This document shows, piece after piece, positions 1 through 64,000 of a stretch of DNA of 64,000 nucleotides (the stretch's first letter is position 1; the number at the start of each line of letters is the position of its first letter). The DNA comes from Kaistella polysaccharea. Its GTDB lineage: Bacteria; Bacteroidota; Bacteroidia; Flavobacteriales; Weeksellaceae. The stretch is taken from NCBI RefSeq assembly GCF_020410745.1, contig NZ_CP084528.1, positions 930,001-994,000 on the forward strand. The letters run 5' to 3'. A program made the position numbers and the translations under genes. Under the pieces are notes generated by a model. That model saw only the letters and a list, made by a program, of their open reading frames with translations. It was not told the DNA's origin and did no database searches.

Positions 1-1
1 T

Positions 2-2512
2 TTAGAATATATGGCGATCTACATTGGACCCATTATTATTATTCCAGCCTGGATTTATATCAATTCAAAAATCATCAGAATTTCCCGGGTTAATAAAATC
101 AGTAGTATCGCAGATTTCATCTCATTGAGATATGGAAACAGCCGTTCTTTAAGTGCTTTAATTGCTTTGGTTTGTATGTTTGCAATTATTCCTTACGTCG
201 GTTTACAAATTAAAGCGATCTCGGAAACCTTTCATTTGATTACCGAAACAGATCAAACTACAAATATATTTTTCGATTCGGCAACTTATGTTGTTTTAAT
301 AATCGCCTTATTCTCCTCTTATTACGGAACAAAATATGTAGATGCTTCGGAAAAAAGACTAGGGATTATTTCTGCCGTTGCAGTAGAGAGTTTCTTAAAA
401 TTAATATTCTTTATCATTCTCGGAATATTCGTGGTTTATGGGGTTTTTAATGGTTTTGAAGATATTTACAACCAAGCCGAAAAATTACCGGACTTCGCAG
501 CCAAAAATACCTTTAACGGTTTAGAAGGCGGATTCAACTGGTTCCTAATGTCGATGCTTTCGATGTCCGCGATTTTTCTTTTACCAAGACAATTTCACAC
601 GGCGATTATTGAAAATAGAAAAGAGAAGCACATCAAAACTGCAATTTGGTTGTTCCCTTTATACCTTTTAATTTTCAACTTCTTTGTGTTCCCAATCGCC
701 TGGGGCGGAAAGATTTTATTTTTTGGTGAAGATGTAAATCCCGAACTCTACTCTATTCTCATTCCACAGAAATTTGGAAATACGATCATTTCAACAATGG
801 TTTTCTTTGGTGGATTAAGCGCCTGTATTTCAATGATTATTATTTCGAGCATTTCCTTATCGATTATGCTTTCGAATAATATCATTATTCCTTACGGTTG
901 GTTGGATCGGTTTAAATTTGGGTCGGAAACAAACAATACCAAAAACATTGTTAACATTAGAAAAATCAGTATTTTCTTATTGATTTTGGTTAGTTTTATT
1001 TTTTATAAATATTTTATATTAGGTAAAAGTTTATTCAGTATTGGTTTGGTTTCTTTTGTATTAATCGCACAATTAGCACCTTCTTTTTTCGGCGCGATAT
1101 TTTGGCGACGCGGAACTTATTTAGGATCGATGTCTGGAATTATTGTGGGAGTTCTAATTTGTTATTTAGGTTTGGTACTGCCAAGTTTTTCTGAAAATTA
1201 TCAGCAAAGTACTTTCTTCAATCACGGGTTTTTCAGTTTTTTTAATATTCCTTATTTATCGCCAATTCCACAGATTTTCTTTTGGAGTCTTTTAGTTAAT
1301 GGACTTTTATTTACCATCATTTCGGCAAATACTATTTCAGATTATCGCGAAAGAAACTACGCTGAAATTTATGTAGACATCAATGATTACATTCAAAATC
1401 ATGAAAACGCTTACATCTGGAAAGGAACGGCACACGTTTCAGATATTCAAAAGATTTTAGTAAAGTTCCTCGGGGAGAAAAAGACAGAACAAGCCCTGAA
1501 AATTTTTAATTTAAAATATAAAATTACCGATGATAGTGACACCGCAGATTCCCGTTTCATCAAGTTTTCTGAAAACCTTTTAAGCGGACGAATCGGAACG
1601 GCATCAGCCAAAATTTTAATTGAAGGCGTAACGAAAGAAGATAAAATTTCTCTTCCGGAAGTTTTAAAAATCTTGGAAGAATCAAAGGAAAATATTTCTA
1701 TTAACAAACAGTTGAGTGAGCAGTCTTCACAGTTATTAAAACTCTCTGATGATCTTCAAAACGCAAATAAAAATCTCATTGTAAAAGACAAACAAAAAGA
1801 TGAATTCTTGGATAGCGTTGCACATGAACTTCGTACGCCGCTGACTGCAATTCGCGCTACCAGTGAAATCCTTTTGGATGATGAAGAAATGCCGGCAGAA
1901 ATAAAGAAAGATTTCCTGGAAAACATTATTTCAGAATCCGATCGATTAAGTGAAATTATTAATGATATTCTTTATCTGGACAAACTGGAAACGGGAACTA
2001 TTCCTTTAAATATTCAGTCCTTTAATATCATTGAAACTTTCCGTAAATCAGTGAAACCTCTGCTTCATCTTTTTGAACAGAGAAGTCTCCATCATTCGGA
2101 AGTCAATCTTTTAGAAAATGAAATTTTTGAATATGACGAACCCAGAATGATTCAGGTTTTTCAAAATATTTTAGGAAACGCTTTGAAATTCACCAATGAA
2201 CAAGGAATGATTCAAACAAAATTTCAGAAACAGGAAAACCAGTTAAAGATTTCCATCTTCAATACCGGAAAAATAATTCCGACCGAAGATCTGGCCTTCA
2301 TCTTTGAAAAATTCTATCAGTCGAAAAATCAAAATCTTCAAAAACCAACCGGAAGTGGATTAGGTTTGGCGATTTGTAAAAAAATTATGATCGCACATGG
2401 TGGCGACATCGAAGTCAAAAACAAAGAAATTGGAGTAACGTTTGAAATTTTCTTACCAATTAAAGAACATAACCATGAACTCGAAGAGTTCAACAACAAT
2501 AGCCGTATGTGA
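2..2512 (+). CDS. Sodium/solute symporter-sensor histidine kinase fusion (5' partial)
   Basis: The frame is open to the left edge, so the true start lies outside the window. The first 430 or so residues are hydrophobic with many membrane segments, as in the sodium:solute symporter (SSS/PutP) family. A cytoplasmic kinase follows: HisKA box with the phospho-acceptor His in AHELRTPLTA (about residue 605 counted from the Met at 11), N box NALKFTNEQG and G box GSGLGLAICKK. This is the layout of CbrA/CrbS-type sensors, in which a transporter-like domain is coupled to a kinase. A receiver gene and two short-chain acyl-CoA synthetase genes follow, so acetate or propionate sensing is a reasonable inference. 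Odd: the stop codon (2510-2512) lies inside the left hairpin of an inserted RAYT element, so the last residues (SRM) are element-derived. Confidence 0.9.
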   Translation, partial: LEYMAIYIGPIIIIPAWIYINSKIIRISRVNKISSIADFISLRYGNSRSLSALIALVCMFAIIPYVGLQIKAISETFHLITETDQTTNIFFDSATYVVLIIALFSSYYGTKYVDASEKRLGIISAVAVESFLKLIFFIILGIFVVYGVFNGFEDIYNQAEKLPDFAAKNTFNGLEGGFNWFLMSMLSMSAIFLLPRQFHTAIIENRKEKHIKTAIWLFPLYLLIFNFFVFPIAWGGKILFFGEDVNPELYSILIPQKFGNTIISTMVFFGGLSACISMIIISSISLSIMLSNNIIIPYGWLDRFKFGSETNNTKNIVNIRKISIFLLILVSFIFYKYFILGKSLFSIGLVSFVLIAQLAPSFFGAIFWRRGTYLGSMSGIIVGVLICYLGLVLPSFSENYQQSTFFNHGFFSFFNIPYLSPIPQIFFWSLLVNGLLFTIISANTISDYRERNYAEIYVDINDYIQNHENAYIWKGTAHVSDIQKILVKFLGEKKTEQALKIFNLKYKITDDSDTADSRFIKFSENLLSGRIGTASAKILIEGVTKEDKISLPEVLKILEESKENISINKQLSEQSSQLLKLSDDLQNANKNLIVKDKQKDEFLDSVAHELRTPLTAIRATSEILLDDEEMPAEIKKDFLENIISESDRLSEIINDILYLDKLETGTIPLNIQSFNIIETFRKSVKPLLHLFEQRSLHHSEVNLLENEIFEYDEPRMIQVFQNILGNALKFTNEQGMIQTKFQKQENQLKISIFNTGKIIPTEDLAFIFEKFYQSKNQNLQKPTGSGLGLAICKKIMIAHGGDIEVKNKEIGVTFEIFLPIKEHNHELEEFNNNSRM

Positions 2513-2521
2513 AACGTACGG
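2477..2521. repeat. Left end of RAYT element: two REP-like hairpins
   Basis: Two consecutive hairpins are seen. The first is a 6-bp stem GAACTC/GAGTTC with a GAA triloop (2477-2491). The second is a 7-bp stem CCGTATG/CGTACGG with loop TGAAA and one G-T pair (2503-2521). The same two-hairpin order, inverted, is found at 3033-3078 on the other side of the transposase. The second hairpin contains the stop codon of the upstream kinase gene. Confidence 0.75.
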
Positions 2522-2538
2522 AAAAAATAATCAAAAAA

Positions 2539-2985
2539 ATGTCAACCTACACCCAAATATATTATCACATCGTATTTTCTACAAAACATAGAAAACCAAC
2601 CCTCAATTCTGAACACGAAGACGAATTGTACAAATATATCTGGGGAGTTATTAAAAACAAAAAATGTACGCTATACAGAATTAATGGAATGCAGGATCAC
2701 CTACATATTTTTACCAGTTTGCATCCAACCGTTCGACTGAGCGATCTGGTAAAAGACATTAAAATTGCCAGTAACTTATGGATGAAACAAAATGATTTGT
2801 TTCCCGAATTTGAAGAATGGCAGGAAGGTTATGGTGCATTTACGTACTGCATAAGAGATAAAGAGATGATAATTAATTATATTAAAAATCAAAAAAAGCA
2901 TCACCATGCTGAAGATTTTGAATCCGAATACCGGAGATTATTGCTTGAAAATGAAATTGAATTTGATGAAAAATATTTTTTATAA
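2539..2985 (+). CDS. REP-associated tyrosine transposase (IS200/IS605-like)
   Basis: 148-residue Y1 transposase. It opens with TYTQIYYHIVFSTKHRKP, typical of the IS200-like fold. The HUH motif is HLH at residues 54-56, and the likely nucleophile is Tyr114 in NYIKNQKKHH. These enzymes cut and join single-stranded DNA at REP-type hairpins, and such hairpins flank the gene. ATG 2539 is chosen because the family starts with this motif; an in-frame ATG at 2509 lies within the left hairpin and would overlap the kinase gene. The HUH and Tyr motifs are intact, so the enzyme may be active. Confidence 0.85.
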   Translation: MSTYTQIYYHIVFSTKHRKPTLNSEHEDELYKYIWGVIKNKKCTLYRINGMQDHLHIFTSLHPTVRLSDLVKDIKIASNLWMKQNDLFPEFEEWQEGYGAFTYCIRDKEMIINYIKNQKKHHHAEDFESEYRRLLLENEIEFDEKYFL

Positions 2986-2994
2986 ATTCCGTTC

Positions 2995-3078
2995 ACATGT
3001 TTGAAAATTTCACAAACATGTCCGTAAACGATCCGTATGTTTCACATACGGCCATGAATATTTGACCGCTTCGCGGTC
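2995..3078. repeat. Right end of RAYT element: three hairpins
   Basis: Three hairpins in a row. The first is ACATGTTTG/CAAACATGT, a perfect 9-bp stem at 2995-3003 and 3013-3021. The second is CCGTATG-TTTCA-CATACGG, a perfect 7-bp stem at 3033-3051 and the inverted counterpart of 2503-2521. The third is GACCGC-TTC-GCGGTC at 3064-3078, whose triloop is complementary to the GAA triloop of the left end. The first hairpin has no counterpart on the left. Confidence 0.7.
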
Positions 3079-3097
3079 GCCCCAAAAAAGAAGAAAG

Positions 3098-3469
3098 ATG
3101 AAAAAAATATTAATCGCAGACGACGAACACAAGATCATCATGACCCTGGAATACGCATTTAAGAAAGCAGGTTATGAAGTTTTTATCGCACGAGACGGTT
3201 CCGAAGTTTTGGAACTGTTGAAAACCGAAATTCCCGATATGATTTTATTGGACATTATGATGCCCAATGTCGATGGTTACACCACGCTTGCAGAAATTAA
3301 AAAAGATCAAAACCTGAATAAAATTAAAGTCATTTTACTTTCTGCTAAAAGTGGTGAAGCAGATATTAAAAAAGGGCTGGAACTTGGCGCAGATGATTAC
3401 ATCACCAAACCTTATTCAATTAAAAAACTGACAGAACGGGTTGAAGAACTTTTGACAGACAAGCAATAA
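3098..3469 (+). CDS. Single-domain response regulator (receiver only)
   Basis: 123-residue CheY-like receiver. Seen: acidic pocket ADDE (residues 7-10), phospho-acceptor Asp52 in LLDIMMPNVDG, Ser82 and Lys104 in ITKPYS. The protein ends right after the receiver, so there is no DNA-binding or enzymatic output domain. Start ATG 3098 has AAGAAAG just upstream; an upstream in-frame TTG at 3062 lies in the RAYT-end hairpin and is rejected. It probably partners the kinase encoded upstream, from which it is now separated by the RAYT insertion. Output must go through another protein or a phosphorelay; which one is not visible here. Confidence 0.85.
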   Translation: MKKILIADDEHKIIMTLEYAFKKAGYEVFIARDGSEVLELLKTEIPDMILLDIMMPNVDGYTTLAEIKKDQNLNKIKVILLSAKSGEADIKKGLELGADDYITKPYSIKKLTERVEELLTDKQ

Positions 3470-3553
3470 GTAATCGATAATAAGCAATCAATAAAACTCA
3501 ATTTTGGGAATTTAGACTTAAACCTAAAACCCACTACCTAAAACCTAAATATC

Positions 3554-5455
3554 ATGAACGCAGATCAAATGTTTAAAGAAAGTATTACGCACAAAGAAAA
3601 ATTCTGGGCAGAACAGGCAGAACAAATTGAATGGTTTAAGAAGCCTAAACATATCTTAACCGACGACGGCGAAAATTACCCAACTTGGTTTGCAGATGGC
3701 GAATTAAACACCTGTTTTCTGGCGGTTGACAAACATGTCAATGATGGATTTGGCGATCAGGTTGCCATTATTTACGATTCTCCGGTGACAAATAGGATTA
3801 TTAAATATACGTACAGCCAAGTTTTAGAACACGTTTCAAAATTTGCGGGCGGCCTGAAAAAATTAGGTTTGGAAAAAGGCGATACCGCGATTATTTACAT
3901 GCCCATGATTCCGGAATCTGTATTTGCAATGTTGGCTTGTGCAAGATTAGGTGTAACGCATTCCGTAGTTTTTGGTGGATTTGCGCCACAGGAATTAGCC
4001 ATCCGAATTGACGATTGTAATCCGAAAGCGATTATCACCGCAAGTTCCGGAATGGAAGTTTCCAGAAGAATTCCGTATTTGCCTTTCGTGAAAGAAGCAG
4101 TTTCGATGTCTGAACATCAACCGGAACATATTGTAGCCTTTGATAGAAAATTATTAGGAAATCGGGTTGATTTTAAAAACGACTCTTCATTGGTTGATTT
4201 TGAAAAGTTGATGACCGATTCTGAATCCACCGAGTGCGTTTCCGTAGAATCTACGCATCCTTTGTATATTTTGTATACCTCCGGAACGACTGGAAAACCG
4301 AAAGGAGTTGTCCGCGATAATGGTGGGCACGCCGTTGCCATGAAATTTTCAATCAAAAATATTTACGGTGCAAATGAAGGCGAAACCTTTTGGGCGGCTT
4401 CCGACATTGGTTGGGCAGTTGGCCACAGTTATTCGGTTTATGGTCCTTTGATCAACAGAAATACGACCGTAATTTTTGAAGGGAAACCTATCGGAACTCC
4501 GGATGCAGGAACTTTTTGGAGAGTAATCGAAGAGCATAAAGTATCCATTATGTTTACGGCTCCGACCGCAATTCGTGCTATTAAAAAAGAAGATCCAGAA
4601 GGAAAACTGGTGAAGAAATATGATTTATCCTCTTTGAGAATGCAGTTTTTGGCAGGTGAAAGATGTGATGTCGCAACTTTGGATTGGTATGAAGAATTTG
4701 TCGGCGTTCCTGCAATCGATCATTGGTGGCAAACAGAATCAGGTTGGCCGATGTTAGGATTAATGCCTGGAGTTGAAGATGTTAAAATTAAAAGAGCCTC
4801 CGCTGGAAAACCAATTCCTGGATATGATATTAAAATTTTCAGTGAAGAAGGTTATGAACTTGAACCGCATCATGAAGGTTATTTGGTGATTAAACTTCCT
4901 TTAGCGCCCGGCGCGATGATGGGAATTTGGGGCGATCCGGAACGTTTTAAATTTGGATATTTATCCAGATTTCCGGGCTATTATTTTTCCGGCGATGGTG
5001 CCATTAAAGATGAAGATGGTTATGTTTTCGTGACTGGACGAGTTGATGATGTAATCAATGTCGCAGGTCACAGACTTTCTACCGCAGAAATGGAAGAAGT
5101 GGTTTCTGCTCACAAAGAAATTGCAGAATGTTGCGTGGTCGGAATTGATGATGATTTAAAAGGTCAGATTCCTTTCGCAATTGCGGTTATAAAATCCGGT
5201 TCGGAAGCGGATGAGAAAACTTTGGAGAAGGATCTTGTTTTATTGGTGCGCGAAAAAATTGGTGCTGTGGCGTGTATGAAAAATGCTTTGGTGGTGAACC
5301 GTTTACCGAAAACGCGGTCTGGGAAAATTTTGAGAAAACTGATTCGGACGATGTTGGATGGAAAGGAATATCAAATGCCTTCGACGATTGATGATGAAAG
5401 TGTTGTGGAGGAATTGCAGTTGAAAATGGATGAATATAAAAAGAAGTATTTGTAA
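3554..5455 (+). CDS. prpE: Propionyl-CoA synthetase (AMP-forming)
   Basis: 633-residue ANL-family acyl-CoA synthetase. Seen: P-loop-like YTSGTTGKPKGV, substrate-pocket motif WWQTESGWP, and the C-terminal LPKTRSGKILRK whose Lys591 is the residue acetylated in Acs-type enzymes. QTESGWP is the form usual in PrpE, whereas Acs enzymes have QTETGG, so propionate (or another short acid) is the likelier substrate. It would form propionyl-CoA plus AMP and PPi in the cytoplasm. It lies between the two-component genes and a second, Acs-type paralogue, and all face the same way. Propionate against acetate preference is inferred from motifs only. Confidence 0.8.
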   Translation: MNADQMFKESITHKEKFWAEQAEQIEWFKKPKHILTDDGENYPTWFADGELNTCFLAVDKHVNDGFGDQVAIIYDSPVTNRIIKYTYSQVLEHVSKFAGGLKKLGLEKGDTAIIYMPMIPESVFAMLACARLGVTHSVVFGGFAPQELAIRIDDCNPKAIITASSGMEVSRRIPYLPFVKEAVSMSEHQPEHIVAFDRKLLGNRVDFKNDSSLVDFEKLMTDSESTECVSVESTHPLYILYTSGTTGKPKGVVRDNGGHAVAMKFSIKNIYGANEGETFWAASDIGWAVGHSYSVYGPLINRNTTVIFEGKPIGTPDAGTFWRVIEEHKVSIMFTAPTAIRAIKKEDPEGKLVKKYDLSSLRMQFLAGERCDVATLDWYEEFVGVPAIDHWWQTESGWPMLGLMPGVEDVKIKRASAGKPIPGYDIKIFSEEGYELEPHHEGYLVIKLPLAPGAMMGIWGDPERFKFGYLSRFPGYYFSGDGAIKDEDGYVFVTGRVDDVINVAGHRLSTAEMEEVVSAHKEIAECCVVGIDDDLKGQIPFAIAVIKSGSEADEKTLEKDLVLLVREKIGAVACMKNALVVNRLPKTRSGKILRKLIRTMLDGKEYQMPSTIDDESVVEELQLKMDEYKKKYL

Positions 5456-5483
5456 ATTGTTTTGTCCAATTACACAAAATATT

Positions 5484-5570
5484 TTAACGCAAAGACGCAA
5501 AGAAATAATTAGGAATGCTGCATAAAATTACGGGCGCGAAGGCGTTTCACTTAGCAAAGAATTGCGAAAA
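5484..5570 (+). repeat. Degenerate interspersed intergenic repeat, copy A
   Basis: Contains TTAACGCAAAGACGCAAAG, then GAATGCTG, and a 19-nt stretch at 5539-5557 (AAGGCGTTTCACTTAGCAA) repeated exactly at 63803-63821. The surrounding blocks occur in the same order there, so these are two decayed copies of one element. The rest of this 410-bp spacer (5456-5865) holds AT-rich sequence and the structured acs leader. Confidence 0.55.
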
Positions 5571-5744
5571 ATGACGACTTGCGCATCTGAAATTTAACTA
5601 TTAAGAAAGATTAAAGAGATTGAGGAGGATTAAGGTTCATCAAAGATGAATTGAGTTGGAAAAATATTTCTTTGGCAAATGCAGGTTTTATAAAACTGAA
5701 TTTTAAATAAACGAAAATTGGGATAAATAAAACGGGTCGTAACT

Positions 5745-5834
5745 AGCCCTGATAGAAGCGGTTACCCCGGAACAAGCGTTGGGAAAAGCCTTGGCGTGAG
5801 GAGTATGAGCGGATAGCAGGTTCCTGGCTCCTAA
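5745..5834 (+). other. Structured element in the acs leader (possible ncRNA or palindromic repeat)
   Basis: A GC-richer island in an AT-rich spacer, 32 nt before the acs start. It begins AGCCCTGATAGAAGCGG and ends GCGGATAGCAGG...GGCTCCTAA. Between these, TACCCC can pair with GGAGTA (one mismatch), and inner segments pair further with several G-U pairs. I recall elements with the flanks GATAGAAGCGG/AGCGGATAGCAGG as common between flavobacterial genes, but could not check. It may be a cis-acting leader, a small RNA or a passive repeat. Confidence 0.45.
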
Positions 5835-5865
5835 ATAAAATTAGAATTAAAAAAAATTAAATATT

Positions 5866-7773
5866 ATGAAAAATTACGTGATAGACGATTTGCCGGACTA
5901 TTTTAAACAGTATAAAAAATCGATTAAAAACCCGAAAAAATTCTGGGATAAAGTGGCCGATGAGAATTTTGTGTGGTATCAACGGTGGTCCAAAGTAGTG
6001 GATTACAATATGGAAGATGCTAAAATTCAGTGGTTTAAAAATGCAAAACTGAATATTACGAAGAATTGTATCGACCGGCATTTGAATGAGCGTGGCGATA
6101 AAACGGCGATTATTTTTGAGCCGAATGATCCGAAAGAGGAGGCGCAACATATTTCCTACAGCGAATTGCGCGACCGGGTTTGTAAGATGGCGAATGTGCT
6201 CCGTGATCAGGGCGTGCAAAAGGGCGACCGCGTTTGTATTTATCTGCCGATGATTCCGGAACTGGCTGTTTCAATGTTGGCTTGTGCAAGATTGGGCGCG
6301 ATTCACTCCGTGATTTTTGCAGGATTTTCGGCAAACGCTGTGGAATCAAGAGTCAACGATTGTGGAGCGAAAATGATCATCTGTTCGGACGGAAGTTACC
6401 GCGGTACCAAATCAATTGATTTAAAAGGAATCATCGATGAAGCCGTAGAAAAATGTCCGACCGTGGAAAAAGTTTTGGTCGTAAAAAGAACCGGCGGCGA
6501 GGTGAACATGAAGGAAGGAAGAGACCTTTGGTTGGCGCCGCTTTATGACAAAGCGCCTTCTGATTTTATTTCGGTGATCATGGATGCGGAAGATCCTTTG
6601 TTTATTTTATATACTTCCGGCTCGACTGGAAAACCAAAAGGAATGTTGCACACCACCGCTGGTTACATGGTTTACACGGCTTATACTTTTAAGAATGTTT
6701 TCAATTATAAAGAGAATGATATTTATTGGTGTACCGCAGATATTGGCTGGATTACGGGACATTCTTATATTTTATACGGACCATTATTGAATGGCGCAAC
6801 GACGGTAATTTTTGAAGGAGTGCCGACTTATCCGGAACCGGATCGTTTCTGGGAAGTGATTGAAAAACATAAAGTAACGCAATTTTATACGGCTCCAACG
6901 GCGATTCGTGCCTTGGCGAAAGAATCTTACGAGTGGGTTGAGAAACACGATTTGTCGAGTTTGAGAGTGATTGGTTCTGTTGGTGAACCGATTAATGATG
7001 AAGCGTGGCATTGGTACAATGATCATGTCGGCAAGAAAAAATGTCCGATCGTTGATACTTGGTGGCAAACTGAAACCGGAGGAATTATGATTTCGCCTTT
7101 GCCTTTTATCACGCCGACAAAACCAACTTATGCAACCTTGCCGTTGCCGGGAATTCAGCCGGTTTTGATGGATGATAAACGAAATGAAATTACGGGAAAT
7201 CAAGTGGATGGGAATTTATGTATCCGTTTTCCGTGGCCCGGAATTGCCCGAACAATTTGGGGCGATCATCAACGATATAAAGAAACTTATTTTACCGCTT
7301 TCCCGGGAAAATATTTTACGGGCGATGGCGCCTTGAGGGACGAAGTTGGTTATTACAGAATCACCGGTCGCGTTGATGACGTGATCATTGTTTCCGGACA
7401 TAATCTTGGAACTGCACCAATTGAAGACAGTGTGAATTTGCATCCGGCCGTGGCGGAATCTGCGATTGTTGGGTATCCACACGATGTGAAAGGAAGTGCG
7501 CTTTACGGTTTCGTGATGTTGAAAGACAGTGGCGAAGATCGCGATAGAGATAATTTGAGAAAAGAAATCAACAACGTGATCTCCGATACGATTGGACCGA
7601 TCGCGAAACTGGATAAAATTCAGTTTGTTTCAGCCTTGCCAAAAACCCGTTCCGGGAAAATCATGCGTCGTATTTTGAGAAAAATTGCGGAAGGTGATTT
7701 TGCTAATTTCGGTGATACTTCTACGTTGTTGAATCCGGAGATTGTGGAGGAGATTAAGAATGAAAAATTGTAA
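5866..7773 (+). CDS. acs: Acetyl-CoA synthetase (AMP-forming)
   Basis: 635 residues, the usual Acs length. Seen: YTSGSTGKPKGM phosphate loop, the acetate-pocket motif DTWWQTETGG, GRVDDVIIVSGHN hinge region and the C-terminal LPKTRSGKIMRR with Lys598, the site of regulatory acetylation in Acs. Converts acetate, ATP and CoA to acetyl-CoA, the high-affinity route for acetate use. It is the last gene of the kinase-regulator-prpE-acs run but has its own 410-bp leader, and a hairpin terminator follows. In Vibrio and Pseudomonas a symporter-kinase (CrbS) and regulator (CrbR) control acs, so regulation by the upstream pair is a reasonable inference. Confidence 0.93.
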   Translation: MKNYVIDDLPDYFKQYKKSIKNPKKFWDKVADENFVWYQRWSKVVDYNMEDAKIQWFKNAKLNITKNCIDRHLNERGDKTAIIFEPNDPKEEAQHISYSELRDRVCKMANVLRDQGVQKGDRVCIYLPMIPELAVSMLACARLGAIHSVIFAGFSANAVESRVNDCGAKMIICSDGSYRGTKSIDLKGIIDEAVEKCPTVEKVLVVKRTGGEVNMKEGRDLWLAPLYDKAPSDFISVIMDAEDPLFILYTSGSTGKPKGMLHTTAGYMVYTAYTFKNVFNYKENDIYWCTADIGWITGHSYILYGPLLNGATTVIFEGVPTYPEPDRFWEVIEKHKVTQFYTAPTAIRALAKESYEWVEKHDLSSLRVIGSVGEPINDEAWHWYNDHVGKKKCPIVDTWWQTETGGIMISPLPFITPTKPTYATLPLPGIQPVLMDDKRNEITGNQVDGNLCIRFPWPGIARTIWGDHQRYKETYFTAFPGKYFTGDGALRDEVGYYRITGRVDDVIIVSGHNLGTAPIEDSVNLHPAVAESAIVGYPHDVKGSALYGFVMLKDSGEDRDRDNLRKEINNVISDTIGPIAKLDKIQFVSALPKTRSGKIMRRILRKIAEGDFANFGDTSTLLNPEIVEEIKNEKL

Positions 7774-7830
7774 GATTGTTGGATGATGGATGTCTGATGA
7801 TGGATATTTTAATCTTGCAATAAACTATAG

Positions 7831-7857
7831 AACCTTGCGGAAACGTGAGGTTTTTTG
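7831..7857 (+). terminator. Rho-independent terminator after acs
   Basis: AACCTTGCG-GAAA-CGTGAGGTT forms a 9-bp stem (two G-T pairs) with a GAAA tetraloop, followed by TTTTTTG. It lies 58 nt after the acs stop and before the next gene. Confidence 0.8.
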
Positions 7858-7897
7858 TTTTGCAATATATTGTATCTTTCTTTTTTTAAACTTAAGT

Positions 7898-8824
7898 ATG
7901 AAATATATTTTCCTTTTTGTTTCGCTATTTCTAATTTTATCTTGTGAGAAAAAAGATCTTACTGATAAAGAAGTATTAGAGATTATTCATGCTGATAAAA
8001 ACTACCAAGGGCTTCAACTAAAAACAAATTTTTGGACTGGTGATAAAGTTATTGATACTATTAAATCTTTCAGGAAAATAATTGTGAAGGAAAATCTAAA
8101 ACCTATATTTAAAGCCGATTTGAAGGGTGATGGGAAACAGGATTATTTAGTAAATTTAGAATATAAAAAGGACAGTGCTAATGAAAATATCGTGAGATAT
8201 ATTGATGAAGATTCTAAAAATTGTGTTGTTTTATTAAGCAGTTCAAATGCTTACAAAATTTTAAGCGCAGGTAAAAAAAGGGTTTACGATATCTTTGCCA
8301 CCAAAATTATAAATTACAAAGGTCAGAATTTGATAAAGGTGTTAAACTTTATACCAAGATTTGATGACTTAAATAATATCCTGAAGTTCGATACCTTAAC
8401 TGTTAAAAATAATCAACTTACAGAATTTGTAAATAAGAGAAGTAACAATAATATTTCAGAAATTAAATTCACCCAGTTTGGAGGTTTTGCACCTGGAATT
8501 TACTACACGTTGACTTTAAAAAAAGATTCGATCATTTTAAATTCAAAATTTTATAAAAAGTTAGAAGGAAAATATCTTGGAAATAACAAGAATGATTTTG
8601 AAAATCTAGCATTATATCTCAATAATATTGATTTCAAAAATTTAAAAGACAAATATTTCATTGACTGTTCCGATTGTTCTGCAATCGAAACAAAGATAGT
8701 GTACGATAACGGAAAAGTAAAAACAAATTACGACTATGGTGAGAAAGGTTCTCTTGGTCTATTAAAATTTTACGATTCTATTCACGCGATAATGGAAAAG
8801 CAGAAATGGCAAAAAATGGATTGA
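7898..8824 (+). CDS. Putative lipoprotein of unknown function
   Basis: 308 residues from ATG 7898. An N-terminal signal peptide ends in the lipobox LILSC (Cys at about residue 18), followed by EKKD, so export and lipid attachment are expected. The rest is Lys/Asn-rich with no domain I recognise. A DxxGDGKQDYLV stretch recalls FG-GAP-like or Ca-binding loops, but only one copy is seen. An upstream in-frame ATG (7790) is rejected because it would read through the acs terminator and bury the signal peptide. Monocistronic. Confidence 0.7.
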   Translation: MKYIFLFVSLFLILSCEKKDLTDKEVLEIIHADKNYQGLQLKTNFWTGDKVIDTIKSFRKIIVKENLKPIFKADLKGDGKQDYLVNLEYKKDSANENIVRYIDEDSKNCVVLLSSSNAYKILSAGKKRVYDIFATKIINYKGQNLIKVLNFIPRFDDLNNILKFDTLTVKNNQLTEFVNKRSNNNISEIKFTQFGGFAPGIYYTLTLKKDSIILNSKFYKKLEGKYLGNNKNDFENLALYLNNIDFKNLKDKYFIDCSDCSAIETKIVYDNGKVKTNYDYGEKGSLGLLKFYDSIHAIMEKQKWQKMD

Positions 8825-8962
8825 AAAAATCACCATTAATATTTTGGTTAAGGAGTTAAGATAATTAAGATTTCCTTTGGAAAACTAATGTATGCTTTTC
8901 AGCATCGTGCTTTCAAACTTTAACTAATGTGTTAAAAACCAAATGATAAACGTTTACAACAA

Positions 8963-8982
8963 AACTTTTGTGACTTTGTGGT
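8963..8982 (+). repeat. CACAAAG-type interspersed repeat, copy 1
   Basis: AACTTTTGTGACTTTGTGGT, 20 nt, is identical to 11015-11034 in the same orientation. The two copies bracket the oxidoreductase and methyltransferase genes. A related copy in inverted orientation lies at 10885-10909. Confidence 0.7.
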
Positions 8983-9010
8983 AAAATTTTTTACTACATT
9001 TAAATAAAAA

Positions 9011-10153
9011 TTGAAGAATTCAAATTGCGATGCCGAAATCCTCATCATTGGCGGAGGTTTAGCAGGTTTAACAAGCGCGATACATCTCACGAAAATGGGT
9101 TGTAAAGTCATTGTTATCGAAAAGAATTCTTATCCAAAACATAAAGTTTGCGGCGAATATATTTCCAATGAAGTTCTCCCTTATTTTGATTGGCTTGATG
9201 TAAATATTGAGGAATTAAAACCAACCCACATTACATCTTTACAGTTTTCATCAGAATCCGGACGAACGATTGAAACCCAACTTCCGCTCGGCGGTTTTGG
9301 GATTAGCCGATATACTTTGGATCATGCACTTTATTTAAAAGCCCTTTCGCAAAATTGCGAGATTATTGAAGATCAAGTAAATGAAGTGATTTTTAAAGAT
9401 GATTATTTTGAAGTTCAGCTGGCTTCAGAAAAAATTATAAGCTCGAACGTAGTTTTGGGTGGATTTGGAAAAAGATCCAACTTAGATTTAAAAATGAACC
9501 GCGATTTTTTAAAAAACAAATCTCCTTGGTTGGCCGTCAAATCTCATTATAAAGGAGAATTTGCAAATGACGTTGTGGGTTTGCATAATTTTAAAGGCGG
9601 TTATTGTGGCATTTCAAAAGTGGAAAATAATTTGCTCAATATCTGCTATTTGACTAATTTTAAATCGTTCAAGAAATATAAAAACATTGAAGAATTCCAG
9701 GAAAAAGTCGTGTCTCAAAATCCACATTTAAAAAATATTTTAGAAAATTCCACGTCTGTTTTTGAAAAACCTTTGACCATCAGTCAGATTTGTTTTGAGA
9801 AAAAAGAAAATGTAGAAAAACATATTTTAATGATGGGTGATACGGCTGGATTAATTCATCCCTTATGCGGAAACGGAATGGCAATGGCGATTCACAGTGC
9901 AAAATTGGCTTCAGAACAAACCATAGAATTTTTATCAGAGAAAATTTCGAGAAATGAAATGGAAAATAATTATTCTTCGAACTGGAATAAAAATTTCAAA
10001 CAAAGATTATGGTATGGCCGAATTTTAGGTAGTATTTTAGAACATTCAAAACTCTCCGAAGTTTTGACAAATTTAATAACCCATCTTCCTTTCCTACTTC
10101 CTATTATCATTAAAAAAACCCACGGAAAAGAAATCAATATGATTCAAAATTAA
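9011..10153 (+). CDS. FAD-dependent oxidoreductase (geranylgeranyl reductase/hydroxylase type)
   Basis: 380 residues. Seen: N-terminal Rossmann motif IIGGGLAGL (about residues 12-20), a Cys-containing YPKHKVCGEY motif typical of the geranylgeranyl-reductase/halogenase-like flavoproteins, and the second FAD motif MGDTAGLIHPLCGNGM near residue 277. No ATG fits upstream of the FAD motif, so TTG 9011 is the likely start. It overlaps the methyltransferase gene by one base (TAATG) and stands before a type III PKS operon. In Streptomyces griseus the srs cluster pairs a type III PKS with a methyltransferase and a flavoprotein hydroxylase, so modification of the polyketide ring is a plausible role. 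Substrate unknown. Confidence 0.75.
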   Translation: MKNSNCDAEILIIGGGLAGLTSAIHLTKMGCKVIVIEKNSYPKHKVCGEYISNEVLPYFDWLDVNIEELKPTHITSLQFSSESGRTIETQLPLGGFGISRYTLDHALYLKALSQNCEIIEDQVNEVIFKDDYFEVQLASEKIISSNVVLGGFGKRSNLDLKMNRDFLKNKSPWLAVKSHYKGEFANDVVGLHNFKGGYCGISKVENNLLNICYLTNFKSFKKYKNIEEFQEKVVSQNPHLKNILENSTSVFEKPLTISQICFEKKENVEKHILMMGDTAGLIHPLCGNGMAMAIHSAKLASEQTIEFLSEKISRNEMENNYSSNWNKNFKQRLWYGRILGSILEHSKLSEVLTNLITHLPFLLPIIIKKTHGKEINMIQN

Positions 10154-10863
10154 TGGCTTTAGATACGACGTACAGAACAGATCTTGAAGAATCGATGGAC
10201 GATTTCTCCATGGATAATGATGGATTAGTAACCGCTTTAGATGACATCGCCAGAATTAATCAGTTACTTGGTGGAAACTCGGTGACGTTAGAAGGCGTTA
10301 AAAATTTGATCAAAGATTTCCCAAAAGATAAAACCATCACCATCATGGATTTCGGTTGTGGCAGTGGCGATATGCTGCGAATGTTGTCGAAGTTTGGAAA
10401 AGAAAAAAATTTAAATTTCCAGTTAATTGGTATTGATGCGAATGATGCCACAATTCGACATGCTGAAAAATGCTCATCAGAATTTGAGAATATCACGTTT
10501 TTAGCTGAAGATATTTTTCTGTACGATTTCTCTAAATATAATATTGACATTGCTTTGATAACGCTTACTTTACATCACTTTAAAGATGACGAAATCTTAA
10601 AAATAATGCGTGTCATTTTAAACTTGGTTAAAAAAGGAATCGTCGTCAATGATTTGCAAAGAAGTAAATTGGCTTACCGACTTTTTCAGGCAATTATATT
10701 TATCTTTAGATTAGAAAAAATGACCGCGGAAGACGGATTAATTTCTATTTTAAGAGGATTTAAAAGAGAAGATTTAGAAAAATTTTCAAACGATTTAGGA
10801 TTAAAAAAATACAGCATCAAATGGAAGTGGGCATTTCGCTACCAATGGGTTATTGAAAAATAA
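10153..10863 (+). CDS. Class I SAM-dependent methyltransferase
   Basis: 236 residues. SAM-binding motif I is IMDFGCGSGDM (about residues 64-74), followed by LIGIDAND (motif II) and LTLTLHHF (motif IV region). The start overlaps the stop of the flavoprotein gene by one base, which indicates translational coupling. With the flavoprotein it forms a two-gene module in front of the type III PKS operon, and probably methylates the polyketide or quinone product. A 188-bp spacer with interspersed repeats separates it from the PKS gene, so the two units may be transcribed separately. Confidence 0.78.
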   Translation: MALDTTYRTDLEESMDDFSMDNDGLVTALDDIARINQLLGGNSVTLEGVKNLIKDFPKDKTITIMDFGCGSGDMLRMLSKFGKEKNLNFQLIGIDANDATIRHAEKCSSEFENITFLAEDIFLYDFSKYNIDIALITLTLHHFKDDEILKIMRVILNLVKKGIVVNDLQRSKLAYRLFQAIIFIFRLEKMTAEDGLISILRGFKREDLEKFSNDLGLKKYSIKWKWAFRYQWVIEK

Positions 10864-10884
10864 ACAGCAAATAAAAAGATAATA

Positions 10885-10909
10885 TTAAACCACAAAAGGC
10901 ACAAAGATT
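10885..10909 (-). repeat. CACAAAG-type interspersed repeat, inverted copy
   Basis: TTAAACCACAAAAGGCACAAAGATT is an imperfect reverse complement of the copies at 8963 and 11015; a shorter decayed piece (GACCACAAAAG) follows at 10944. This spacer (10864-11051) holds little besides these repeats. Confidence 0.5.
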
Positions 10910-11014
10910 CTCTGTAAAAAGGCAAATGAACATTATTAAAATAGACCACAAAAGAAACTAAAAATCTATAGATTTTTAACTTATGTGAACTTTTACAGTA
11001 AATATTTTCAATAC

Positions 11015-11034
11015 AACTTTTGTGACTTTGTGGT
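11015..11034 (+). repeat. CACAAAG-type interspersed repeat, copy 2
   Basis: A 20-nt exact direct repeat of 8963-8982, 18 nt before the type III PKS start codon. It contains an in-frame GTG (11022) that would falsely extend the PKS by ten residues. Confidence 0.7.
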
Positions 11035-11051
11035 TAAAAAATATTCAATTA

Positions 11052-12104
11052 ATGAGTGTAAAAATAGTTACCGTTGCTAAGCAACTCCCAAAATATTCCC
11101 GAAAAACTTCCGAAGTTTTGCCTTTCCTGGATCAATGGCTAGTCGATCAAGACAGCCGTTTTGTGCGCAAAGTCAAAAAGATTTTTGAAGGTGCCGCGGT
11201 TGATGAGAGATATTCCATCATGGATCCGATTGAAGTTTTTACGGCGACATCCTTCGAAGATAAAAATGACATTTACGTTCGCGAAGTTGTTTTATTAGGC
11301 GAACAGGTTTTGGATAAATCTCTAAAAAAGGCCAATTGGGATCCGCAATCTTTGGATTACATCATCACCGTAAGTTGTACTGGAATTATGATTCCGTCAC
11401 TTGATGCTTATCTGATCAATAAATTAAACTTACGTCAAGATATTGTCCGTTTGCCCGTGACCGAAATGGGTTGCGCTGCTGGAGTTTCCGGAATTATTTA
11501 TGCGAAAAATTTCCTCCAGGCAAATCCTGGAAAACGTGCCGCCGTAATTGCGGTAGAAAGTCCGACGGCGACTTTTCAGTTGGAAGATTTCTCCATGGCA
11601 AATATTGTGAGTGCTGCGATTTTCGGGGATGGTGCTGCTTGTGTTTTGCTTTCTTCTGAAGAAAATGCAGAAGGTCCGGAAATCTTGGCGGAAGAAATGT
11701 ATCATTTTTATAACAATGAACATATGATGGGTTTCAAATTAACGAACTCTGGGTTGCAAATGATTTTAGATATTGAAGTTCCTGATACCATTGGAGAACA
11801 TTTTCCCAATATTATTCATCCATTTTTAGCCAAACAAAATTTAGAAATTAAAGATGTCGATTATCTTATTTTCCATCCAGGTGGAAAAAAGATTGTTCAA
11901 ATGGTGGAAGGATTATTCTCGGAATTGGGTAAAAACATTGACACTACAAAAGAGATTTTAAGACTTTACGGAAACATGTCGAGCGCCACAGTTCTTTACG
12001 TATTGGAAGAAATCATGAATCAAAAACCGCAGAAAGGCGAGAAAGGTTTAATGTTAAGTTTTGGACCTGGATTTTCTGCACAACGCGTTTTACTGCAATG
12101 GTAA
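11052..12104 (+). CDS. Type III polyketide synthase (chalcone/alkylresorcinol synthase-like)
   Basis: 350 residues, the normal size. The catalytic triad is complete: Cys141 in VTEMGCAAGVSG, His275 in LIFHPGGKK and Asn308 in RLYGNMSSATV. The C-terminal GFGPG-like loop reads SFGPGFSAQ. Such homodimers extend an acyl starter with malonyl-CoA and cyclise it to resorcinols, pyrones or chalcone-like rings. ATG 11052 is chosen because the sequence upstream is repeat DNA. Its end overlaps the next gene by 7 nt, and the following genes encode an enoyl reductase, dehydratase, ketosynthase and ACP. This suggests a dedicated fatty-acid starter and therefore a phenolic lipid; the product is not known. Confidence 0.9.
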   Translation: MSVKIVTVAKQLPKYSRKTSEVLPFLDQWLVDQDSRFVRKVKKIFEGAAVDERYSIMDPIEVFTATSFEDKNDIYVREVVLLGEQVLDKSLKKANWDPQSLDYIITVSCTGIMIPSLDAYLINKLNLRQDIVRLPVTEMGCAAGVSGIIYAKNFLQANPGKRAAVIAVESPTATFQLEDFSMANIVSAAIFGDGAACVLLSSEENAEGPEILAEEMYHFYNNEHMMGFKLTNSGLQMILDIEVPDTIGEHFPNIIHPFLAKQNLEIKDVDYLIFHPGGKKIVQMVEGLFSELGKNIDTTKEILRLYGNMSSATVLYVLEEIMNQKPQKGEKGLMLSFGPGFSAQRVLLQW

Positions 12105-12895
12105 GAAGATTTGAAAATACAAATTACTGGGCGATAATTCTGGGCGGAAGTTCCGGATTAGGTTTAGCGTCTGCCAAAAAACTGGCAAGCGAAGGAATGA
12201 ATATTTGCATCATTCACAGAAATTCTCGGGCTGAAATGGAAAAAATTACTAAAGAGTTCGATTTATTTAAAAATGAAAATATTAAGTATTTAACTTTAAA
12301 TAAGGATATATTAAATCCTATCATACAACAAGATATAATTTTAGAACTAAAAAACACTTTAGGTGTAGACGGAAAAATAAAATGTCTATTACACAGCATC
12401 GCCAAAGGAAATTTGAAACCAATGATCGGAGATAAAAATGAAAGTTTATCAACCGACGATTTCGCGATTACGCTTCAAGCCATGGCAACAAGTTTATACG
12501 ACTGGACAAAATTAATATTCAACGAAAATTTATTTGCAGAAGACGCAAGAATTCTCGCTTTTACAAGTGAAGGAAGTTCAAAACCCATCAATAATTACGG
12601 CGCAGTTTCCGCTGCAAAAGCCGCTTTAGAAGCCATTTCCAGAAATATCGCTCTGGAATTTGCGCCTTTTGGTTTACGATCAAATTGTATTCAAGCCGGA
12701 GTCACAGATACAAGATCTTTTCAAATGATTCCCGGAAGTGAAGAAATAAAAGAGCACACTATAAAACGTAATCCTTTTAAAAGATTAACTACGCCGGAAG
12801 ATGTGGCAAATGTGGTCAGTTTATTATGTACTGATGAAGCCGCTTGGATCAATGGTTGTGTAATTCCCGTTGATGGAGGAGAACATTTGAGTTAA
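12098..12895 (+). CDS. SDR enoyl-ACP reductase-like protein (FabL/FabI type)
   Basis: 265 residues. Seen: cofactor motif GGSSGLG (residues 16-22), LLHSIA near 98-102 as in FabI/FabL, and catalytic Tyr167-x6-Lys174 in NNYGAVSAAKAALEA. That is the Y-x6-K spacing of enoyl-ACP reductases rather than the Y-x3-K of classical SDRs. The C-terminus ends VDGGEHLS. It is most like FabL (ENR III) by eye and would reduce enoyl-ACP with NAD(P)H. It overlaps the PKS gene by 7 nt and is followed directly by the dehydratase. A ketoreductase role cannot be excluded because the cluster shows no separate FabG. Confidence 0.75.
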   Translation: MVRRFENTNYWAIILGGSSGLGLASAKKLASEGMNICIIHRNSRAEMEKITKEFDLFKNENIKYLTLNKDILNPIIQQDIILELKNTLGVDGKIKCLLHSIAKGNLKPMIGDKNESLSTDDFAITLQAMATSLYDWTKLIFNENLFAEDARILAFTSEGSSKPINNYGAVSAAKAALEAISRNIALEFAPFGLRSNCIQAGVTDTRSFQMIPGSEEIKEHTIKRNPFKRLTTPEDVANVVSLLCTDEAAWINGCVIPVDGGEHLS

Positions 12896-13330
12896 ATGAA
12901 TATTGCAGAAATTTTAGAAAAACTACCTTACACTACTCCATTTTTATTCGTGGATGATTTGGTGATTGTTGATGAAAATGGCGTGACCGGAAATTTCACT
13001 TTTAAAGAAGATCTTGATTTTTATAAAGGTCATTTTAAAAATAATCCAATAACGCCAGGAGTTATTTTAACTGAAACAATGGCACAAATCGGCTTGGTTT
13101 GTTTGGGAATTTTTCTGTTTGCAAATGATTTGATTGAGGAAAGTCAGATTGGTTTAACTTCAACTGATATTGAATTTTTAAAACCCGTTTTTCCTGGTGA
13201 AAAAGTGACCGTGATTTCAGAGAAAATTTACTTTAGATTTAACAAGTTAAAATGCAAAGTGAAGATGCTGAATGAACAATCAGAAATTGTTTGTGAAGGA
13301 ACAATCGCGGGAATTATTAAAGTGAATTAA
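12896..13330 (+). CDS. FabZ-like 3-hydroxyacyl-ACP dehydratase
   Basis: 144 residues, a single hotdog domain. Catalytic His46 and Glu60 are seen in the motif GHFKNNPITPGVILTE, which matches the FabZ/FabA pattern. It would dehydrate 3-hydroxyacyl-ACP intermediates. Its ATG follows the stop of the enoyl-reductase gene with no gap, and one base separates it from the ketosynthase gene. It is most likely specific to this pathway, not the housekeeping FabZ, because it is embedded in the PKS operon. Confidence 0.82.
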   Translation: MNIAEILEKLPYTTPFLFVDDLVIVDENGVTGNFTFKEDLDFYKGHFKNNPITPGVILTETMAQIGLVCLGIFLFANDLIEESQIGLTSTDIEFLKPVFPGEKVTVISEKIYFRFNKLKCKVKMLNEQSEIVCEGTIAGIIKVN

Positions 13331-13331
13331 A

Positions 13332-14603
13332 ATGGAAAGAAGAGTTGTCATCACAGGATTAGGAGTCGTTGCACCCAATGGAGTTGGTTTGGAAAATTTC
13401 CGGTCTGCTTTAAAGGACGGTCGCTCTGGAATTCAGTTTGATCAACAATTAGCCGACCTGCAATTCTCCTGTCAGGTTTCTGGAACACCACCCATTAATA
13501 AAGAAAATTTAAACGAATATTTCACCGATTTAGAATTACGAAATTTCAATTCGACTGGAATTATGTACGGCGTGATTGCAGGATTAGATGCCTGGAAAGA
13601 TGCTGGTTTAGAACCTTCCGATGGTGAAAATCCCGATTGGGATAGCGGAACTATTTTTGGTGCTGGAACTTCCGGCATTGAAAAATTTCGGGAAAGTATT
13701 TATAAAATTGATGCGTTTCAAACCCGAAGATTAGGAAGCACCGCGGTTTCCCAAACCATGAACAGTGGAATCTCTGCTTATCTCGGTGGAAAACTAGGTT
13801 TAGGAAATCAAGTCACGACTAATTCTTCTGCGTGTACAACAGGAACAGAAAGTATCTTAATGGCTTTTGATAGAATTCAAGCCGGAAAAGCAAAACGTAT
13901 TTTAGCCGGAAGCACAAGTGATTCAGGACCTTATATTTGGGCAGGTTTTGACGCCATAAAAGTTTGTAATTATAAATCGAATGACGATCCAGAAAAAGCC
14001 TCTCGTCCGATGAGTGCTTCTGCAGCAGGATTTGTTCCCGGAAGCGGCGCCGGTGCTTTGGTGATTGAAGATTTAGAATCTGCTTTGGCAAGAAATGCGA
14101 AAATCTATTGCGAGATTCTCGGTGGAAATCTGAATAGTGGCGGTCAGCGTGGCGGCGGAAGTATGACTGCTCCTAATTCTACAGCTGTTCAAAAATGTGT
14201 AAAAGATGCAATTTTCGAAGCTGGAATTAAAGCTAAAGACATCGATTATATCAGCGGACATTTAACCGCAACTTCGAAAGACAGTACTGAAATTCAAAAT
14301 TTATCAATTGCTTTAAATCGATCCGGAAAAAATTTCCCGTACATCAATTCATTAAAAGCTTTAACCGGACATTGTCTATCTGCAGCCGCAAGTATTGAAT
14401 GTGTGGCTGCAGTTTTGCAATTGTCAGAAAATTTTGTCGCTCCCAACATTAATTGTGACAATTTAAATAAAGAAATTACGGCGATTATCGATGCTGAATG
14501 TATTCCACAAAATCTTTTAGAAAAAGAAATCAATATTGCGGCAAAAGTAAGTTTTGGTTTTGGCGATGTAAATGGATGTATTATCTTTAAAAAATATTCT
14601 TAA
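13332..14603 (+). CDS. Beta-ketoacyl-ACP synthase (FabF/KAS II-like)
   Basis: 423 residues of thiolase fold. The Cys-His-His triad is present: Cys168 in NSSACTTGTE, His310 in GHLTATSKDS and His347 in LKALTGHCLSAAAS. The first His motif is GHLTAT rather than the common HGTGT/HGTST, so this is a divergent subfamily as found in secondary-metabolite clusters. It would condense acyl and malonyl-ACP to build the chain handed to the type III PKS. Spaced 1 nt after the dehydratase gene and 19 nt before the ACP gene. Confidence 0.85.
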   Translation: MERRVVITGLGVVAPNGVGLENFRSALKDGRSGIQFDQQLADLQFSCQVSGTPPINKENLNEYFTDLELRNFNSTGIMYGVIAGLDAWKDAGLEPSDGENPDWDSGTIFGAGTSGIEKFRESIYKIDAFQTRRLGSTAVSQTMNSGISAYLGGKLGLGNQVTTNSSACTTGTESILMAFDRIQAGKAKRILAGSTSDSGPYIWAGFDAIKVCNYKSNDDPEKASRPMSASAAGFVPGSGAGALVIEDLESALARNAKIYCEILGGNLNSGGQRGGGSMTAPNSTAVQKCVKDAIFEAGIKAKDIDYISGHLTATSKDSTEIQNLSIALNRSGKNFPYINSLKALTGHCLSAAASIECVAAVLQLSENFVAPNINCDNLNKEITAIIDAECIPQNLLEKEINIAAKVSFGFGDVNGCIIFKKYS

Positions 14604-14622
14604 TAAATTTCAATTCTAAAAT

Positions 14623-14877
14623 ATGAACAAGGAAGAGGCTATTCAAAAACTAAAAGAAATCGTAAAACCTTATGTGAAAAATGAGGACGCTTTAGCAAAC
14701 ATCAACGAAAATACCGATTTCATCAACGATTTAAATATTAATTCGGCCAATTTGGTTGATGTAATTTTAGATGTAGAAGAAGTTTTTGATATTGAAATCG
14801 ATGCAGATTCTATGGAGAAAATGCGCGATGTAAAATCTGCACTAGCGGTGATTGAAGAAAAGCTAACGACAAAATAA
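14623..14877 (+). CDS. Acyl carrier protein
   Basis: 84 residues, acidic. The phosphopantetheine Ser is probably Ser41 in DLNINSANLVDV, where the usual DSL is replaced by NSA; the helix II pattern VILDVEEVFDIEI follows as in ACPs. It is the last biosynthetic gene of the operon and would carry the chain for the neighbouring ketosynthase, dehydratase and reductase. The unusual attachment motif suggests a dedicated carrier distinct from AcpP. Confidence 0.85.
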   Translation: MNKEEAIQKLKEIVKPYVKNEDALANINENTDFINDLNINSANLVDVILDVEEVFDIEIDADSMEKMRDVKSALAVIEEKLTTK

Positions 14878-14953
14878 ATGTACAAGATTTTTAGATTGAA
14901 ATCCCTTTCTCATTGCACTCGAAAATCTTACCTTCGCACAAACAAAAAGTACT

Positions 14954-15607
14954 ATGAAATTTTTTATCGACACGGCTAATCTGGAGCAAATAAAAGAAGC
15001 ACAAGATTTAGGAATTTTAGATGGAGTTACCACCAATCCATCATTAATGGCCAAAGAAGGAATCAGCGGAAAAGAAGCAATTCTAAACCATTACAAAACC
15101 ATTTGCGAAATTGTTGACGGCGATATATCTGCAGAAGTTTTGAGCACTACTTATGAAGAAATGATCAAGGAAGGTGATGAACTTGCTGCTATTCATCCGA
15201 ATATTGTAGTTAAAATTCCGATGATTAAAGACGGGATTAAAGCATTAAAATATTTTTCAAATAAAGGAATCAAAACCAACTGTACTTTGATCTTTTCTGC
15301 TGGGCAGGCTTTATTAGCAGCGAAAGCAGGAGCAAATTATGTTTCTCCATTTTTAGGAAGATTAGACGATATTTCGGTGGATGGTATGAATTTAATCGAA
15401 GAAATCAGAATTATTTTTGATAATTATATGTTCGATACAGAAATTCTTGCAGCGTCGATCCGTTCGCCAATGCACATTATCAACTGTGCAAAAATCGGTG
15501 CAGATGTAATTACTTCACCATTAGATTCAATTTTAAATTTATTAAATCACCCTTTGACTGATAAAGGTTTGGCGCAGTTTGTTGCTGATGCTAAAAAAAT
15601 GGGATAA
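14954..15607 (+). CDS. Transaldolase / fructose-6-phosphate aldolase family
   Basis: 217 residues, the short TalC/FSA-type (beta/alpha)8 barrel. Seen: [13 protein letters not shown] start, [13 protein letters not shown], the Schiff-base Lys in VVKIPMI (about residue 84) and [13 protein letters not shown]. It acts in the non-oxidative pentose phosphate pathway as transaldolase, or as an F6P aldolase; the two cannot be told apart here. It lies 76 nt after the ACP gene, so it may be only a neighbour of the PKS operon. A strong terminator follows. Confidence 0.85.
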
Positions 15608-15630
15608 AAGAATTTATCTTTTTGATATAG

Positions 15631-15661
15631 AAACCGTCTGAATTTTCAGATGGTTTTTTTT
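15631..15661 (+). terminator. Rho-independent terminator after transaldolase
   Basis: AAACCGTCTGAA-TT-TTCAGATGGTTT, 12 pairs including one G-T (the innermost pairs would open), followed by a T run to 15661. It lies 24 nt after the stop codon. Confidence 0.85.
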
Positions 15662-15702
15662 GTACCACAAATTCATATATCGCAAATTGATATCTTCTAT
15701 TA

Positions 15703-15740
15703 AATTAAATTGCACACAATTTAATTGCGTAATATATTTG
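15703..15740 (+). promoter_or_regulatory. Palindromic operator overlapping the promoter of the nitroreductase-ohrR-ohr unit
   Basis: A perfect 10-bp inverted repeat AATTAAATTG-CACA-CAATTTAATT (15703-15726) lies just before a TATATTTG -7 element (15733-15740). The left arm supplies an AATTG that sits 20 nt upstream of the -7 element, where the -33 element is expected. A repressor bound here would block RNA polymerase. AT-rich palindromes of this kind are typical MarR/OhrR sites, and an OhrR gene is second in the unit. Confidence 0.65.
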
Positions 15741-15772
15741 CATCTGTAAATACAAACAACAAAATTAATATC

Positions 15773-16405
15773 ATGTCATTAATAGAAAATTTAAACTGGA
15801 GACACGCAGTGAAAGCGTACGACGCCACAAAAAAAGTTTCAACCGAAGATCTTCATAAAATATTAGAAGCGGCGAGATTGGCTCCCACGTCTTCAGGATT
15901 ACAACCTTTCAGAGTGATTGTAGTAGAAAATCAGGAACTGAAAGAAAAAATGGTTCAAGGTGCCTTGAACCCAGAAGTGATGAAAGATTGTTCACAGGTT
16001 TTGGTCTTTGCAGCTTGGGACAGTTATTCCGATGCTAAAATTGATAAGGTGTATGATCACCACACTGATGTTAGAGATTTACCTAGAGGAAGATTTGGAA
16101 GTTATACCGATCACATCAAGGAATTATATAACGGCCAAACCAAAGAAGAACATTTTGCGCACACCGCAAGACAAACATATATTGCTTTAGGTTTAGCCAT
16201 GGCTCAAGCTGCTGAATTAAAAATCGACAGTACGCCGGCGGAAGGCTTTAGTAATGAGATTGTTGACGAAATGTTAGGATTGAAAGAATTAGGTTTAAGA
16301 AGTGTAAGTTTACTCTATCTTGGGTACAGAGATGCCGATAAAGATTATTTATCACACATGAAAAAGGTAAGAATTCCGATGGAGGAATTTATTATTCAAA
16401 AATAA
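15773..16405 (+). CDS. NAD(P)H-dependent nitroreductase family oxidoreductase
   Basis: 210 residues from ATG 15773. Begins SLIENLNWRHAVKAYDATKKVS, with RLAPTSSGLQPFRVIVV, the FMN-contact pattern of NfsB-like nitroreductases. A C-terminal GLRSVSLLYLGYRDADKDY also fits. It would use FMN and NAD(P)H to reduce nitro compounds or quinones. It lies first in a unit with ohrR and ohr, 32 nt ahead of ohrR, so it is probably induced by organic peroxides or quinones. An upstream in-frame TTG (15725) lies in the operator and is rejected. Confidence 0.85.
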   Translation: MSLIENLNWRHAVKAYDATKKVSTEDLHKILEAARLAPTSSGLQPFRVIVVENQELKEKMVQGALNPEVMKDCSQVLVFAAWDSYSDAKIDKVYDHHTDVRDLPRGRFGSYTDHIKELYNGQTKEEHFAHTARQTYIALGLAMAQAAELKIDSTPAEGFSNEIVDEMLGLKELGLRSVSLLYLGYRDADKDYLSHMKKVRIPMEEFIIQK

Positions 16406-16437
16406 TCTACTGATTTTAATCTTTTCAATTTCACCTC

Positions 16438-16872
16438 ATGGAAAATTTAGAAACACCAAAATTAGGAGATCAATTATGCTTTCCGTTTTACTTAATCGCT
16501 AAGGAAATCACCGGAATGTACCGCCCTTTTTTGGAGGAATTAGACATTACGTATTCTCAATATTTAGTGATGATGGTCCTTTGGGAATATGAAAGATTAA
16601 CCGTGAATCAAATCGGAGAAAAATTATATCTGGACAGTGGAACTTTAACCCCATTGTTAAAAAGACTTGAAGCAAAATCATACATTGTCCGACATCGAAA
16701 GAAGGAAGATGAACGTGTGGTTGAAGTCTATCTGACGGAAGAAGGAAATCAACTTCAGAAAAAAGCATGTATCATACCGGGGAAAATGCAGGAAAAACTC
16801 AATCTATCAGAAAATGATCTTTTAGATTTGAAACATACCATTACCAAACTAATGAAAATAATAGAAAAATAA
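16438..16872 (+). CDS. ohrR: OhrR-like MarR-family peroxide-sensing repressor
   Basis: 144 residues. The reactive N-terminal Cys14 stands in GDQLCFPFYLI, matching the peroxide-sensing Cys of OhrR (QLCFALY type). The winged helix includes LDSGTLTPLLKRLEAKSYIVRHR, and the DER wing motif KEDERVVEVYLTEEG is clear. Oxidation of the Cys should release DNA and switch on the neighbouring ohr. Three bases separate it from ohr. The palindrome at 15703-15726 is the likely operator. Confidence 0.88.
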   Translation: MENLETPKLGDQLCFPFYLIAKEITGMYRPFLEELDITYSQYLVMMVLWEYERLTVNQIGEKLYLDSGTLTPLLKRLEAKSYIVRHRKKEDERVVEVYLTEEGNQLQKKACIIPGKMQEKLNLSENDLLDLKHTITKLMKIIEK

Positions 16873-16875
16873 AAT

Positions 16876-17298
16876 ATGAAAACATTGTACACAACAAGCG
16901 TTACTGCACAAGGCGGCCGCGACGGACACGTAAAAAGTGAAAACGGTATTTTAGAATTGGATGTTAGAACTCCAAAAGCGCTCGGTGGCGCAAGTGATGA
17001 CTTTGCCAATCCGGAAATGCTTTTTGCAGCGGGATATTCAGCGTGTTTTGACAGCGCTTTGAATTTGGTTATCAAAAGATCAAAGATGGAAACTGGCGAA
17101 ACTACGGTCACCGCAAGAGTAAGTATCGGTCAAATTGAAAATGGCGGTTTCGGTTTAGCGGTAGAATTAGATGTAAATGTGCCCGGCGTTTCTTTGGAAG
17201 AAGCACAATCGTTGACAGAACAGGCACATCAGGTTTGTCCGTACTCAAATGCGACGAGAAATAATATTGAAGTTAAACTTTCAGTGACCAACAATTAA
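16876..17298 (+). CDS. ohr: Organic hydroperoxide resistance protein
   Basis: 140 residues of the OsmC/Ohr fold. Both catalytic cysteines are seen: Cys57 in YSACFDSAL and Cys121 in HQVCPYSNA. It reduces organic hydroperoxides with a dihydrolipoyl partner in the cytoplasm. Translation is probably coupled to ohrR, and a long terminator hairpin closes the unit. Confidence 0.92.
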   Translation: MKTLYTTSVTAQGGRDGHVKSENGILELDVRTPKALGGASDDFANPEMLFAAGYSACFDSALNLVIKRSKMETGETTVTARVSIGQIENGGFGLAVELDVNVPGVSLEEAQSLTEQAHQVCPYSNATRNNIEVKLSVTNN

Positions 17299-17366
17299 TT
17301 TCGGATTAAATAGAAAAACATCAATTATATAGAAGATTAAATCGATTCTGAGATTTAATTACAAGC

Positions 17367-17402
17367 AAAAACGGCAGAACTATAAGTTTTGCCGTTTTTT
17401 TT
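17367..17402 (+). terminator. Rho-independent terminator after ohr
   Basis: AAAAACGGCAGAACT-ATA-AGTTTTGCCGTTTTT forms a stem of about 15 bp with one G-T pair, followed by more T residues. It closes the nitroreductase-ohrR-ohr unit. Confidence 0.88.
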
Positions 17403-17430
17403 AGTAAAATTACATTGTATAATTAAATTA

Positions 17431-17444
17431 AAAGTAATTACTTT
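17431..17444. promoter_or_regulatory. Palindrome upstream of mazEF (candidate autoregulatory operator)
   Basis: AAAGTAATTACTTT is a perfect 14-bp palindrome 20 nt before the antitoxin start. MazE-type antitoxins normally repress their own promoter at such sites; binding here is inferred. Confidence 0.4.
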
Positions 17445-17464
17445 GTAATAACAAAATTCGAACT

Positions 17465-17710
17465 ATGGAAATTTCAGTCATCAATATTGGAAATTCAAAA
17501 GGAATACGACTTTCAAAAACAATACTGGAGAAATATAATATCCAGGATAAAGTTGAAATTACTTTGGAGAAAGGATATATCATTTTAAAACCTAAAACAG
17601 AACCGCGAAAAAATTGGGAAAATTCTTTCAAAAAAATGCATGAAATTGGTGATGACAAAATTCTCATAGACGACATTTTTGAAGATGAAGATTTTGAAGA
17701 ATGGAATTGA
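17465..17710 (+). CDS. mazE: MazE-like antitoxin (AbrB/SpoVT fold)
   Basis: 81 residues. The N-terminal half SVINIGNSKGIRLSKTILEKY is a typical AbrB/MazE swapped-hairpin DNA-binding domain. The acidic C-terminal tail (DDIFEDEDFEEW) is the kind that wraps and blocks MazF. It overlaps the toxin gene by 10 nt. It should neutralise the toxin and, with it, repress their own promoter. Confidence 0.85.
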   Translation: MEISVINIGNSKGIRLSKTILEKYNIQDKVEITLEKGYIILKPKTEPRKNWENSFKKMHEIGDDKILIDDIFEDEDFEEWN

Positions 17711-18027
17711 TTCAACAATACACAATAGTTTTAGTAAGTCTCGATCCCACTTTGGGAAGCGAGATTAATAAAACTCGACCTTGCGTAGTAATATCACCTA
17801 ATGAATTAAATAAACATTTAAGAACAATTGTCATCGCACCAATTACCAGCACTTCAAAATCTTACCCAACTCGAATTCCAATTTCTGGCAAAATAACAAA
17901 AGGCTGGATTGTGGTAGACCAAATACGAGTCATTGATCGACGAAGAGTAATAAAATCTTTTGGAAATTTAAAAGAAGAAGAAATTATAGCATTGAAAGCG
18001 GTTATAAAAGAAACCTATGTAGATTAA
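17701..18027 (+). CDS. mazF: MazF/PemK-family endoribonuclease toxin
   Basis: 108 residues. The family hallmarks are VSLDPTLGSEINKTRPCVVISPNE, where NKTRPCVV is the conserved catalytic Arg/Pro region, and the C-terminal VVDQIRVIDRRRVIK. It would cleave mRNA at short sequence-specific sites when the antitoxin is lost. It is translationally coupled to mazE by overlap. It faces a tRNA-Arg gene across a two-way terminator. Confidence 0.9.
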   Translation: MELIQQYTIVLVSLDPTLGSEINKTRPCVVISPNELNKHLRTIVIAPITSTSKSYPTRIPISGKITKGWIVVDQIRVIDRRRVIKSFGNLKEEEIIALKAVIKETYVD

Positions 18028-18036
18028 ATAAAATAC

Positions 18037-18070
18037 AAAAAAGGATAAAAAATTAATTTTATCCTTTTTT
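18037..18070. terminator. Bidirectional terminator between mazF and tRNA-Arg
   Basis: AAAAAAGGATAAAA-AATTAA-TTTTATCCTTTTTT is a perfect 14-bp stem with an A run on one side and a T run on the other. It can serve both the mazEF unit and the convergent tRNA gene. Confidence 0.85.
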
Positions 18071-18073
18071 TTG

Positions 18074-18147
18074 TGACCGCGACAGGGTTCGAACCTGTAA
18101 CCTTCGGAGCCGAAATCCGAAATTCTATCCAGTTGAACTACGCAGCC
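18074..18147 (-). tRNA. tRNA-Arg (anticodon TCG)
   Basis: Read on the minus strand, a cloverleaf folds: acceptor GGCTGCG with CGCGGTC (two G-T pairs), anticodon stem TCGGA/TCCGA around loop TTTCGGC (anticodon TCG, codon CGA), and T arm ACAGG-TTCGAAC-CCTGT. Discriminator base A; CCA is not encoded. 74 nt. No direct repeat of its 3' end was noticed nearby, so there is no sign of an integrated element. Confidence 0.92.
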
Positions 18148-18185
18148 ATTTTTTATAATTAATAATTATTACTTATCGGTATTTA

Positions 18186-19958
18186 CTAAAAACTTATCTT
18201 CACTCCTCCCAGAAACTGTGCTCCCAAAACTTTATAACCTTTGTAAGTTTGGTACTGAGTATTGAGTAAGTTGTTTCCGAGTGCGAAAATACTGAAATTT
18301 TTGTGAACTTTGTACTCTGCAGACAAATTTAAATCAGCAAATCCACCAACTTTATCATTTGTATTTTCTGTAGAAACTAACACCGGATCCATTTCTGTGA
18401 AAGAAAACGAATTTGTCGTTTTATCCGATGATAATAAAACTGTTGCACCTAAATTTAATTTTTTATCCAGCACGGAATACTTTCCGCCCAACCTTGCCGT
18501 CAATAAAGGCTTATAATAAATATTTTGATAATTTTGAAGGTCATATTTTTCAAATTTCAATTCTCCGTCAAAAGATAAATTTGCCAATGGGAAATATTGA
18601 ACACTCACTTTTGCTTCACTCACTGTTCCATTATCGTAAACAGAAGAATAAGTATTGGCAAAATCAAAACCTTGACGAATAAAATTCTGATTGTCTTTAA
18701 AAAACAAATCATTCGCTTTGAAGAAAAGAATATCATTCATTTTTCCGTATCCGGCGCTGAAATCATATTTAATATTCTGATCAATATCACCGCGCAAACC
18801 AAAGTAGAATTTATATTTCGTTTCGGTCGGACGTAATTCCTGATCGGAAACTAAATAAGGATTTTCTGCCAGTAAATTAGCGTAAGTATTCAATTTTAAT
18901 CCTCCCGTAATTCCCGCATAAAACTTGAATTCATCGGCAGCGGCAAACTGTAATTCAGCTTTTGGAAACCAATAGGTTTTAGAATTTTTAACCTGATCGG
19001 CTAAAATCATATTTGAATTTTTCGAGTTTAGAAAAGAAAAATCAGAACCGATCATTAAGTACGATTTACCTTTAAAGAAAGTCATTTTCGGTGCTAAAGT
19101 CGCATTCAAAAATTGAGAAGAATTTTTATCGAGCAACTCAAAATCTGTTTTTACCGTTTCTAAATTCAGTCCCAGATCAGCATTGAACCTCACGTCATCA
19201 AAAGTCGGCAGTTCTACTCCATGCTTCGATAAATTCACCAAAACTTCCGCCTGATTTTCTTTTGCATTAAAGTGATCACTCAGGAAAGATGATTTCACCC
19301 GAACGTCATTTAAAAATTCATTGGAATAAAAATCATAATAACCATTTACTTTAATTTGATTGGTTTTCTGTTGTAAATCTACGTTATTTGAAGCCGGTCT
19401 AAAGGCATAAATTCCATAATAATTATAGTCATTCAATCCGTAATCGGCATTAATGCTGAATTTTCCCTTCTCCCCATAAGAATTAAGAAATACGCCAACA
19501 TTCCCAGCATTTTGTTTGGAATTCCAGTCGTAAACTTTTCGCAAACCTGCTGTAGAAAGGAAATGAACATCTCCGCCAACTTCCATTCCGCTGTCTAATT
19601 TGGTAGAAATATTTCCATCCGCAAGAATTTTACCGTAATTCCCCATTCCGACCTGGAAATAATTATTCTGATATTCTGCGTCAAACTTCGGCGAAATATC
19701 TTCACCTTGAATTAAGGAAGTTTTAAAATCTGAAGATGCTGGAACATTAGTAATATCATACGTCGGCGGATTTGCAGATTTTTCTTCTGGCGGATAATTC
19801 TTCTCTGCTTCGATGGACGTTTTTTTCTTCTCGATTTTCTTCACTTCCGGTTCGCGCTTTTTGTCCAAAATCAATTTTTCTTCTTTAATCTGGGAAAAAA
19901 CTGCCGTTGAGGAAAATAGTAAACCGATGAAAAATATATGTTGAATTCTCTTATTCAT
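18186..19958 (-). CDS. Outer-membrane beta-barrel protein, TonB-dependent-receptor-like
   Basis: 590 residues. Signal peptide ending FSSTAVFSQ, then a Lys/Glu-rich linker (residues 25-65), then about 500 residues of alternating aromatic and polar strands with turns, ending in GAQFLGGVKISF, an aromatic C-terminal residue as in outer-membrane barrels. The strand style resembles the barrel half of TonB-dependent receptors, but no clear TonB box or full plug is seen, so it may be a plugless relative. It lies 79 nt downstream of a large TPR gene on the same strand, probably one operon. Ligand unknown. Confidence 0.65.
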   Translation of the reverse strand: MNKRIQHIFFIGLLFSSTAVFSQIKEEKLILDKKREPEVKKIEKKKTSIEAEKNYPPEEKSANPPTYDITNVPASSDFKTSLIQGEDISPKFDAEYQNNYFQVGMGNYGKILADGNISTKLDSGMEVGGDVHFLSTAGLRKVYDWNSKQNAGNVGVFLNSYGEKGKFSINADYGLNDYNYYGIYAFRPASNNVDLQQKTNQIKVNGYYDFYSNEFLNDVRVKSSFLSDHFNAKENQAEVLVNLSKHGVELPTFDDVRFNADLGLNLETVKTDFELLDKNSSQFLNATLAPKMTFFKGKSYLMIGSDFSFLNSKNSNMILADQVKNSKTYWFPKAELQFAAADEFKFYAGITGGLKLNTYANLLAENPYLVSDQELRPTETKYKFYFGLRGDIDQNIKYDFSAGYGKMNDILFFKANDLFFKDNQNFIRQGFDFANTYSSVYDNGTVSEAKVSVQYFPLANLSFDGELKFEKYDLQNYQNIYYKPLLTARLGGKYSVLDKKLNLGATVLLSSDKTTNSFSFTEMDPVLVSTENTNDKVGGFADLNLSAEYKVHKNFSIFALGNNLLNTQYQTYKGYKVLGAQFLGGVKISF

Positions 19959-20037
19959 TTTTTAATGTATTATTGTAAAATCTCAGGCGTACAATGTCAA
20001 TTTTTCGTCATGTACGTTATACTTTGTACAATTATAT

Positions 20038-23001
20038 TTATTTTTTAATTTGCTTTTTTAAATCCTTTGCTTCCGACACAATTTCTGGGAAATCACCGTA
20101 ATTGGCGATGATCTGATCGGCTGTATAACTGGCTTGATAATTATCTTTCAGTCCAATATAATTTCTAACCATTAAGACTAAAGAATTTGCACCCCAATAT
20201 TCTTCGGAAGCATAATTATTGGCCAGTTTAAAAATCGTTTCGTTGGATGATTTGAAGGCTTTTCCTTTGTTTTGATAAAAGGCTTTCGCATACAAAGCTT
20301 CGGCTGCAACTTCGGTATTTGAAGATTTCTCCAAAACGGTATAAGCAGCTTTCGCCTCATTGTCTTTTCCATTGTTCATCAAACTTCTGGCTTTAATGAC
20401 TTTCGCCAGTTCATTCACCGAAGCTGAATTTTTTGGATTTTGTAAAACTAGATCAGCTAGCGTTTCAGCTTTTTTGAAATCTTTTTCGTCCGCGTAAATC
20501 TTCATCAATTCTACATTCGCGAAATTTTTCACATTCACGTTTGTAGAATTAGAAAGCGACACTAAATATTTCTTGGCTTCATTCGAATTGTTCTGCGCTA
20601 AATAAATCTGGGCAATCCTTGTTTGCGCATCTTCCTGGTAATCGTTCTGCACCTGCGCAACCTCCTGTAAAACCAGTAATGATTTGGTCGGATTATTGGT
20701 TTGAAAATAACTTTCACCCAATTCATATTGCGCCTGATATAACCCTTCTCCAGTTGGATTCTGCGTCAGATATTTTTCAAAAAGTGGTATCGCGTTTTTG
20801 TAATCTTTACTGGCATAAAAAGTCTTCGCTCGATTCAAATTAATTTCGTCAATTTCTGAAGCATCGATTCTTACGCCCAAACTTTGAGCAAAATTTTGAT
20901 ATCCTGAAACATCATTGTTTTTAATGAAGAGCGGTCTCGCTGCCTGAACAATTTTGCTTGCAAACGCCGTATTTTTGTATTGATTTCCAAGGGATTTTAA
21001 TTCAGATAAAGCTTTGGAATCTTCACCTTGATCGATGTAATTCTGCGCACGATAAATCTGAGAATTAGCGACCAAATCTTTATCACTGCTGGTTTTAATG
21101 ACTTGTGAAAAATAATCATTCGAGCTTTTAAAATCGTCATTTGCTGCATAAGCAGTTGCAATTTCATATTGCGCATCGTCGAAATATTCTGAATTTCTAT
21201 ACTGAGCAAGTAACTTTTTCAATTCCGCAATTTTCGCAACGGTATCGCCTTTAAATCCTAAAGCCATGGCTTTTTGGAACATCGTATAATCATCAGCACT
21301 TTCTGCTTTATCGTAAATAGCGATCGCCTCATTCAGCTCATTGTTGGCATAATAGGTATCTGCCAAACGAAGTTCTGCGTCATTTTTAAATTCCGGTTTT
21401 GGATTTTTTAAATAAGCCATGAAATATTCTTTGGCTTTGTCGAATTTTTTTGATTTAAAATAAGCGTAACCCAAATCGTAATTCAGTTGTTGCTTCTCTG
21501 GGAAATTTTCTGTTTGAAGTTTTTCAAATCTGACAATTGCCGACGGATAATTTCCCTTCTGATAATACGTTTGCGCCAACCAATACAACGCTCTGGAATT
21601 AAACTCTTTATTGATATTAAATTGTAAGCTTCGCAGAAAATACTTTTCAGCAGCGTCTAAATTACCTTTATTAAATTCTTCCGTTCCAATGAGATAGGAA
21701 ACTTCCTGATCAACTTTATCGGTTTCCGGCGTAGAATTTGGCATTTTATCAATTGCCGCCAAAGTTCCTTTATAATCGCCAGAATACAAATACGATTTCA
21801 CCAAAAGCGATTTCATTTCCTTCGTATCAGGACTGTTTGGATATTTTGAAATATAACTTTGAAAAACATTTGATGCTGATTCAAATGGATTTCCCAACTC
21901 ATAACTCAATTTCGCATATTGCAAATGAGCCAATTGTTGAACTTTCGGATCATACATCATTTGATATGCCGAACGAAACGCAGAAAGCGCTTCCTGTTTT
22001 TTACCAACTTCTAAATAAGCATTTCCTAATTGATAATAAGCATTTTGGGAAGTCGCCGAATTGCTGTTCAACAACTGGTTATAATAAGAAACGGCTTCAT
22101 CGTATTTTTTCAAATGTGCCGAAACAAATCCCATTTCATATAAATCACTTTCAGATGGAGTTTCTTTGCTATCCAGGTAAATTTTCAAATGCGGATAAGC
22201 AGAATTATAATCGCCTTTCATGAAATAACTTTCGCCAATCATCTTATGAACTTCAGCTTTATAATCCGCAGAAATATTTTCGTTCAGCAATGCATTTCCT
22301 TCTACAATCGCTTTGTCATAATCCTTATTGTTGAAATACAACTGCACATAATACGGTTTTACCACCCGCGCATATTTGTCGTTATCTTTGATCTGATCAA
22401 AAAATGTGAAAGCTTCGTCATTTTGTCCGTCTGCATAATAAAGGTGTCCCAACATGTAGGCAATGTCGTTTTTGTCTGAACCTTCCGTGGTTTTATACGC
22501 TTCTTCTAAAGCTTCGATAGCACCTTGAGAATCACCGGTCATAAATTTCGCATAACCGAGTTTCATAATATATTGCGTGTTTTCTTCCTTTGAAAGTTGG
22601 TATTGATTCACATTTTTCAAAGTCTCCAAAGCTTTATCAAAATCTTTTTGAGCCAGATAGAAATCTGCTAATGGTAAATTGGCCTGCGCAAAATACGCCG
22701 AGTTTGGATATTCTTTGATGAAAGCGTCTAAACCTTCTTCCGCATGATTTTTTCGTAAAATTACGCCGATGACATTATCGAAAAATTGCGCTGCTTCTTT
22801 TTTTGAATTGGAAAGATTCTCATTGTAAAAATACTGTCGCGCGTATTCAAACTGAGAAGCGTTATAAATTTTATTTTGGTAAAGGTTTTCTGCGAGATTA
22901 AAACGGTAATTTTCGCGGTCGCTGAAATATTGAGATTGTTGTGCCTCGGATAAGCCGAAATAGAAGATCGCCGTTGCGATTAAGATTTTTTTTGAATTCA
23001 T
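20038..23001 (-). CDS. Large tetratricopeptide-repeat protein, exported
   Basis: 987 residues. N-terminal signal-like segment KKILIATAIFYFGLSEAQ, then TPR-type helix pairs through the whole length, for example KAIVEGNALLNENISADYKAE and similar units with A/Y/F at TPR positions. No enzyme domain is seen. TPR arrays bind proteins; this one probably acts in the periplasm. It shares an operon with the outer-membrane barrel encoded downstream and may help its assembly or form a complex with it (inference). Its upstream spacer contains DnaA-box matches. Confidence 0.75.
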   Translation of the reverse strand: MNSKKILIATAIFYFGLSEAQQSQYFSDRENYRFNLAENLYQNKIYNASQFEYARQYFYNENLSNSKKEAAQFFDNVIGVILRKNHAEEGLDAFIKEYPNSAYFAQANLPLADFYLAQKDFDKALETLKNVNQYQLSKEENTQYIMKLGYAKFMTGDSQGAIEALEEAYKTTEGSDKNDIAYMLGHLYYADGQNDEAFTFFDQIKDNDKYARVVKPYYVQLYFNNKDYDKAIVEGNALLNENISADYKAEVHKMIGESYFMKGDYNSAYPHLKIYLDSKETPSESDLYEMGFVSAHLKKYDEAVSYYNQLLNSNSATSQNAYYQLGNAYLEVGKKQEALSAFRSAYQMMYDPKVQQLAHLQYAKLSYELGNPFESASNVFQSYISKYPNSPDTKEMKSLLVKSYLYSGDYKGTLAAIDKMPNSTPETDKVDQEVSYLIGTEEFNKGNLDAAEKYFLRSLQFNINKEFNSRALYWLAQTYYQKGNYPSAIVRFEKLQTENFPEKQQLNYDLGYAYFKSKKFDKAKEYFMAYLKNPKPEFKNDAELRLADTYYANNELNEAIAIYDKAESADDYTMFQKAMALGFKGDTVAKIAELKKLLAQYRNSEYFDDAQYEIATAYAANDDFKSSNDYFSQVIKTSSDKDLVANSQIYRAQNYIDQGEDSKALSELKSLGNQYKNTAFASKIVQAARPLFIKNNDVSGYQNFAQSLGVRIDASEIDEINLNRAKTFYASKDYKNAIPLFEKYLTQNPTGEGLYQAQYELGESYFQTNNPTKSLLVLQEVAQVQNDYQEDAQTRIAQIYLAQNNSNEAKKYLVSLSNSTNVNVKNFANVELMKIYADEKDFKKAETLADLVLQNPKNSASVNELAKVIKARSLMNNGKDNEAKAAYTVLEKSSNTEVAAEALYAKAFYQNKGKAFKSSNETIFKLANNYASEEYWGANSLVLMVRNYIGLKDNYQASYTADQIIANYGDFPEIVSEAKDLKKQIKK

Positions 23002-23037
23002 TTAATCCTGATTTTCGGAAAGTTTTAGAATTAACAG

Positions 23038-23260
23038 TTTGGATAATCAAAGCTTTAAAAGCCCAGTACGATTTCCCCATTTAATCAACGAAAATAAAGA
23101 AAAGTTATTGCTTACACAAGTTTATTTGATGGTTGTGGATAAGTGGATAAGTTCTATTTATATGAATATCAAACCCTTAAATTGCAAATTAATATTAAAA
23201 TCAACAATTTAAAAACAATTGAAATTATTAAAGATTTATGAAGCATGGATTCTTAATTCA
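23038..23260. other. DnaA-box-like cluster beside an AT-rich tract (oriC-like)
   Basis: Inside a 439-bp spacer between divergent genes, three DnaA-box-like 9-mers lie in the same orientation (read on the minus strand): TTATCCAAA at 23038-23046, TTATCCACA (exact consensus) at 23134-23142 and TTATCCACT at 23142-23150. An AT-rich tract follows at about 23170-23250, as expected of an unwinding element. Only two boxes are strong, gene orientation around the site shows no leading-strand bias, and no replication gene is adjacent. The rest of the spacer shows only the permease promoter. Confidence 0.35.
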
Positions 23261-23413
23261 TTGAAATAATTTCTAGATCTTCGACAGAAATTCGATTTAT
23301 TTTTTAGTCCAATCTACAATTCAGAAAAGACTTTTAATTAGAAGAAATACAATAGAATTTGCACTGATTTCCGCATTAATGCACGAAAAAACCCATTTTT
23401 CCAAATTTTCTTT

Positions 23414-23421
23414 TACATTTG
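23414..23421 (+). promoter_or_regulatory. Bacteroidota-type -7 element upstream of the permease
   Basis: TACATTTG matches TAnnTTTG and lies 19 nt before the permease start. No clear TTTG -33 element is seen at the right distance. Confidence 0.5.
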
Positions 23422-23440
23422 TGTAAACTAAAATTAGAAG

Positions 23441-25129
23441 ATGAATCAACTTTTCAGAAGAAAACAATACAGTGCAAGTGACCATTCATCAGGATTAGTG
23501 CGTGTTTTAGGCGTATGGGATATTGTCTTTTTCGGAATTGCTGCCATTATTGGTGCGGGAAGTTTCAGCTCTTTGGGTGAAGCCGTTTTCCGCGGTGGAC
23601 CTGGTGTTATCGTGCTTTACATCATTTGTGGATTTGCCTGCGGTTTTACTGCTTTGTGTTATGCTGAATTTGCGAGTCGTATTCCAACAGCAGGATCTGC
23701 CTACACCTATGCCTACGCCAGTTTTGGTGAATTGATGGCGTGGATCATCGGTTGGGCCTTAATTATGGAATATTCATTTGGTAATATTTATGTTGCGTTC
23801 TCATGGTCTGACTATTTTACGAGCTTTTTAGGCCGTATCGGTTTTTTTATACCTGAATATCTTACTTGTAGTTACCCGGAAGCTAAAAAAGCTTTCTTCG
23901 GTGCTTCTCAGAATCAGGAACTTCTTAATGCCTGGAAAAATGCGCCAATTGTCGGGAATTTGAAAATCATTCTAGATCTTCCTGCACTTGTGATTAACGG
24001 TTTAATTACCTGGTTGGTTTATCGCGGCGTTCGTGAAAGTAAAAACTTCAATAATGTTTTGGTATTGATGAAGTTGGCCGTTATCGTTTTAATTATTTTG
24101 GTGGGCGTTGCCTACGTGAATGTTGATAACTGGATGCCCGTCAACCCAGAAACACAAGTCGCCTCTTTTATGCCCAATGGATTTACTGGCGTGATGAGTG
24201 CGGTTTCTGGAGTATTCTTCGCTTATATCGGATTTGATGCTTTAAGTGTTCTATCAGAAGAAACCAAAGACCCACAAAAAAATCTGCCACGCGGAATGAT
24301 TATTTCCTTGGTTTTATGTACAGTTATATACATTATTTTAACACTCGTTCTTACGGGAATGGTCGATTACAAAAAATTTGATGGCGTGGGCGATCCATTA
24401 GCGTTCATCTTCGAAAAGTCAAATGCCAATCTACCTTGGATGGAATTAACGGTCTCTTTTGTTGCCATAATTGCAATTACTACGGTTCTACTCGTTTTTC
24501 AAATGGGACAACCGAGAATTTGGTATGCAATGAGTAGAGATGGTTTGATGCCGAAAAAATTCATGACCATACATCCAAAACATAAAACTCCGTCTTTCGC
24601 TACCATCATTACAGGAATTGTGGTTGGAATACCTATTTTGTTTACCGATAAATCTTTCATTTTAGATTTCACCAGTATCGGAACGATCTTCGCGTTCGTC
24701 TTGGTTTGTGGGGGCGTTTTGCTCTTGCCTTCAAAAAAGAAGCTTCCCGGAAGATTCCATATGCCATATATCAATTCCCAGTTTATTTTCCCTGCGATAT
24801 TTTTAGGAGGTTTGGCTTTCTTCTATTTCTGGCAGCCTGCCTTTTTTCATAATTTGATGGATTGGAATGATCCTACCGAGGGAGAATTCAGAATTTCAAT
24901 GTTCTTTTTTCTCATCATTAATTTGGGTTTATGTGTTTTAACGTTGGTTAAACATTTATCCCTAATACCGCTTATGGGTTTAAGTTCTTGTCTTTATTTA
25001 TTGACAGGAATGACCCATAATAACTGGTTTTGGTTCCTGGCGTGGTTCGCTGTGGGCATGGTGATTTATTTTGGGTACGGTTTTAGACACAGTAAACTGA
25101 ACCGCGAAATGAATGGCGATTTAGATTAA
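23441..25129 (+). CDS. APC-family amino-acid permease
   Basis: 562 residues with 12 or more hydrophobic segments. The first is the APC signature DIVFFGIAAIIGAGSFSSLG; SAYTYAYASFGELMAWIIGW and GFDALSVLSEETKDPQKNLPRG follow, both conserved in cationic-amino-acid type transporters of this family (YfnA/CAT-like). It imports amino acids across the inner membrane with proton coupling or by exchange; the substrate is not determined. Four bases separate it from a DUF962 gene, so the two are probably co-transcribed. Confidence 0.88.
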   Translation: MNQLFRRKQYSASDHSSGLVRVLGVWDIVFFGIAAIIGAGSFSSLGEAVFRGGPGVIVLYIICGFACGFTALCYAEFASRIPTAGSAYTYAYASFGELMAWIIGWALIMEYSFGNIYVAFSWSDYFTSFLGRIGFFIPEYLTCSYPEAKKAFFGASQNQELLNAWKNAPIVGNLKIILDLPALVINGLITWLVYRGVRESKNFNNVLVLMKLAVIVLIILVGVAYVNVDNWMPVNPETQVASFMPNGFTGVMSAVSGVFFAYIGFDALSVLSEETKDPQKNLPRGMIISLVLCTVIYIILTLVLTGMVDYKKFDGVGDPLAFIFEKSNANLPWMELTVSFVAIIAITTVLLVFQMGQPRIWYAMSRDGLMPKKFMTIHPKHKTPSFATIITGIVVGIPILFTDKSFILDFTSIGTIFAFVLVCGGVLLLPSKKKLPGRFHMPYINSQFIFPAIFLGGLAFFYFWQPAFFHNLMDWNDPTEGEFRISMFFFLIINLGLCVLTLVKHLSLIPLMGLSSCLYLLTGMTHNNWFWFLAWFAVGMVIYFGYGFRHSKLNREMNGDLD

Positions 25130-25133
25130 TATT

Positions 25134-25445
25134 ATGGCAGACCGAATTAAAACCTTCTCAGAATTCTACGAATTCTACCTTTCCGAACATCAAAAAATGT
25201 GGACACGCATTTTTCATTTTGCAGGAACGCTTCTTATATTTCTGGTTATATTTTATGTATTTCAATCGGGTAAAGAGCGATTTCTCTGGTACATCCCAAT
25301 CGTTGGATATGGAATGGCCTGGATCAGTCATGCCGTATTTGAAAAGAACAGGCCAGCAACCTTTAAATATCCTCTCTGGAGTTTCGTTTCAGATTTTAAA
25401 ATATTTTTTGAACTTCTGATTGGTAAACAAAAATTTAAATCATAG
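25134..25445 (+). CDS. DUF962/Mpo1-like membrane protein
   Basis: 103 residues with two membrane segments. Seen: FYEFYLSEHQKMWTRIFHFAG, WISHAVFEKNRPATFKYPLWSFVSDFKI, the His/Tyr-Pro-Leu-Trp pattern of the DUF962 (Mpo1) family. The yeast member is an iron-dependent 2-hydroxy fatty acid dioxygenase; bacterial members are uncharacterised. Follows the permease gene by 4 nt and is closed by a terminator. Confidence 0.82.
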   Translation: MADRIKTFSEFYEFYLSEHQKMWTRIFHFAGTLLIFLVIFYVFQSGKERFLWYIPIVGYGMAWISHAVFEKNRPATFKYPLWSFVSDFKIFFELLIGKQKFKS

Positions 25446-25450
25446 TAAAT

Positions 25451-25473
25451 GCCCGACTTTAATCGGGCTTTTT
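25451..25473 (+). terminator. Rho-independent terminator after DUF962 gene
   Basis: GCCCGA-CTTTAA-TCGGGC followed by TTTTTC; 6-bp GC-rich stem right after the stop codon. Confidence 0.85.
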
Positions 25474-25602
25474 CATTTCACTTGATCAGTATGCAAATAT
25501 AATCCTGCCAGCGCTTGGTAGACTACTTCTTCGATATTATATCAATTTTTGATGTTTCTGTAACTAATTTATTTCCTTTTAACATACTATACTTCCGAAA
25601 AT

Positions 25603-25632
25603 AAAAAAAGCCAACTTCGAAAAGTTGGCTTT
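25603..25632 (-). terminator. Rho-independent terminator after the SPFH gene
   Basis: An 11-bp stem AAAGCCAACTT/AAGTTGGCTTT with a 4-nt loop; on the minus strand a T run follows. It lies 22 nt after the stop of the SPFH gene. Confidence 0.87.
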
Positions 25633-25653
25633 AGATTTACTGATAAAGGTAAT

Positions 25654-26547
25654 TTACTTGATATGTTCCATTTGCTGTGTTGCAGCCATAGAAACCATTA
25701 AATCATTTAATAAAGTACTTGCAGAATTCGGTGAATTTGGCAATAAAACCAAACTGCTCTTATTGGTTGCACCAATTGCCTGAAGCGTATCATAATGCTG
25801 AGTTACAACGATTAATGCAGATGCCTCCTGTGCATTAATATTGGCTTCGTTCAACATTTTTACAGATTCTACCAAACCAGCTGCGATTTCTCTTCGTTGA
25901 TCGGCAATACCTTGTCCCTGTAATTTTTTAGATTCTGCTTCTGCTTTCGCTACGGCTACAATTCTAATTTTTTGTGCTTCAGATTCGTACTCAGCGGCAG
26001 TTTTTTCCCGTTCTGCAGCATTAATTCTGTTCATGGCATGTTTTACCTGCTCATCAGGATCGATATCGGTTACCAGGGCTTTGATGATATCGTAACCATA
26101 ACTTTGCATCGCTTCCTGCAGTTCTCCTTTTACAGCTATTGCTACGTCATCTTTTCTTACAAATACATCGTCCAGTTTTAACTTCGGAACTTCTGCACGA
26201 ACAACGTCAAAAACATAAGAAGTAATCTGGTTTTCTGGATTTTCTAATCGGTAAAAAGAATCTGCAACTTGTGAAGCGATAACTTGGTATTGTACGGAAA
26301 CTTTCATTCTAATGAATACGTTATCTAAAGTTTTAGTGTCGATAATTACATCCAACTGCTGAATTCTCAGGTTCATGCGTTTTGCAACCTGATCGAGAAA
26401 CGGAATTTTTAAATGTAAACCCGATTGGCGTACAATATGAAATTTTCCTAAACGCTCTACTATAGCTGCTGTTGCTTGCTTTACCGTAAAAAAGGAGGCA
26501 AATAAAACAACAAGGGCGATGAAGATAATAATTCCTAAATAAGTCAT
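25654..26547 (-). CDS. SPFH/band 7 membrane protein (stomatin/QmcA-like)
   Basis: 297 residues. One N-terminal membrane helix (residues 4-24), then a band-7 domain (TVKQATAAIVERLGKFHIV through DIDPDEQVKHAMNRINAAER), then a coiled coil rich in Ala/Glu (ESEAQKIRIVAVAKAEAESK) and a C-terminal hydrophobic end. It forms large ring assemblies on the membrane and is linked to membrane-protease control. No NfeD partner gene is adjacent. It lies 68 nt downstream of the dGTPase gene, same strand. Confidence 0.9.
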   Translation of the reverse strand: MTYLGIIIFIALVVLFASFFTVKQATAAIVERLGKFHIVRQSGLHLKIPFLDQVAKRMNLRIQQLDVIIDTKTLDNVFIRMKVSVQYQVIASQVADSFYRLENPENQITSYVFDVVRAEVPKLKLDDVFVRKDDVAIAVKGELQEAMQSYGYDIIKALVTDIDPDEQVKHAMNRINAAEREKTAAEYESEAQKIRIVAVAKAEAESKKLQGQGIADQRREIAAGLVESVKMLNEANINAQEASALIVVTQHYDTLQAIGATNKSSLVLLPNSPNSASTLLNDLMVSMAATQQMEHIK

Positions 26548-26615
26548 TTCTATTTTTTTAATGGTTTATTAAAATCGTTTTGATTTTGGATAAAGATAAT
26601 TAAAATTTACCTCAT

Positions 26616-27971
26616 TTACATGGTCATTCCGATATCAATTCCCTTAATTTTTCGGTATAAATCGGTTGCAAAATTATCTGTCATTCCGGAAACAAAATCA
26701 AGCGCGCCCAAAACTTTTTGGTAGTCGGTACCATTCTCATATTGAAATTGTAGAGGCAAAAGTTTCAATGCCATTTTATCATACGATTTACGTTTAGATT
26801 TCTCCGTTAAAATTGGGGGAATAAAATGATTCAGCAATTCATACATCACATTATAGCCCGCATTTTCAATTTCGATTACCGCTTTGTGGCCGTAGATTTT
26901 TTGAATAGAGAAACTTTCAATTTCCTGAAGCGATGAGTTTTCATTCTTGAAAATATCCAGCAAAGCTTCGTCTAAACTTCCGTTTAAAATATCTTGGAAT
27001 CGGTCTTTATAAATCTCGATGGATTTATTAATGAGTGCGTTGATCACTTTCGCCCGTAAATAAGAAATGCGCTCGTTGGCGTTTGTCAAAATAGACAATT
27101 TATCTTCAACCCTTCTGGTATTTCCATTTTCAGATTTAATCAGATCGAAAAATAAATTTTCGCAATCCGAAGTCGATACAATTCCCAGACGGTGCGCATC
27201 CTCCATATCGATAATGTTGTAGCAAATGTCGTCAGCCGCTTCAACCAGCCAGACGAAGGGATGTCTCTTAAAAATGGTAGGTTCCTCACTTTCCTGGATC
27301 AGGTGTACTGCTTCAGCAATTTTCAAAAAAGTTTCTTTTTCGTTTTGGAAAAAACCGAACTTCTTGCGGTGAAGTTCACCTTTCTTCTTCGCAACCGCTT
27401 CACAAGGATATTTCGCAATGCTCGCTAATGTGGCATATGTTAATTGTGTTCCTCCCTCATCTTTTCCCGTTTGCTGATGGGTTAAAACACGGATAGCATT
27501 TGCATTTCCCTCAAAATTAACCAAATCTGCCCATTCTTTTTCATTGAATTTAGATTTTAAATCTTTTTCATTTTTGTCGAAATAACTAGCAATCGCATCT
27601 TCGCCGGAATGTCCGAAAGCTGGATTTCCTACGTCGTGACAAAGACAGGCTGCCGCAATGACATTCTGCAAATTGTGCTGATAGAAATTTTGCGCATTTT
27701 CATCCAATTCTTTTTGGAAATTATTAAAGATGAAATCACCCACCGAACTGCCCATACTTCTACCAACCGACGCAACTTCTAAGGAATGAGTCAGGCGGTT
27801 GTGCACAAAAACACTACCTGGAAGTGGAAAAACCTGCGTTTTATTTTGCAGTCTCCGAAATGAGGCAGAAAAAATAATGCGGTCGAAGTCACGTTGAAAA
27901 TCCGTGCGGGAAGCTATCGTTGCAGAGTGGTTTCCAGTGCGCTGATGCGTGTACAGTCTGTTTAAAATCAT
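26616..27971 (-). CDS. dgt: Deoxyguanosinetriphosphate triphosphohydrolase
   Basis: 451 residues of the HD superfamily. Metal ligands are seen: His62 in VHNRLTHSLEVAS, His112-Asp113 in CLCHDVGNPAFGHSGED and a later Asp in VEAADDICYNIIDMEDA. It hydrolyses dGTP (or other dNTPs) to the nucleoside and triphosphate, adjusting nucleotide pools. Length fits the Dgt family. It starts 51 nt from a divergent lipoprotein gene, so promoters of both lie in that short gap. Confidence 0.92.
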   Translation of the reverse strand: MILNRLYTHQRTGNHSATIASRTDFQRDFDRIIFSASFRRLQNKTQVFPLPGSVFVHNRLTHSLEVASVGRSMGSSVGDFIFNNFQKELDENAQNFYQHNLQNVIAAACLCHDVGNPAFGHSGEDAIASYFDKNEKDLKSKFNEKEWADLVNFEGNANAIRVLTHQQTGKDEGGTQLTYATLASIAKYPCEAVAKKKGELHRKKFGFFQNEKETFLKIAEAVHLIQESEEPTIFKRHPFVWLVEAADDICYNIIDMEDAHRLGIVSTSDCENLFFDLIKSENGNTRRVEDKLSILTNANERISYLRAKVINALINKSIEIYKDRFQDILNGSLDEALLDIFKNENSSLQEIESFSIQKIYGHKAVIEIENAGYNVMYELLNHFIPPILTEKSKRKSYDKMALKLLPLQFQYENGTDYQKVLGALDFVSGMTDNFATDLYRKIKGIDIGMTM

Positions 27972-28022
27972 AATGGTATCCCAAAAATAAGTCTTAAATT
28001 TAAGTAATAAAAAGTTTTTAGA

Positions 28023-29120
28023 ATGAAAGTTTATTATTTAGTCTTCGCAATGCTGCTTATCGGTTGTAACGATAAATCCAAAACCGATCAAAAAATTACC
28101 AAAACTACGGAAGACCAATGTTTTATTCTCAACGAAGGAATTAATTTTGATGAAAGGGTGAAACCTGCAGCTGTACCTACGAAAGAAGATATTCTTAAAA
28201 CAATGCCTGCTCATATCAAGATCACGTCGCTGCCAGAATTTACATCTTTCAACTACGATCAGAAAAATACCGAAGAACTTCAGGCGAAAGAAAAAACTTA
28301 TTTCGCGAGTACTGAATATCAAAATAAGTATAAAGAGATCATCCAGGTTTTACCAGACTTTCAGTTTCTTTCTGAACAGGAAAACTACACTTTGGCCAAA
28401 AATAAATATGGACTTTGGATCATTGAAAAAATAAATGAAGAATACAAACCTTATTTTTTAGGCTTAACCCAAAATATCTATCTTCCCGAAGTATACGGAA
28501 AAGACCAGAAATTTATTGCTGAAAATCAGTTTGTAATGAAGGGAAGTGTCGTAGATATTCAGCGATTATCTCGAGTGCCCATGTTGCCAAAATATGAAGT
28601 CATCAAAGACGGTGTACAATTCACCATTAATTTAGACGAGGTGAGAAAAGATACCGATCAAGATGGTTTTAATGATTTATTTGAAAACTTTATCGGTCTA
28701 AATCCAGATTTAGCGGACACGGATGGCGACGGAATTTCAGACTTTGAAGATTCAAATCCACGCTATAAAACAGGAAGTGAAAGTTTTACTTCGATGTATG
28801 AAACGTTGGTGGATCATGGCTCTGGGCAAACATCGTATTCTTTCGTGGAAATTTTAACAGATTGTCCTTACTTTCAGGAAATTAACACAAACAATATAAA
28901 AGTTTTGGTCTACAATACAGAAGAAAAAATTCCTTTGAAAGATGATGTGCTCGATCACTTCTTCCCGAAAAAGTACAGTAAAATGAAGAAATATAAAAAT
29001 TATGACGATGTATATTTTACAGATTTTTCAGATGAAACGGGTGACGGAACTATTTCAGCACAAATGAAAAATGGCAAATGGCAATTTGATAAAAAATATA
29101 CCGTGACTTTTGGAATGTAA
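28023..29120 (+). CDS. Lipoprotein with calcium-binding thrombospondin type 3 repeats
   Basis: 365 residues. Signal peptide with lipobox LLIGC (Cys at about residue 15), so anchored by lipid. A central stretch holds Asp-rich loops DTDQDGFNDLFEN and DTDGDGISDFEDSNP (about residues 215-247), the thrombospondin type 3/EF-hand-like calcium-binding pattern often found in Bacteroidota outer-membrane proteins. The flanking parts are not recognised. Single gene, closed by a terminator that also serves gcvP on the other strand. Confidence 0.75.
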   Translation: MKVYYLVFAMLLIGCNDKSKTDQKITKTTEDQCFILNEGINFDERVKPAAVPTKEDILKTMPAHIKITSLPEFTSFNYDQKNTEELQAKEKTYFASTEYQNKYKEIIQVLPDFQFLSEQENYTLAKNKYGLWIIEKINEEYKPYFLGLTQNIYLPEVYGKDQKFIAENQFVMKGSVVDIQRLSRVPMLPKYEVIKDGVQFTINLDEVRKDTDQDGFNDLFENFIGLNPDLADTDGDGISDFEDSNPRYKTGSESFTSMYETLVDHGSGQTSYSFVEILTDCPYFQEINTNNIKVLVYNTEEKIPLKDDVLDHFFPKKYSKMKKYKNYDDVYFTDFSDETGDGTISAQMKNGKWQFDKKYTVTFGM

Positions 29121-29160
29121 AATATTTGATAGAACGTAATTAATTAACAGTGACAGAAAT

Positions 29161-29196
29161 AAAAAAAATTCCCGAACATTTGTTCAGGAATTTTTT
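29161..29196. terminator. Bidirectional terminator between the lipoprotein gene and gcvP
   Basis: AAAAAAATTCC and GGAATTTTTTT pair outside GAACA/TGTTC with one C-A mismatch between them. A runs and T runs at the two ends let it work in both directions. Confidence 0.75.
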
Positions 29197-29217
29197 TAAG
29201 AATAAATGTACTATAGG

Positions 29218-32076
29218 TTACATATAACTTTCAATTGGTGCACAGGTACAAATCAAATTACGATCACCATACGCTTCGTCAACCCGGGAAACCGACGCGA
29301 AGAATTTGTGCTCGCGAACCCAATCTAGAGGATAGGCAGCTTTCTCGCGACTGTAAGGTTTATCCCAAGAATCAGAAATTACGATCTGCTCTGTATGCGG
29401 TGCGTTTTTCAACACATTATTGGTCATATCTTCATTCCCTTCTACAATCTCATCAATTTCTCTTTTAATGGAAATCAGCGCTTCTGCAAAACGGTCTAAC
29501 TCAGCTTTACTTTCAGATTCTGTAGGTTCGATCATCAACGTTCCAGCCACAGGAAAACTCACTGTTGGCGCGTGATAACCGTAATCCATCAATCGTTTGG
29601 CGACATCAGCAACTTCAATTCCAAACGCTTTAAACTGGCGGAAATCTACAATACACTCATGCGCAACCCGACCTTTTCGGTTGGAATAAAGAATTGGAAA
29701 ATGCTCCCCCAAAACTTCTTTTATATAATTGGCATTAAGAATCGCATATTCGGTTGCTTTTTTCAGACCGTCGGTACCCAACATTTTGATGTATGCATAG
29801 GAAATATTCAGGACCAAAGAAGAACCGTACGGTGCGCCAGAAATTGCATCAATAGACGCGCTACCACCTGTTTTAATATTTGGATTGCTCGGTAAAAACT
29901 TAACCAAATGTTCGGCAACGCAAATCGGGCCAACTCCAGGACCACCACCACCATGTGGAATCGCAAATGTTTTATGTAAATTTAAATGGCATACATCGGC
30001 GCCGATATTTCCGGGCGAAGTATAACCCACCTGCGCATTCATATTCGCGCCATCCATATAAATTTGGCCACCATGTTGGTGAATCAAATCTGTAATTTCC
30101 TTAATATTATCATCAAAAAAACCATAAGTTGACGGATAGGTAATCATTACCGCTGACAAATTATCACTGTGTTGTTCAGCTTTTGCTTTTAAATCATCAA
30201 AATCAATTTCTCCATTTTCAAGATTTTTTACGACAACCACTTTCATACCTGCAATCACCGCGGAGGCTGGATTTGTGCCATGCGCGGACTGCGGAATCAA
30301 AACAATGTTTCGATGACTTTCACCACGTGATTTATGATATTCCCGAATAACCATTAATCCTGCATATTCTCCTTGTGCTCCTGAGTTAGGCTGCAAAGAA
30401 GTTCCTGCAAACCCGGTAATTTCTGCTAAATCTTTCTCTAATTCTGCAATTAATATTTGGTAACCTCCAGCTTGATCTATTGGCACAAATGGATGTACAC
30501 TTCCCCATTCTGCCCAAGAAAGAGGAAGCATTTGCGTTGCAGCGTTCAGTTTCATGGTACAAGATCCCAAGGAGATCATAGATTGCGTCAGGGAAAGATC
30601 CTTTTTTTCCAAACGCTTAATATAACGCATGAGTTCCGTTTCTGTGTGATATTTATTGAATACTTCTTCCTGCAAAATTGCATCAGTTCTTAAAAATTCT
30701 TCTGGAATCTGAACCTCTTCTTTAAAACTTAATTTAAAACTTTGAGATCCTAAAAAGTCTGAGAAAGCATCAAATAAGTATTGAACTTTAGAAGCTGTGG
30801 AAGTTTCATTTAAAGAAACACTTACAATTCCATCTGAAAAATAATTAAGGTTGATTTTTCTATCGAGCATCAAACGCATTAATTTTGCTTTTTCGGCTTC
30901 CTCCATTCTGAATTTTACGGTATCAAAAATAGGTTCATCTACGATGTCATATCCTAAAGTTTTTAAACCATTATGTAACGCAACTGCTTTAAAATGAATC
31001 TGTTCGGCAATAAAATTCAATCCGTTCGGACCGTGATAAACAGCATACATTCCTGCCATTACGGCTAGTAAAACTTGCGCTGTGCAAATATTGGAAGTTG
31101 CCTTTTCTCTTTTAATGTGTTGTTCACGCGTTTGCAAGGCCATTCGCAAAGCACGTTTTCCATATGCATCTTGGGAAACACCGATGATACGACCTGGAAG
31201 ATCTCTTTTATATTCCTCTTTACAAGCGAAAAATGCTGCGTGAGGACCGCCATATCCCATTGGAATTCCAAAACGTTGTGTAGTTCCGACCGCACAATCT
31301 GCACCCATATCTGCGGGTGATTTCAGTTTTACCAACGCCATTGGATCACAAGCTACAACCACCTGCAATTCTAAATTTTTGTATGAATGAATCACTTCCG
31401 AATAATCGATGATAATTCCATTTTTTCCGGGATATTGCAGAATAGCTCCAAAATAGGACTCATCGAGCTTTTCAGTTTCGTAATTTCCTACCACAACTTC
31501 AATCCCTAAACCTTCTGCTTTCGTTTTTAATACGGCAACAGTTTGAGGAAATACAAGGTCAGATACAAAAAATTTCTGTGCGCTTCCTTTTTTCTGGGTT
31601 TTTGTTCTGCTTTCAAAGAACATGTGCATGGCTTCAGCTGCAGCAGTAGATTCATCAAGAAGCGAAGCATTTGCTAATTTAAATCCTGTTAAATCACAAA
31701 CCACGGTCTGGAAATTTAACAAAGCTTCCAAACGACCTTGTGCAATTTCTGCCTGATAAGGAGTGTATGCGGTGTACCAAGATGGATTTTCGAGAATATT
31801 ACGTTGGATGACACTTGGTAATATGGTATTGTTATAACCAAAACCGATATAATTGTCAAACATTAAATTTTTTGCGGCCAATTCTTTGGAGTGCGCCAAC
31901 ATCTCGTATTCCGACAACGCCTCGGAAATTGAAAGATCTTCTTGCAAGCGAATATTATCCGGAATCGTCTGACCAATGAGTTCGTCCATATCTGCAACGC
32001 CAATACGGTCTAGCATTGCCTGCTGATCAGCTTTGTTCATGGAGATGTGCCGGTTTACAAATTGTGTAGTGTTCAT
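29218..32076 (-). CDS. gcvP: Glycine dehydrogenase (decarboxylating), P-protein
   Basis: 952 residues, the length of the fused (alpha plus beta) P-protein. Seen: an N-terminal domain with [20 protein letters not shown] and a C-terminal PLP domain with [19 protein letters not shown], where the Lys in NLHKTF binds PLP. It decarboxylates glycine and passes the aminomethyl group to the lipoyl H-protein. No gcvT or gcvH gene is in the window, so the cleavage system is dispersed. The 145-bp spacer upstream leads to a divergent small gene. Confidence 0.95.
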
Positions 32077-32186
32077 ATATTTTTACTAGATTTTTCTGAA
32101 ATAAAGGTTTGTAAAAATACGAATATTTGAGCAACATGCCAATTGATAATTCTCAGGTTCTGCGAATTTCTAATTTTAATTATTAT

Positions 32187-32217
32187 TTTGAATTAGTCTA
32201 AATAAGTTTTATATTTG
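32187..32217 (+). promoter_or_regulatory. Bacteroidota-type promoter of a Cys-rich miniprotein
   Basis: TTTG (32187-32190), 19-nt spacer, TATATTTG (32210-32217): a very good match to the Bacteroidota primary sigma consensus. The -7 element ends only 4 nt before the ATG at 32222, so transcription probably starts at or within a few bases of the start codon. Confidence 0.7.
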
Positions 32218-32221
32218 CATC

Positions 32222-32374
32222 ATGAACGGTCAAATTATTCCCTTTAAAATCGCTCCTCTACTATCGATAGGTGGTAGAAAGGAAGAATTAATGTGTGGTA
32301 AGAAAAACTGCTGCAAAAAATTTAAGAAAGGAAAACGCTGTAAAAAATGCCCTGGTAGACTTAAAATGGTCTAG
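32222..32374 (+). CDS. Small basic Cys-rich protein
   Basis: 50 residues. The N-terminal half is MNGQIIPFKIAPLLSIG; the C-terminal half is dense in Lys and Cys: MCGKKNCCKKFKKGK then RCKKCPG, giving five Cys in a CxxxxxCC...CxxC pattern that could bind a metal or nucleic acid. It lies alone between divergent gcvP and a convergent J-domain gene, and a near-consensus promoter precedes it. An internal ATG (32291) with AAGGAAG upstream could instead start a 27-residue form holding all the Cys. No function is recognised; that it is a real gene is inferred from promoter and composition. Confidence 0.6.
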   Translation: MNGQIIPFKIAPLLSIGGRKEELMCGKKNCCKKFKKGKRCKKCPGRLKMV

Positions 32375-32402
32375 AGATTTTCGGTTCTCCTATTTTGATT
32401 TC

Positions 32403-33044
32403 TTAATTCTGCAACATTGCAGCTAGTGCAATTGCCAGAAATAAGAGGAGTAAAATAATTCTTACTGCGCGCGACATTCCTTGCGGATTAAGTCGCGTTT
32501 CTTTTTCAGGTTTGAATAAATTTTCAACATCACTTCGAAACTCCTCACTTTTATTTTCAAAGATTTCAGTAATCGTAATACCCTGAACAATAGTTTTATT
32601 TAACAGTGAATTGGTGACATGCAACAAAAGCTGAAACTGACCATTTTTAAATTCCGTGATTCGAATGACTTTCTCTCCATATCCTTTCTCTAAACCGAAT
32701 GGCAATACTTTAACAATATCAGCATTTTGTGTCTGCCAACTGATGATAATTTCTTCCCCTTTTTGAATGCGTACTTTATTAGTGGAAAATGATTTAATAA
32801 CGGGTGGCAAATTGGGTCTGTAACTTCTCTGTTGATGTCCCAAATTATCGTCATAAATCCTCCGCTTTTCTTTATCATTCAGCATTTCGTAGGCTTCCTG
32901 AATCTCCCGAAAGCGGTTTTCAAAAAAGTCATCGCCCGGATTTTTATCAGGATGATATTTTAAAGATAATTTACGGTAGGCTTTTTTGATGTCTTCTTCA
33001 GAGGCATTCTCTTCCACACCGAGAAAATAATAATAATTCTTCAT
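32403..33044 (-). CDS. J-domain protein with C-terminal membrane anchor
   Basis: 213 residues. An N-terminal J domain (residues 1-67) has the HPD motif at 31-33 in [10 protein letters not shown] middle beta-rich region (about 85-160: [20 protein letters not shown]) looks like an immunoglobulin-like domain, and a hydrophobic helix lies near the end ([16 protein letters not shown]). There is no Gly/Phe or zinc-finger region, so it is not DnaJ itself. It would recruit DnaK to the membrane. A TATTTTTG -7 element is seen on the minus strand at 33091-33084. Confidence 0.83.
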
Positions 33045-33130
33045 TCAGTTTTTTAAGGCTGAGCCGCATTTAATATGCGTACGCAAAAATAGAACTTTTA
33101 TATTTTTTTGGCGGATGATTCAACTTTATT

Positions 33131-33595
33131 TTAAAGCGAGGGCAAATAAATACCGAAAAACCAGGTCCAGACAATGAGTATGATCTGCATGGGCAAACGC
33201 TCTTTGTAAAGATAATCCATTCCGGGACCGCTAAAGTCACCTTTAAATAAATTTACATTTTTTCGGGAAGAATTGATATTTGCAAAAAATACAAGAATTA
33301 AAAAAATAATTAAAAGAATTGCAGTCGTCACGCGCCAGGCTGGAAAGAGCAAACCAATTCCTGCGGCGATTTCAAGAATGCCTGTAAGATATACCAAAAA
33401 CATTTTTACGGGAAAGATATCTGGAATCATGAGCGCCATTCCTTTCTGATATTTAAAATGCGCCAATCCCGTGAAAATTATAAAAACAGCAAGTGCTAAA
33501 TTTCCGGAGAAGAGAAAATTCCAATTTCCTTCAATAATTTTAGTAATACCTAAACTTAGAACGAAAGTAACTGCGATGATGGAAAGTAGTTTCAT
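33131..33595 (-). CDS. DoxX-family membrane protein
   Basis: 154 residues with four to five hydrophobic helices (for example LALAVFIIFTGLAHF and GILEIAAGIGLLFP). The LEIAAGIGLLFP motif is typical of DoxX/DoxD-like proteins. Function in this branch is unknown; some are linked to redox stress. Its start follows the stop of the SRPBCC gene with no gap, so the two are translationally coupled. Confidence 0.75.
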   Translation of the reverse strand: MKLLSIIAVTFVLSLGITKIIEGNWNFLFSGNLALAVFIIFTGLAHFKYQKGMALMIPDIFPVKMFLVYLTGILEIAAGIGLLFPAWRVTTAILLIIFLILVFFANINSSRKNVNLFKGDFSGPGMDYLYKERLPMQIILIVWTWFFGIYLPSL

Positions 33596-34036
33596 CTAAC
33601 TTTCCGCAATTTTTTTCAAAAGCTCAAAACCTTTGTTGAAACCTGTATTCATTGCGTCCTGAAATACTTCGTTGGCATGAATGATTGCACGCAATTCTGT
33701 AGTATTTTCGTCTATAGCTCGCAAAAAATATTTTTCTTCTGCACCGCTCCACTGCTTTACATCACGACTTTCGGTATCTTCAATACCATTTTTTACAATT
33801 CCTAAATGACTGAAAATGACCTCATTCGGTTCATCCAAACTTACAATAGTGGAAACCATACCTTCGCCATTTTCATCTGTGAAATAAGTTTTCCCACCCA
33901 CTTTCCAGTCCGATTTCATTTGCGAACCTGATTGAAAAAATTGAGTCCACTGCGGATAGGTTTCTTCATTCCAGAGGAGATTCCAGACTTCCTGAATTGG
34001 TGAATTAATGTGTATTTCGTAGTCTAAAGTTTCCAT
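33596..34036 (-). CDS. SRPBCC/AHSA1-family protein
   Basis: 146 residues. Starts METLDYEIHINSPIQEVWNLL, the first strand and helix of the START/Bet v 1-like fold, and ends with the long C-terminal helix MNTGFNKGFELLKKIA. These proteins enclose a hydrophobic ligand cavity; the ligand here is unknown. It is the first gene of a pair with DoxX and belongs to a neighbourhood with two more SRPBCC genes and a VOC gene. Confidence 0.8.
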   Translation of the reverse strand: METLDYEIHINSPIQEVWNLLWNEETYPQWTQFFQSGSQMKSDWKVGGKTYFTDENGEGMVSTIVSLDEPNEVIFSHLGIVKNGIEDTESRDVKQWSGAEEKYFLRAIDENTTELRAIIHANEVFQDAMNTGFNKGFELLKKIAES

Positions 34037-34116
34037 AGGTTTTATATATTAGAGAATCAATAATTAATATTTTGAAAGCAAATTTTCCGCTTTGAAATAA
34101 CTTTAATAATGATCGG

Positions 34117-34980
34117 TTAAGAATCGTACGCTTTTTCTAAATCTGCAATGATAATTTTCTGCATTGTCATCATGGTTTTCATTACGTTCACTCCTCTCAT
34201 TTGATCATCACCATTCATTAATTCCAAGAGTTTTTTCGGCACAATCTGCCAACTCACGCCAAACTTATCTTTTAACCAGCCACACATCGATTCTCTGCCG
34301 CCATCTGCAGTTAGAGAATTCCAATAATGATCGGTTTCCTGCTGATTATCGGTCATAACGACAATTGAAATTCCTTCACTAAAGTCAAAATCGTGATCGT
34401 GCGAATTGTCCATACAATACATCGTATACCCATCTATCTCAAAATCTGCGTGCTGCACATTTTCGGGAATTTCGTGGGTTTCAGTTCCGACATTGTCGCC
34501 ATATTTTAAGACACCACCAATTTTAGAATTCGGGAAAATTCCCGTGTATAAATTCATGGCCTCCAAAGCTTTTCCGTTGTTCTGATGGATGAACATCAGC
34601 GTAGGAATAAGCCGTTGTTCACCAATATTTTCACTTAAATAAAGCTGCCAGGTTACGCCAAACTGATCTCGAACCCAACCATATAATTTTGACCATGCAT
34701 ATTCACCAAGATCCATTAATACCGATCCGTCGGCACTCAGTTTTTTCCAATAGCCTTGCAGTTCGTCTGCAGTCTCACACAAAACAGTAAAAGAAATGGA
34801 AGCATTTTTTTCGAACTGCGGTCCTGCATCAAGCAACATGAGTTTCTGACCAAATAATTCAATATTAAGTACCATTTGGGAATCGACAGTAATTTTACCA
34901 CCGAAGGTTTCACAGTAGAAATCTGCTGCGGCCTTTCCGTCTTCATTGAACCAAAGACAGGGAAATATATGATTTGTCAT
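34117..34980 (-). CDS. VOC/PhnB-like protein, two-domain
   Basis: 287 residues made of two similar halves, about 3-120 (IFPCLWFNEDGKAAADFYCE, FGVTWQLYLSE) and 128-275 (LIPTLMFIHQNNGKALEAMN, FGVSWQIVPKK). Each has the pattern of the PhnB/3-demethylubiquinone methyltransferase-like glyoxalase fold, annotated in many genomes without a proven activity. It lies 35 nt upstream of none but in line with SRPBCC genes on both sides, same strand. Substrate unknown. Confidence 0.8.
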   Translation of the reverse strand: MTNHIFPCLWFNEDGKAAADFYCETFGGKITVDSQMVLNIELFGQKLMLLDAGPQFEKNASISFTVLCETADELQGYWKKLSADGSVLMDLGEYAWSKLYGWVRDQFGVTWQLYLSENIGEQRLIPTLMFIHQNNGKALEAMNLYTGIFPNSKIGGVLKYGDNVGTETHEIPENVQHADFEIDGYTMYCMDNSHDHDFDFSEGISIVVMTDNQQETDHYWNSLTADGGRESMCGWLKDKFGVSWQIVPKKLLELMNGDDQMRGVNVMKTMMTMQKIIIADLEKAYDS

Positions 34981-35015
34981 TCTTTAAAAATATCTAGCGA
35001 AGTGAGAAATAAATA

Positions 35016-35429
35016 TTAATGATTCTCTACGTACTTATGAAAACGATCTAAAATGGCGTACCACCCAACACGCTGCATTTCCCTTGAATACTGAACTTCC
35101 GGTTCGAAGACTTCAATAATCTCTGTTGTATTTTCATCAATTTTACGGAAGAAAACTTCGATTTTTCTACCATCATCAAGTTGACTGCGAACGTACTCCA
35201 ACTCTTTAATTTCTTCAATAATTCCCGAAAAATTATAGCCGAAGGTTTTGTCTTTATATTCTAACCGATAATCAAATCGACCACCTTCATGAAAATCGAT
35301 CTCCGCTTTCGGGCAATGCCAATTTGTTGTGGTGTAATTCCACTTCACAATGTGCTTGGGCTGATAAAAAAAATCCCAGACTTTCTGTATAGGTTTTAAA
35401 ATGGTAATATTAATAGTAATGGGCTCCAT
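35016..35429 (-). CDS. SRPBCC-family protein, tandem paralogue 1
   Basis: 137 residues, Bet v 1-like fold of the AHSA1 type, beginning MEPITINITILKPIQKVWDFF and ending GWYAILDRFHKYVENH. It is clearly homologous to the gene next to it (35495-35908): same length, near-identical ends. The two share a 23-nt identical stretch at the end of the gene. Function unknown. Confidence 0.8.
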   Translation of the reverse strand: MEPITINITILKPIQKVWDFFYQPKHIVKWNYTTTNWHCPKAEIDFHEGGRFDYRLEYKDKTFGYNFSGIIEEIKELEYVRSQLDDGRKIEVFFRKIDENTTEIIEVFEPEVQYSREMQRVGWYAILDRFHKYVENH

Positions 35430-35494
35430 ATAGCTTATTTTCCATAAAAATACGGAATAATTTCCAAACGACTTAAGCGAAACAGAAATTAAGG

Positions 35495-35908
35495 TTAATC
35501 GTTTTCTACGTACTTATGAAAACGATCCAGAATCGCATACCAACCTTCCGTTTGCATCTGGCGGGGCTGCGAAGGATCCGGTTCAAAAATTTCGGTGACC
35601 TTCGTTGTACTAGCATCCAATTCTTCGAAAATAACTTCAACCTTTCGGTTATCATCTAAATGATATTTAATTTTTTTCTCCGGAACAACCTCCTCATAAG
35701 TTCCCTTATAATCAAAACCAAACGCTCCGTCGGCTTGCTCCATGCGGTAATTAAAATGGCCGCCCACGCGTAAATCGTTTTCAGCTGTGGGACAAGACCA
35801 GTCTTCGGTCGCAAAATTCCAGTTGGTAATATGCGAGGGTTCTGTGAAAAATTCCCAAACCTTGGAAACAGGTTTTAAAATGGTTATTTCAATAGTGATC
35901 GGTTCCAT
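35495..35908 (-). CDS. SRPBCC-family protein, tandem paralogue 2
   Basis: 137 residues, begins MEPITIEITILKPVSKVWEFF and ends GWYAILDRFHKYVEND. Roughly half the residues match the neighbouring copy by eye, so this is a tandem duplication with later divergence in the middle, where the ligand cavity is formed. The upstream copy in the transcript. Ligand and role unknown. Confidence 0.8.
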   Translation of the reverse strand: MEPITIEITILKPVSKVWEFFTEPSHITNWNFATEDWSCPTAENDLRVGGHFNYRMEQADGAFGFDYKGTYEEVVPEKKIKYHLDDNRKVEVIFEELDASTTKVTEIFEPDPSQPRQMQTEGWYAILDRFHKYVEND

Positions 35909-36006
35909 ATTTTGTGTTTATTTGTTTTTTAATTTAATTGATACCTACTTTTAAGCTTTTTAAATTTTTACCATTAAACTGTTTTAATGATAATTTTTAT
36001 ACATTT

Positions 36007-37218
36007 CTAAAAAAGCGAAAGCTGAATTGCCTTTTGACCGTTCGGTTTTTCGGCATCACCAAAAACTGTTTTTCCGCCATATTTCCAGGAATTTGCCCGA
36101 TCCTCTTCGATGACTTCATTAATATCAAAATTGGGTTCAAAATTCTCCTCAGCTTTTGCCATCATGCGATGTAATTTCTCCACTGATTTCAGCTGGTCAG
36201 CATTACCGAGTTTCGATTTTTCAATCCCTTTCTGTAAAATAGAAATCGTTTCATCGTAAACCTTCAGCGGCACTGAAAAAGGATGACCGTCTTTTCCACC
36301 GTGCGCAAAGGAAAAGCGTGCTGGATCTTTAAAACGTGAAGGCGCACCATGAATCACTTCACTCACCAAAGCCAAACTTTGCAATGTTCTGGGCCCAACT
36401 CCTTTCATCAACAATAATTGTTCGAAATTTTCCGGTGGTGTTTCTCTCGTCATATACAATAAAGCGCCTAATCGCTTCAAGTCGACGTCAGAAGCTTGGA
36501 CATCGTGATGTGCGGGTAAAATCAGTCGCGCAAAATCCGACATTATTTTTTCAGAATTGGTGTGCGAAATTTCCAGAATACCGGAGCGATTTTCTTTCGC
36601 ATCTTGGGCAGTGAGATTCAAAATTTGTCCGCGGTTCATTCCTTCGATTCCCGTGTGCGGCTCCTCAATAAATGATTTTAAATTTTCTGAATGCCAGTGA
36701 TAGCGGCGTGCGGTTTTATCTTTTACATTCATTCCCTGCTGAATCACGGCCCATTTACCTTCATCCGTCAGCATGAAATTATGAGTGTATAATTGGTAAC
36801 CATCTTGCATCGCGGTATTATCAACTTTCGCGGAGAGTTTACTGGCGCGGATTAATTCAACGCCGTTCAAACCGGTACTTTCAGATATTTTCTGGAGCTC
36901 AGTCGGCGTTTGCAATGATGATTTCCCTTTGCCACCCGCAATGTAAATTCCAAGTGATTTTGCATTTGGATTAATGGCTCTTTTCAAAGCTCCCATGACA
37001 GAAGTGGTGACACCGGAAGAATGCCAATCCATTCCCATGACGGCGCCGAAACATTGAAACCAAAAAGGATCACTCATTCTTCGGATGACCTCATCTTTAC
37101 CATAATCACTGAGCAAAACTTCAACGACCGACAAGCCAAGTGTAGACATGCGCTCATAAAGCCATTGTGGAACATAGCCGTAGTGAAGTGGTAAATCTGC
37201 TGATCCTGACCGTTTCAT
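36007..37218 (-). CDS. DUF763 domain protein
   Basis: 403 residues. Begins MKRSGSADLPLHYGYVPQWL, the highly conserved start of the DUF763 family, and contains CFGAVMGMDWHSSGVTTSV and the helix-hairpin-helix-like LLLMKGVGPRTLQSLALVSE (about residues 265-284). The HhH-like piece suggests DNA contact. The family occurs in archaea and bacteria without a settled function. Single gene. Confidence 0.85.
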   Translation of the reverse strand: MKRSGSADLPLHYGYVPQWLYERMSTLGLSVVEVLLSDYGKDEVIRRMSDPFWFQCFGAVMGMDWHSSGVTTSVMGALKRAINPNAKSLGIYIAGGKGKSSLQTPTELQKISESTGLNGVELIRASKLSAKVDNTAMQDGYQLYTHNFMLTDEGKWAVIQQGMNVKDKTARRYHWHSENLKSFIEEPHTGIEGMNRGQILNLTAQDAKENRSGILEISHTNSEKIMSDFARLILPAHHDVQASDVDLKRLGALLYMTRETPPENFEQLLLMKGVGPRTLQSLALVSEVIHGAPSRFKDPARFSFAHGGKDGHPFSVPLKVYDETISILQKGIEKSKLGNADQLKSVEKLHRMMAKAEENFEPNFDINEVIEEDRANSWKYGGKTVFGDAEKPNGQKAIQLSLF

Positions 37219-37253
37219 TTTACGAATTTCCTTAAATCAAATTTTGAGATTAG

Positions 37254-37291
37254 ACAAAAAACCTCATCAGGAAAATCTCCCTGACAAGGTT
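37254..37291 (-). terminator. Rho-independent terminator after tpx
   Basis: On the minus strand AACCTTGTCAGG pairs with CCTGATGAGGTT (12 bp, two G-T pairs) around an 8-nt loop, followed by TTTTTG. Confidence 0.82.
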
Positions 37292-37311
37292 AAAACTTAT
37301 TTTTCTACTGT

Positions 37312-37809
37312 TTATTTTAGAGCATTTAATGCTGCTTCATAATTTGGTTCTTGCGCAATTTCTGGAACTTGTTCAGTATAAATTACTTTTCCAGCCTCAT
37401 CTGTTACGATAACTGCTCTGCTCAAAAGTCCCTGCATTGGTGAATCTTCCATTTTTACGCCATAATCATCGCCAAATGATCCGCGGAAATCTGATAAACT
37501 CTCTACATTATCCAAGCCTTCTGCGGCGCAAAAACGACTTAAGGCAAATGGTAAATCTTTAGAAACATTGATCACTACAGTATTTTCTAGTTCTGCAGCT
37601 TTTTCATTGAATTTTCTGGCGGCCGCAGCACAAACCGCAGTATCAATACTTGGGAAAATGTTGAAGATCTTTCTTGTGGAAGCGTAATCTTCGTTAGTTT
37701 TCTCCTTTAATTGACTATTGATTAATTTGAAGTTTTTAATGGTACTTCCTACTTCGGGTAAGTTTCCAACGGTATGCACAGGGCTGTCGTGTAATGTAAT
37801 ATCTGCCAT
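37312..37809 (-). CDS. tpx: Thiol peroxidase (atypical 2-Cys peroxiredoxin)
   Basis: 165 residues, the Tpx length. Peroxidatic Cys60 in FPSIDTAVCAAAARKFN and resolving Cys94 in LSRFCAAEGL. The usual TPVC reads TAVC here, a small departure near the active site. It reduces hydrogen and alkyl peroxides using thioredoxin. A TAAATTTG -7 element lies upstream on the minus strand (37839-37832). Single gene with its own terminator. Confidence 0.93.
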   Translation of the reverse strand: MADITLHDSPVHTVGNLPEVGSTIKNFKLINSQLKEKTNEDYASTRKIFNIFPSIDTAVCAAAARKFNEKAAELENTVVINVSKDLPFALSRFCAAEGLDNVESLSDFRGSFGDDYGVKMEDSPMQGLLSRAVIVTDEAGKVIYTEQVPEIAQEPNYEAALNALK

Positions 37810-37981
37810 AATTTTAATAATTTAATTAACTCAAATTTACTGAATCTTTAATCAAATGAGGAATTATGAAAGTTAAATAATTCTTAATTCAACTGTATTG
37901 AAAATTATTTTAGATGATATTTTAAAAAAAGCCGCTTCAAAATTTGGATGAAATTCTGGCAGAAAACTGCAGAGTAAGTCA

Positions 37982-38031
37982 CAAAAAAATTCCGTTCAGA
38001 AGATCTTTTTAAAAAATTTCTGAATGGAATT
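37982..38031 (-). terminator. Rho-independent terminator after arsM
   Basis: AATTCCGTTCAGAA (37988-38001) pairs with TTCTGAATGGAATT (38018-38031), 14 bp with one G-T pair. On the minus strand a T run follows. Lies 21 nt past the arsM stop. Confidence 0.8.
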
Positions 38032-38052
38032 CTGTAATAGAAAAAGTGGTTT

Positions 38053-38886
38053 TTAACAACAAGACGGGCCACAACATTCGTCTCGTTTTTCGCCATAAAC
38101 AGTAATACTGAAAATGATATTTTTGGTGGAATTGTAAACTTCGATTTCTGGTTCGGTCAGATAGTTTTTTAAAATATCATTAGGAATAATAATCGGTTTT
38201 TCTTTCTGAATCGTAATATTTTTGAAACCGGAATTTTTAATAATATCCAGATAATCATATTTCCGAATAGCACTCGCCACGCAACCCGCGTACATTTCCG
38301 CCGCATTTTTAATTTTCTCCGGAAGGTCACCCGTCAGAACAATATCTGAAATACTGAAATGTCCGCCCACTTTCAAAATTCGGTGAACTTCACTGAACGC
38401 TTTTGGTTTGTCGGGAACCAAATTCATGACACAATTGCTCACCACAACATCCGCAATATTGCTCATGGTCGGAATATTTTCAATGTCGCCTAAACGGAAT
38501 TCTACATTATTATAATTGAGCTTATCTGCATTGTTTCTGGCTTTGTCAATCATCGCCGGTGTAAAATCAATGCCGATTACTTTTCCGGTTTCGCCCGTTT
38601 CATGTCTTGCAACAAAACAGTCATTTCCAGCGCCACTTCCCAAATCGACCACGGTATTTCCGGGTTTTATTTTTGCAAATTCGGTAGGTAGGCCGCAGCC
38701 TAACTTTAAATCTGCATCTGCGTTATATCCTTCTAAATGATTGTATTCATCACTCATTACGTTATACACTTCGGTACTGCAACCGCCACTTTCGCAGCAT
38801 GATGAGGCGTTGGTTTCCTGGTCTTGTAAAGCAATTTCACTGTATTTTTGCTTTACCATTTCTTTGATTTCTTCGTTGGTAGTCAT
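38053..38886 (-). CDS. arsM: Arsenite S-adenosylmethionine methyltransferase
   Basis: 277 residues. SAM motif VVDLGSGAGNDC (about residues 79-90), and the three cysteines expected to bind As(III): Cys64 in KLGCGLP, Cys152 in VVSNCVMNL and Cys202 in MYAGCVASA. Extra Cys lie at the N-terminus (SSCCESGGC) and at the very end (ECCGPSCC), as in many bacterial ArsM. It methylates arsenite to volatile or exported species. arsR lies upstream on the same strand, separated by a heptanucleotide repeat array that reaches to 3 nt from this start codon. Confidence 0.92.
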   Translation of the reverse strand: MTTNEEIKEMVKQKYSEIALQDQETNASSCCESGGCSTEVYNVMSDEYNHLEGYNADADLKLGCGLPTEFAKIKPGNTVVDLGSGAGNDCFVARHETGETGKVIGIDFTPAMIDKARNNADKLNYNNVEFRLGDIENIPTMSNIADVVVSNCVMNLVPDKPKAFSEVHRILKVGGHFSISDIVLTGDLPEKIKNAAEMYAGCVASAIRKYDYLDIIKNSGFKNITIQKEKPIIIPNDILKNYLTEPEIEVYNSTKNIIFSITVYGEKRDECCGPSCC

Positions 38887-38889
38887 GGG

Positions 38890-38994
38890 TTAGAAGTTAG
38901 AGGTTAGAGGTTGGAAGTTAGAAGTCTGAAGTTGGAAGTTGGAAGTCTGAAGTTGGAAGTCTGGAGATGGAAGTCTGAAGTTGGAGTTTTGAGT
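38890..38994. repeat. Heptanucleotide tandem array between arsR and arsM
   Basis: About 15 units of 7 bp, mainly TTGGAAG, TCTGAAG, TTAGAAG and TTAGAGG on the plus strand. It fills nearly all of the 127-bp gap between the arsR stop and the arsM start. The unit count could vary by slippage. A reading frame through it on the plus strand (38911-39135) is a by-product of the repeat. Confidence 0.9.
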
Positions 38995-39013
38995 TCATTG
39001 ATAGTTGATACAA

Positions 39014-39343
39014 TTAGCAACAAGTGTTTCGCTCGGTTAGTTGGGTGGAAATCTGTTGAAAATAAAGCTGGAGTTTTTCGATGGTTTTTTCATCGATGCA
39101 GTAACACACCGAATTTCCGTCGATATTACCTTTGATGATTCCTGCATTCTTCATCTCTTTTAAATGTTGAGAAACGGTAGGTTGCGCCAAAGGAAGTTCT
39201 GCCACAATATCCCCACAAATACATTCATTCACTTTTAAAAGATGTTCTAAAATTGCAATTCTGGCCGGATGACCCAAAGCTTTTGCAATGATTGCAATTT
39301 CATTTTGTGCTTCGGAAAAGTGCTCAGTTTTAGTCGCTCCCAT
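39014..39343 (-). CDS. arsR: ArsR/SmtB-family transcriptional repressor
   Basis: 109 residues from ATG 39343. Winged helix with [23 protein letters not shown]; the Cys pair in NECICGD just before the recognition helices is a likely arsenite site, and the C-terminus ends in CC. An in-frame TTG at 39364 is rejected because it would start inside the palindrome ATATTGCAATAT. It heads the arsR-arsM unit and should repress it until arsenite binds. Confidence 0.87.
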
Positions 39344-39355
39344 GTTGTAATTTGT

Positions 39356-39367
39356 ATATTGCAATAT
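39356..39367. promoter_or_regulatory. Candidate ArsR operator
   Basis: ATATTGCAATAT, a perfect 12-bp palindrome centred about 18 nt upstream of the arsR start. ArsR/SmtB regulators bind such AT-rich inverted repeats at their own promoter; binding is inferred. Confidence 0.5.
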
Positions 39368-39426
39368 TACGATTAAAACTTTAATAATTTAAATAATTCT
39401 GATAAAAATTTGAAATTAACTCAAAC

Positions 39427-39454
39427 AAAAAACAGCATCCTTTCGAATGCTGTT
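39427..39454 (-). terminator. Rho-independent terminator after the DedA gene
   Basis: AACAGCAT/ATGCTGTT, 8-bp stem, with TTTTTTG following on the minus strand. Lies 24 nt after the dedA-type stop codon. Confidence 0.8.
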
Positions 39455-39477
39455 CTATATCTTACAAAAATTATATT

Positions 39478-40173
39478 TTATCCGTGAGTATCAATTTCCT
39501 CGTCAACCACTTCTTTCTTTTTTCCAAAGAAAAATTTCAAAAGAATAGGCAATGTAGTCATCAACACAATAATAATGATAATCATTTCCAGGTGTGATTT
39601 TAAATCAATCCCAAACTGATTCATAAACAACGCGTCTAAATAGTGTCCCGCAAATATTAGGGAAAAAGACCACAAAACTGCACCAATCACATTATCGATC
39701 AAAAAACGGGTTTTATCCATTTTCACAATTCCTGCAACGATGGGCGTAAATGTTCTTACGATAGGTAAAAATCTTGCCATAATCACAGCTAAAGCACCAT
39801 GTTCCTCGAAAAAATCATGCGCCTGAAAAAGGTATTTCTTCTTGAAAAGGAAGGTATCTTCTTTTTTGTATAGTGCAGGACCGGCTTTCACTCCGAACCA
39901 ATAGCCGACTTCGTTGCCGATAATGGCTGCAATAGAAACAGCAGTTGCCAAAATGGTGGTATCTAAAAAATCGCTTCCTGTAGAACCGAAAGTTTCTTTA
40001 ATAATATCGACGGCGTAAATCCCAGACACAAAAAGCAAACTGTCGCCTGGAAGAAAAAACCCAACAAACAAGCCTGTTTCAGCGAATATAATAAACAAAA
40101 TGAGCCAAAAACCGCCCATCTTTATATAAAATTCAGGATTTAATAAATCCTTCCAACTTTCAAAATTTTCCAT
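39478..40173 (-). CDS. DedA/SNARE-associated family membrane protein
   Basis: 231 residues with about five membrane segments. Family motifs: ETGLFVGFFLPGDSLLFVSG and FFEEHGALAVIMARFLPIVRTFTPIVAG. DedA proteins are linked to lipid (undecaprenyl phosphate) flipping and membrane homeostasis. It lies 73 nt downstream of the hydroxylase gene, same strand, possibly one unit. Confidence 0.88.
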   Translation of the reverse strand: MENFESWKDLLNPEFYIKMGGFWLILFIIFAETGLFVGFFLPGDSLLFVSGIYAVDIIKETFGSTGSDFLDTTILATAVSIAAIIGNEVGYWFGVKAGPALYKKEDTFLFKKKYLFQAHDFFEEHGALAVIMARFLPIVRTFTPIVAGIVKMDKTRFLIDNVIGAVLWSFSLIFAGHYLDALFMNQFGIDLKSHLEMIIIIIVLMTTLPILLKFFFGKKKEVVDEEIDTHG

Positions 40174-40246
40174 GTATTTTCTAAAAAAAACAAAAATACT
40201 TTATTAAAATCGGTAATGAAAATTATTTAAGATCATTTAACAATAT

Positions 40247-41215
40247 TTAATTTGAATTCTTTTGCAAAGTGGCAATACGCTCATCTTTTCCGCTGTGATT
40301 CCACCCGGGAGCTTTGAAAATATAATTTAGTTTCGCTCGAAAATTAGGAGCTGATTTCACATCTTTTATTAAATTCCCAAATTCATCGAACACGATGTGA
40401 AAAACATTGTGCGTATGAATATTGTGCAGAATTCCGTACTCTTCAATTTTTTCATTTTCAGCTTTGTACGTTCCAAAAAGATGATCCCAAATCATCAATA
40501 TTCCAGCATAATTTTTGTCTAAATCTTCAATTTTTCTAGAATGATGAACGCGGTGATTGGACGGCGAATTGAAAACTTTATCGAACCAACCAAGTTTTCC
40601 GATTGCGTTGGTATGCGGCCAAAACTGAAAAATTAAATTAAATTGATGCATCATCGCAATCATAATCGGGTGAAAACCCACCAAAATAAGCGGAATATAC
40701 CAGATATCGCGGTATATAATTTCAAACCAACCTTGTCGCAAAGCAATGGCAAAACTGAGGTGCGTCGCAGAATGGTGATTCACATGTCCTGTCCAAAGAA
40801 GCCGAATTTTATGGCTCAAACGATGGTGCCAATAAAACCCAAAATCCTGAACTATTAAAACCAAAAGCCATAACCACCAATGTTCCAGGTGCCATTTTAA
40901 AGTGAAAAATTCTGAAAAATTCTCAATTCCAAAAATATCGGTTAACCGTAAATGATTGTAAATCCAGAAAAAGTAAGACAGCGAAATGGCTTTCATCCCA
41001 AAATCCAAAAATACTGCGCCCACACCCAATCCAACACTGGAAAGTTCATCTTTTACCAATTTCTTGGTAAATAATTTTTGAGGAATTTGATATAAAAATG
41101 TTTCACCCAAAATCAAAAGTATAAATCCAGGAACAAAATAAGTAACCGGATCTGTAAAGTCTAACGGACTAAACAAACCAAGATTATTAAAAAATTGAGT
41201 GATTGTCTCTTTCAA
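40247..41215 (-). CDS. Sterol desaturase/fatty-acid hydroxylase family protein
   Basis: 322 residues with several membrane helices. The eight-His di-iron motifs are seen: FYWHHRLSHK, GHVNHHSATH and NHRVHHSRK, the pattern of the FA_hydroxylase superfamily. It would insert or oxidise a C-H bond in a lipid at the membrane; the substrate is unknown. The gene lies 40 nt downstream of prfB, same strand. Confidence 0.87.
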   Translation of the reverse strand: MKETITQFFNNLGLFSPLDFTDPVTYFVPGFILLILGETFLYQIPQKLFTKKLVKDELSSVGLGVGAVFLDFGMKAISLSYFFWIYNHLRLTDIFGIENFSEFFTLKWHLEHWWLWLLVLIVQDFGFYWHHRLSHKIRLLWTGHVNHHSATHLSFAIALRQGWFEIIYRDIWYIPLILVGFHPIMIAMMHQFNLIFQFWPHTNAIGKLGWFDKVFNSPSNHRVHHSRKIEDLDKNYAGILMIWDHLFGTYKAENEKIEEYGILHNIHTHNVFHIVFDEFGNLIKDVKSAPNFRAKLNYIFKAPGWNHSGKDERIATLQKNSN

Positions 41216-41255
41216 AATGGGAATATTATTTTAAATATTAAACTTTCAATAAAAC

Positions 41256-42368
41256 TTACAGGTCAAAATCGTCCTCTGAAACCGCGGTACCATCGGCCAT
41301 CAAAAAAGCTTTTAGAAATGGCGTTAAATTACCGTTCATTACACCGTCAACATCTGAAGTTTCGTGCCCTGACCGCACGTCTTTAACCAATTTATAGGGA
41401 TGCATCACATAATTACGGATTTGACTTCCCCACTCGATTTTCATTTTACCGGCTTCAATTTCTGTTCGGGCTTTCATGCGTTCTTCAAGTTCCATTTCAT
41501 AGAGGCGGGATTTCAACAATTGCATCGCTTTTTCTTTATTTTGAAGTTGGGAACGCGATTCGGAATTTTCAATAATAATTCCGGTCGGCGCGTGACGAAG
41601 ACGAACTGCAGTTTCTACCTTGTTTACATTCTGCCCACCTGCTCCACTGGAACGCATGGTTTCAAAAGAAATATCAGCAGGATTAATATTGATTTCAATC
41701 GTATCGTCCACCAAAGGATAAACGTAAACCGACACAAAGCTAGTATGGCGTTTCGCATTTGAGTCGAAAGGGGAAATCCTCACCAATCGGTGCACACCGT
41801 TTTCACCGCGCAGATATCCGAAAGCAAACTCTCCATCAATTTCTAAAGTTACGGTTTTAATACCCGCAACCTCGCCATCCTGATAATTAAGTTCACGTAT
41901 CTTGTAACCTTGATTTTCTGCCCACATGGTGTACATTCGCATCAACATGGAAGCCCAGTCGCAACTTTCTGTACCGCCAGCGCCCGCCGTGATCTGAAGC
42001 ACAGCCGAAAGTTCATCACCTTCATTGGAAAGCATATTTTTAAATTCCAGATCTTCTATTTTTTGAATAAGTACGGGAAAGGCTTCATCTAATTCCTGGG
42101 CAGAATCTGCATCTTCTTTGGCAAATTCCAGCAAAACCTGAATATCTTCAAAACGGGTGAATATTTCTTCGTAATCATTGACCCACTTTTTCTTGGACCT
42201 CAATTGCTTCATAAATATTTCCGCCTCTTTCGGATTATCCCAAAATTCGGGTGATACCGTTTTCTCTTCGTCATTAGAAATTTCGATTTGCTTACGGTCA
42301 ATTTGCAGGTATTTATACAAATCTGCTATTCTGGCTTGCGTATCTTTTATTTGGTCGCTGTTGATCAC
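41256..42368 (-). CDS. prfB: Peptide chain release factor 2
   Basis: 370 residues. Seen: the stop-codon reading tripeptide SPF in [12 protein letters not shown] and the peptidyl-tRNA hydrolysis motif GGQ in [16 protein letters not shown]. It reads UAA and UGA. The N-terminal region is complete in one frame ([14 protein letters not shown] spans the place where many bacteria have an in-frame UGA and a +1 shift), so no programmed frameshift is needed here. Confidence 0.93.
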
Positions 42369-42516
42369 TAAATATTAATTTTAACAAAAGTAATATTTTT
42401 TAAAGGAAAATTTTAAAGGTTGTTGCTAATGATCCTATATTTTAAAAAGTAAGACACGCAGAAATCAGCGATACTAATATATTAATATCATCGAAAAAAC
42501 GCTTCATTTAATGATC

Positions 42517-42550
42517 AAAAAAAATCCGGAAACATTGCTGCATCCGGACT
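42517..42550 (-). terminator. Rho-independent terminator after the GT35-like gene
   Basis: AGTCCGGA and TCCGGATT pair (8 bp, one G-T) on the minus strand and are followed by a run of T. It lies 18 nt after the stop codon of the GT35-like gene. Confidence 0.72.
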
Positions 42551-42567
42551 GCGTATTTTGAAACAAA

Positions 42568-44229
42568 TTACAAATAAATCTGTTTGTAATATTCGTCGGC
42601 CATTCGATCGGAATTGAAGGCAACTTTCACATCATCCATCGCGGTATGCTGTACATTACGCCATTCATCTGGACGGTCGTAATACATTGGAATAATTTCG
42701 TTTTCTAAAATTTCGTATAGTTTATTCAGGTCATAATTATCCTGATCATATACACTCATATTGTCGTAATCTGCTTTTGGAACGACGAAAGAGTTCTCTC
42801 CGTGTTTCGCAAATTCCGGGATCCAGCCATCATCGGTCGATAAGTTGATAGAACCGTTCATTGCAGCACTCATTCCAGAGGTTCCTGAAGCTTCACGTGG
42901 TACACGCGGATTATTTAACCATACATCCGAACCTTGTTTCATCGATTTACTCAATGCGAGTTCATAACCTGTTAGTACGGCCATGTTTTTATAGTTTTTG
43001 CTTTCTTCCACCAAACCATTAAAGGTAGAAATTGCAGCATAATCCATGGGATAAGGTTTTCCAGCCCAAATAATCTGCACCGGATATTTTGGATTATTTA
43101 AAAGTCTTTCGAAACGTTCTTTATCGTGAAGCAATAAATCTGCTCTTTTGTAGCCAGCAAACCTTCTTGCCCAAACAATTGTTAAAACATTTGGATCAAA
43201 TAAATTACCCGTTTGGTCAGCAACTATTTTGAAAAATCTTTTCTTTAGATGTTTTTTTCGGAAATCAAACAAGGTAGCATCATCTTCATCTTTTGATTGA
43301 TAAAGCGGTTTATCTGCCCAGTACTTATATTCCTGTGCGTTGGTGATGGCTTTTATTTGGCAGATGCTCGGGTATTTGCTCCACATAGACCGTGAAACTA
43401 CACCATGTAACTGAGAAACTCCATTCGCAATTCTGGCCATTCGAAGGGCGCAAAGCGAGTGATTAAAGCGGTCATCTTCTACGCCTTCAATAGTTTTTAC
43501 TTCTTCAACGGACAAACCGGAAAAGTAAGACATATCATAGCACATAAAAAGATCATGTTTTTCATTACCCGCTTCTTCTGGTGTGTGGGTTGTAAATACC
43601 AGTTTTTCTTTTACTTTTTCTAAATCACCACCGAATTTCTTCAATAAATAAAATGCTGCCGGCAATCCGTGTGCTTCATTTAAATGATAAACATCTCTTT
43701 CAAAATTCATCATGTCCAAAAGTTTTGCCCCACCTTTTCCAAGTAAAATATACTGGGCAATTTTTGTAGATTCGTTGGCATCATACAAACGGTGACAAAT
43801 TGTTTTAGAAATATGGTCATTTTCCGGCACATCGGTAGAAAGGAAAAACATCGGTGCCGTGTGAAAAACCTCTGGTGCTAAATAATACACTTTCACCCAA
43901 ACTGGTGCAGAATGAATTTCAATTTGGAATTTTATGCCGGTATCCTGTAAAAAAGAATACATCTTTCTCGTCCATGTAGCCTGCAAAGTTTGGTCGTGAT
44001 TTCTCGCTTGATCGTAATAACCGAATTTCCAGAGAATTCCTATTCCTACCAAATCCTGCTTCAGATTATAGGCGCTTCTCATGTGCGAGCCTGCCAAAAA
44101 GCCTAAGCCTCCGGAATAGATTTTTAAAGCTTGATCAATGGCAAATTCCATTGAAAAATAAGCAACTTTCTTCGAATAATCGGGGTTGATGCTATACGGC
44201 ATCGTATAATTTTTAAAATCCATTATCAT
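42568..44229 (-). CDS. Alpha-glucan phosphorylase-like (GT35) protein lacking the PLP lysine
   Basis: 553 residues, the short form of the glucan-phosphorylase family. Conserved pieces: VAYFSMEFAIDQALKIYSGGLGFLAGSH, VFTTHTPEEAGNEKHD, VWARRFAGYKRADLLL and PREASGTSGMSAAMNGS. In GT35 enzymes the last motif carries the lysine that holds PLP (GTxxMK); here the residue after Met is Ser454 (codon at 42868-42870). If so it cannot bind PLP as a Schiff base, and may be a glycosyltransferase of another type or inactive. A TACATTTG -7 element lies upstream. Monocistronic. Confidence 0.8.
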   Translation of the reverse strand: MIMDFKNYTMPYSINPDYSKKVAYFSMEFAIDQALKIYSGGLGFLAGSHMRSAYNLKQDLVGIGILWKFGYYDQARNHDQTLQATWTRKMYSFLQDTGIKFQIEIHSAPVWVKVYYLAPEVFHTAPMFFLSTDVPENDHISKTICHRLYDANESTKIAQYILLGKGGAKLLDMMNFERDVYHLNEAHGLPAAFYLLKKFGGDLEKVKEKLVFTTHTPEEAGNEKHDLFMCYDMSYFSGLSVEEVKTIEGVEDDRFNHSLCALRMARIANGVSQLHGVVSRSMWSKYPSICQIKAITNAQEYKYWADKPLYQSKDEDDATLFDFRKKHLKKRFFKIVADQTGNLFDPNVLTIVWARRFAGYKRADLLLHDKERFERLLNNPKYPVQIIWAGKPYPMDYAAISTFNGLVEESKNYKNMAVLTGYELALSKSMKQGSDVWLNNPRVPREASGTSGMSAAMNGSINLSTDDGWIPEFAKHGENSFVVPKADYDNMSVYDQDNYDLNKLYEILENEIIPMYYDRPDEWRNVQHTAMDDVKVAFNSDRMADEYYKQIYL

Positions 44230-44246
44230 TAATTAAAAATAAAGTG

Positions 44247-44254
44247 CAAATGTA
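44247..44254 (-). promoter_or_regulatory. -7 element upstream of the GT35-like gene
   Basis: TACATTTG on the minus strand, 17 nt before the start codon, matches TAnnTTTG. No convincing -33 TTTG at the right distance. Confidence 0.5.
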
Positions 44255-44369
44255 AAGATTAATAAACGGTATTAAAATGAATGCGCTCAAATTTTTAAAA
44301 ATGATGTTCTATCTCATATTTCGAATAAAGAAAACTGTTAATTAGATAATATTTAATTCTTACATTCCT

Positions 44370-44377
44370 TAAATTTG
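44370..44377 (+). promoter_or_regulatory. -7 element upstream of the DinB-like gene
   Basis: TAAATTTG, 20 nt before the start codon, matches TAnnTTTG. Confidence 0.5.
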
Positions 44378-44397
44378 AGTGTCCTAATATTTACAAA

Positions 44398-44988
44398 ATG
44401 AAAAAAACACTATATAAACGATTTCAGCAGTATAAAGACTTAGGCGACAAAACATTTGTTCAACTAACGGCAGAGCAACTAGGTTGGAAATATAATGAAG
44501 AAAGCAATTCCATCGCGACATTGGTGAAACATATGCATGGAAATATGAAATCCCGCTGGACAAATTTCCGTACCGAAGACGGTGAAAAAAGTTGGCGTAA
44601 AAGAGATGAGGAATTCGAGAACGATATCAAGTCTAAAACTGAAATGCTGCAACTTTGGGAAGAAGGCTGGGAAATATTTTTTAAAGCTTTAGATGAGATA
44701 GAAGAAGATAATTGGCAGGATTTGGTTCAAATCGGTGGTCAGAAATTAACCGTTTTCGACGCTGTTCTACGCCAGCTTGCTCATTATTCGTATCATGTTG
44801 GCCAAATTGTTTACCTCGGAAAAATGCTGAGCAATGAAAAATGGAGGAATCTTTCCATTGAAAAAAATAGACAGAAAGTAAATACACTGGAAGAACTTAA
44901 AAATCAAAATTCCACTGAAATTCAAGAAAATTCTTCGCCAGTTTGCTATGCGAAAAGCGACGAAGTACGCGACGATTATAAAATCTAA
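44398..44988 (+). CDS. DUF1572/DinB-like protein
   Basis: 196 residues, mainly helical. Metal-binding His of the DinB/YfiT four-helix fold are likely in VKHMHGNMKSRW and LRQLAHYSYHVGQIVYLGKML, the latter being the family signature. DinB-like proteins include thiol transferases; the role of DUF1572 members is not known. The C-terminal 30 residues are polar and may be disordered. Confidence 0.8.
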   Translation: MKKTLYKRFQQYKDLGDKTFVQLTAEQLGWKYNEESNSIATLVKHMHGNMKSRWTNFRTEDGEKSWRKRDEEFENDIKSKTEMLQLWEEGWEIFFKALDEIEEDNWQDLVQIGGQKLTVFDAVLRQLAHYSYHVGQIVYLGKMLSNEKWRNLSIEKNRQKVNTLEELKNQNSTEIQENSSPVCYAKSDEVRDDYKI

Positions 44989-45082
44989 TTGTCTGATATA
45001 TATCACTATTGATAAAAGTCACGGCGATAAATCAATTCGCCCAACGGGATGTGTTTACTTTTACAGTATAAAACTATAAGTG

Positions 45083-45664
45083 ATGAAAACACCTCCCGGA
45101 CTCCAGAATCTCGAGCAGGTTTTAGCAGATTTAAAAGCAAAAAAAAATTTAAGCTTTGAGGAAATTTGTGACCTTCTTTTTACTTTTCAGTTCAAAGATT
45201 TTGATGAACTTTTCCAAATAACTCCTTTAGAAGTTCCGGATGAAACCTTTATGAGAGTTCCTATTTACCACGGTGATTTTGTGGCCGCCTTAAAAATTTG
45301 GGGAGTCAACCATTATTCTGCTATTCGGGATCATTCGAATTACGATGCCAAAATTAAAGTTTTAAAAGGCAGTTTAACCGAAGTGAGTTATCGGGAAAAT
45401 ATGAATTTTATTGAATATGATTCCCGCGCAATCGCCCGAGTTGGAGATATTTTGGTCGAAGAGCAAACCGATATTAATTCCATGATTAACAATTCAGAAG
45501 GAATCTCGGTAAGTCTTCATGTGTATAGAACACCGAAATTACGCCTGGAAAACGTTCGTATTTTCGATACAGAACAACGCCGTATTGCTCATCTTTCAAA
45601 TCTGGCAAAGTCTTGTTCGTGGATTGCGCCGGAAAACAGTTATAAAAAAATCGCCCAAATATAG
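45083..45664 (+). CDS. Cysteine-dioxygenase-like cupin with altered metal site
   Basis: 193 residues from ATG 45083 (a GTG one codon earlier is less likely). The cupin motif reads WGVNHYSAIRDHSNYDAKIKV, close to the CDO motif (HxSxIHDHxxxH), with a second motif SVSLHVYRTP. In CDO two His in IHDH plus a later His bind iron. Here the first is Arg82 (CGG at 45326-45328), while His84 and His146 are kept. So the usual three-His site appears incomplete, and the activity may be lost, changed or use another ligand. Single gene. Confidence 0.65.
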   Translation: MKTPPGLQNLEQVLADLKAKKNLSFEEICDLLFTFQFKDFDELFQITPLEVPDETFMRVPIYHGDFVAALKIWGVNHYSAIRDHSNYDAKIKVLKGSLTEVSYRENMNFIEYDSRAIARVGDILVEEQTDINSMINNSEGISVSLHVYRTPKLRLENVRIFDTEQRRIAHLSNLAKSCSWIAPENSYKKIAQI

Positions 45665-45771
45665 ATTTACAAATTTTATTTTAAGTTAAATTTCATTTCA
45701 TTGAAAAATCATACTTCGGTGTAGTTTTTTTTTGTGCGTGAATCGCGTTTTCTTTGCAAAAAAATAATCTT

Positions 45772-45779
45772 TAAATTTG
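45772..45779 (+). promoter_or_regulatory. -7 element upstream of mtaB
   Basis: TAAATTTG, 12 nt before the mtaB ATG. A TTTG lies at 45753-45756, with a 15-nt spacer that is short for this promoter type. The mRNA leader would be only a few nucleotides long. Confidence 0.5.
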
Positions 45780-45791
45780 CAGTCTTAAATT

Positions 45792-47141
45792 ATGGAACAT
45801 CTAACCCCAAAAACTGCAGCTTTTCATACACTAGGTTGTAAACTCAATTTTGCTGAAACTTCAACTATTGCCCGACAATTAACTGGTGCAGGATACGAGA
45901 AAGTGAGCTTTGATGAGCCCGCTCATGTTTATGTAATTAACACGTGCTCGGTAACGGAAAATGCAGACCGGGAATGCAAATTTCATGTAAAACGCGCGAT
46001 GAAGGCCAATCCCGATGGTTTGGTTGTTATTTTAGGATGTTATGCACAGTTGAAGCCAGAAGAAATTTCGGCAATTGAAGGCGTAGATTTGGTTTTGGGA
46101 GCTAAAGAAAAATTTAATATCCTGAGTTATTTGGAAGATCTGCAGAAATCTGATGAACACGGAATTATCCACTCCTGCGAAGTTGATCAGGCCGATTTTT
46201 TTATTGGCAGTTATTCCATAGGCGACCGTACCAGAGCTTTTCTGAAAGTTCAAGATGGTTGTGATTACAAATGCACGTACTGCACAATTCCTTTAGCCAG
46301 AGGAATTTCGCGGTCCGACACCATAGAAAATGTGGTAAAAAATGCAACAGAAATAGCGTCGCGCGGAATTCGTGAAATCGTTTTAACTGGTGTAAATATT
46401 GGCGATTACGGTAAAGGTGAATTTGGCAATAAAAAGCACGAACATACTTTTCTTGATTTAATCTCAGAACTCGATCAGGTAGAAGGTATCGAAAGAATAC
46501 GTATTTCTTCCATCGAACCTAATCTCTTAAAAGATGAAAGTATTGATTTGGTAGCGAAAAGCAAACGATTTGTACCTCATTTTCATATTCCCTTACAAAG
46601 CGGAAGCGACGATTTATTAAAGAAGATGAAGCGCCGTTACATGTCGGGACTTTATTACAATCGCGTAAATAAAATCCGTGAAGTAATGCCCGATGCCTGT
46701 ATTGGAGTTGATGTCATTGTAGGATTTCCAGGGGAAACAGAAGAAAAATTTCTAGAAACTTATCAATTTCTAAACGAACTGCCGATCTCTTATCTGCACG
46801 TTTTCACCTATTCGGAAAGAGAAAATACGGAAGCTGCAGAAATGGCGGATGTTATTCCGATTCCTGAAAGAAAAAGACGCAACAAAATGCTGCGAATTCT
46901 TTCGGAGAAAAAGAAAATGGCTTTCTACGAAACTCAATTGGGAAAAACGTTGCCCGTCCTTTGGGAACACGAAAACAAAAATGGAAACATGTTTGGGTTT
47001 ACCGAAAATTATGTGCGTGTTCAAAAACCATTTGACGAAATTTCCATCAATCAAATTGAACTTTTAAAACTCAGTAAAATAGAAAGCGACGGAACAGTTT
47101 CTGTGCACGCCGCTTTCGAAGATTTTTTGAATAAAGTTTAA
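45792..47141 (+). CDS. mtaB: tRNA (t6A37) methylthiotransferase MtaB
   Basis: 449 residues. N-terminal MTTase domain starts with FHTLGCKLNFAETS; the radical-SAM cluster motif is CDYKCTYCTIP (C-x3-C-x2-C, about residues 157-164), followed by RGISRSDTIENVV and the C-terminal TRAM-like part. It converts t6A to ms2t6A at position 37 of tRNAs using two Fe-S clusters. Its last four bases overlap a convergent small gene. Confidence 0.9.
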   Translation: MEHLTPKTAAFHTLGCKLNFAETSTIARQLTGAGYEKVSFDEPAHVYVINTCSVTENADRECKFHVKRAMKANPDGLVVILGCYAQLKPEEISAIEGVDLVLGAKEKFNILSYLEDLQKSDEHGIIHSCEVDQADFFIGSYSIGDRTRAFLKVQDGCDYKCTYCTIPLARGISRSDTIENVVKNATEIASRGIREIVLTGVNIGDYGKGEFGNKKHEHTFLDLISELDQVEGIERIRISSIEPNLLKDESIDLVAKSKRFVPHFHIPLQSGSDDLLKKMKRRYMSGLYYNRVNKIREVMPDACIGVDVIVGFPGETEEKFLETYQFLNELPISYLHVFTYSERENTEAAEMADVIPIPERKRRNKMLRILSEKKKMAFYETQLGKTLPVLWEHENKNGNMFGFTENYVRVQKPFDEISINQIELLKLSKIESDGTVSVHAAFEDFLNKV

Positions 47142-47296
47142 TTGGTCTGAACGGGTTGTGCTTCTCCTGTCGGTAAACTTTGAAATAATTCAGGGAAAAA
47201 TACCGATAAAATGAGATAAGATATTATGGCGATACCAATCGCAACAATACCAATAATTACAACGGGTGCCGGCTTATTTTTTTTTGTAGGTTCCAT
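47138..47296 (-). CDS. Small single-pass membrane protein
   Basis: 52 residues. A basic N-terminus MEPTKKNKPAP, one hydrophobic helix (VVIIGIVAIGIAIISYLIL, about residues 12-30) and a short polar tail SLPTGEAQPVQTN. The arrangement predicts the N-terminus inside. The stop overlaps the end of mtaB tail to tail by 4 nt. It lies 49 nt upstream of the GH63 gene on the same strand. No function recognised. Confidence 0.6.
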   Translation of the reverse strand: MEPTKKNKPAPVVIIGIVAIGIAIISYLILSVFFPELFQSLPTGEAQPVQTN

Positions 47297-47344
47297 ATTT
47301 TAAAATTTTAATGTTCCACTTTTTCCTGCAATTTCTACACCACC

Positions 47345-49993
47345 TTATGTAGGACTTTCTGTTTGAGCTTTTGCGAGCTTTCTTTGTGTAAATCGCGGCT
47401 GCAGGATTTTGGCAATTAAACCCGTCCAGCCAGTTTGGTGTGATGCTCCTACTCCACGGCCGTTATCGCCATGGAAATATTCATAAAATAAGATGTAATC
47501 TTTAAAATCTTTATCTTCCTGAAACCTGGGATATTGCCCATTGAAAGCACGCTTCCCGTTTTCATCTTCCAAGAAAATTTTGGCTAGACGCTTGCCTAGA
47601 AACTCTGCTATTTCATCTAAATTCAAATAGGTTCCACTTCCGGTCGGACATTCTACTTTAAAATCTGGACTGTAATAAAAGAAAAACCGCTGCAAACTTT
47701 CTATTATCAGAAAATTAATCGGAAACCAAATGGGACCGCGCCAGTTGCTATTTCCGCCAAACATATAACTGTCACTTTCTGCCGGCAGATATTTTACTGT
47801 ATAATCTGTACCGTCTAAATTGATGTGAAAGGGATCTTCTTCATATTCTTTTGATAAAGCCCGAACGCCGTAGTCACTCAGGAATTCTTTTTCGTTCAAC
47901 ATTCTTTCCAGCAATTTTTTCAAACGGTGACCTCGCAACAACGAGAGCAGATGTTTGGAATCGTCACCTTTCACTTCCCAATGGGAAACCAGAGAAGCCA
48001 ATTTCGGTTTATTTTCTAAAACCCAATCCATTCTTTCTTTAAAAGCGGGTAATTTTTCCAACATTTCTTCATCAATTACTTCTACCGCAAACATGGGAAT
48101 TAATCCCACAATGGTACGGATTCGCAAAAACATATTGGTACAATCTTTCAGTTGCAAAGCATCATAGAAAAACTCGTCCTGCTCATCCCAAAGGGAAAAA
48201 TCACTTTCACCCATATTATCGAGCGCGTAGGCGATATGTAGAAAATGCTCGAAGAATTTGGTGGCCATATCTTCGTAAACCTTATTGTATAAAGCCAACT
48301 CCAGCGCAATTCTCATCATATTTAAAGAGAACATTGCCATCCAACTTGTTCCGTCGGCTTGCTCTAAATTTTCACCGTAAGGTAAAGTTTCACTTCGGTC
48401 AAAAATTCCAATATTGTCTAAACCTAAGAAACCACCTTCAAAAATATTATTTCCGTTATTGTCTTTTTTATTGACCCACCAGGTGAAATTCATGAGCAGT
48501 TTTTGAAAAACTCCTTCCAGAAATTGAATATCGGGTTTCCCTTTTTCTACTTCATCAATTTTAAAAACCCGAAACGCTGCCCACGCATGTACCGGCGGAT
48601 TGACGTCGCTGAAATCCCATTCATAAGCCGGAAGCTGACCGTTCGGATGCATGAACCATTCCAGGGTTAACAGTTTCAACTGTTGTTTAGAAAAATCTGA
48701 ATCGATAAGGGCAAAACTTAAGGTATGAAAAGCCAAATCCCAAGTCGCAAACCAAGGATATTCCCACTTATCCGGCATTGAAATAATATTCAGAGAATTG
48801 AAGGTTTCCCATTCTTCATTTCTAATATTTCGACGGGACTTCGGCGGTTTTATTTCTGCTGGATCACCGTCTAACCATTTTTCGACGTTATAATGGTAAA
48901 ATTGTTTACTCCACAACATTCCCGCGAGGGCTTGTCGCTGAACTAATTTTTCGTCATCGGTTTTAATTCCTTTCTGTAAATTTTTATAGAAATCATCAGC
49001 ATCTTTTTTTCGGTCTGTAAAAATCTTCGTAAAATCATCAAATGGTTTATCAAAATCTTTATCGCATAATCTGAATTCAAATACTTGAGTAGAATTTCCA
49101 CCGATCACCTCATCGATTAAAAAGGATGCTTTCGTCCCAATTTTATTTGGATTTATGGAAGTTTTAGTACCATTAATAACATAATCATTTATGCCATCTT
49201 TGCAATATTTACCGTCATTTTTTGAATGATATAAACGTTGATTATTGGTTTCATTGTCACAAAAAAGTACGTCTTGCGCTTGACTCGCATACAAATTTTT
49301 GATTGGTAATTCTTTGTGATTAATGGTTATTTGATTAGAATCAGTAGCCTTTAATTCGGGACGGTAATCATCGTAACCCCAGCTCCAGGTATTTCTGAAC
49401 CAAATGGTCGGCAAAAGAATCAGGGGCGCGTCCGTGGTCGTTTTATTGGTAACCGTAATTTTGATTAAAATATCTTCTTGTGACGCTTTCGCAAATTCAA
49501 TAAAAACATCGAAATATTCATTTTGATCAAAAATTCCTGTATCTAGAAGTTCATATTCCGGATTTTCTTTTCCGGCAACTGCGTTTTTTTGCACTAATTC
49601 TTCGTAAGGAAAGGCGTTTTGTGGGTATTTATACAACATCTTCATATAAGAATGCGTTGGCGTGTTGTCTAAATAATAGTAATATTCTTTCACGTCTTCA
49701 CCGTGATTTCCCTCCTGATTGGTCAAGCCAAAAAGGCGCTCTTTGACCATTTTATCTTTTTTATTCCAAAGTCCCAGAGAGAAAATGAGAAGCTGCTTGT
49801 CATCGCAAATTCCGCAAATCCCTTCCTCGCCCCAGCGGTAAGTTTTCGCTTCGGCGGTATCGTGTTTCGTAAAATTCCAGGCGTCACCATTGGCACTATA
49901 ATCCTCACGAACTACTCCCCATTCGCGATTGCTGACGTAAGGACCCCATCTTTTCCAGGAAACATCGGGTAATTTTTTATCTTCTTCGGTCAT
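47345..49993 (-). CDS. GH63-family glucosidase
   Basis: 882 residues. (alpha/alpha)6-barrel features typical of GH63/MGH1J-type proteins: WNFTKHDTAEAKTYRWGEEGI near the start, WFATWDLAFHTLSFALIDSDF, WDFSDVNPPVHAWAAF and NSNWRGPIWFPINF. There is no signal peptide, so it works in the cytoplasm. Bacterial relatives release glucose from small glucosides such as glucosylglycerate or alpha-glucans; the substrate here is unknown. It follows a glucose-1-dehydrogenase-like SDR gene by 55 nt, which fits a pathway that frees and oxidises glucose. Confidence 0.82.
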   Translation of the reverse strand: MTEEDKKLPDVSWKRWGPYVSNREWGVVREDYSANGDAWNFTKHDTAEAKTYRWGEEGICGICDDKQLLIFSLGLWNKKDKMVKERLFGLTNQEGNHGEDVKEYYYYLDNTPTHSYMKMLYKYPQNAFPYEELVQKNAVAGKENPEYELLDTGIFDQNEYFDVFIEFAKASQEDILIKITVTNKTTTDAPLILLPTIWFRNTWSWGYDDYRPELKATDSNQITINHKELPIKNLYASQAQDVLFCDNETNNQRLYHSKNDGKYCKDGINDYVINGTKTSINPNKIGTKASFLIDEVIGGNSTQVFEFRLCDKDFDKPFDDFTKIFTDRKKDADDFYKNLQKGIKTDDEKLVQRQALAGMLWSKQFYHYNVEKWLDGDPAEIKPPKSRRNIRNEEWETFNSLNIISMPDKWEYPWFATWDLAFHTLSFALIDSDFSKQQLKLLTLEWFMHPNGQLPAYEWDFSDVNPPVHAWAAFRVFKIDEVEKGKPDIQFLEGVFQKLLMNFTWWVNKKDNNGNNIFEGGFLGLDNIGIFDRSETLPYGENLEQADGTSWMAMFSLNMMRIALELALYNKVYEDMATKFFEHFLHIAYALDNMGESDFSLWDEQDEFFYDALQLKDCTNMFLRIRTIVGLIPMFAVEVIDEEMLEKLPAFKERMDWVLENKPKLASLVSHWEVKGDDSKHLLSLLRGHRLKKLLERMLNEKEFLSDYGVRALSKEYEEDPFHINLDGTDYTVKYLPAESDSYMFGGNSNWRGPIWFPINFLIIESLQRFFFYYSPDFKVECPTGSGTYLNLDEIAEFLGKRLAKIFLEDENGKRAFNGQYPRFQEDKDFKDYILFYEYFHGDNGRGVGASHQTGWTGLIAKILQPRFTQRKLAKAQTESPT

Positions 49994-50048
49994 CGATTCT
50001 ATTTATTTTTGCAGAAAGGCTAATTACTAGGTATTTACAATCAAACTA

Positions 50049-50858
50049 TTAACCTCCTGTAGAAAATGATTCGAAAGTGGTCATTCCACCATCGATAAAA
50101 ATGCTTGCACCGGTAATATAATCGGCCAGATCGCTTGCTAAAAAAACGGCCAAATTGCCAATATCTTGCGGCTGTCCAATTCGGTTGTACGGAATAAGCT
50201 TCAGAAGTGAATCCAGTTCTTGCTTCGTTTCCCACGCATTTTTATTAATGGGTGTCTGTATAGCACCGGGGCAAATAGAATTTACCCGAATTCGGTCTGC
50301 GCCATATTCTTGCGCTAAGGTTTGCATCAACATTCTGATGGCACCTTTGCTGGAGGCATAATTGGCATGTCCAGCCCAGGGAATAATTTCATGTACGGAA
50401 GAAATGTGTATGATTTTTCCACACGCAACGGAACGTGATGGATTAATTCCTCTCTTCAAAAATTCTTTAATCGCCTCCCGTGCGCAGAGAAACTGGCCCG
50501 TCAAATTCACTCCGATTACTGCGTTCCAGGCGCTCATTGTCATTTCGGTAAAAGGTGAATCGACTTGTATACCGGCGTTATTTACCAAAATATCTACAGT
50601 TCCATAATTGGCTGTGACTTCCTTAAACATGTTAATAACTTCTTCCTCCTTGGAAACATCACATTGGCAGAGCATTCCAGTACCGCCGCTGTCTATTATT
50701 TCTTTTAATATTACTGCCGCTTTATCCTTTGAATTTTCACTGGGATAATTAATGACCACAGAAGCTCCTGATTCTGCCATAGATTTAGCAATCGCAGCTC
50801 CGATGCCGCTGGAAGAGCCTGTAATGATAGCGACTTGGTTTTTCAAAGAAATTTCCAT
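50049..50858 (-). CDS. SDR oxidoreductase, glucose 1-dehydrogenase-like
   Basis: 269 residues. Cofactor motif ITGSSSGIGAAIA (about 12-24), NNAGIQ, catalytic Ser in ISSVHE and Tyr-x3-Lys in NYASSKGAIRM, and a C-terminal ITGASIFIDGG. The overall sequence is close to bacterial glucose 1-dehydrogenases, NAD(P)-linked; SDR substrate calls are soft. Lies between the DUF1684 and GH63 genes, all on the minus strand with gaps of about 50 nt, probably one unit. Confidence 0.78.
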   Translation of the reverse strand: MEISLKNQVAIITGSSSGIGAAIAKSMAESGASVVINYPSENSKDKAAVILKEIIDSGGTGMLCQCDVSKEEEVINMFKEVTANYGTVDILVNNAGIQVDSPFTEMTMSAWNAVIGVNLTGQFLCAREAIKEFLKRGINPSRSVACGKIIHISSVHEIIPWAGHANYASSKGAIRMLMQTLAQEYGADRIRVNSICPGAIQTPINKNAWETKQELDSLLKLIPYNRIGQPQDIGNLAVFLASDLADYITGASIFIDGGMTTFESFSTGG

Positions 50859-50906
50859 GTGAAAGATTTATTGGTAATTGAATTATTGAGGACTTTTAAA
50901 TTATTA

Positions 50907-51524
50907 TTAATGATAATACACGTCATCGTACATAACGCCAGCTTCAATTCGGAGCGGAAGAATATTTTCCACCGGAACAATTGGACAATTGTAATCAAAA
51001 GCGTTATACGCACAGTAAGGATGATATGATTTATTAAAATCGATAATCATCTTATCTGCTTTAGGAATTTTTAAATCAAGATATTTGCCGCCGCCATAAG
51101 TTTCGATGGTATTGGTCTCGTCCCGGAACGGAAGAAAAAGATCGTCCTCATATTTTTTCTGTTTCATCAAATCTAAACTTTGATAGAGAGAAACAGTAAA
51201 ACTCTTTCCGTCCAAAAGGAAAGTTGCCTTTCCGTATTCCCGATATTTTTTCGTTTTACCGGAAGATGTTGGCAGATCAAAAGGAACCGGATTTTCGGTC
51301 TTCACAAAATCTGCAGTCACTCTGTATTTCAGATTGATGGGAAAGAAAGGATGTTTCGTGAAATTGGTAAAATTACTTCCGCGCAAAGGCGTCGTCTTCG
51401 CATTTGTATATTCTGAATTTAATTCCTGCTGAAATTTCTTTATTTCCGACGTAGGATTTTCAGAAAGCATACTTGTGCAGGAAGAAAGTAGAAAAAGAGA
51501 AATAAAAAAAGAGAAATATTTCAT
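50907..51524 (-). CDS. DUF1684 lipoprotein
   Basis: 205 residues. Signal peptide with lipobox LLSSC (Cys16). The conserved DUF1684 features are YHPYCAYNAFDYNCPIVPVEN (about 174-194) and LRIEAGVMY near the end. Function is not established; it is probably exposed at the cell envelope. It heads the run leading to the SDR and GH63 genes. Confidence 0.82.
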   Translation of the reverse strand: MKYFSFFISLFLLSSCTSMLSENPTSEIKKFQQELNSEYTNAKTTPLRGSNFTNFTKHPFFPINLKYRVTADFVKTENPVPFDLPTSSGKTKKYREYGKATFLLDGKSFTVSLYQSLDLMKQKKYEDDLFLPFRDETNTIETYGGGKYLDLKIPKADKMIIDFNKSYHPYCAYNAFDYNCPIVPVENILPLRIEAGVMYDDVYYH

Positions 51525-51606
51525 AAAATTAATTTAAGTTATAATACGGATGAATTTGTAAAGAGGCCAACAAATCAAAATTCTCGAACGCACTTGAATA
51601 CGTTTC

Positions 51607-52005
51607 CTAGGAGATTTTCACTCTATAAACATCAGTTCCGTTTCTTTTGATATTAGGTACAAAAAAGCCGCCCTCTTCGGGAATCTCTTCCTTCAGATCG
51701 AAACTTTTACAATCTTTTGGCAGACCGGAAAAAACCAGGGTAAACCAAAAATCTTTATGTGATGGAACTTCAGTCCAGTAGGGAAAAAGAGATATATTTT
51801 CGTGATGAATAAGGGAGCTTTTGTGATCAGAATTTTTATCAATTAAAAAAGTGGAAGACCAAATACGTACAAGCATTCCGGAAAAGGGGCTACCGGGAAA
51901 ACAACAGTGCACAATGACCTGTTTTTCCTCTTCAACCTTTGGCTGAAGAGATTCCAGAATTTCAGTAGTGATCTCCGGTTTGGTAATTGTTGCTGGATCG
52001 CCCAT
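51607..52005 (-). CDS. Hypothetical protein downstream of mqo
   Basis: 132 residues, not recognised. No signal peptide or membrane helix. Contains HCCFPGSPFSGMLVRIWSST and a Trp/Phe-rich stretch FPYWTEVPSHKDFWFTLVF, consistent with a small globular beta-rich domain. It starts 23 nt after mqo ends, same strand, so it is probably co-transcribed with mqo. Confidence 0.65.
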   Translation of the reverse strand: MGDPATITKPEITTEILESLQPKVEEEKQVIVHCCFPGSPFSGMLVRIWSSTFLIDKNSDHKSSLIHHENISLFPYWTEVPSHKDFWFTLVFSGLPKDCKSFDLKEEIPEEGGFFVPNIKRNGTDVYRVKIS

Positions 52006-52028
52006 TATTCAGGTAATTTCAATTTTTC

Positions 52029-53534
52029 TTAGTAATTAAGTTCCAATTTTTCTTTGGTGTACGCACGAACCTTCTCAGTCAGTTCTGGATTCTCAGACAA
52101 TTTCTGGCCGTAAGAGGGAATAATTTCTTTAATTTTATCTTTCCACTCATTCTCAACCTTATCGGGGAAACATTTTTCAATCACCTGCAACATGGCGTAA
52201 GCAGCAGTTGAAGCTCCCGGCGAAGCACCAAGCAACGACGCAATTGTGCCGCTGTTGTTCACTACGACTTCAGTACCGAACTCCAGTTTGCCGCCATCTT
52301 CATCATTTTTTTTAATAATCTGCACGCGTTGTCCCGCCACTTTTAATTCCCAATCTTCTTCTTTGGCATCTTTTACAAATTCACGAAGGTGTTGCATCCG
52401 CTGATCTTTTGTCATGGCAACCTGCCGTACTAAATATTGGGTTAATGGTAGGTTATGCCACCACGCGCCGAAAAGCGATCTGATGTTGGAGAAGTTTATA
52501 CTTTCGGGTAGATCAAGATAACTTCCCTCTTTTAAAAACTTAGTTGAAAATCCCGCGAAAGGCCCAAATAATAATGCTTCTGTACCGTCTATAATGCGCA
52601 GATCTAAATGGGGAACGCTCATAGGCGGTGCGTCGACGGTTGCTTGCGTATAGACTTTGGTTTGATGTTGAGCAATTAATTCAGGATTATAAGAAACGAG
52701 CCATTCTCCAGAGACAGGAAATCCACCATAACCTTCACTTTCGGGAATATCTGAACTATCGAGTAAAGGCAACGCATAGCCGCCCGCACCGATGAATACA
52801 AAATCTGCGGTAACTTCGTAAGATTTTTGATGCATTCTGTTTTTTACATCAATTTTCCATTTCCCGTCATCGCGGGGATCGATATCTTTCACGTCATGGT
52901 ACAGAAAAACATCAACATTAGAATCATCTACGAGAAATCTTCCCATTTTCCGCGTTAAAGTACCGAAATTCACGTCGGTTCCCATATCCATTTTAGTAGC
53001 TGCCAGATGTTCATTATCCTTTCGGTGTCCCATAATGAGCGGAATCCACTCGCGTAATTGGTCATGGTCGGTAGTGAACTGCATTCCTTTAAATAGATGA
53101 GACTCGGTCATTTTCTCGTGACGTTTCCGGAGGAACTCACTATCGCCTTTGCCAAATACCAAACTCATATGTGGACAGGAATTGATAAAGGTCTTTGGAT
53201 CTTGAATATAATTTTCAGAAAGTAAGAAAGACCAAAATTGCTTCGAAATTTCAAACTGTTCCGCTATTTTTTCAGCTTTCGAAATATCGATGGTGCCATC
53301 TTCGCCTTGCGGCGTGTAATTGAGTTCACAGAAAGCAGAATGTCCCGTGCCGGCATTATTCCAGGCAGCAGAACTCTCCCGGGCAAAACGCCCAAGTCTT
53401 TCAAAAATTGCAATCTTTAAGGTTGGATCAAGTTCATGAAGTAAGGTTCCGAGCGTTGCACTCATAATTCCGCCGCCGATTAAAACAACGTCGTAATGGG
53501 ATTGGGGAACTCTATAAGATGAATAGGAAGGCAT
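52029..53534 (-). CDS. mqo: Malate:quinone oxidoreductase
   Basis: 501 residues, the Mqo length. FAD motif VVLIGGGIMSATLGTLL near the N-terminus (about 17-33) and family-specific stretches RESSAAWNNAGTGHSAFCELNYTP and LGASPGASTAAYAML near the end. A membrane-peripheral enzyme of the TCA cycle that oxidises malate to oxaloacetate and passes electrons to quinone. Leads a unit with a small unknown gene. Confidence 0.95.
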   Translation of the reverse strand: MPSYSSYRVPQSHYDVVLIGGGIMSATLGTLLHELDPTLKIAIFERLGRFARESSAAWNNAGTGHSAFCELNYTPQGEDGTIDISKAEKIAEQFEISKQFWSFLLSENYIQDPKTFINSCPHMSLVFGKGDSEFLRKRHEKMTESHLFKGMQFTTDHDQLREWIPLIMGHRKDNEHLAATKMDMGTDVNFGTLTRKMGRFLVDDSNVDVFLYHDVKDIDPRDDGKWKIDVKNRMHQKSYEVTADFVFIGAGGYALPLLDSSDIPESEGYGGFPVSGEWLVSYNPELIAQHQTKVYTQATVDAPPMSVPHLDLRIIDGTEALLFGPFAGFSTKFLKEGSYLDLPESINFSNIRSLFGAWWHNLPLTQYLVRQVAMTKDQRMQHLREFVKDAKEEDWELKVAGQRVQIIKKNDEDGGKLEFGTEVVVNNSGTIASLLGASPGASTAAYAMLQVIEKCFPDKVENEWKDKIKEIIPSYGQKLSENPELTEKVRAYTKEKLELNY

Positions 53535-53746
53535 ATTTTACTATTTTGGTTTTACGAATTTCGGGAAAACTTTTGTGTTAAGGTGAAATAGAATTGTTAA
53601 ACTTAACTTAAAGAACCGAGTCAAATCACAAATAATGCGATCAATTTCGGCAGATTACAGCACAGCAAATAAATCGCCAAAAGTACCGAACCATTACATT
53701 TCACTACAAAACATTAAAACAAAATGAAAAATTTTACAAGCTAGAT

Positions 53747-54415
53747 CTAAGTATTACTCACGGGAATAACATAGTAATAGACCGAAATAAAATGACAGAA
53801 TGTACCCATCAACACAAACAAATGAAAAATAGCGTGATTAAGTTTTAGCTTATTCGACATATACAAAGCAGCGCCAATTGTATAGGCAATTCCCCCGGAA
53901 ATCAGCCACATAACTCCTTTTGCACTTAAATTAGAAAGCAGAGTGTGGGAACTGAAAATAATCAGCCACCCCATTGCGACATATAAAATGGTGGATAGTA
54001 ACGTGAACCGGTCGATAAAAAATAATTTGAAAATAATTCCCATCAAAGCGATTGCCCAAACTATCGAAAAAATAATAAAACCTTCGCTACCATTTAGAGA
54101 TACTAAGGCAAAAGGCGTGTAACTACCGGCAATCAAAACATATATGGCGGCGTGATCGAAAATATTTAACCGATACCGCAGTTTCGGTTTTGTGGCGGAA
54201 TGATATAAAGTAGACGCGAGATAAAGGATAATCATGCTGAGACCAAAAATGGGGAAACTAATCGCCGCCCAAAAACTGTCTAATTCAGCTGCGCGTTTAA
54301 CCAATAAAAATAGCGCGACAACGCTCATAACTAGCCCAAAAAAATGAGAAGCCACATTCAAATTCTCTTCCAGTTTTGAGTAGACGTGAATTGGATATGT
54401 TTTCTCGATTTTCAT
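53747..54415 (-). CDS. Haemolysin III/PAQR-family membrane protein
   Basis: 222 residues with seven hydrophobic segments. Family motifs: NVASHFFGLVMSVVALFL, LYLASTLYHSATKPKLRYRLNIFDHAAIY and NHAIFHLFVLMGTFCHF; the conserved Ser, His and Asp likely bind zinc as in PAQR proteins. Role in bacteria is unclear. Its ATG shares one base with the gpsA stop (TGATG), so the two are translationally coupled. Confidence 0.87.
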   Translation of the reverse strand: MKIEKTYPIHVYSKLEENLNVASHFFGLVMSVVALFLLVKRAAELDSFWAAISFPIFGLSMIILYLASTLYHSATKPKLRYRLNIFDHAAIYVLIAGSYTPFALVSLNGSEGFIIFSIVWAIALMGIIFKLFFIDRFTLLSTILYVAMGWLIIFSSHTLLSNLSAKGVMWLISGGIAYTIGAALYMSNKLKLNHAIFHLFVLMGTFCHFISVYYYVIPVSNT

Positions 54416-55443
54416 CAGTTGAGCTTTAGCGTTAATTTTTTAAATTCAGTTTCCGCATTTTTCTCTTTATACAAAACGTTATAAATTGTATCAATTATAG
54501 GCGTGGTCAGGTTTTTTTCTTTTGAAGTATGGTAAACTGAATCTGCAGCGTAATATCCTTCCGCAATCATATTCATAGATTGTATCGCAGATTTCACGGT
54601 ATACCCTTTTCCAATAAGATTTCCCAAGTTTCGGTTTCGGGAAAATAATGAATAAGCAGTCACAAGTAAATCTCCTAAATAAGCACTTTCGTTAACATCA
54701 CGTGGAACTTCATACACTGCTTCCAGAAAAACTTCCATTTCGCGGACCGCATTTGAAACGAAAACCGCCGTAAAGTTGTCACCATATCCCAATCCACTGG
54801 AAATTCCGGCACCAACAGCATAAATATTTTTTAAAATTGCACTGTATTCATTTCCTAAAATATCTCGTGTGCAGTGAACATTAATAAAATCGGAAGAAAA
54901 CAGATCTTTTAATTTTGTAGCCACTTCGTCTTCTGCAACGGCAATTGTCAAATATGATAAACGCTCCATCGCTACCTCTTCTGCGTGACAAGGTCCTGCG
55001 ATTACCGCTTGATTGCGAAATCCGATTTTGAATTCATCCCGCAGATAATTGCCGACCACATCATTCACTTTTGGCACGATTCCTTTTATAGCAGAAACGA
55101 AAATTTTATTATCATAATTGCAGGTCATTTTATCTAAAGCATCGGAGAGATAAATTGAAGGTGTAGCAAGAACTACAATTTCGCATGCAGAAACCAATTC
55201 GTTAATATCGGTGGTCACTTTCAATTTCTTCAAATCAAAAGAAACAGACGTCAAATACGTAGGATTATGTCCGCGAAGTTCGATGGCACCTTTTACAAAT
55301 TCATTGCGAACGCACCAGTGAACGACTTTACAGTTTTCCACCAACATTTTAACGATCGCTGTGGCAAAACTACCGCTTCCGACAACTCCAATGGAAACTT
55401 CATGTTGTGCAATCTTTTTCTCAGAACTTTTCTTTTTTATCAT
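54415..55443 (-). CDS. gpsA: Glycerol-3-phosphate dehydrogenase [NAD(P)+]
   Basis: 342 residues. NAD motif IGVVGSGSFATAIVKML (about 18-34), catalytic-region SAIKGIVPKVNDVV and the C-terminal domain with ILGNEYSAILKNIYAVGAGISSGLGYGDN. It makes sn-glycerol-3-phosphate from DHAP for phospholipid synthesis. The first gene of a two-gene unit with the haemolysin III-type protein. Confidence 0.93.
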   Translation of the reverse strand: MIKKKSSEKKIAQHEVSIGVVGSGSFATAIVKMLVENCKVVHWCVRNEFVKGAIELRGHNPTYLTSVSFDLKKLKVTTDINELVSACEIVVLATPSIYLSDALDKMTCNYDNKIFVSAIKGIVPKVNDVVGNYLRDEFKIGFRNQAVIAGPCHAEEVAMERLSYLTIAVAEDEVATKLKDLFSSDFINVHCTRDILGNEYSAILKNIYAVGAGISSGLGYGDNFTAVFVSNAVREMEVFLEAVYEVPRDVNESAYLGDLLVTAYSLFSRNRNLGNLIGKGYTVKSAIQSMNMIAEGYYAADSVYHTSKEKNLTTPIIDTIYNVLYKEKNAETEFKKLTLKLN

Positions 55444-55625
55444 ATCAGAATTTTAGAGAATTCGCTGAATTTTATATTAATGAGGTCTCTTACACAAAGA
55501 TATTAAAGGTTTCTGAATAACCATAACTAATTGTTTTTTTGTGCTGGATGAAAGGATTTACGTTAAGTTGAATTGGATGAAATTCGATAGGCTCTTCACA
55601 CTTAATACTTTATTTATTTTTTTCA

Positions 55626-55633
55626 TAAATTTG
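55626..55633 (+). promoter_or_regulatory. -7 element upstream of the LytM peptidase gene
   Basis: TAAATTTG matches TAnnTTTG, 41 nt before the start codon. Confidence 0.45.
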
Positions 55634-55674
55634 CAGCTCATTTTTTTCGAAAACTTTAATACGATTTTATAAAG

Positions 55675-56574
55675 ATGAAAAACTTTTTAAGCAGCAAAAA
55701 AAACATTAACTTTATTCTGGGTTTCCTCGCTTTAATTATTTTTGGGCAGGCACTCTATATCGGTAAACTCTATGCTGAAAAGGATTACAAATCCTACGAA
55801 GTAAATTTGGTTCCTATAAAAACTGAAAAAGACAGCATCGATTATCTGAGCATGAAAAATGATCTGGCTTTGGTTGATCATACGGTTCGGGAACTGAACT
55901 CTTTTCTCGCCTCAAAAAACATTAGCGATGGGAAAATTCAAATGCTCGCGCAGGACAGCCTTTCTAACGCGGTTTATCTTGCAAAACAAACCAATCGCTA
56001 CAGTCAATATTTGATGGATTTGCAAACCAAACTTCAACAAGTTCCCTTAGGAATTCCTACAGATGGTTATATTTCTTCTCAGTTTGGCAAAAGAACGAAT
56101 CCTATTCCTGTAAAAACGGTATTGCTGGCTTCTTTGAAACCAGTTAAAGCAGAACCTCAATATATTGAGGAAAAAGACAGTTTAGGAAATATCACAAAAA
56201 GAACCTTAGTTGCCGCGACAACTCCTGTACAACAGAATAATGTTCCCGCTGAAAAAGATCAGATTCAATTTCACAAAGGTTTAGATTTCGCCGTTGCTCA
56301 TGGTTCTGACGTTCGAACCGCTGCAACCGGTAAAGTTATTTTTGCTGGCGTAAAAGGAGGTTATGGAAATTGCGTAATCATTTCGCACGGAAACGGTTTA
56401 GACACACTTTATGGTCACTTGTCTCAAATTTTAGTAAAAACAAATGATAACGTAAAAGTAAACGACGTTATTGCAAAATCTGGAAATACAGGACGGTCAA
56501 CAGGACCTCATCTTCATTATGAAGTTCATAAAAACAATACACCGGTAAATCCGAAATTGTTTATCAATTTGTAA
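55675..56574 (+). CDS. M23-family (LytM) peptidase, membrane-anchored
   Basis: 299 residues. One N-terminal membrane helix (residues 9-27, INFILGFLALIIFGQALYI), a helical stalk, then a LytM domain in the C-terminal 100 residues. Zinc ligands are in FHKGLDFAV (H-x3-D) and PHLHYEVHKN (HxH). A DGYISSQFGKRTNP motif precedes it, split from the domain by a 40-residue Pro/Thr/Gln insert. It acts on peptidoglycan cross-links in the periplasm or regulates such an enzyme. Followed by a strong terminator. Confidence 0.88.
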   Translation: MKNFLSSKKNINFILGFLALIIFGQALYIGKLYAEKDYKSYEVNLVPIKTEKDSIDYLSMKNDLALVDHTVRELNSFLASKNISDGKIQMLAQDSLSNAVYLAKQTNRYSQYLMDLQTKLQQVPLGIPTDGYISSQFGKRTNPIPVKTVLLASLKPVKAEPQYIEEKDSLGNITKRTLVAATTPVQQNNVPAEKDQIQFHKGLDFAVAHGSDVRTAATGKVIFAGVKGGYGNCVIISHGNGLDTLYGHLSQILVKTNDNVKVNDVIAKSGNTGRSTGPHLHYEVHKNNTPVNPKLFINL

Positions 56575-56597
56575 AAGATTCATTTTAAAAATACAAG

Positions 56598-56628
56598 CGC
56601 TCCTGAATTGTCGGGAGCGTTTTTTTTA
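56598..56628 (+). terminator. Rho-independent terminator after the LytM peptidase gene
   Basis: CGCTCCTGA-ATTG-TCGGGAGCG, 9-bp stem with one G-T pair, followed by eight or more T. Confidence 0.9.
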
Positions 56629-56647
56629 ATATTAGTAGTGAAAAATG

Positions 56648-56791
56648 CTATAGTTGCAATTTGAAAATTTGCCCACCGCGAAGTTTAATCTTAAAATCTT
56701 TTTGCGAAAAATGTTCTACATCTAAAAAGCAATAAAAGTTTGTATCCGTAATTTTATGGAAATGAATAAAGAATTCTTCCGCAAAAGTCAC
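56648..56791 (-). CDS. Possible small gene or gene remnant
   Basis: A 47-codon minus-strand frame with a GTG start, VTFAEEFFIHFHKITDTNFY and then CFLDVEHFSQKDFKIKLRGG. The composition looks protein-like rather than random, but there is no ATG, no promoter match and no recognised family. It lies in the 357-bp gap before topB, which otherwise shows only AT-rich sequence. It may be the relic of a longer gene. Confidence 0.2.
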   Translation of the reverse strand: MTFAEEFFIHFHKITDTNFYCFLDVEHFSQKDFKIKLRGGQIFKLQL

Positions 56792-56931
56792 CAACTAAAA
56801 AGTAAAATTGAGTATTAGCAAAATTGATAATTAAGAAGATTTGATTTTGATGAAAAATCGCAAAAACAATTTTCTCTTATCTGATAAAATTTTCTCAGAT
56901 TTGCACCACGTCCCTAAAATGAAGCCGAAGT

Positions 56932-59049
56932 ATGAAATTATGTATTGCTGAAAAGCCCAGTGTTGCACGAGATATTGCCAAAGTTTTAGGTGCAGACATG
57001 CCGAAACAAGGCTATTTCGAAGGCAATGGTTATTGGGTAACCTGGACGTTCGGCCATTTTTGTACGCTGAAAGAACCACACGATTATGGTCCCCATTTAA
57101 AATCCTGGACTTTGTTTACACTTCCCATTATTCCCAATCCATTTGGAATAAAACTCATCGATAATCCTGGTGTTGAAAGGCAGTTTACTATCATCGAGAA
57201 ATTAGTTGCCGATTGCGACGAAGTCATTAATTGTGGTGATGCAGGGCAAGAAGGAGAAGTCATACAGCGGTGGGTGTTACACAAAGCGAAATGCAAAAAA
57301 CCCATGAAAAGATTGTGGATTTCGTCGCTGACTGAAGAAGCCATTAAAGAAGGTTTTGCCAATTTAAAACCTGCCGAAGATTATCAAAATCTCTATCTCG
57401 CGGGAAATGCACGCGCAATTGGCGACTGGCTTTTAGGAATTAATGCAACGCGATTATTCACCAAAAAATTTGGCGGAAATAAAACTGTACTTTCAATTGG
57501 TCGCGTTCAAACGCCAACTCTTGCGATGTTGGTACAGCGACAGAAAGAAATCGATGCATTTACAACGGAAGAATATTGGGACCTGAAAACCAATTACCGT
57601 GACGTTCTTTTTAGTGCTGCGATTGACCGTTTAAAAACGAAAGAAAAAGCCGAAAAAGGGTTAGATTATTTAAAACAACATCCTTTTGAAATTATCTCTT
57701 TTGAAATTAAAGAAGGAAAAGAAAAGAATCCACGACTTTTTGATTTAACGGCGTTGCAAGTTGAAGCCAATAAAAAATTCGGGTATTCTGCCGAGAATAC
57801 GTTAAAGTATATTCAAAGTTTATACGAGAAAAAACACACGACCTATCCAAGAGTTGATACGACTTACCTCGCCGAAAGTTTGCATCCGAAAATTCCGGGA
57901 ATTCTTCAAAGCATGAATTTCTATCGCGAATTTACAGCACCACTTTTAACTCAACCAATTCCGAAATCGAAAACCGTTTTTGACGATGCAAAAGTTACCG
58001 ATCACCACGCAATTATTCCGACAGAAATTCCCCCTTCTTCTAATTTAAGTCGAGAAGAAAAATTAATTTATGATCTTGTAGCGAAACGGTTTATCGCCGT
58101 TTTTTATCCGGAATGTAAAATTTCAAATACTTTGGTGGAAGGTCAGGTTGGAACGATACCATTCAAAACGTCCGGTCGGCAAATTTTGGAATTGGGATGG
58201 CGCGAAGTTTATATAAAAGACAAAAAAGAAGAGCCCGAAAAGAAAGACAAAGAGGAAGAGCAAACGATTCCCGAATTTAAAGTGGGCGAAAAAGGTCCAC
58301 ACAAACCTTTAATTCATCAAGGAAAAACGAGCCCGCCAAAACCCTATACCGAAGCGACTTTACTTCGAGCTATGGAAACTGCGGGGAAACAGGTCGATGA
58401 TGAAGAATTGCGGGAAATGATGAAAAACAATGGTATTGGGAGACCTTCAACACGCGCCAACATTATCGAAACCCTTTTCAAAAGAAATTATATCGAACGG
58501 AAGAAAAAAAACATTTTGGCAACTTCAACTGGCATTCAATTGATCGACACTATTCAGGATGAATTGCTGAAAAGTCCTGAATTAACAGGCGAATGGGAAT
58601 TTAAACTCAGAAAAATTGAGCGCGGAGAATATGATGCTAATCAATTTAAAGAAGAGTTGATCACGATGGTTACCAATCTAACGCGAAACGTTATCAACGA
58701 AAAAGCAAAAGTTATTTCAATTCAGACAAAAGTTCAGACCAAAGAAAAAAAGGAATCTGTGCCAAGAAAAATAACTGCAATTATTTGGGACGATGAAAAA
58801 TGTCCAAAATGTAAAGAAAGCAAGTTGATGAAAGGTAAAACTGCCATTGGTTGTTCGAATTTTAAAGGATGTGGTTTTAAAGTTCCCTTCATTTTATTCG
58901 GAAAAAAATTGACTGAAAAACAAATTCAGGATATCATTATTAAAGGAAAATCTTCAAAACTAAAAGGGTTTACAGCACATCCGCGAAGCTTAGTTGAAGG
59001 AGTTGTGCTGTTATCCGATGAATTTATAATCGATCTAATTTCGAATTGA
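56932..59049 (+). CDS. topB: DNA topoisomerase III
   Basis: 705 residues, type IA. TOPRIM begins MKLCIAEKPSVARDIAKVLG, with the acidic CGDAGQEGE (about 101-109). Active-site Tyr305 in HTTYPRVDTTYL and the strand-passage motif NGIGRPSTRANIIETL follow. A C-terminal Cys cluster (CPKCKES...CSNFKGC) is a zinc-ribbon-like motif, and an acidic-basic insert (DKKEEPEKKDKEEE) lies near 430. It decatenates DNA. It starts a 5'-to-3' series of genes with their own terminators. Confidence 0.92.
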   Translation: MKLCIAEKPSVARDIAKVLGADMPKQGYFEGNGYWVTWTFGHFCTLKEPHDYGPHLKSWTLFTLPIIPNPFGIKLIDNPGVERQFTIIEKLVADCDEVINCGDAGQEGEVIQRWVLHKAKCKKPMKRLWISSLTEEAIKEGFANLKPAEDYQNLYLAGNARAIGDWLLGINATRLFTKKFGGNKTVLSIGRVQTPTLAMLVQRQKEIDAFTTEEYWDLKTNYRDVLFSAAIDRLKTKEKAEKGLDYLKQHPFEIISFEIKEGKEKNPRLFDLTALQVEANKKFGYSAENTLKYIQSLYEKKHTTYPRVDTTYLAESLHPKIPGILQSMNFYREFTAPLLTQPIPKSKTVFDDAKVTDHHAIIPTEIPPSSNLSREEKLIYDLVAKRFIAVFYPECKISNTLVEGQVGTIPFKTSGRQILELGWREVYIKDKKEEPEKKDKEEEQTIPEFKVGEKGPHKPLIHQGKTSPPKPYTEATLLRAMETAGKQVDDEELREMMKNNGIGRPSTRANIIETLFKRNYIERKKKNILATSTGIQLIDTIQDELLKSPELTGEWEFKLRKIERGEYDANQFKEELITMVTNLTRNVINEKAKVISIQTKVQTKEKKESVPRKITAIIWDDEKCPKCKESKLMKGKTAIGCSNFKGCGFKVPFILFGKKLTEKQIQDIIIKGKSSKLKGFTAHPRSLVEGVVLLSDEFIIDLISN

Positions 59050-59128
59050 TCAGCACTTTCAGAAAAGCTATCATCTGCTCAGAATCTGCTGCAGCTAAAC
59101 GTAAAAATTTAAAGTAATTGAATTTAAT

Positions 59129-59136
59129 TACCTTTG
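59129..59136 (+). promoter_or_regulatory. -7 element upstream of the SlyD gene
   Basis: TACCTTTG matches TAnnTTTG. The start codon is 85 nt further on, so the mRNA would have a long leader; ATGGGT and ACCCAT within it can form a small hairpin at about 59143-59167. Confidence 0.45.
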
Positions 59137-59221
59137 CAAACGATGGGTTTGAATTGAATTTGACCCATTTTAACACTATAATTTTAATAAGGAAAAAGAA
59201 ATCCTTGATAACATTAATCTC

Positions 59222-59722
59222 ATGACAATAGACAAAAATCAAGTAGTAGCACTACATTACACTTTAAACGCCATCGAAGAAAATGGTGAAAAAACTTTTA
59301 TCGAAAAAACCGATGCCGACAACCCTTTCGTTTTTCTTTATGGTGTAGGAATGATGCTACCAAAATTCGAAGAGCAGCTTCATGGCTTGGTCGCAGGAGA
59401 TCAGCGCTCGTTCACCATTACTCCGGAAGAAGGTTACGGCGAAAAAGTAGATAGTGCCACTACGCAACTGCCCGCAGAAATGTTCGGCGAATCAGGAATG
59501 CCGCCTGTTGGGGCAGTTTTGCCGTTGCAAGATCCCGAAGGAAATCACTTGAATGCAATTGTTCTTGAGGTAACTCCAGAAGCGGTGACAGTAGATCTTA
59601 ACCATCCGATGGCGGGAAAAACTTTGCACTTTGATGTTGAAGTAGAATCCACAAGACCTGCAACAGAAGAGGAATTAGAACACGGTCACGCTCATGGCGT
59701 TGATGGACAAGGTGGAAATTAA
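59222..59722 (+). CDS. FKBP-type peptidyl-prolyl isomerase, SlyD-like
   Basis: 166 residues. The FKBP core is interrupted by an insert-in-flap domain: ALHYTLNAIEENGEKTFIEKT then LYGVGMMLPKFEEQLHGLVAGD and TPEEGYGEK, the SlyD pattern. The C-terminus has a modest His-rich tail (EHGHAHGVDGQ) that may bind metal. It acts as a proline isomerase and chaperone in the cytoplasm. Single gene with terminator. Confidence 0.9.
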   Translation: MTIDKNQVVALHYTLNAIEENGEKTFIEKTDADNPFVFLYGVGMMLPKFEEQLHGLVAGDQRSFTITPEEGYGEKVDSATTQLPAEMFGESGMPPVGAVLPLQDPEGNHLNAIVLEVTPEAVTVDLNHPMAGKTLHFDVEVESTRPATEEELEHGHAHGVDGQGGN

Positions 59723-59744
59723 TTAGATTTTCCTTTATAAATAC

Positions 59745-59772
59745 AAGCTACGAAACTTTCGTAGCTTTTTTA
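59745..59772 (+). terminator. Rho-independent terminator after the SlyD gene
   Basis: AAGCTACGAA-ACT-TTCGTAGCTT, 10-bp perfect stem followed by a T run. Confidence 0.88.
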
Positions 59773-59855
59773 ATTTCCAATTTAAGACTTAAATTTCTTA
59801 GGAAAAAAAACGAAAGAATGAAATCTAAATTCCCTGAAATAACGTATTTTTAAAC

Positions 59856-60680
59856 ATGCACAAAATTATTTTACTCAACCTTGGTACGCTCCTTTTCGTT
59901 AGCTGCCAGTCCCGAAAATTTAAAGATATCGTTTATCATAAATCTGCGGATAATGTAGATTTAAAGTTGAATATTTTTGTTCCTAATAAGGCCGAAAATA
60001 AAAAACTTCCTGTTCTGATTTTTGTTCACGGTGGAAACTGGAATAGTGGAAATAAAGATCAGTACGGGTTTTTCGGCAGAAATTTCGCAAAGAAAGAGGT
60101 CATCACCGTTCTTCCCGAATATACTTTAAGTCCGAAAGCGAATATTGATGAGATGACCACCGAAATTGCGGCGGCAGTAAAATGGGTTCAGAAAAATATT
60201 GCAGAATACCACGGTGACACCAAAAATATATTTGTTACCGGTCATTCTGCAGGAGCACAGTTGGTTACAAATGCTGTTTTAAATCCGAAATTTGGAATTG
60301 ATGAACAATCAATAGCGGGAATTATATTAAATGATGCCGCCGGAATTGATATGAAGGATTATCTAGAAACCTATCCTCCGACTGCGAAAGACGATTACTT
60401 AGCGACATGGAGTAACAATCCAGAAAACTGGTATCAAGCGTCACCAATCAACTTTCTGGACGAAAATTCTCCACCATTTTTAATTTATGTGGGCTTAAAA
60501 ACCTATCCCTCGATCACCACTGCCAATCAACATTTTCTGAAGAAATTGAATGAATTTCAACCCGAAGTACAACCAATATTTTTAAATAAAAAACACATTC
60601 CCATGATTTTGCAATATTTCTTTCCGTGGAGCGATCGGTTTGATGAAACAAAATCTTTTATGCAGAAAAACGGGAAATAA
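59856..60680 (+). CDS. Alpha/beta-hydrolase lipoprotein (esterase-like)
   Basis: 274 residues. Signal peptide with lipobox LLFVSC (Cys17). Oxyanion-hole motif FVHGGNW (about 56-62) and nucleophile elbow VTGHSAGAQ with Ser131, the pattern of carboxylesterase/lipase (BD-FAE-like) proteins; a catalytic His is probable in KKHIPMI near the C-terminus. It is likely an envelope-bound esterase; the substrate is unknown. It precedes the mechanosensitive channel by 36 nt, same strand. Confidence 0.78.
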   Translation: MHKIILLNLGTLLFVSCQSRKFKDIVYHKSADNVDLKLNIFVPNKAENKKLPVLIFVHGGNWNSGNKDQYGFFGRNFAKKEVITVLPEYTLSPKANIDEMTTEIAAAVKWVQKNIAEYHGDTKNIFVTGHSAGAQLVTNAVLNPKFGIDEQSIAGIILNDAAGIDMKDYLETYPPTAKDDYLATWSNNPENWYQASPINFLDENSPPFLIYVGLKTYPSITTANQHFLKKLNEFQPEVQPIFLNKKHIPMILQYFFPWSDRFDETKSFMQKNGK

Positions 60681-60716
60681 CGATATCTTTTTTATCTTTA
60701 AATAAATATAGCGTTT

Positions 60717-61649
60717 ATGAAAGATAATCCCATCGATTTCACCCAAGGTTTACAAAATTCCGTGATCAATTACTGGAATAATTTTGTGCAATCCTTGCCG
60801 CGTATTGTTTTAGCGATTATTATTTTAATTGTTTTCTATTATGGTGCAAAATATCTCTCTAGGTTCATCAAAAGAAAATTTTTGAATGCGGACCATGATC
60901 CGCTTTTTGTAAATTTTCTCAGCAAAACTTCGAATGTTTTATTGCTCATTGTCGGAATTATCTTTGCCATGCAGGCAGTTGGCCTCAGTGGTATTGCAAA
61001 AGGTCTTTTGGCTGGCGCAGGCATTTCAGCTTTTATATTCGGTTTTGCGTTCAAAGATATTGCTGAAAATTTTTTAGGCGGTTTAATTTTAGCATTTAAT
61101 CGGCCTTTCAGTTTGAATGACACGATTATGATTCGTGATTTCACCGGCCACGTAAAAGCCTTAAACTTTAGAACTACCCACATCAAAACATTTGATGAAA
61201 AAGATGTTTTCCTCCCCAACTCTATTGTTGTGAAGGAACCGGTAACTAATTTTACCCGCGACGGACAACTTCGTTTGGATTTTTTAGTTGGCATCGCCTA
61301 TGAAGATGATATTAACAGAGCAATTGCAATTATTATTAAAACGATTACGCCATTTGCCGATATTATTAAAGATAAAGAGCCTTTTTCGGTGGTAGAAGAA
61401 TTAGCCACGAGCACTGTAAATCTGAGAATTTACTTTTGGGTAAATACTTTTGATTACAAAAAAGGAGTCTTGGAACTTAAAAGCCAGGTGATTAGCAGCG
61501 TGAAGGAAGTTTTAATGGAAGAAGGCTTCTCTCTACCTTCTGATATTCAGGAAATAAAATGGTATGACCCTAAAAAACCTTTCCCAATCGATATTTTAAA
61601 TACAAAAGACGATTATCCACCATATAATCCAAGTAAAAACAAAGAATGA
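60717..61649 (+). CDS. MscS-family mechanosensitive ion channel
   Basis: 310 residues. Three N-terminal membrane helices, the third being the Gly/Ala-rich pore helix (GIAKGLLAGAGISAFIFGFAFKDIAENFLGG), followed by the beta domain (LNDTIMIRDFTGHVKALNFRTTHIKTFDEKDVFLPNS) typical of MscS. It opens on membrane tension to release solutes in hypo-osmotic shock. Its stop overlaps the start of the DUF2254 gene by 4 nt. Confidence 0.9.
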   Translation: MKDNPIDFTQGLQNSVINYWNNFVQSLPRIVLAIIILIVFYYGAKYLSRFIKRKFLNADHDPLFVNFLSKTSNVLLLIVGIIFAMQAVGLSGIAKGLLAGAGISAFIFGFAFKDIAENFLGGLILAFNRPFSLNDTIMIRDFTGHVKALNFRTTHIKTFDEKDVFLPNSIVVKEPVTNFTRDGQLRLDFLVGIAYEDDINRAIAIIIKTITPFADIIKDKEPFSVVEELATSTVNLRIYFWVNTFDYKKGVLELKSQVISSVKEVLMEEGFSLPSDIQEIKWYDPKKPFPIDILNTKDDYPPYNPSKNKE

Positions 61650-62878
61650 GTTTCAGCAAGTGGCTTAGAATTTATTACAACAAGACGATTGAAAGTATTG
61701 CTTTCTATCCGGCAATTATTGCCATAGGATTTCTGGCGTTATCCTGGGGAATGTTGGTTTTTGATTTTTCAGAGTACGGAAAACATCTAAAATCCAATTT
61801 AAGCTGGTTAAGTTTGAAAGATGCGAGCACCGCAAGAACTATTATTTCAACAGTTGCTGGCGCCATTATTTCGCTGACCGTTTTCAGTTTTTCGATGGTG
61901 ATGATTGTGTTGAATCAGGCGGCTTCGCAAATGAGCAACCGCGTTCTGAAAAGCATGATCGAAAATCGTTTTCAGCAAGTAATTTTAGGAATTTATATCG
62001 GCACCACGGTATATGCTTTATTTTTACTCAGTACGATTCGCGATATATCCAGCGGTATTTACGTGCCCGCGCTCAGTATTTATTTGCTTATTGTGTTGAC
62101 GGTTATCGATATTTTTCTATTTATTTATTTTCTGAATTATGTGACCCAAACAGTAAAGTATGAAACAGTAATTGATCGCGTTCGCGTTCAAACCTATAAT
62201 ACAATCGAACGTGATTTCGCGGAAATTCGTCATATTTTACCGAGCTGGATTAATGATTCTGCAACCATTATTTCTGCACAGAAATCAGACTATTTTCAAG
62301 GTTTCAATACCAAAAGATTGCTAGAAATTACAGAAAGCAATCAAGTTCAAATTCAATTTCTTTTTCCGGCAGGCCAGTTTACTTTAGAAGGAACACCTTG
62401 CATTAAAGTGTACGGTAAGAATAAAATAACCCCCGAACTCCTGAAAGAAATCGCAGACTGCGCCGACTTTTTCACTGGACAACCCATTGACCGAAACGCA
62501 GATTATGGTTTTCACCATCTTGCAGAGATCGCCCTTAAAGCGCTCAGTCCTGGAATAAATGATCCCGGAACTGCTGTACTTGCATTGCACGCACTGTTTG
62601 CACTTTTTGATTACCGAAAATATCAGCAGTTACCAGAAACAATTTTAAATGATACAGATGAAATAGCAATATTTCGTAAAAGTTCGAATTTTGATAAACT
62701 GTTTAATCAATGCCTACAACCCATCTGGAATTACGGGAAAGATGATGATTACATACAATCGACATTTTTAGAAATGTTGAATCAGCTGAAAAATCAGGAT
62801 AGTAAACATTTATATTTCAGTCTGTTTGAAGCTTGGATATTAAAAGTAAAAACACATCAGCTCAGTTTAAAACGCTGA
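61646..62878 (+). CDS. DUF2254 membrane protein
   Basis: 410 residues. Four hydrophobic segments in the first 170 residues (including TIISTVAGAIISLTVFSFSMV and LSIYLLIVLTVIDIFLFIYFL), then a large soluble part with NADYGFHHLAEIALKALSPGIND, the DUF2254 signature. Function unknown. The ATGA overlap with the mscS-type gene shows translational coupling, so it may act with the channel (inference). Confidence 0.85.
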   Translation: MSFSKWLRIYYNKTIESIAFYPAIIAIGFLALSWGMLVFDFSEYGKHLKSNLSWLSLKDASTARTIISTVAGAIISLTVFSFSMVMIVLNQAASQMSNRVLKSMIENRFQQVILGIYIGTTVYALFLLSTIRDISSGIYVPALSIYLLIVLTVIDIFLFIYFLNYVTQTVKYETVIDRVRVQTYNTIERDFAEIRHILPSWINDSATIISAQKSDYFQGFNTKRLLEITESNQVQIQFLFPAGQFTLEGTPCIKVYGKNKITPELLKEIADCADFFTGQPIDRNADYGFHHLAEIALKALSPGINDPGTAVLALHALFALFDYRKYQQLPETILNDTDEIAIFRKSSNFDKLFNQCLQPIWNYGKDDDYIQSTFLEMLNQLKNQDSKHLYFSLFEAWILKVKTHQLSLKR

Positions 62879-62926
62879 CAATGTGAAATTTATTTTTAAG
62901 AGTTTGCATTGATAATCCTTCACAAT

Positions 62927-62963
62927 AAAATGTTCCAAAGCGAAAATCACTTTGGAACATTTT
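62927..62963. terminator. Bidirectional terminator between DUF2254 and the DJ-1/PfpI gene
   Basis: AAAATGTTCCAAAG (62927-62940) and CTTTGGAACATTTT (62950-62963) form a perfect 14-bp stem between convergent genes. Confidence 0.85.
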
Positions 62964-62990
62964 GATTAATCAATAGAACTTAAGTCTATT

Positions 62991-63671
62991 TTATTTTTGA
63001 AGTTTAGCCAATAACATTTCAGCTACTTTTTCAGATGACGCTGGGTTTTGACCCGTGATCAACAAACCGTCTTCGATTGCATATTCTTCGAAATCTCCTT
63101 TTTTACTGTAGATGCCACCATTTTTTTTCAACATGTCTTCTACTAAGAAAGGAACAACATCGGTTAATTGTACCAATTCTTCTTCCGTATTCGTAAATCC
63201 GGTTACTTTTTTACCTTTTACCAATGGTTCTCCATCTGTGTTTTTCACATGTTTCAAAGCTGCCGGAGCATGACAAACAAAAGATACAGGTTTATCGGAA
63301 TTGTAGAAACTTTCGATCAATTTTGCGGAAGTTTCGCTTTCTGCCAAATCCCATAATGGTCCGTGACCGCCTGGATAAAATACCGCATCGTAATCTTCTG
63401 ATGAAACCTCCGAAAGTTTGTGCGTTTCACTTAATTTTTCTTGTAAAGCTGCATCCGCTTTGAATCTTTTTGTGGATTCCGTTTGATTTTCCGGTTTGTC
63501 ACTTGTAGGATCAATCGGTGGTTGACCGCCTTTTGGGGAAGCTAAAGTTACTTCAACTCCTTTATCTACTAAATAGTAATAAGGACTTGCAAATTCTTCA
63601 ATCCAAAATCCGGTTTTTTCGCCAGTGTTTCCTAATTGATCGTGTGATGTTAAGACAAATAATATTTTCAT
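62991..63671 (-). CDS. DJ-1/PfpI superfamily protein (Hsp31/glyoxalase III type)
   Basis: 226 residues. Nucleophile elbow FVCHAPAAL with Cys133-His134, GGHGPLWDL upstream and FASPYYYLVDKGVEVTLASPKGG in the N-terminal part, as in the Hsp31-like branch of the superfamily. These convert methylglyoxal to lactate without a cofactor or act as chaperones. Single gene; a repeat-containing spacer follows upstream. Confidence 0.87.
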   Translation of the reverse strand: MKILFVLTSHDQLGNTGEKTGFWIEEFASPYYYLVDKGVEVTLASPKGGQPPIDPTSDKPENQTESTKRFKADAALQEKLSETHKLSEVSSEDYDAVFYPGGHGPLWDLAESETSAKLIESFYNSDKPVSFVCHAPAALKHVKNTDGEPLVKGKKVTGFTNTEEELVQLTDVVPFLVEDMLKKNGGIYSKKGDFEEYAIEDGLLITGQNPASSEKVAEMLLAKLQK

Positions 63672-63736
63672 AATATATTTTTTAAGTGTTTGAATTTTTA
63701 ATAATTTAATGATTATTCATATTGAACAATAAAATT

Positions 63737-63830
63737 TTAACGAAAAGCCTCGCAAAGGTTTCTTTAAAAGAATGCTGTTTTACGTACTTCTTTAAGTTCG
63801 CAAAGGCGTTTCACTTAGCAATGCCCGCAA
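63737..63830 (+). repeat. Degenerate interspersed intergenic repeat, copy B
   Basis: Shares TTAACG, GAATGCTG and the 19-nt block AAGGCGTTTCACTTAGCAA (63803-63821) with the copy at 5484-5570, in the same order and orientation but diverged between the blocks. Fills most of the 194-bp gap between the two last genes. Confidence 0.55.
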
Positions 63831-63865
63831 TGAATTGTTAGTTTAATTTTTTAAAATTCTGATTT

Positions 63866-64000
63866 TTAATAACTCATTTCGATGATTTTCTGAGCATCAG
63901 AAGGTTTCAAAGATTTATGTTCGCCAAGTCCTTCCCAACCTCTTTCAGTAAATCGTTTTGCAACGGTACTTCCAGTTTCAGTGTAATCTTTGGTATAATC
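63866..64000 (-). CDS. C-terminal end of a gene cut by the right edge
   Basis: A 44-residue open frame that runs off the right edge and ends with TAA at 63866-63868. Visible sequence: AKRFTERGWEGLGEHKSLKP and then SDAQKIIEMSY. The family is not recognised from this fragment. It shares its strand with the DJ-1/PfpI gene but is separated from it by repeat DNA. Confidence 0.6.
   Translation of the reverse strand, partial: DYTKDYTETGSTVAKRFTERGWEGLGEHKSLKPSDAQKIIEMSY

What the first reader, a model, noticed from the sequence alone, without database searches (positions are those of the whole stretch)
9011..14877. Type III PKS operon with its own fatty-acid enzymes and tailoring pair
Seen: flavoprotein, methyltransferase, type III PKS with intact Cys-His-Asn, FabL-like reductase, FabZ-like dehydratase, ketosynthase and ACP, tightly spaced or overlapping from the PKS onward. 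Known: srsABC of Streptomyces makes methylated, hydroxylated alkylresorcinols with a type III PKS, methyltransferase and flavoprotein. Inferred: a phenolic lipid or alkylquinone built on a starter made in the same operon. This combination, with a dedicated ACP feeding a type III PKS, is not one I can match to a characterised product.
Basis: partly seen in the sequence, partly recalled or inferred. Interest (0 to 1): 0.65.

Follow-up and report, generated by a model that had tools for sequence, protein, structure and literature searches.

The report
Phenolic-lipid operon with built-in fatty-acid cassette
Seven neighbouring genes in a Kaistella bacterium (a flavobacterium relative) probably make an unidentified waxy phenol or quinone lipid: a small, movable fatty-acid-making cassette appears to build the tail for a chalcone-synthase-type enzyme that makes the ring, an uncharacterised arrangement that is nevertheless widespread in this group of bacteria.

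Summary
A seven-gene block (flavoprotein, methyltransferase, type III PKS, FabL-like enoyl reductase, FabZ-like dehydratase, FabF-like ketosynthase, ACP) lies at 9011-14877 in a Kaistella genome, with all catalytic residues checked present. It is one unit: sister genomes lacking it have acs directly next to the transaldolase gene. In 395 Bacteroidota genomes the PKS ortholog and its ketosynthase occur in the same 33. The core is present in all 80 named relatives (Kaistella, Halpernia, Flavobacterium), except two ACPs lost at contig ends. The genome has only one other FabF and one other ACP (housekeeping), so this set is dedicated. Two parts with separate histories are visible. The PKS-MT-flavoprotein trio is an old phenolic-lipid/quinone type also found without fatty-acid genes. 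The reductase-dehydratase-ketosynthase-ACP cassette also occurs without this PKS, beside DarB in dialkylresorcinol-type clusters and in a polysaccharide cluster, so it most likely makes an acyl-ACP. Best reading: the cassette supplies an acyl starter to the PKS, and the tailoring pair hydroxylates and methylates the ring. Product, ring type, direct ACP-to-PKS transfer and biological role are untested. ACP-fed type III PKSs have precedents (ArsA/ArsB, CylI, germicidin synthase). New variant of a known kind.

The parts
9011..10153 (+). FAD-dependent oxidoreductase/monooxygenase (geranylgeranyl-reductase superfamily), TTG start; predicted ring hydroxylase
   Evidence: orthologs in all 80 named loci; same family beside other type III PKSs
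10153..10863 (+). class I SAM methyltransferase (NF004851-like, below cut-off); predicted O- or C-methylation of the phenol
11052..12104 (+). type III polyketide synthase; ORF listed from GTG 11022, conserved start is ATG 11052; Cys151, His285, Asn318 (numbered from 11022); Phe245 at the ArsB Trp281 position
   Evidence: AlphaFold model pLDDT 92.5 nearest Pks11 and CylI
12098..12895 (+). SDR, FabL-like enoyl-ACP reductase (Y-x6-K)
   Evidence: in Weeksellaceae, f60 and f10 loci, absent in nearly all Flavobacterium
12896..13330 (+). FabZ-like 3-hydroxyacyl-ACP dehydratase
13332..14603 (+). FabB/FabF-like ketosynthase, about 31% identical to the housekeeping FabF of the same genome
14623..14877 (+). 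acyl carrier protein, second of only two in the genome by PF00550

Best explanation
A phenolic-lipid (alkylresorcinol/alkylquinol class) biosynthetic operon in which a dedicated type II fatty-acid cassette makes the acyl starter for a type III PKS. Likely course: (1) ACP is activated by a phosphopantetheinyl transferase (in the operon in Flavobacterium, elsewhere here); (2) KS, DH and the FabL-like reductase, with a borrowed ketoreductase (FabG) and malonyl transferase, build or extend an acyl chain on this ACP; (3) the type III PKS takes the acyl group from the ACP, adds about three malonyl units and cyclises to a resorcinol or pyrone; (4) flavoprotein and methyltransferase hydroxylate and methylate the ring to a membrane phenolic lipid or quinone. 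Shown here: the gene set, catalytic residues, one heritable unit, a dedicated cassette, independent occurrence of the cassette, conserved trio. Inferred: direction of flow, direct ACP hand-off, ring type, tailoring order, role.
For: One unit: empty sites acs-tal in sister genomes, matched presence in 33/33 Bacteroidota genomes, conserved order in 80/80 named loci, correlated divergence of PKS, MT, KS, DH. Dedicated: one other FabF-type KS and one other ACP in the genome, adjacent to each other as housekeeping acpP-fabF. The cassette makes an acyl-ACP rather than acting on the PKS product: close cassettes (KS 49-58% identical) exist without this PKS, beside DarB (scores above NCBIfam cut-off) and in a polysaccharide cluster. 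Flavobacterium adds a PPTase directly after ACP in 63 loci. The trio recurs without the cassette in other Bacteroidota and in Paracoccus. PKS model is nearest Pks11 and CylI, both long-chain enzymes. Trio biochemistry: planctomycete, hierridin and polyketide-quinone operons (PMC10896814, PMC8086630, PMC9927152).
Against: No ketoreductase, transacylase or FabH in the operon; the reductase is missing in most Flavobacterium, so a complete private cycle is not encoded. Direct ACP-to-PKS transfer is untested. Similarity to Pks11/CylI is about 30% identity, too low to fix substrate or ring type. No product is known for any member found in the papers searched.
Confidence: 0.65

Rival explanations
1. 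Reverse flow: the type III PKS makes a small aromatic acyl-CoA (as DpgA makes 3,5-dihydroxyphenylacetyl-CoA) that the KS/DH/reductase/ACP cassette then extends into an aryl-fatty chain.
For: The best curated match of the PKS by score is DpgA (164 bits, cut-off 425). Aryl-polyene pathways do extend aromatic starters on an ACP.
Against: Below the DpgA cut-off and no DpgB/C/D genes nearby. The cassette occurs without any type III PKS beside it. No ligase or transferase to load an aryl group on the ACP. Nearest folds are long-chain enzymes.
Confidence: 0.1
2. The PKS uses ordinary acyl-CoA or housekeeping acyl-ACP, and the cassette makes a different lipid or serves both; they are neighbours but not one assembly line.
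For: Planctomycete type III PKSs with the same tailoring pair are thought to work from CoA starters in a heterologous host (PMC10896814). The cassette exists on its own.
Against: Same 33 genomes for both parts, single insertion/deletion site for all seven genes, no cassette-free copy of this PKS clade seen in 80 named loci.
Confidence: 0.2
3. The product is specifically an alternative respiratory quinone (polyketide quinone), rather than a protective or antagonistic phenolic lipid (a sub-case of the best explanation).
For: Trio resembles pkqABC of actinobacteria, where PKS, methyltransferase and oxidoreductase give a polyketide quinone (PMC9927152); the closest solved fold is Pks11. Other Bacteroidota trios sit with a UbiA-like prenyltransferase.
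Against: Patchy within the genus (12 of 21 genomes), unusual for an important respiratory carrier; no regulatory or redox evidence. The same trio also makes non-quinone hierridins.
Confidence: 0.15

Closest known systems
Hierridin operon hidA-hidB-hidC (cyanobacteria) and planctomycete methyltransferase-oxidoreductase-type III PKS operons
   Same: Type III PKS with methyltransferase and oxidoreductase; long alkyl starter; methylated alkylresorcinols (PMC8086630, PMC10896814)
   Different: No dedicated reductase, dehydratase, ketosynthase and ACP; gene order differs
Polyketide quinone operon pkqABC (mycobacteria, Streptomyces) and srsABC
   Same: Same three enzyme kinds (PMC9927152; srsABC from general knowledge)
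   Different: No type II fatty-acid cassette; here Phe replaces the Trp281 of ArsB that PkqA keeps
Azotobacter arsABCD
   Same: Phenolic lipids made by type III PKSs fed by a dedicated fatty acid synthase through its ACP (PMC6274091)
   Different: ArsA is a type I (multidomain) FAS; here discrete type II enzymes, plus methyltransferase and flavoprotein
Cylindrocyclophane CylB/CylD/CylH-CylI and Streptomyces germicidin synthase
   Same: ACP-bound chain passed to a type III PKS; CylI is among the nearest folds
   Different: In the cyl pathway type I PKS modules supply the chain; in Streptomyces no dedicated cassette is described in the sources read
Dialkylresorcinol/flexirubin clusters (DarB)
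   Same: In two Bacteroidota genomes the related SDR-DH-KS cassette (with ACP and PPTase seen in one) lies next to DarB
   Different: Ring made by DarA/DarB, not a type III PKS; KS about 52% identical

Membership tests
Type III polyketide synthase (chalcone/stilbene synthase superfamily) | CHS-like fold and Cys-His-Asn catalytic triad | tested here: met
   Pfam PF00195/PF02797 above cut-off; triad invariant; model Z 52 to Pks11
Type III polyketide synthase (chalcone/stilbene synthase superfamily) | Makes polyketide from acyl thioester and malonyl-CoA | not testable with these tools
   Needs purified enzyme
hid/srs/pkq-type phenolic lipid operon | Type III PKS adjacent to SAM methyltransferase and flavoprotein oxidoreductase | tested here: met
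   same protein families beside other type III PKSs, one annotated so in Paracoccus
hid/srs/pkq-type phenolic lipid operon | Direct homology of MT and flavoprotein to HidA/HidB, SrsB/SrsC or PkqB/PkqC | not tested
   Reference sequences were not obtained
hid/srs/pkq-type phenolic lipid operon | Product is a methylated or oxidised alkylresorcinol/quinone | not testable with these tools
   Needs mass spectrometry
ArsB-like alkylresorcinol (aldol) synthase | Trp at ArsB 281 (Gly in pyrone-forming ArsC) | tested here: inconclusive
   Phe245 at this position in the whole ortholog clade, Trp in the other 18 Bacteroidota type III PKSs aligned (position mapped through the alignment and CHS numbering from memory); bulky but not Trp
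DpgA (3,5-dihydroxyphenylacetyl-CoA synthase) | NCBIfam NF042429 above curated cut-off | tested here: not met
   164 bits against cut-off 425
FabL-type enoyl-ACP reductase | SDR with Y-x6-K motif and curated FabL score | tested here: inconclusive
   Motif present but NF005975 136.6 bits against 328
Complete type II fatty-acid synthase cycle in the operon | KS, KR, DH, ER and ACP all encoded | tested here: not met
   No KR-type SDR in the operon; ER missing in most Flavobacterium

The most novel reading that the evidence does not exclude
An interchangeable acyl-ACP-making cassette (FabL-like reductase, dehydratase, ketosynthase, ACP, PPTase) has been plugged in Bacteroidota into at least three acceptor systems (type III PKS, DarB ring synthase, surface polysaccharide), and in Kaistella/Flavobacterium it feeds a type III PKS directly through its own type II ACP to make an undescribed methylated phenolic lipid or second membrane quinone.
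Probability: 0.25. Interest if true: 0.65.

Novelty: new variant of a known kind. Interest (0 to 1): 0.45.

Why it matters
Type III PKS clusters are about a tenth of predicted natural-product clusters in Flavobacteriaceae/Weeksellaceae (PMC10734526; 9% in PMC7440613), and no product of this one was found in the papers searched. The operon shows where the starter chain probably comes from and gives a compact, testable system for ACP-to-type III PKS hand-off with free-standing enzymes. If the product is a quinone, these bacteria would have a second redox lipid beside menaquinone (general knowledge of the group, not tested here).

Tried and rejected
DpgA-like aromatic starter pathway: below cut-off and no partner genes. 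acs genes as part of the operon: ACS2 is upstream in many loci but is also present at the empty site, so it is a neighbour. Transaldolase (14954-15607) as part: it stays when the operon is absent. Upstream DUF6438 gene (7790-8824): the space between ACS2 and the flavoprotein gene is only about 360 bp in the closest relatives. PKS active-site residue as proof of resorcinol versus pyrone: inconclusive. Plasmid records gave only distant matches. Paper searches for this exact operon or a Kaistella type III PKS gave nothing.

Full report
Setting. The window lies at 930001-994000 of a single-contig 2.69 Mb genome. The named relatives with the closest PKS are Kaistella antarctica, K. gelatinilytica and K. 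jeonii (98-99% identity), so the genome is a Kaistella (Weeksellaceae); this is an inference from similarity.

Observation. All seven genes exist as described. Catalytic residues are conserved in PKS, KS, DH and ACP over 77-81 relatives and the PKS triad over 35 diverse type III PKSs. The conserved PKS start is ATG 11052. The GTG at 11022 and the 188 bp between MT and PKS belong to an insertion carrying an interspersed repeat, CTTTTGTGACTTTGTGGT, found 9 times in the genome with up to one mismatch. It is also present in K. yonginensis (L066).

One unit. Core order FAD-MT-PKS-(SDR)-DH-KS-ACP is found in all 80 named loci; the two without ACP end at a contig end. SDR is in 16 of them (15 Weeksellaceae-type loci and one Flavobacterium), and is also present in more distant f60 and f10 loci, so loss in Flavobacterium is the simplest reading. 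Flavobacterium loci instead have a phosphopantetheinyl transferase gene, right after ACP where inspected (63 loci; weak TIGR00556 match). In a sample of 395 Bacteroidota genomes, PKS orthologs (67% identity or more) and the KS (59% or more) occur in exactly the same 33 genomes. In 21 sampled genomes of the genus, 12 have the PKS, and KS of 75% or more is in the same 12. In five PKS-negative sister genomes (L214-L217, L219) acs and transaldolase are neighbours, with at most a small gene or two between. Pairwise divergences of PKS, MT, KS and DH are strongly correlated (Spearman 0.76-0.91); FAD less (0.66-0.74) and the short ACP least (0.47-0.56). Shared ancestry of the genomes alone gives some of this correlation.

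Dedicated fatty-acid enzymes. The genome has one other FabF-type KS, 31% identical, beside the only other PF00550 ACP, the housekeeping pair. The SDR has six other relatives in the genome, all 34% identical or less. The operon lacks a ketoreductase, malonyl transacylase and FabH; these must come from primary metabolism (inference).

Two parts with separate histories. (a) The PKS-MT-flavoprotein trio occurs without KS, DH or ACP beside more distant type III PKSs in other Bacteroidota (L156-L158, L165, L166; profile matches), several with a UbiA-like prenyltransferase, and in Paracoccus. (b) The cassette occurs without this PKS: ACP-SDR-DH-KS-PPTase in a polysaccharide cluster of a sister genome (L163), SDR-DH-KS(-ACP-PPTase) beside DarB in two genomes (L208, L209; DarB 634.8 and 614.7 bits, cut-off 550), and (SDR-)DH-KS-ACP with a glycosyltransferase-like gene and a conserved 378-aa protein in a third group (L210-L212; these two named by eye). 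A KS tree puts the DarB-linked and L210-L212 KSs on one supported branch and leaves the polysaccharide-linked KS among the type III-linked ones with an unresolved position; the outgroup branch is very long, so the root and direction of transfer are not settled.

Mechanism. Because the cassette also serves settings with no type III PKS, its common output is most simply an acyl-ACP, which makes it the probable starter source here. Direct transfer to the PKS is inferred; it is documented for ArsA to ArsB/ArsC and for germicidin synthase (PMC6274091) and described for CylI (PMC8086630). The PKS model (pLDDT 92.5) is nearest Pks11 (Z 52.2, 30% identity) and CylI (Z 48.8, 27%), enzymes acting on long chains. 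The ArsB Trp281/ArsC Gly284 switch position holds Phe in this clade, which leaves resorcinol versus pyrone open. Flavoprotein and methyltransferase match the kind used after resorcinol formation in hierridin, planctomycete and polyketide-quinone operons.

Novelty. The parts and the principle are known; the combination of an hid/srs/pkq-type trio with a discrete type II cassette shared with DarB clusters was not found described in the papers searched, a library that lacks most subscription journals. Such clusters are counted as T3PKS in genome surveys.

Noticed in passing
window 8964-8985 and 11016-11037: Interspersed repeat CTTTTGTGACTTTGTGGT, 9 genome copies with up to 1 mismatch, some as inverted pairs about 120-260 bp apart (MITE/REP-like); one copy splits MT from PKS, one lies just upstream of the operon.
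   Followed up: partly
L163:7903-11257: ACP-SDR-DH-KS-PPTase cassette inside a glycosyltransferase/polysaccharide cluster of a sister genome that lacks the type III PKS; suggests an acylated surface polysaccharide.
   Followed up: partly
L208:9197-14610 and L209:8155-14335: The same cassette type next to DarB in dialkylresorcinol-type clusters.
   Followed up: partly
L156, L157, L158, L166: Other Bacteroidota type III PKS-MT-flavoprotein clusters carry a UbiA-like prenyltransferase gene (one scanned, the others by eye) and no fatty-acid genes nearby.
   Followed up: no
L072:10937-12019, L073:10888-11973, L075:10915-11997: An old-yellow-enzyme-like gene (by eye) on the opposite strand is inserted between SDR and DH in several Weeksellaceae loci.
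   Followed up: no
window 17465-18027: AbrB-like and MazF/PemK-like gene pair, a probable toxin-antitoxin module (by eye).
   Followed up: no
window 3554-7773: Two adjacent acetyl-CoA-synthetase-like genes; the second is upstream of the operon in many Flavobacterium loci too, and remains when the operon is absent.
   Followed up: partly
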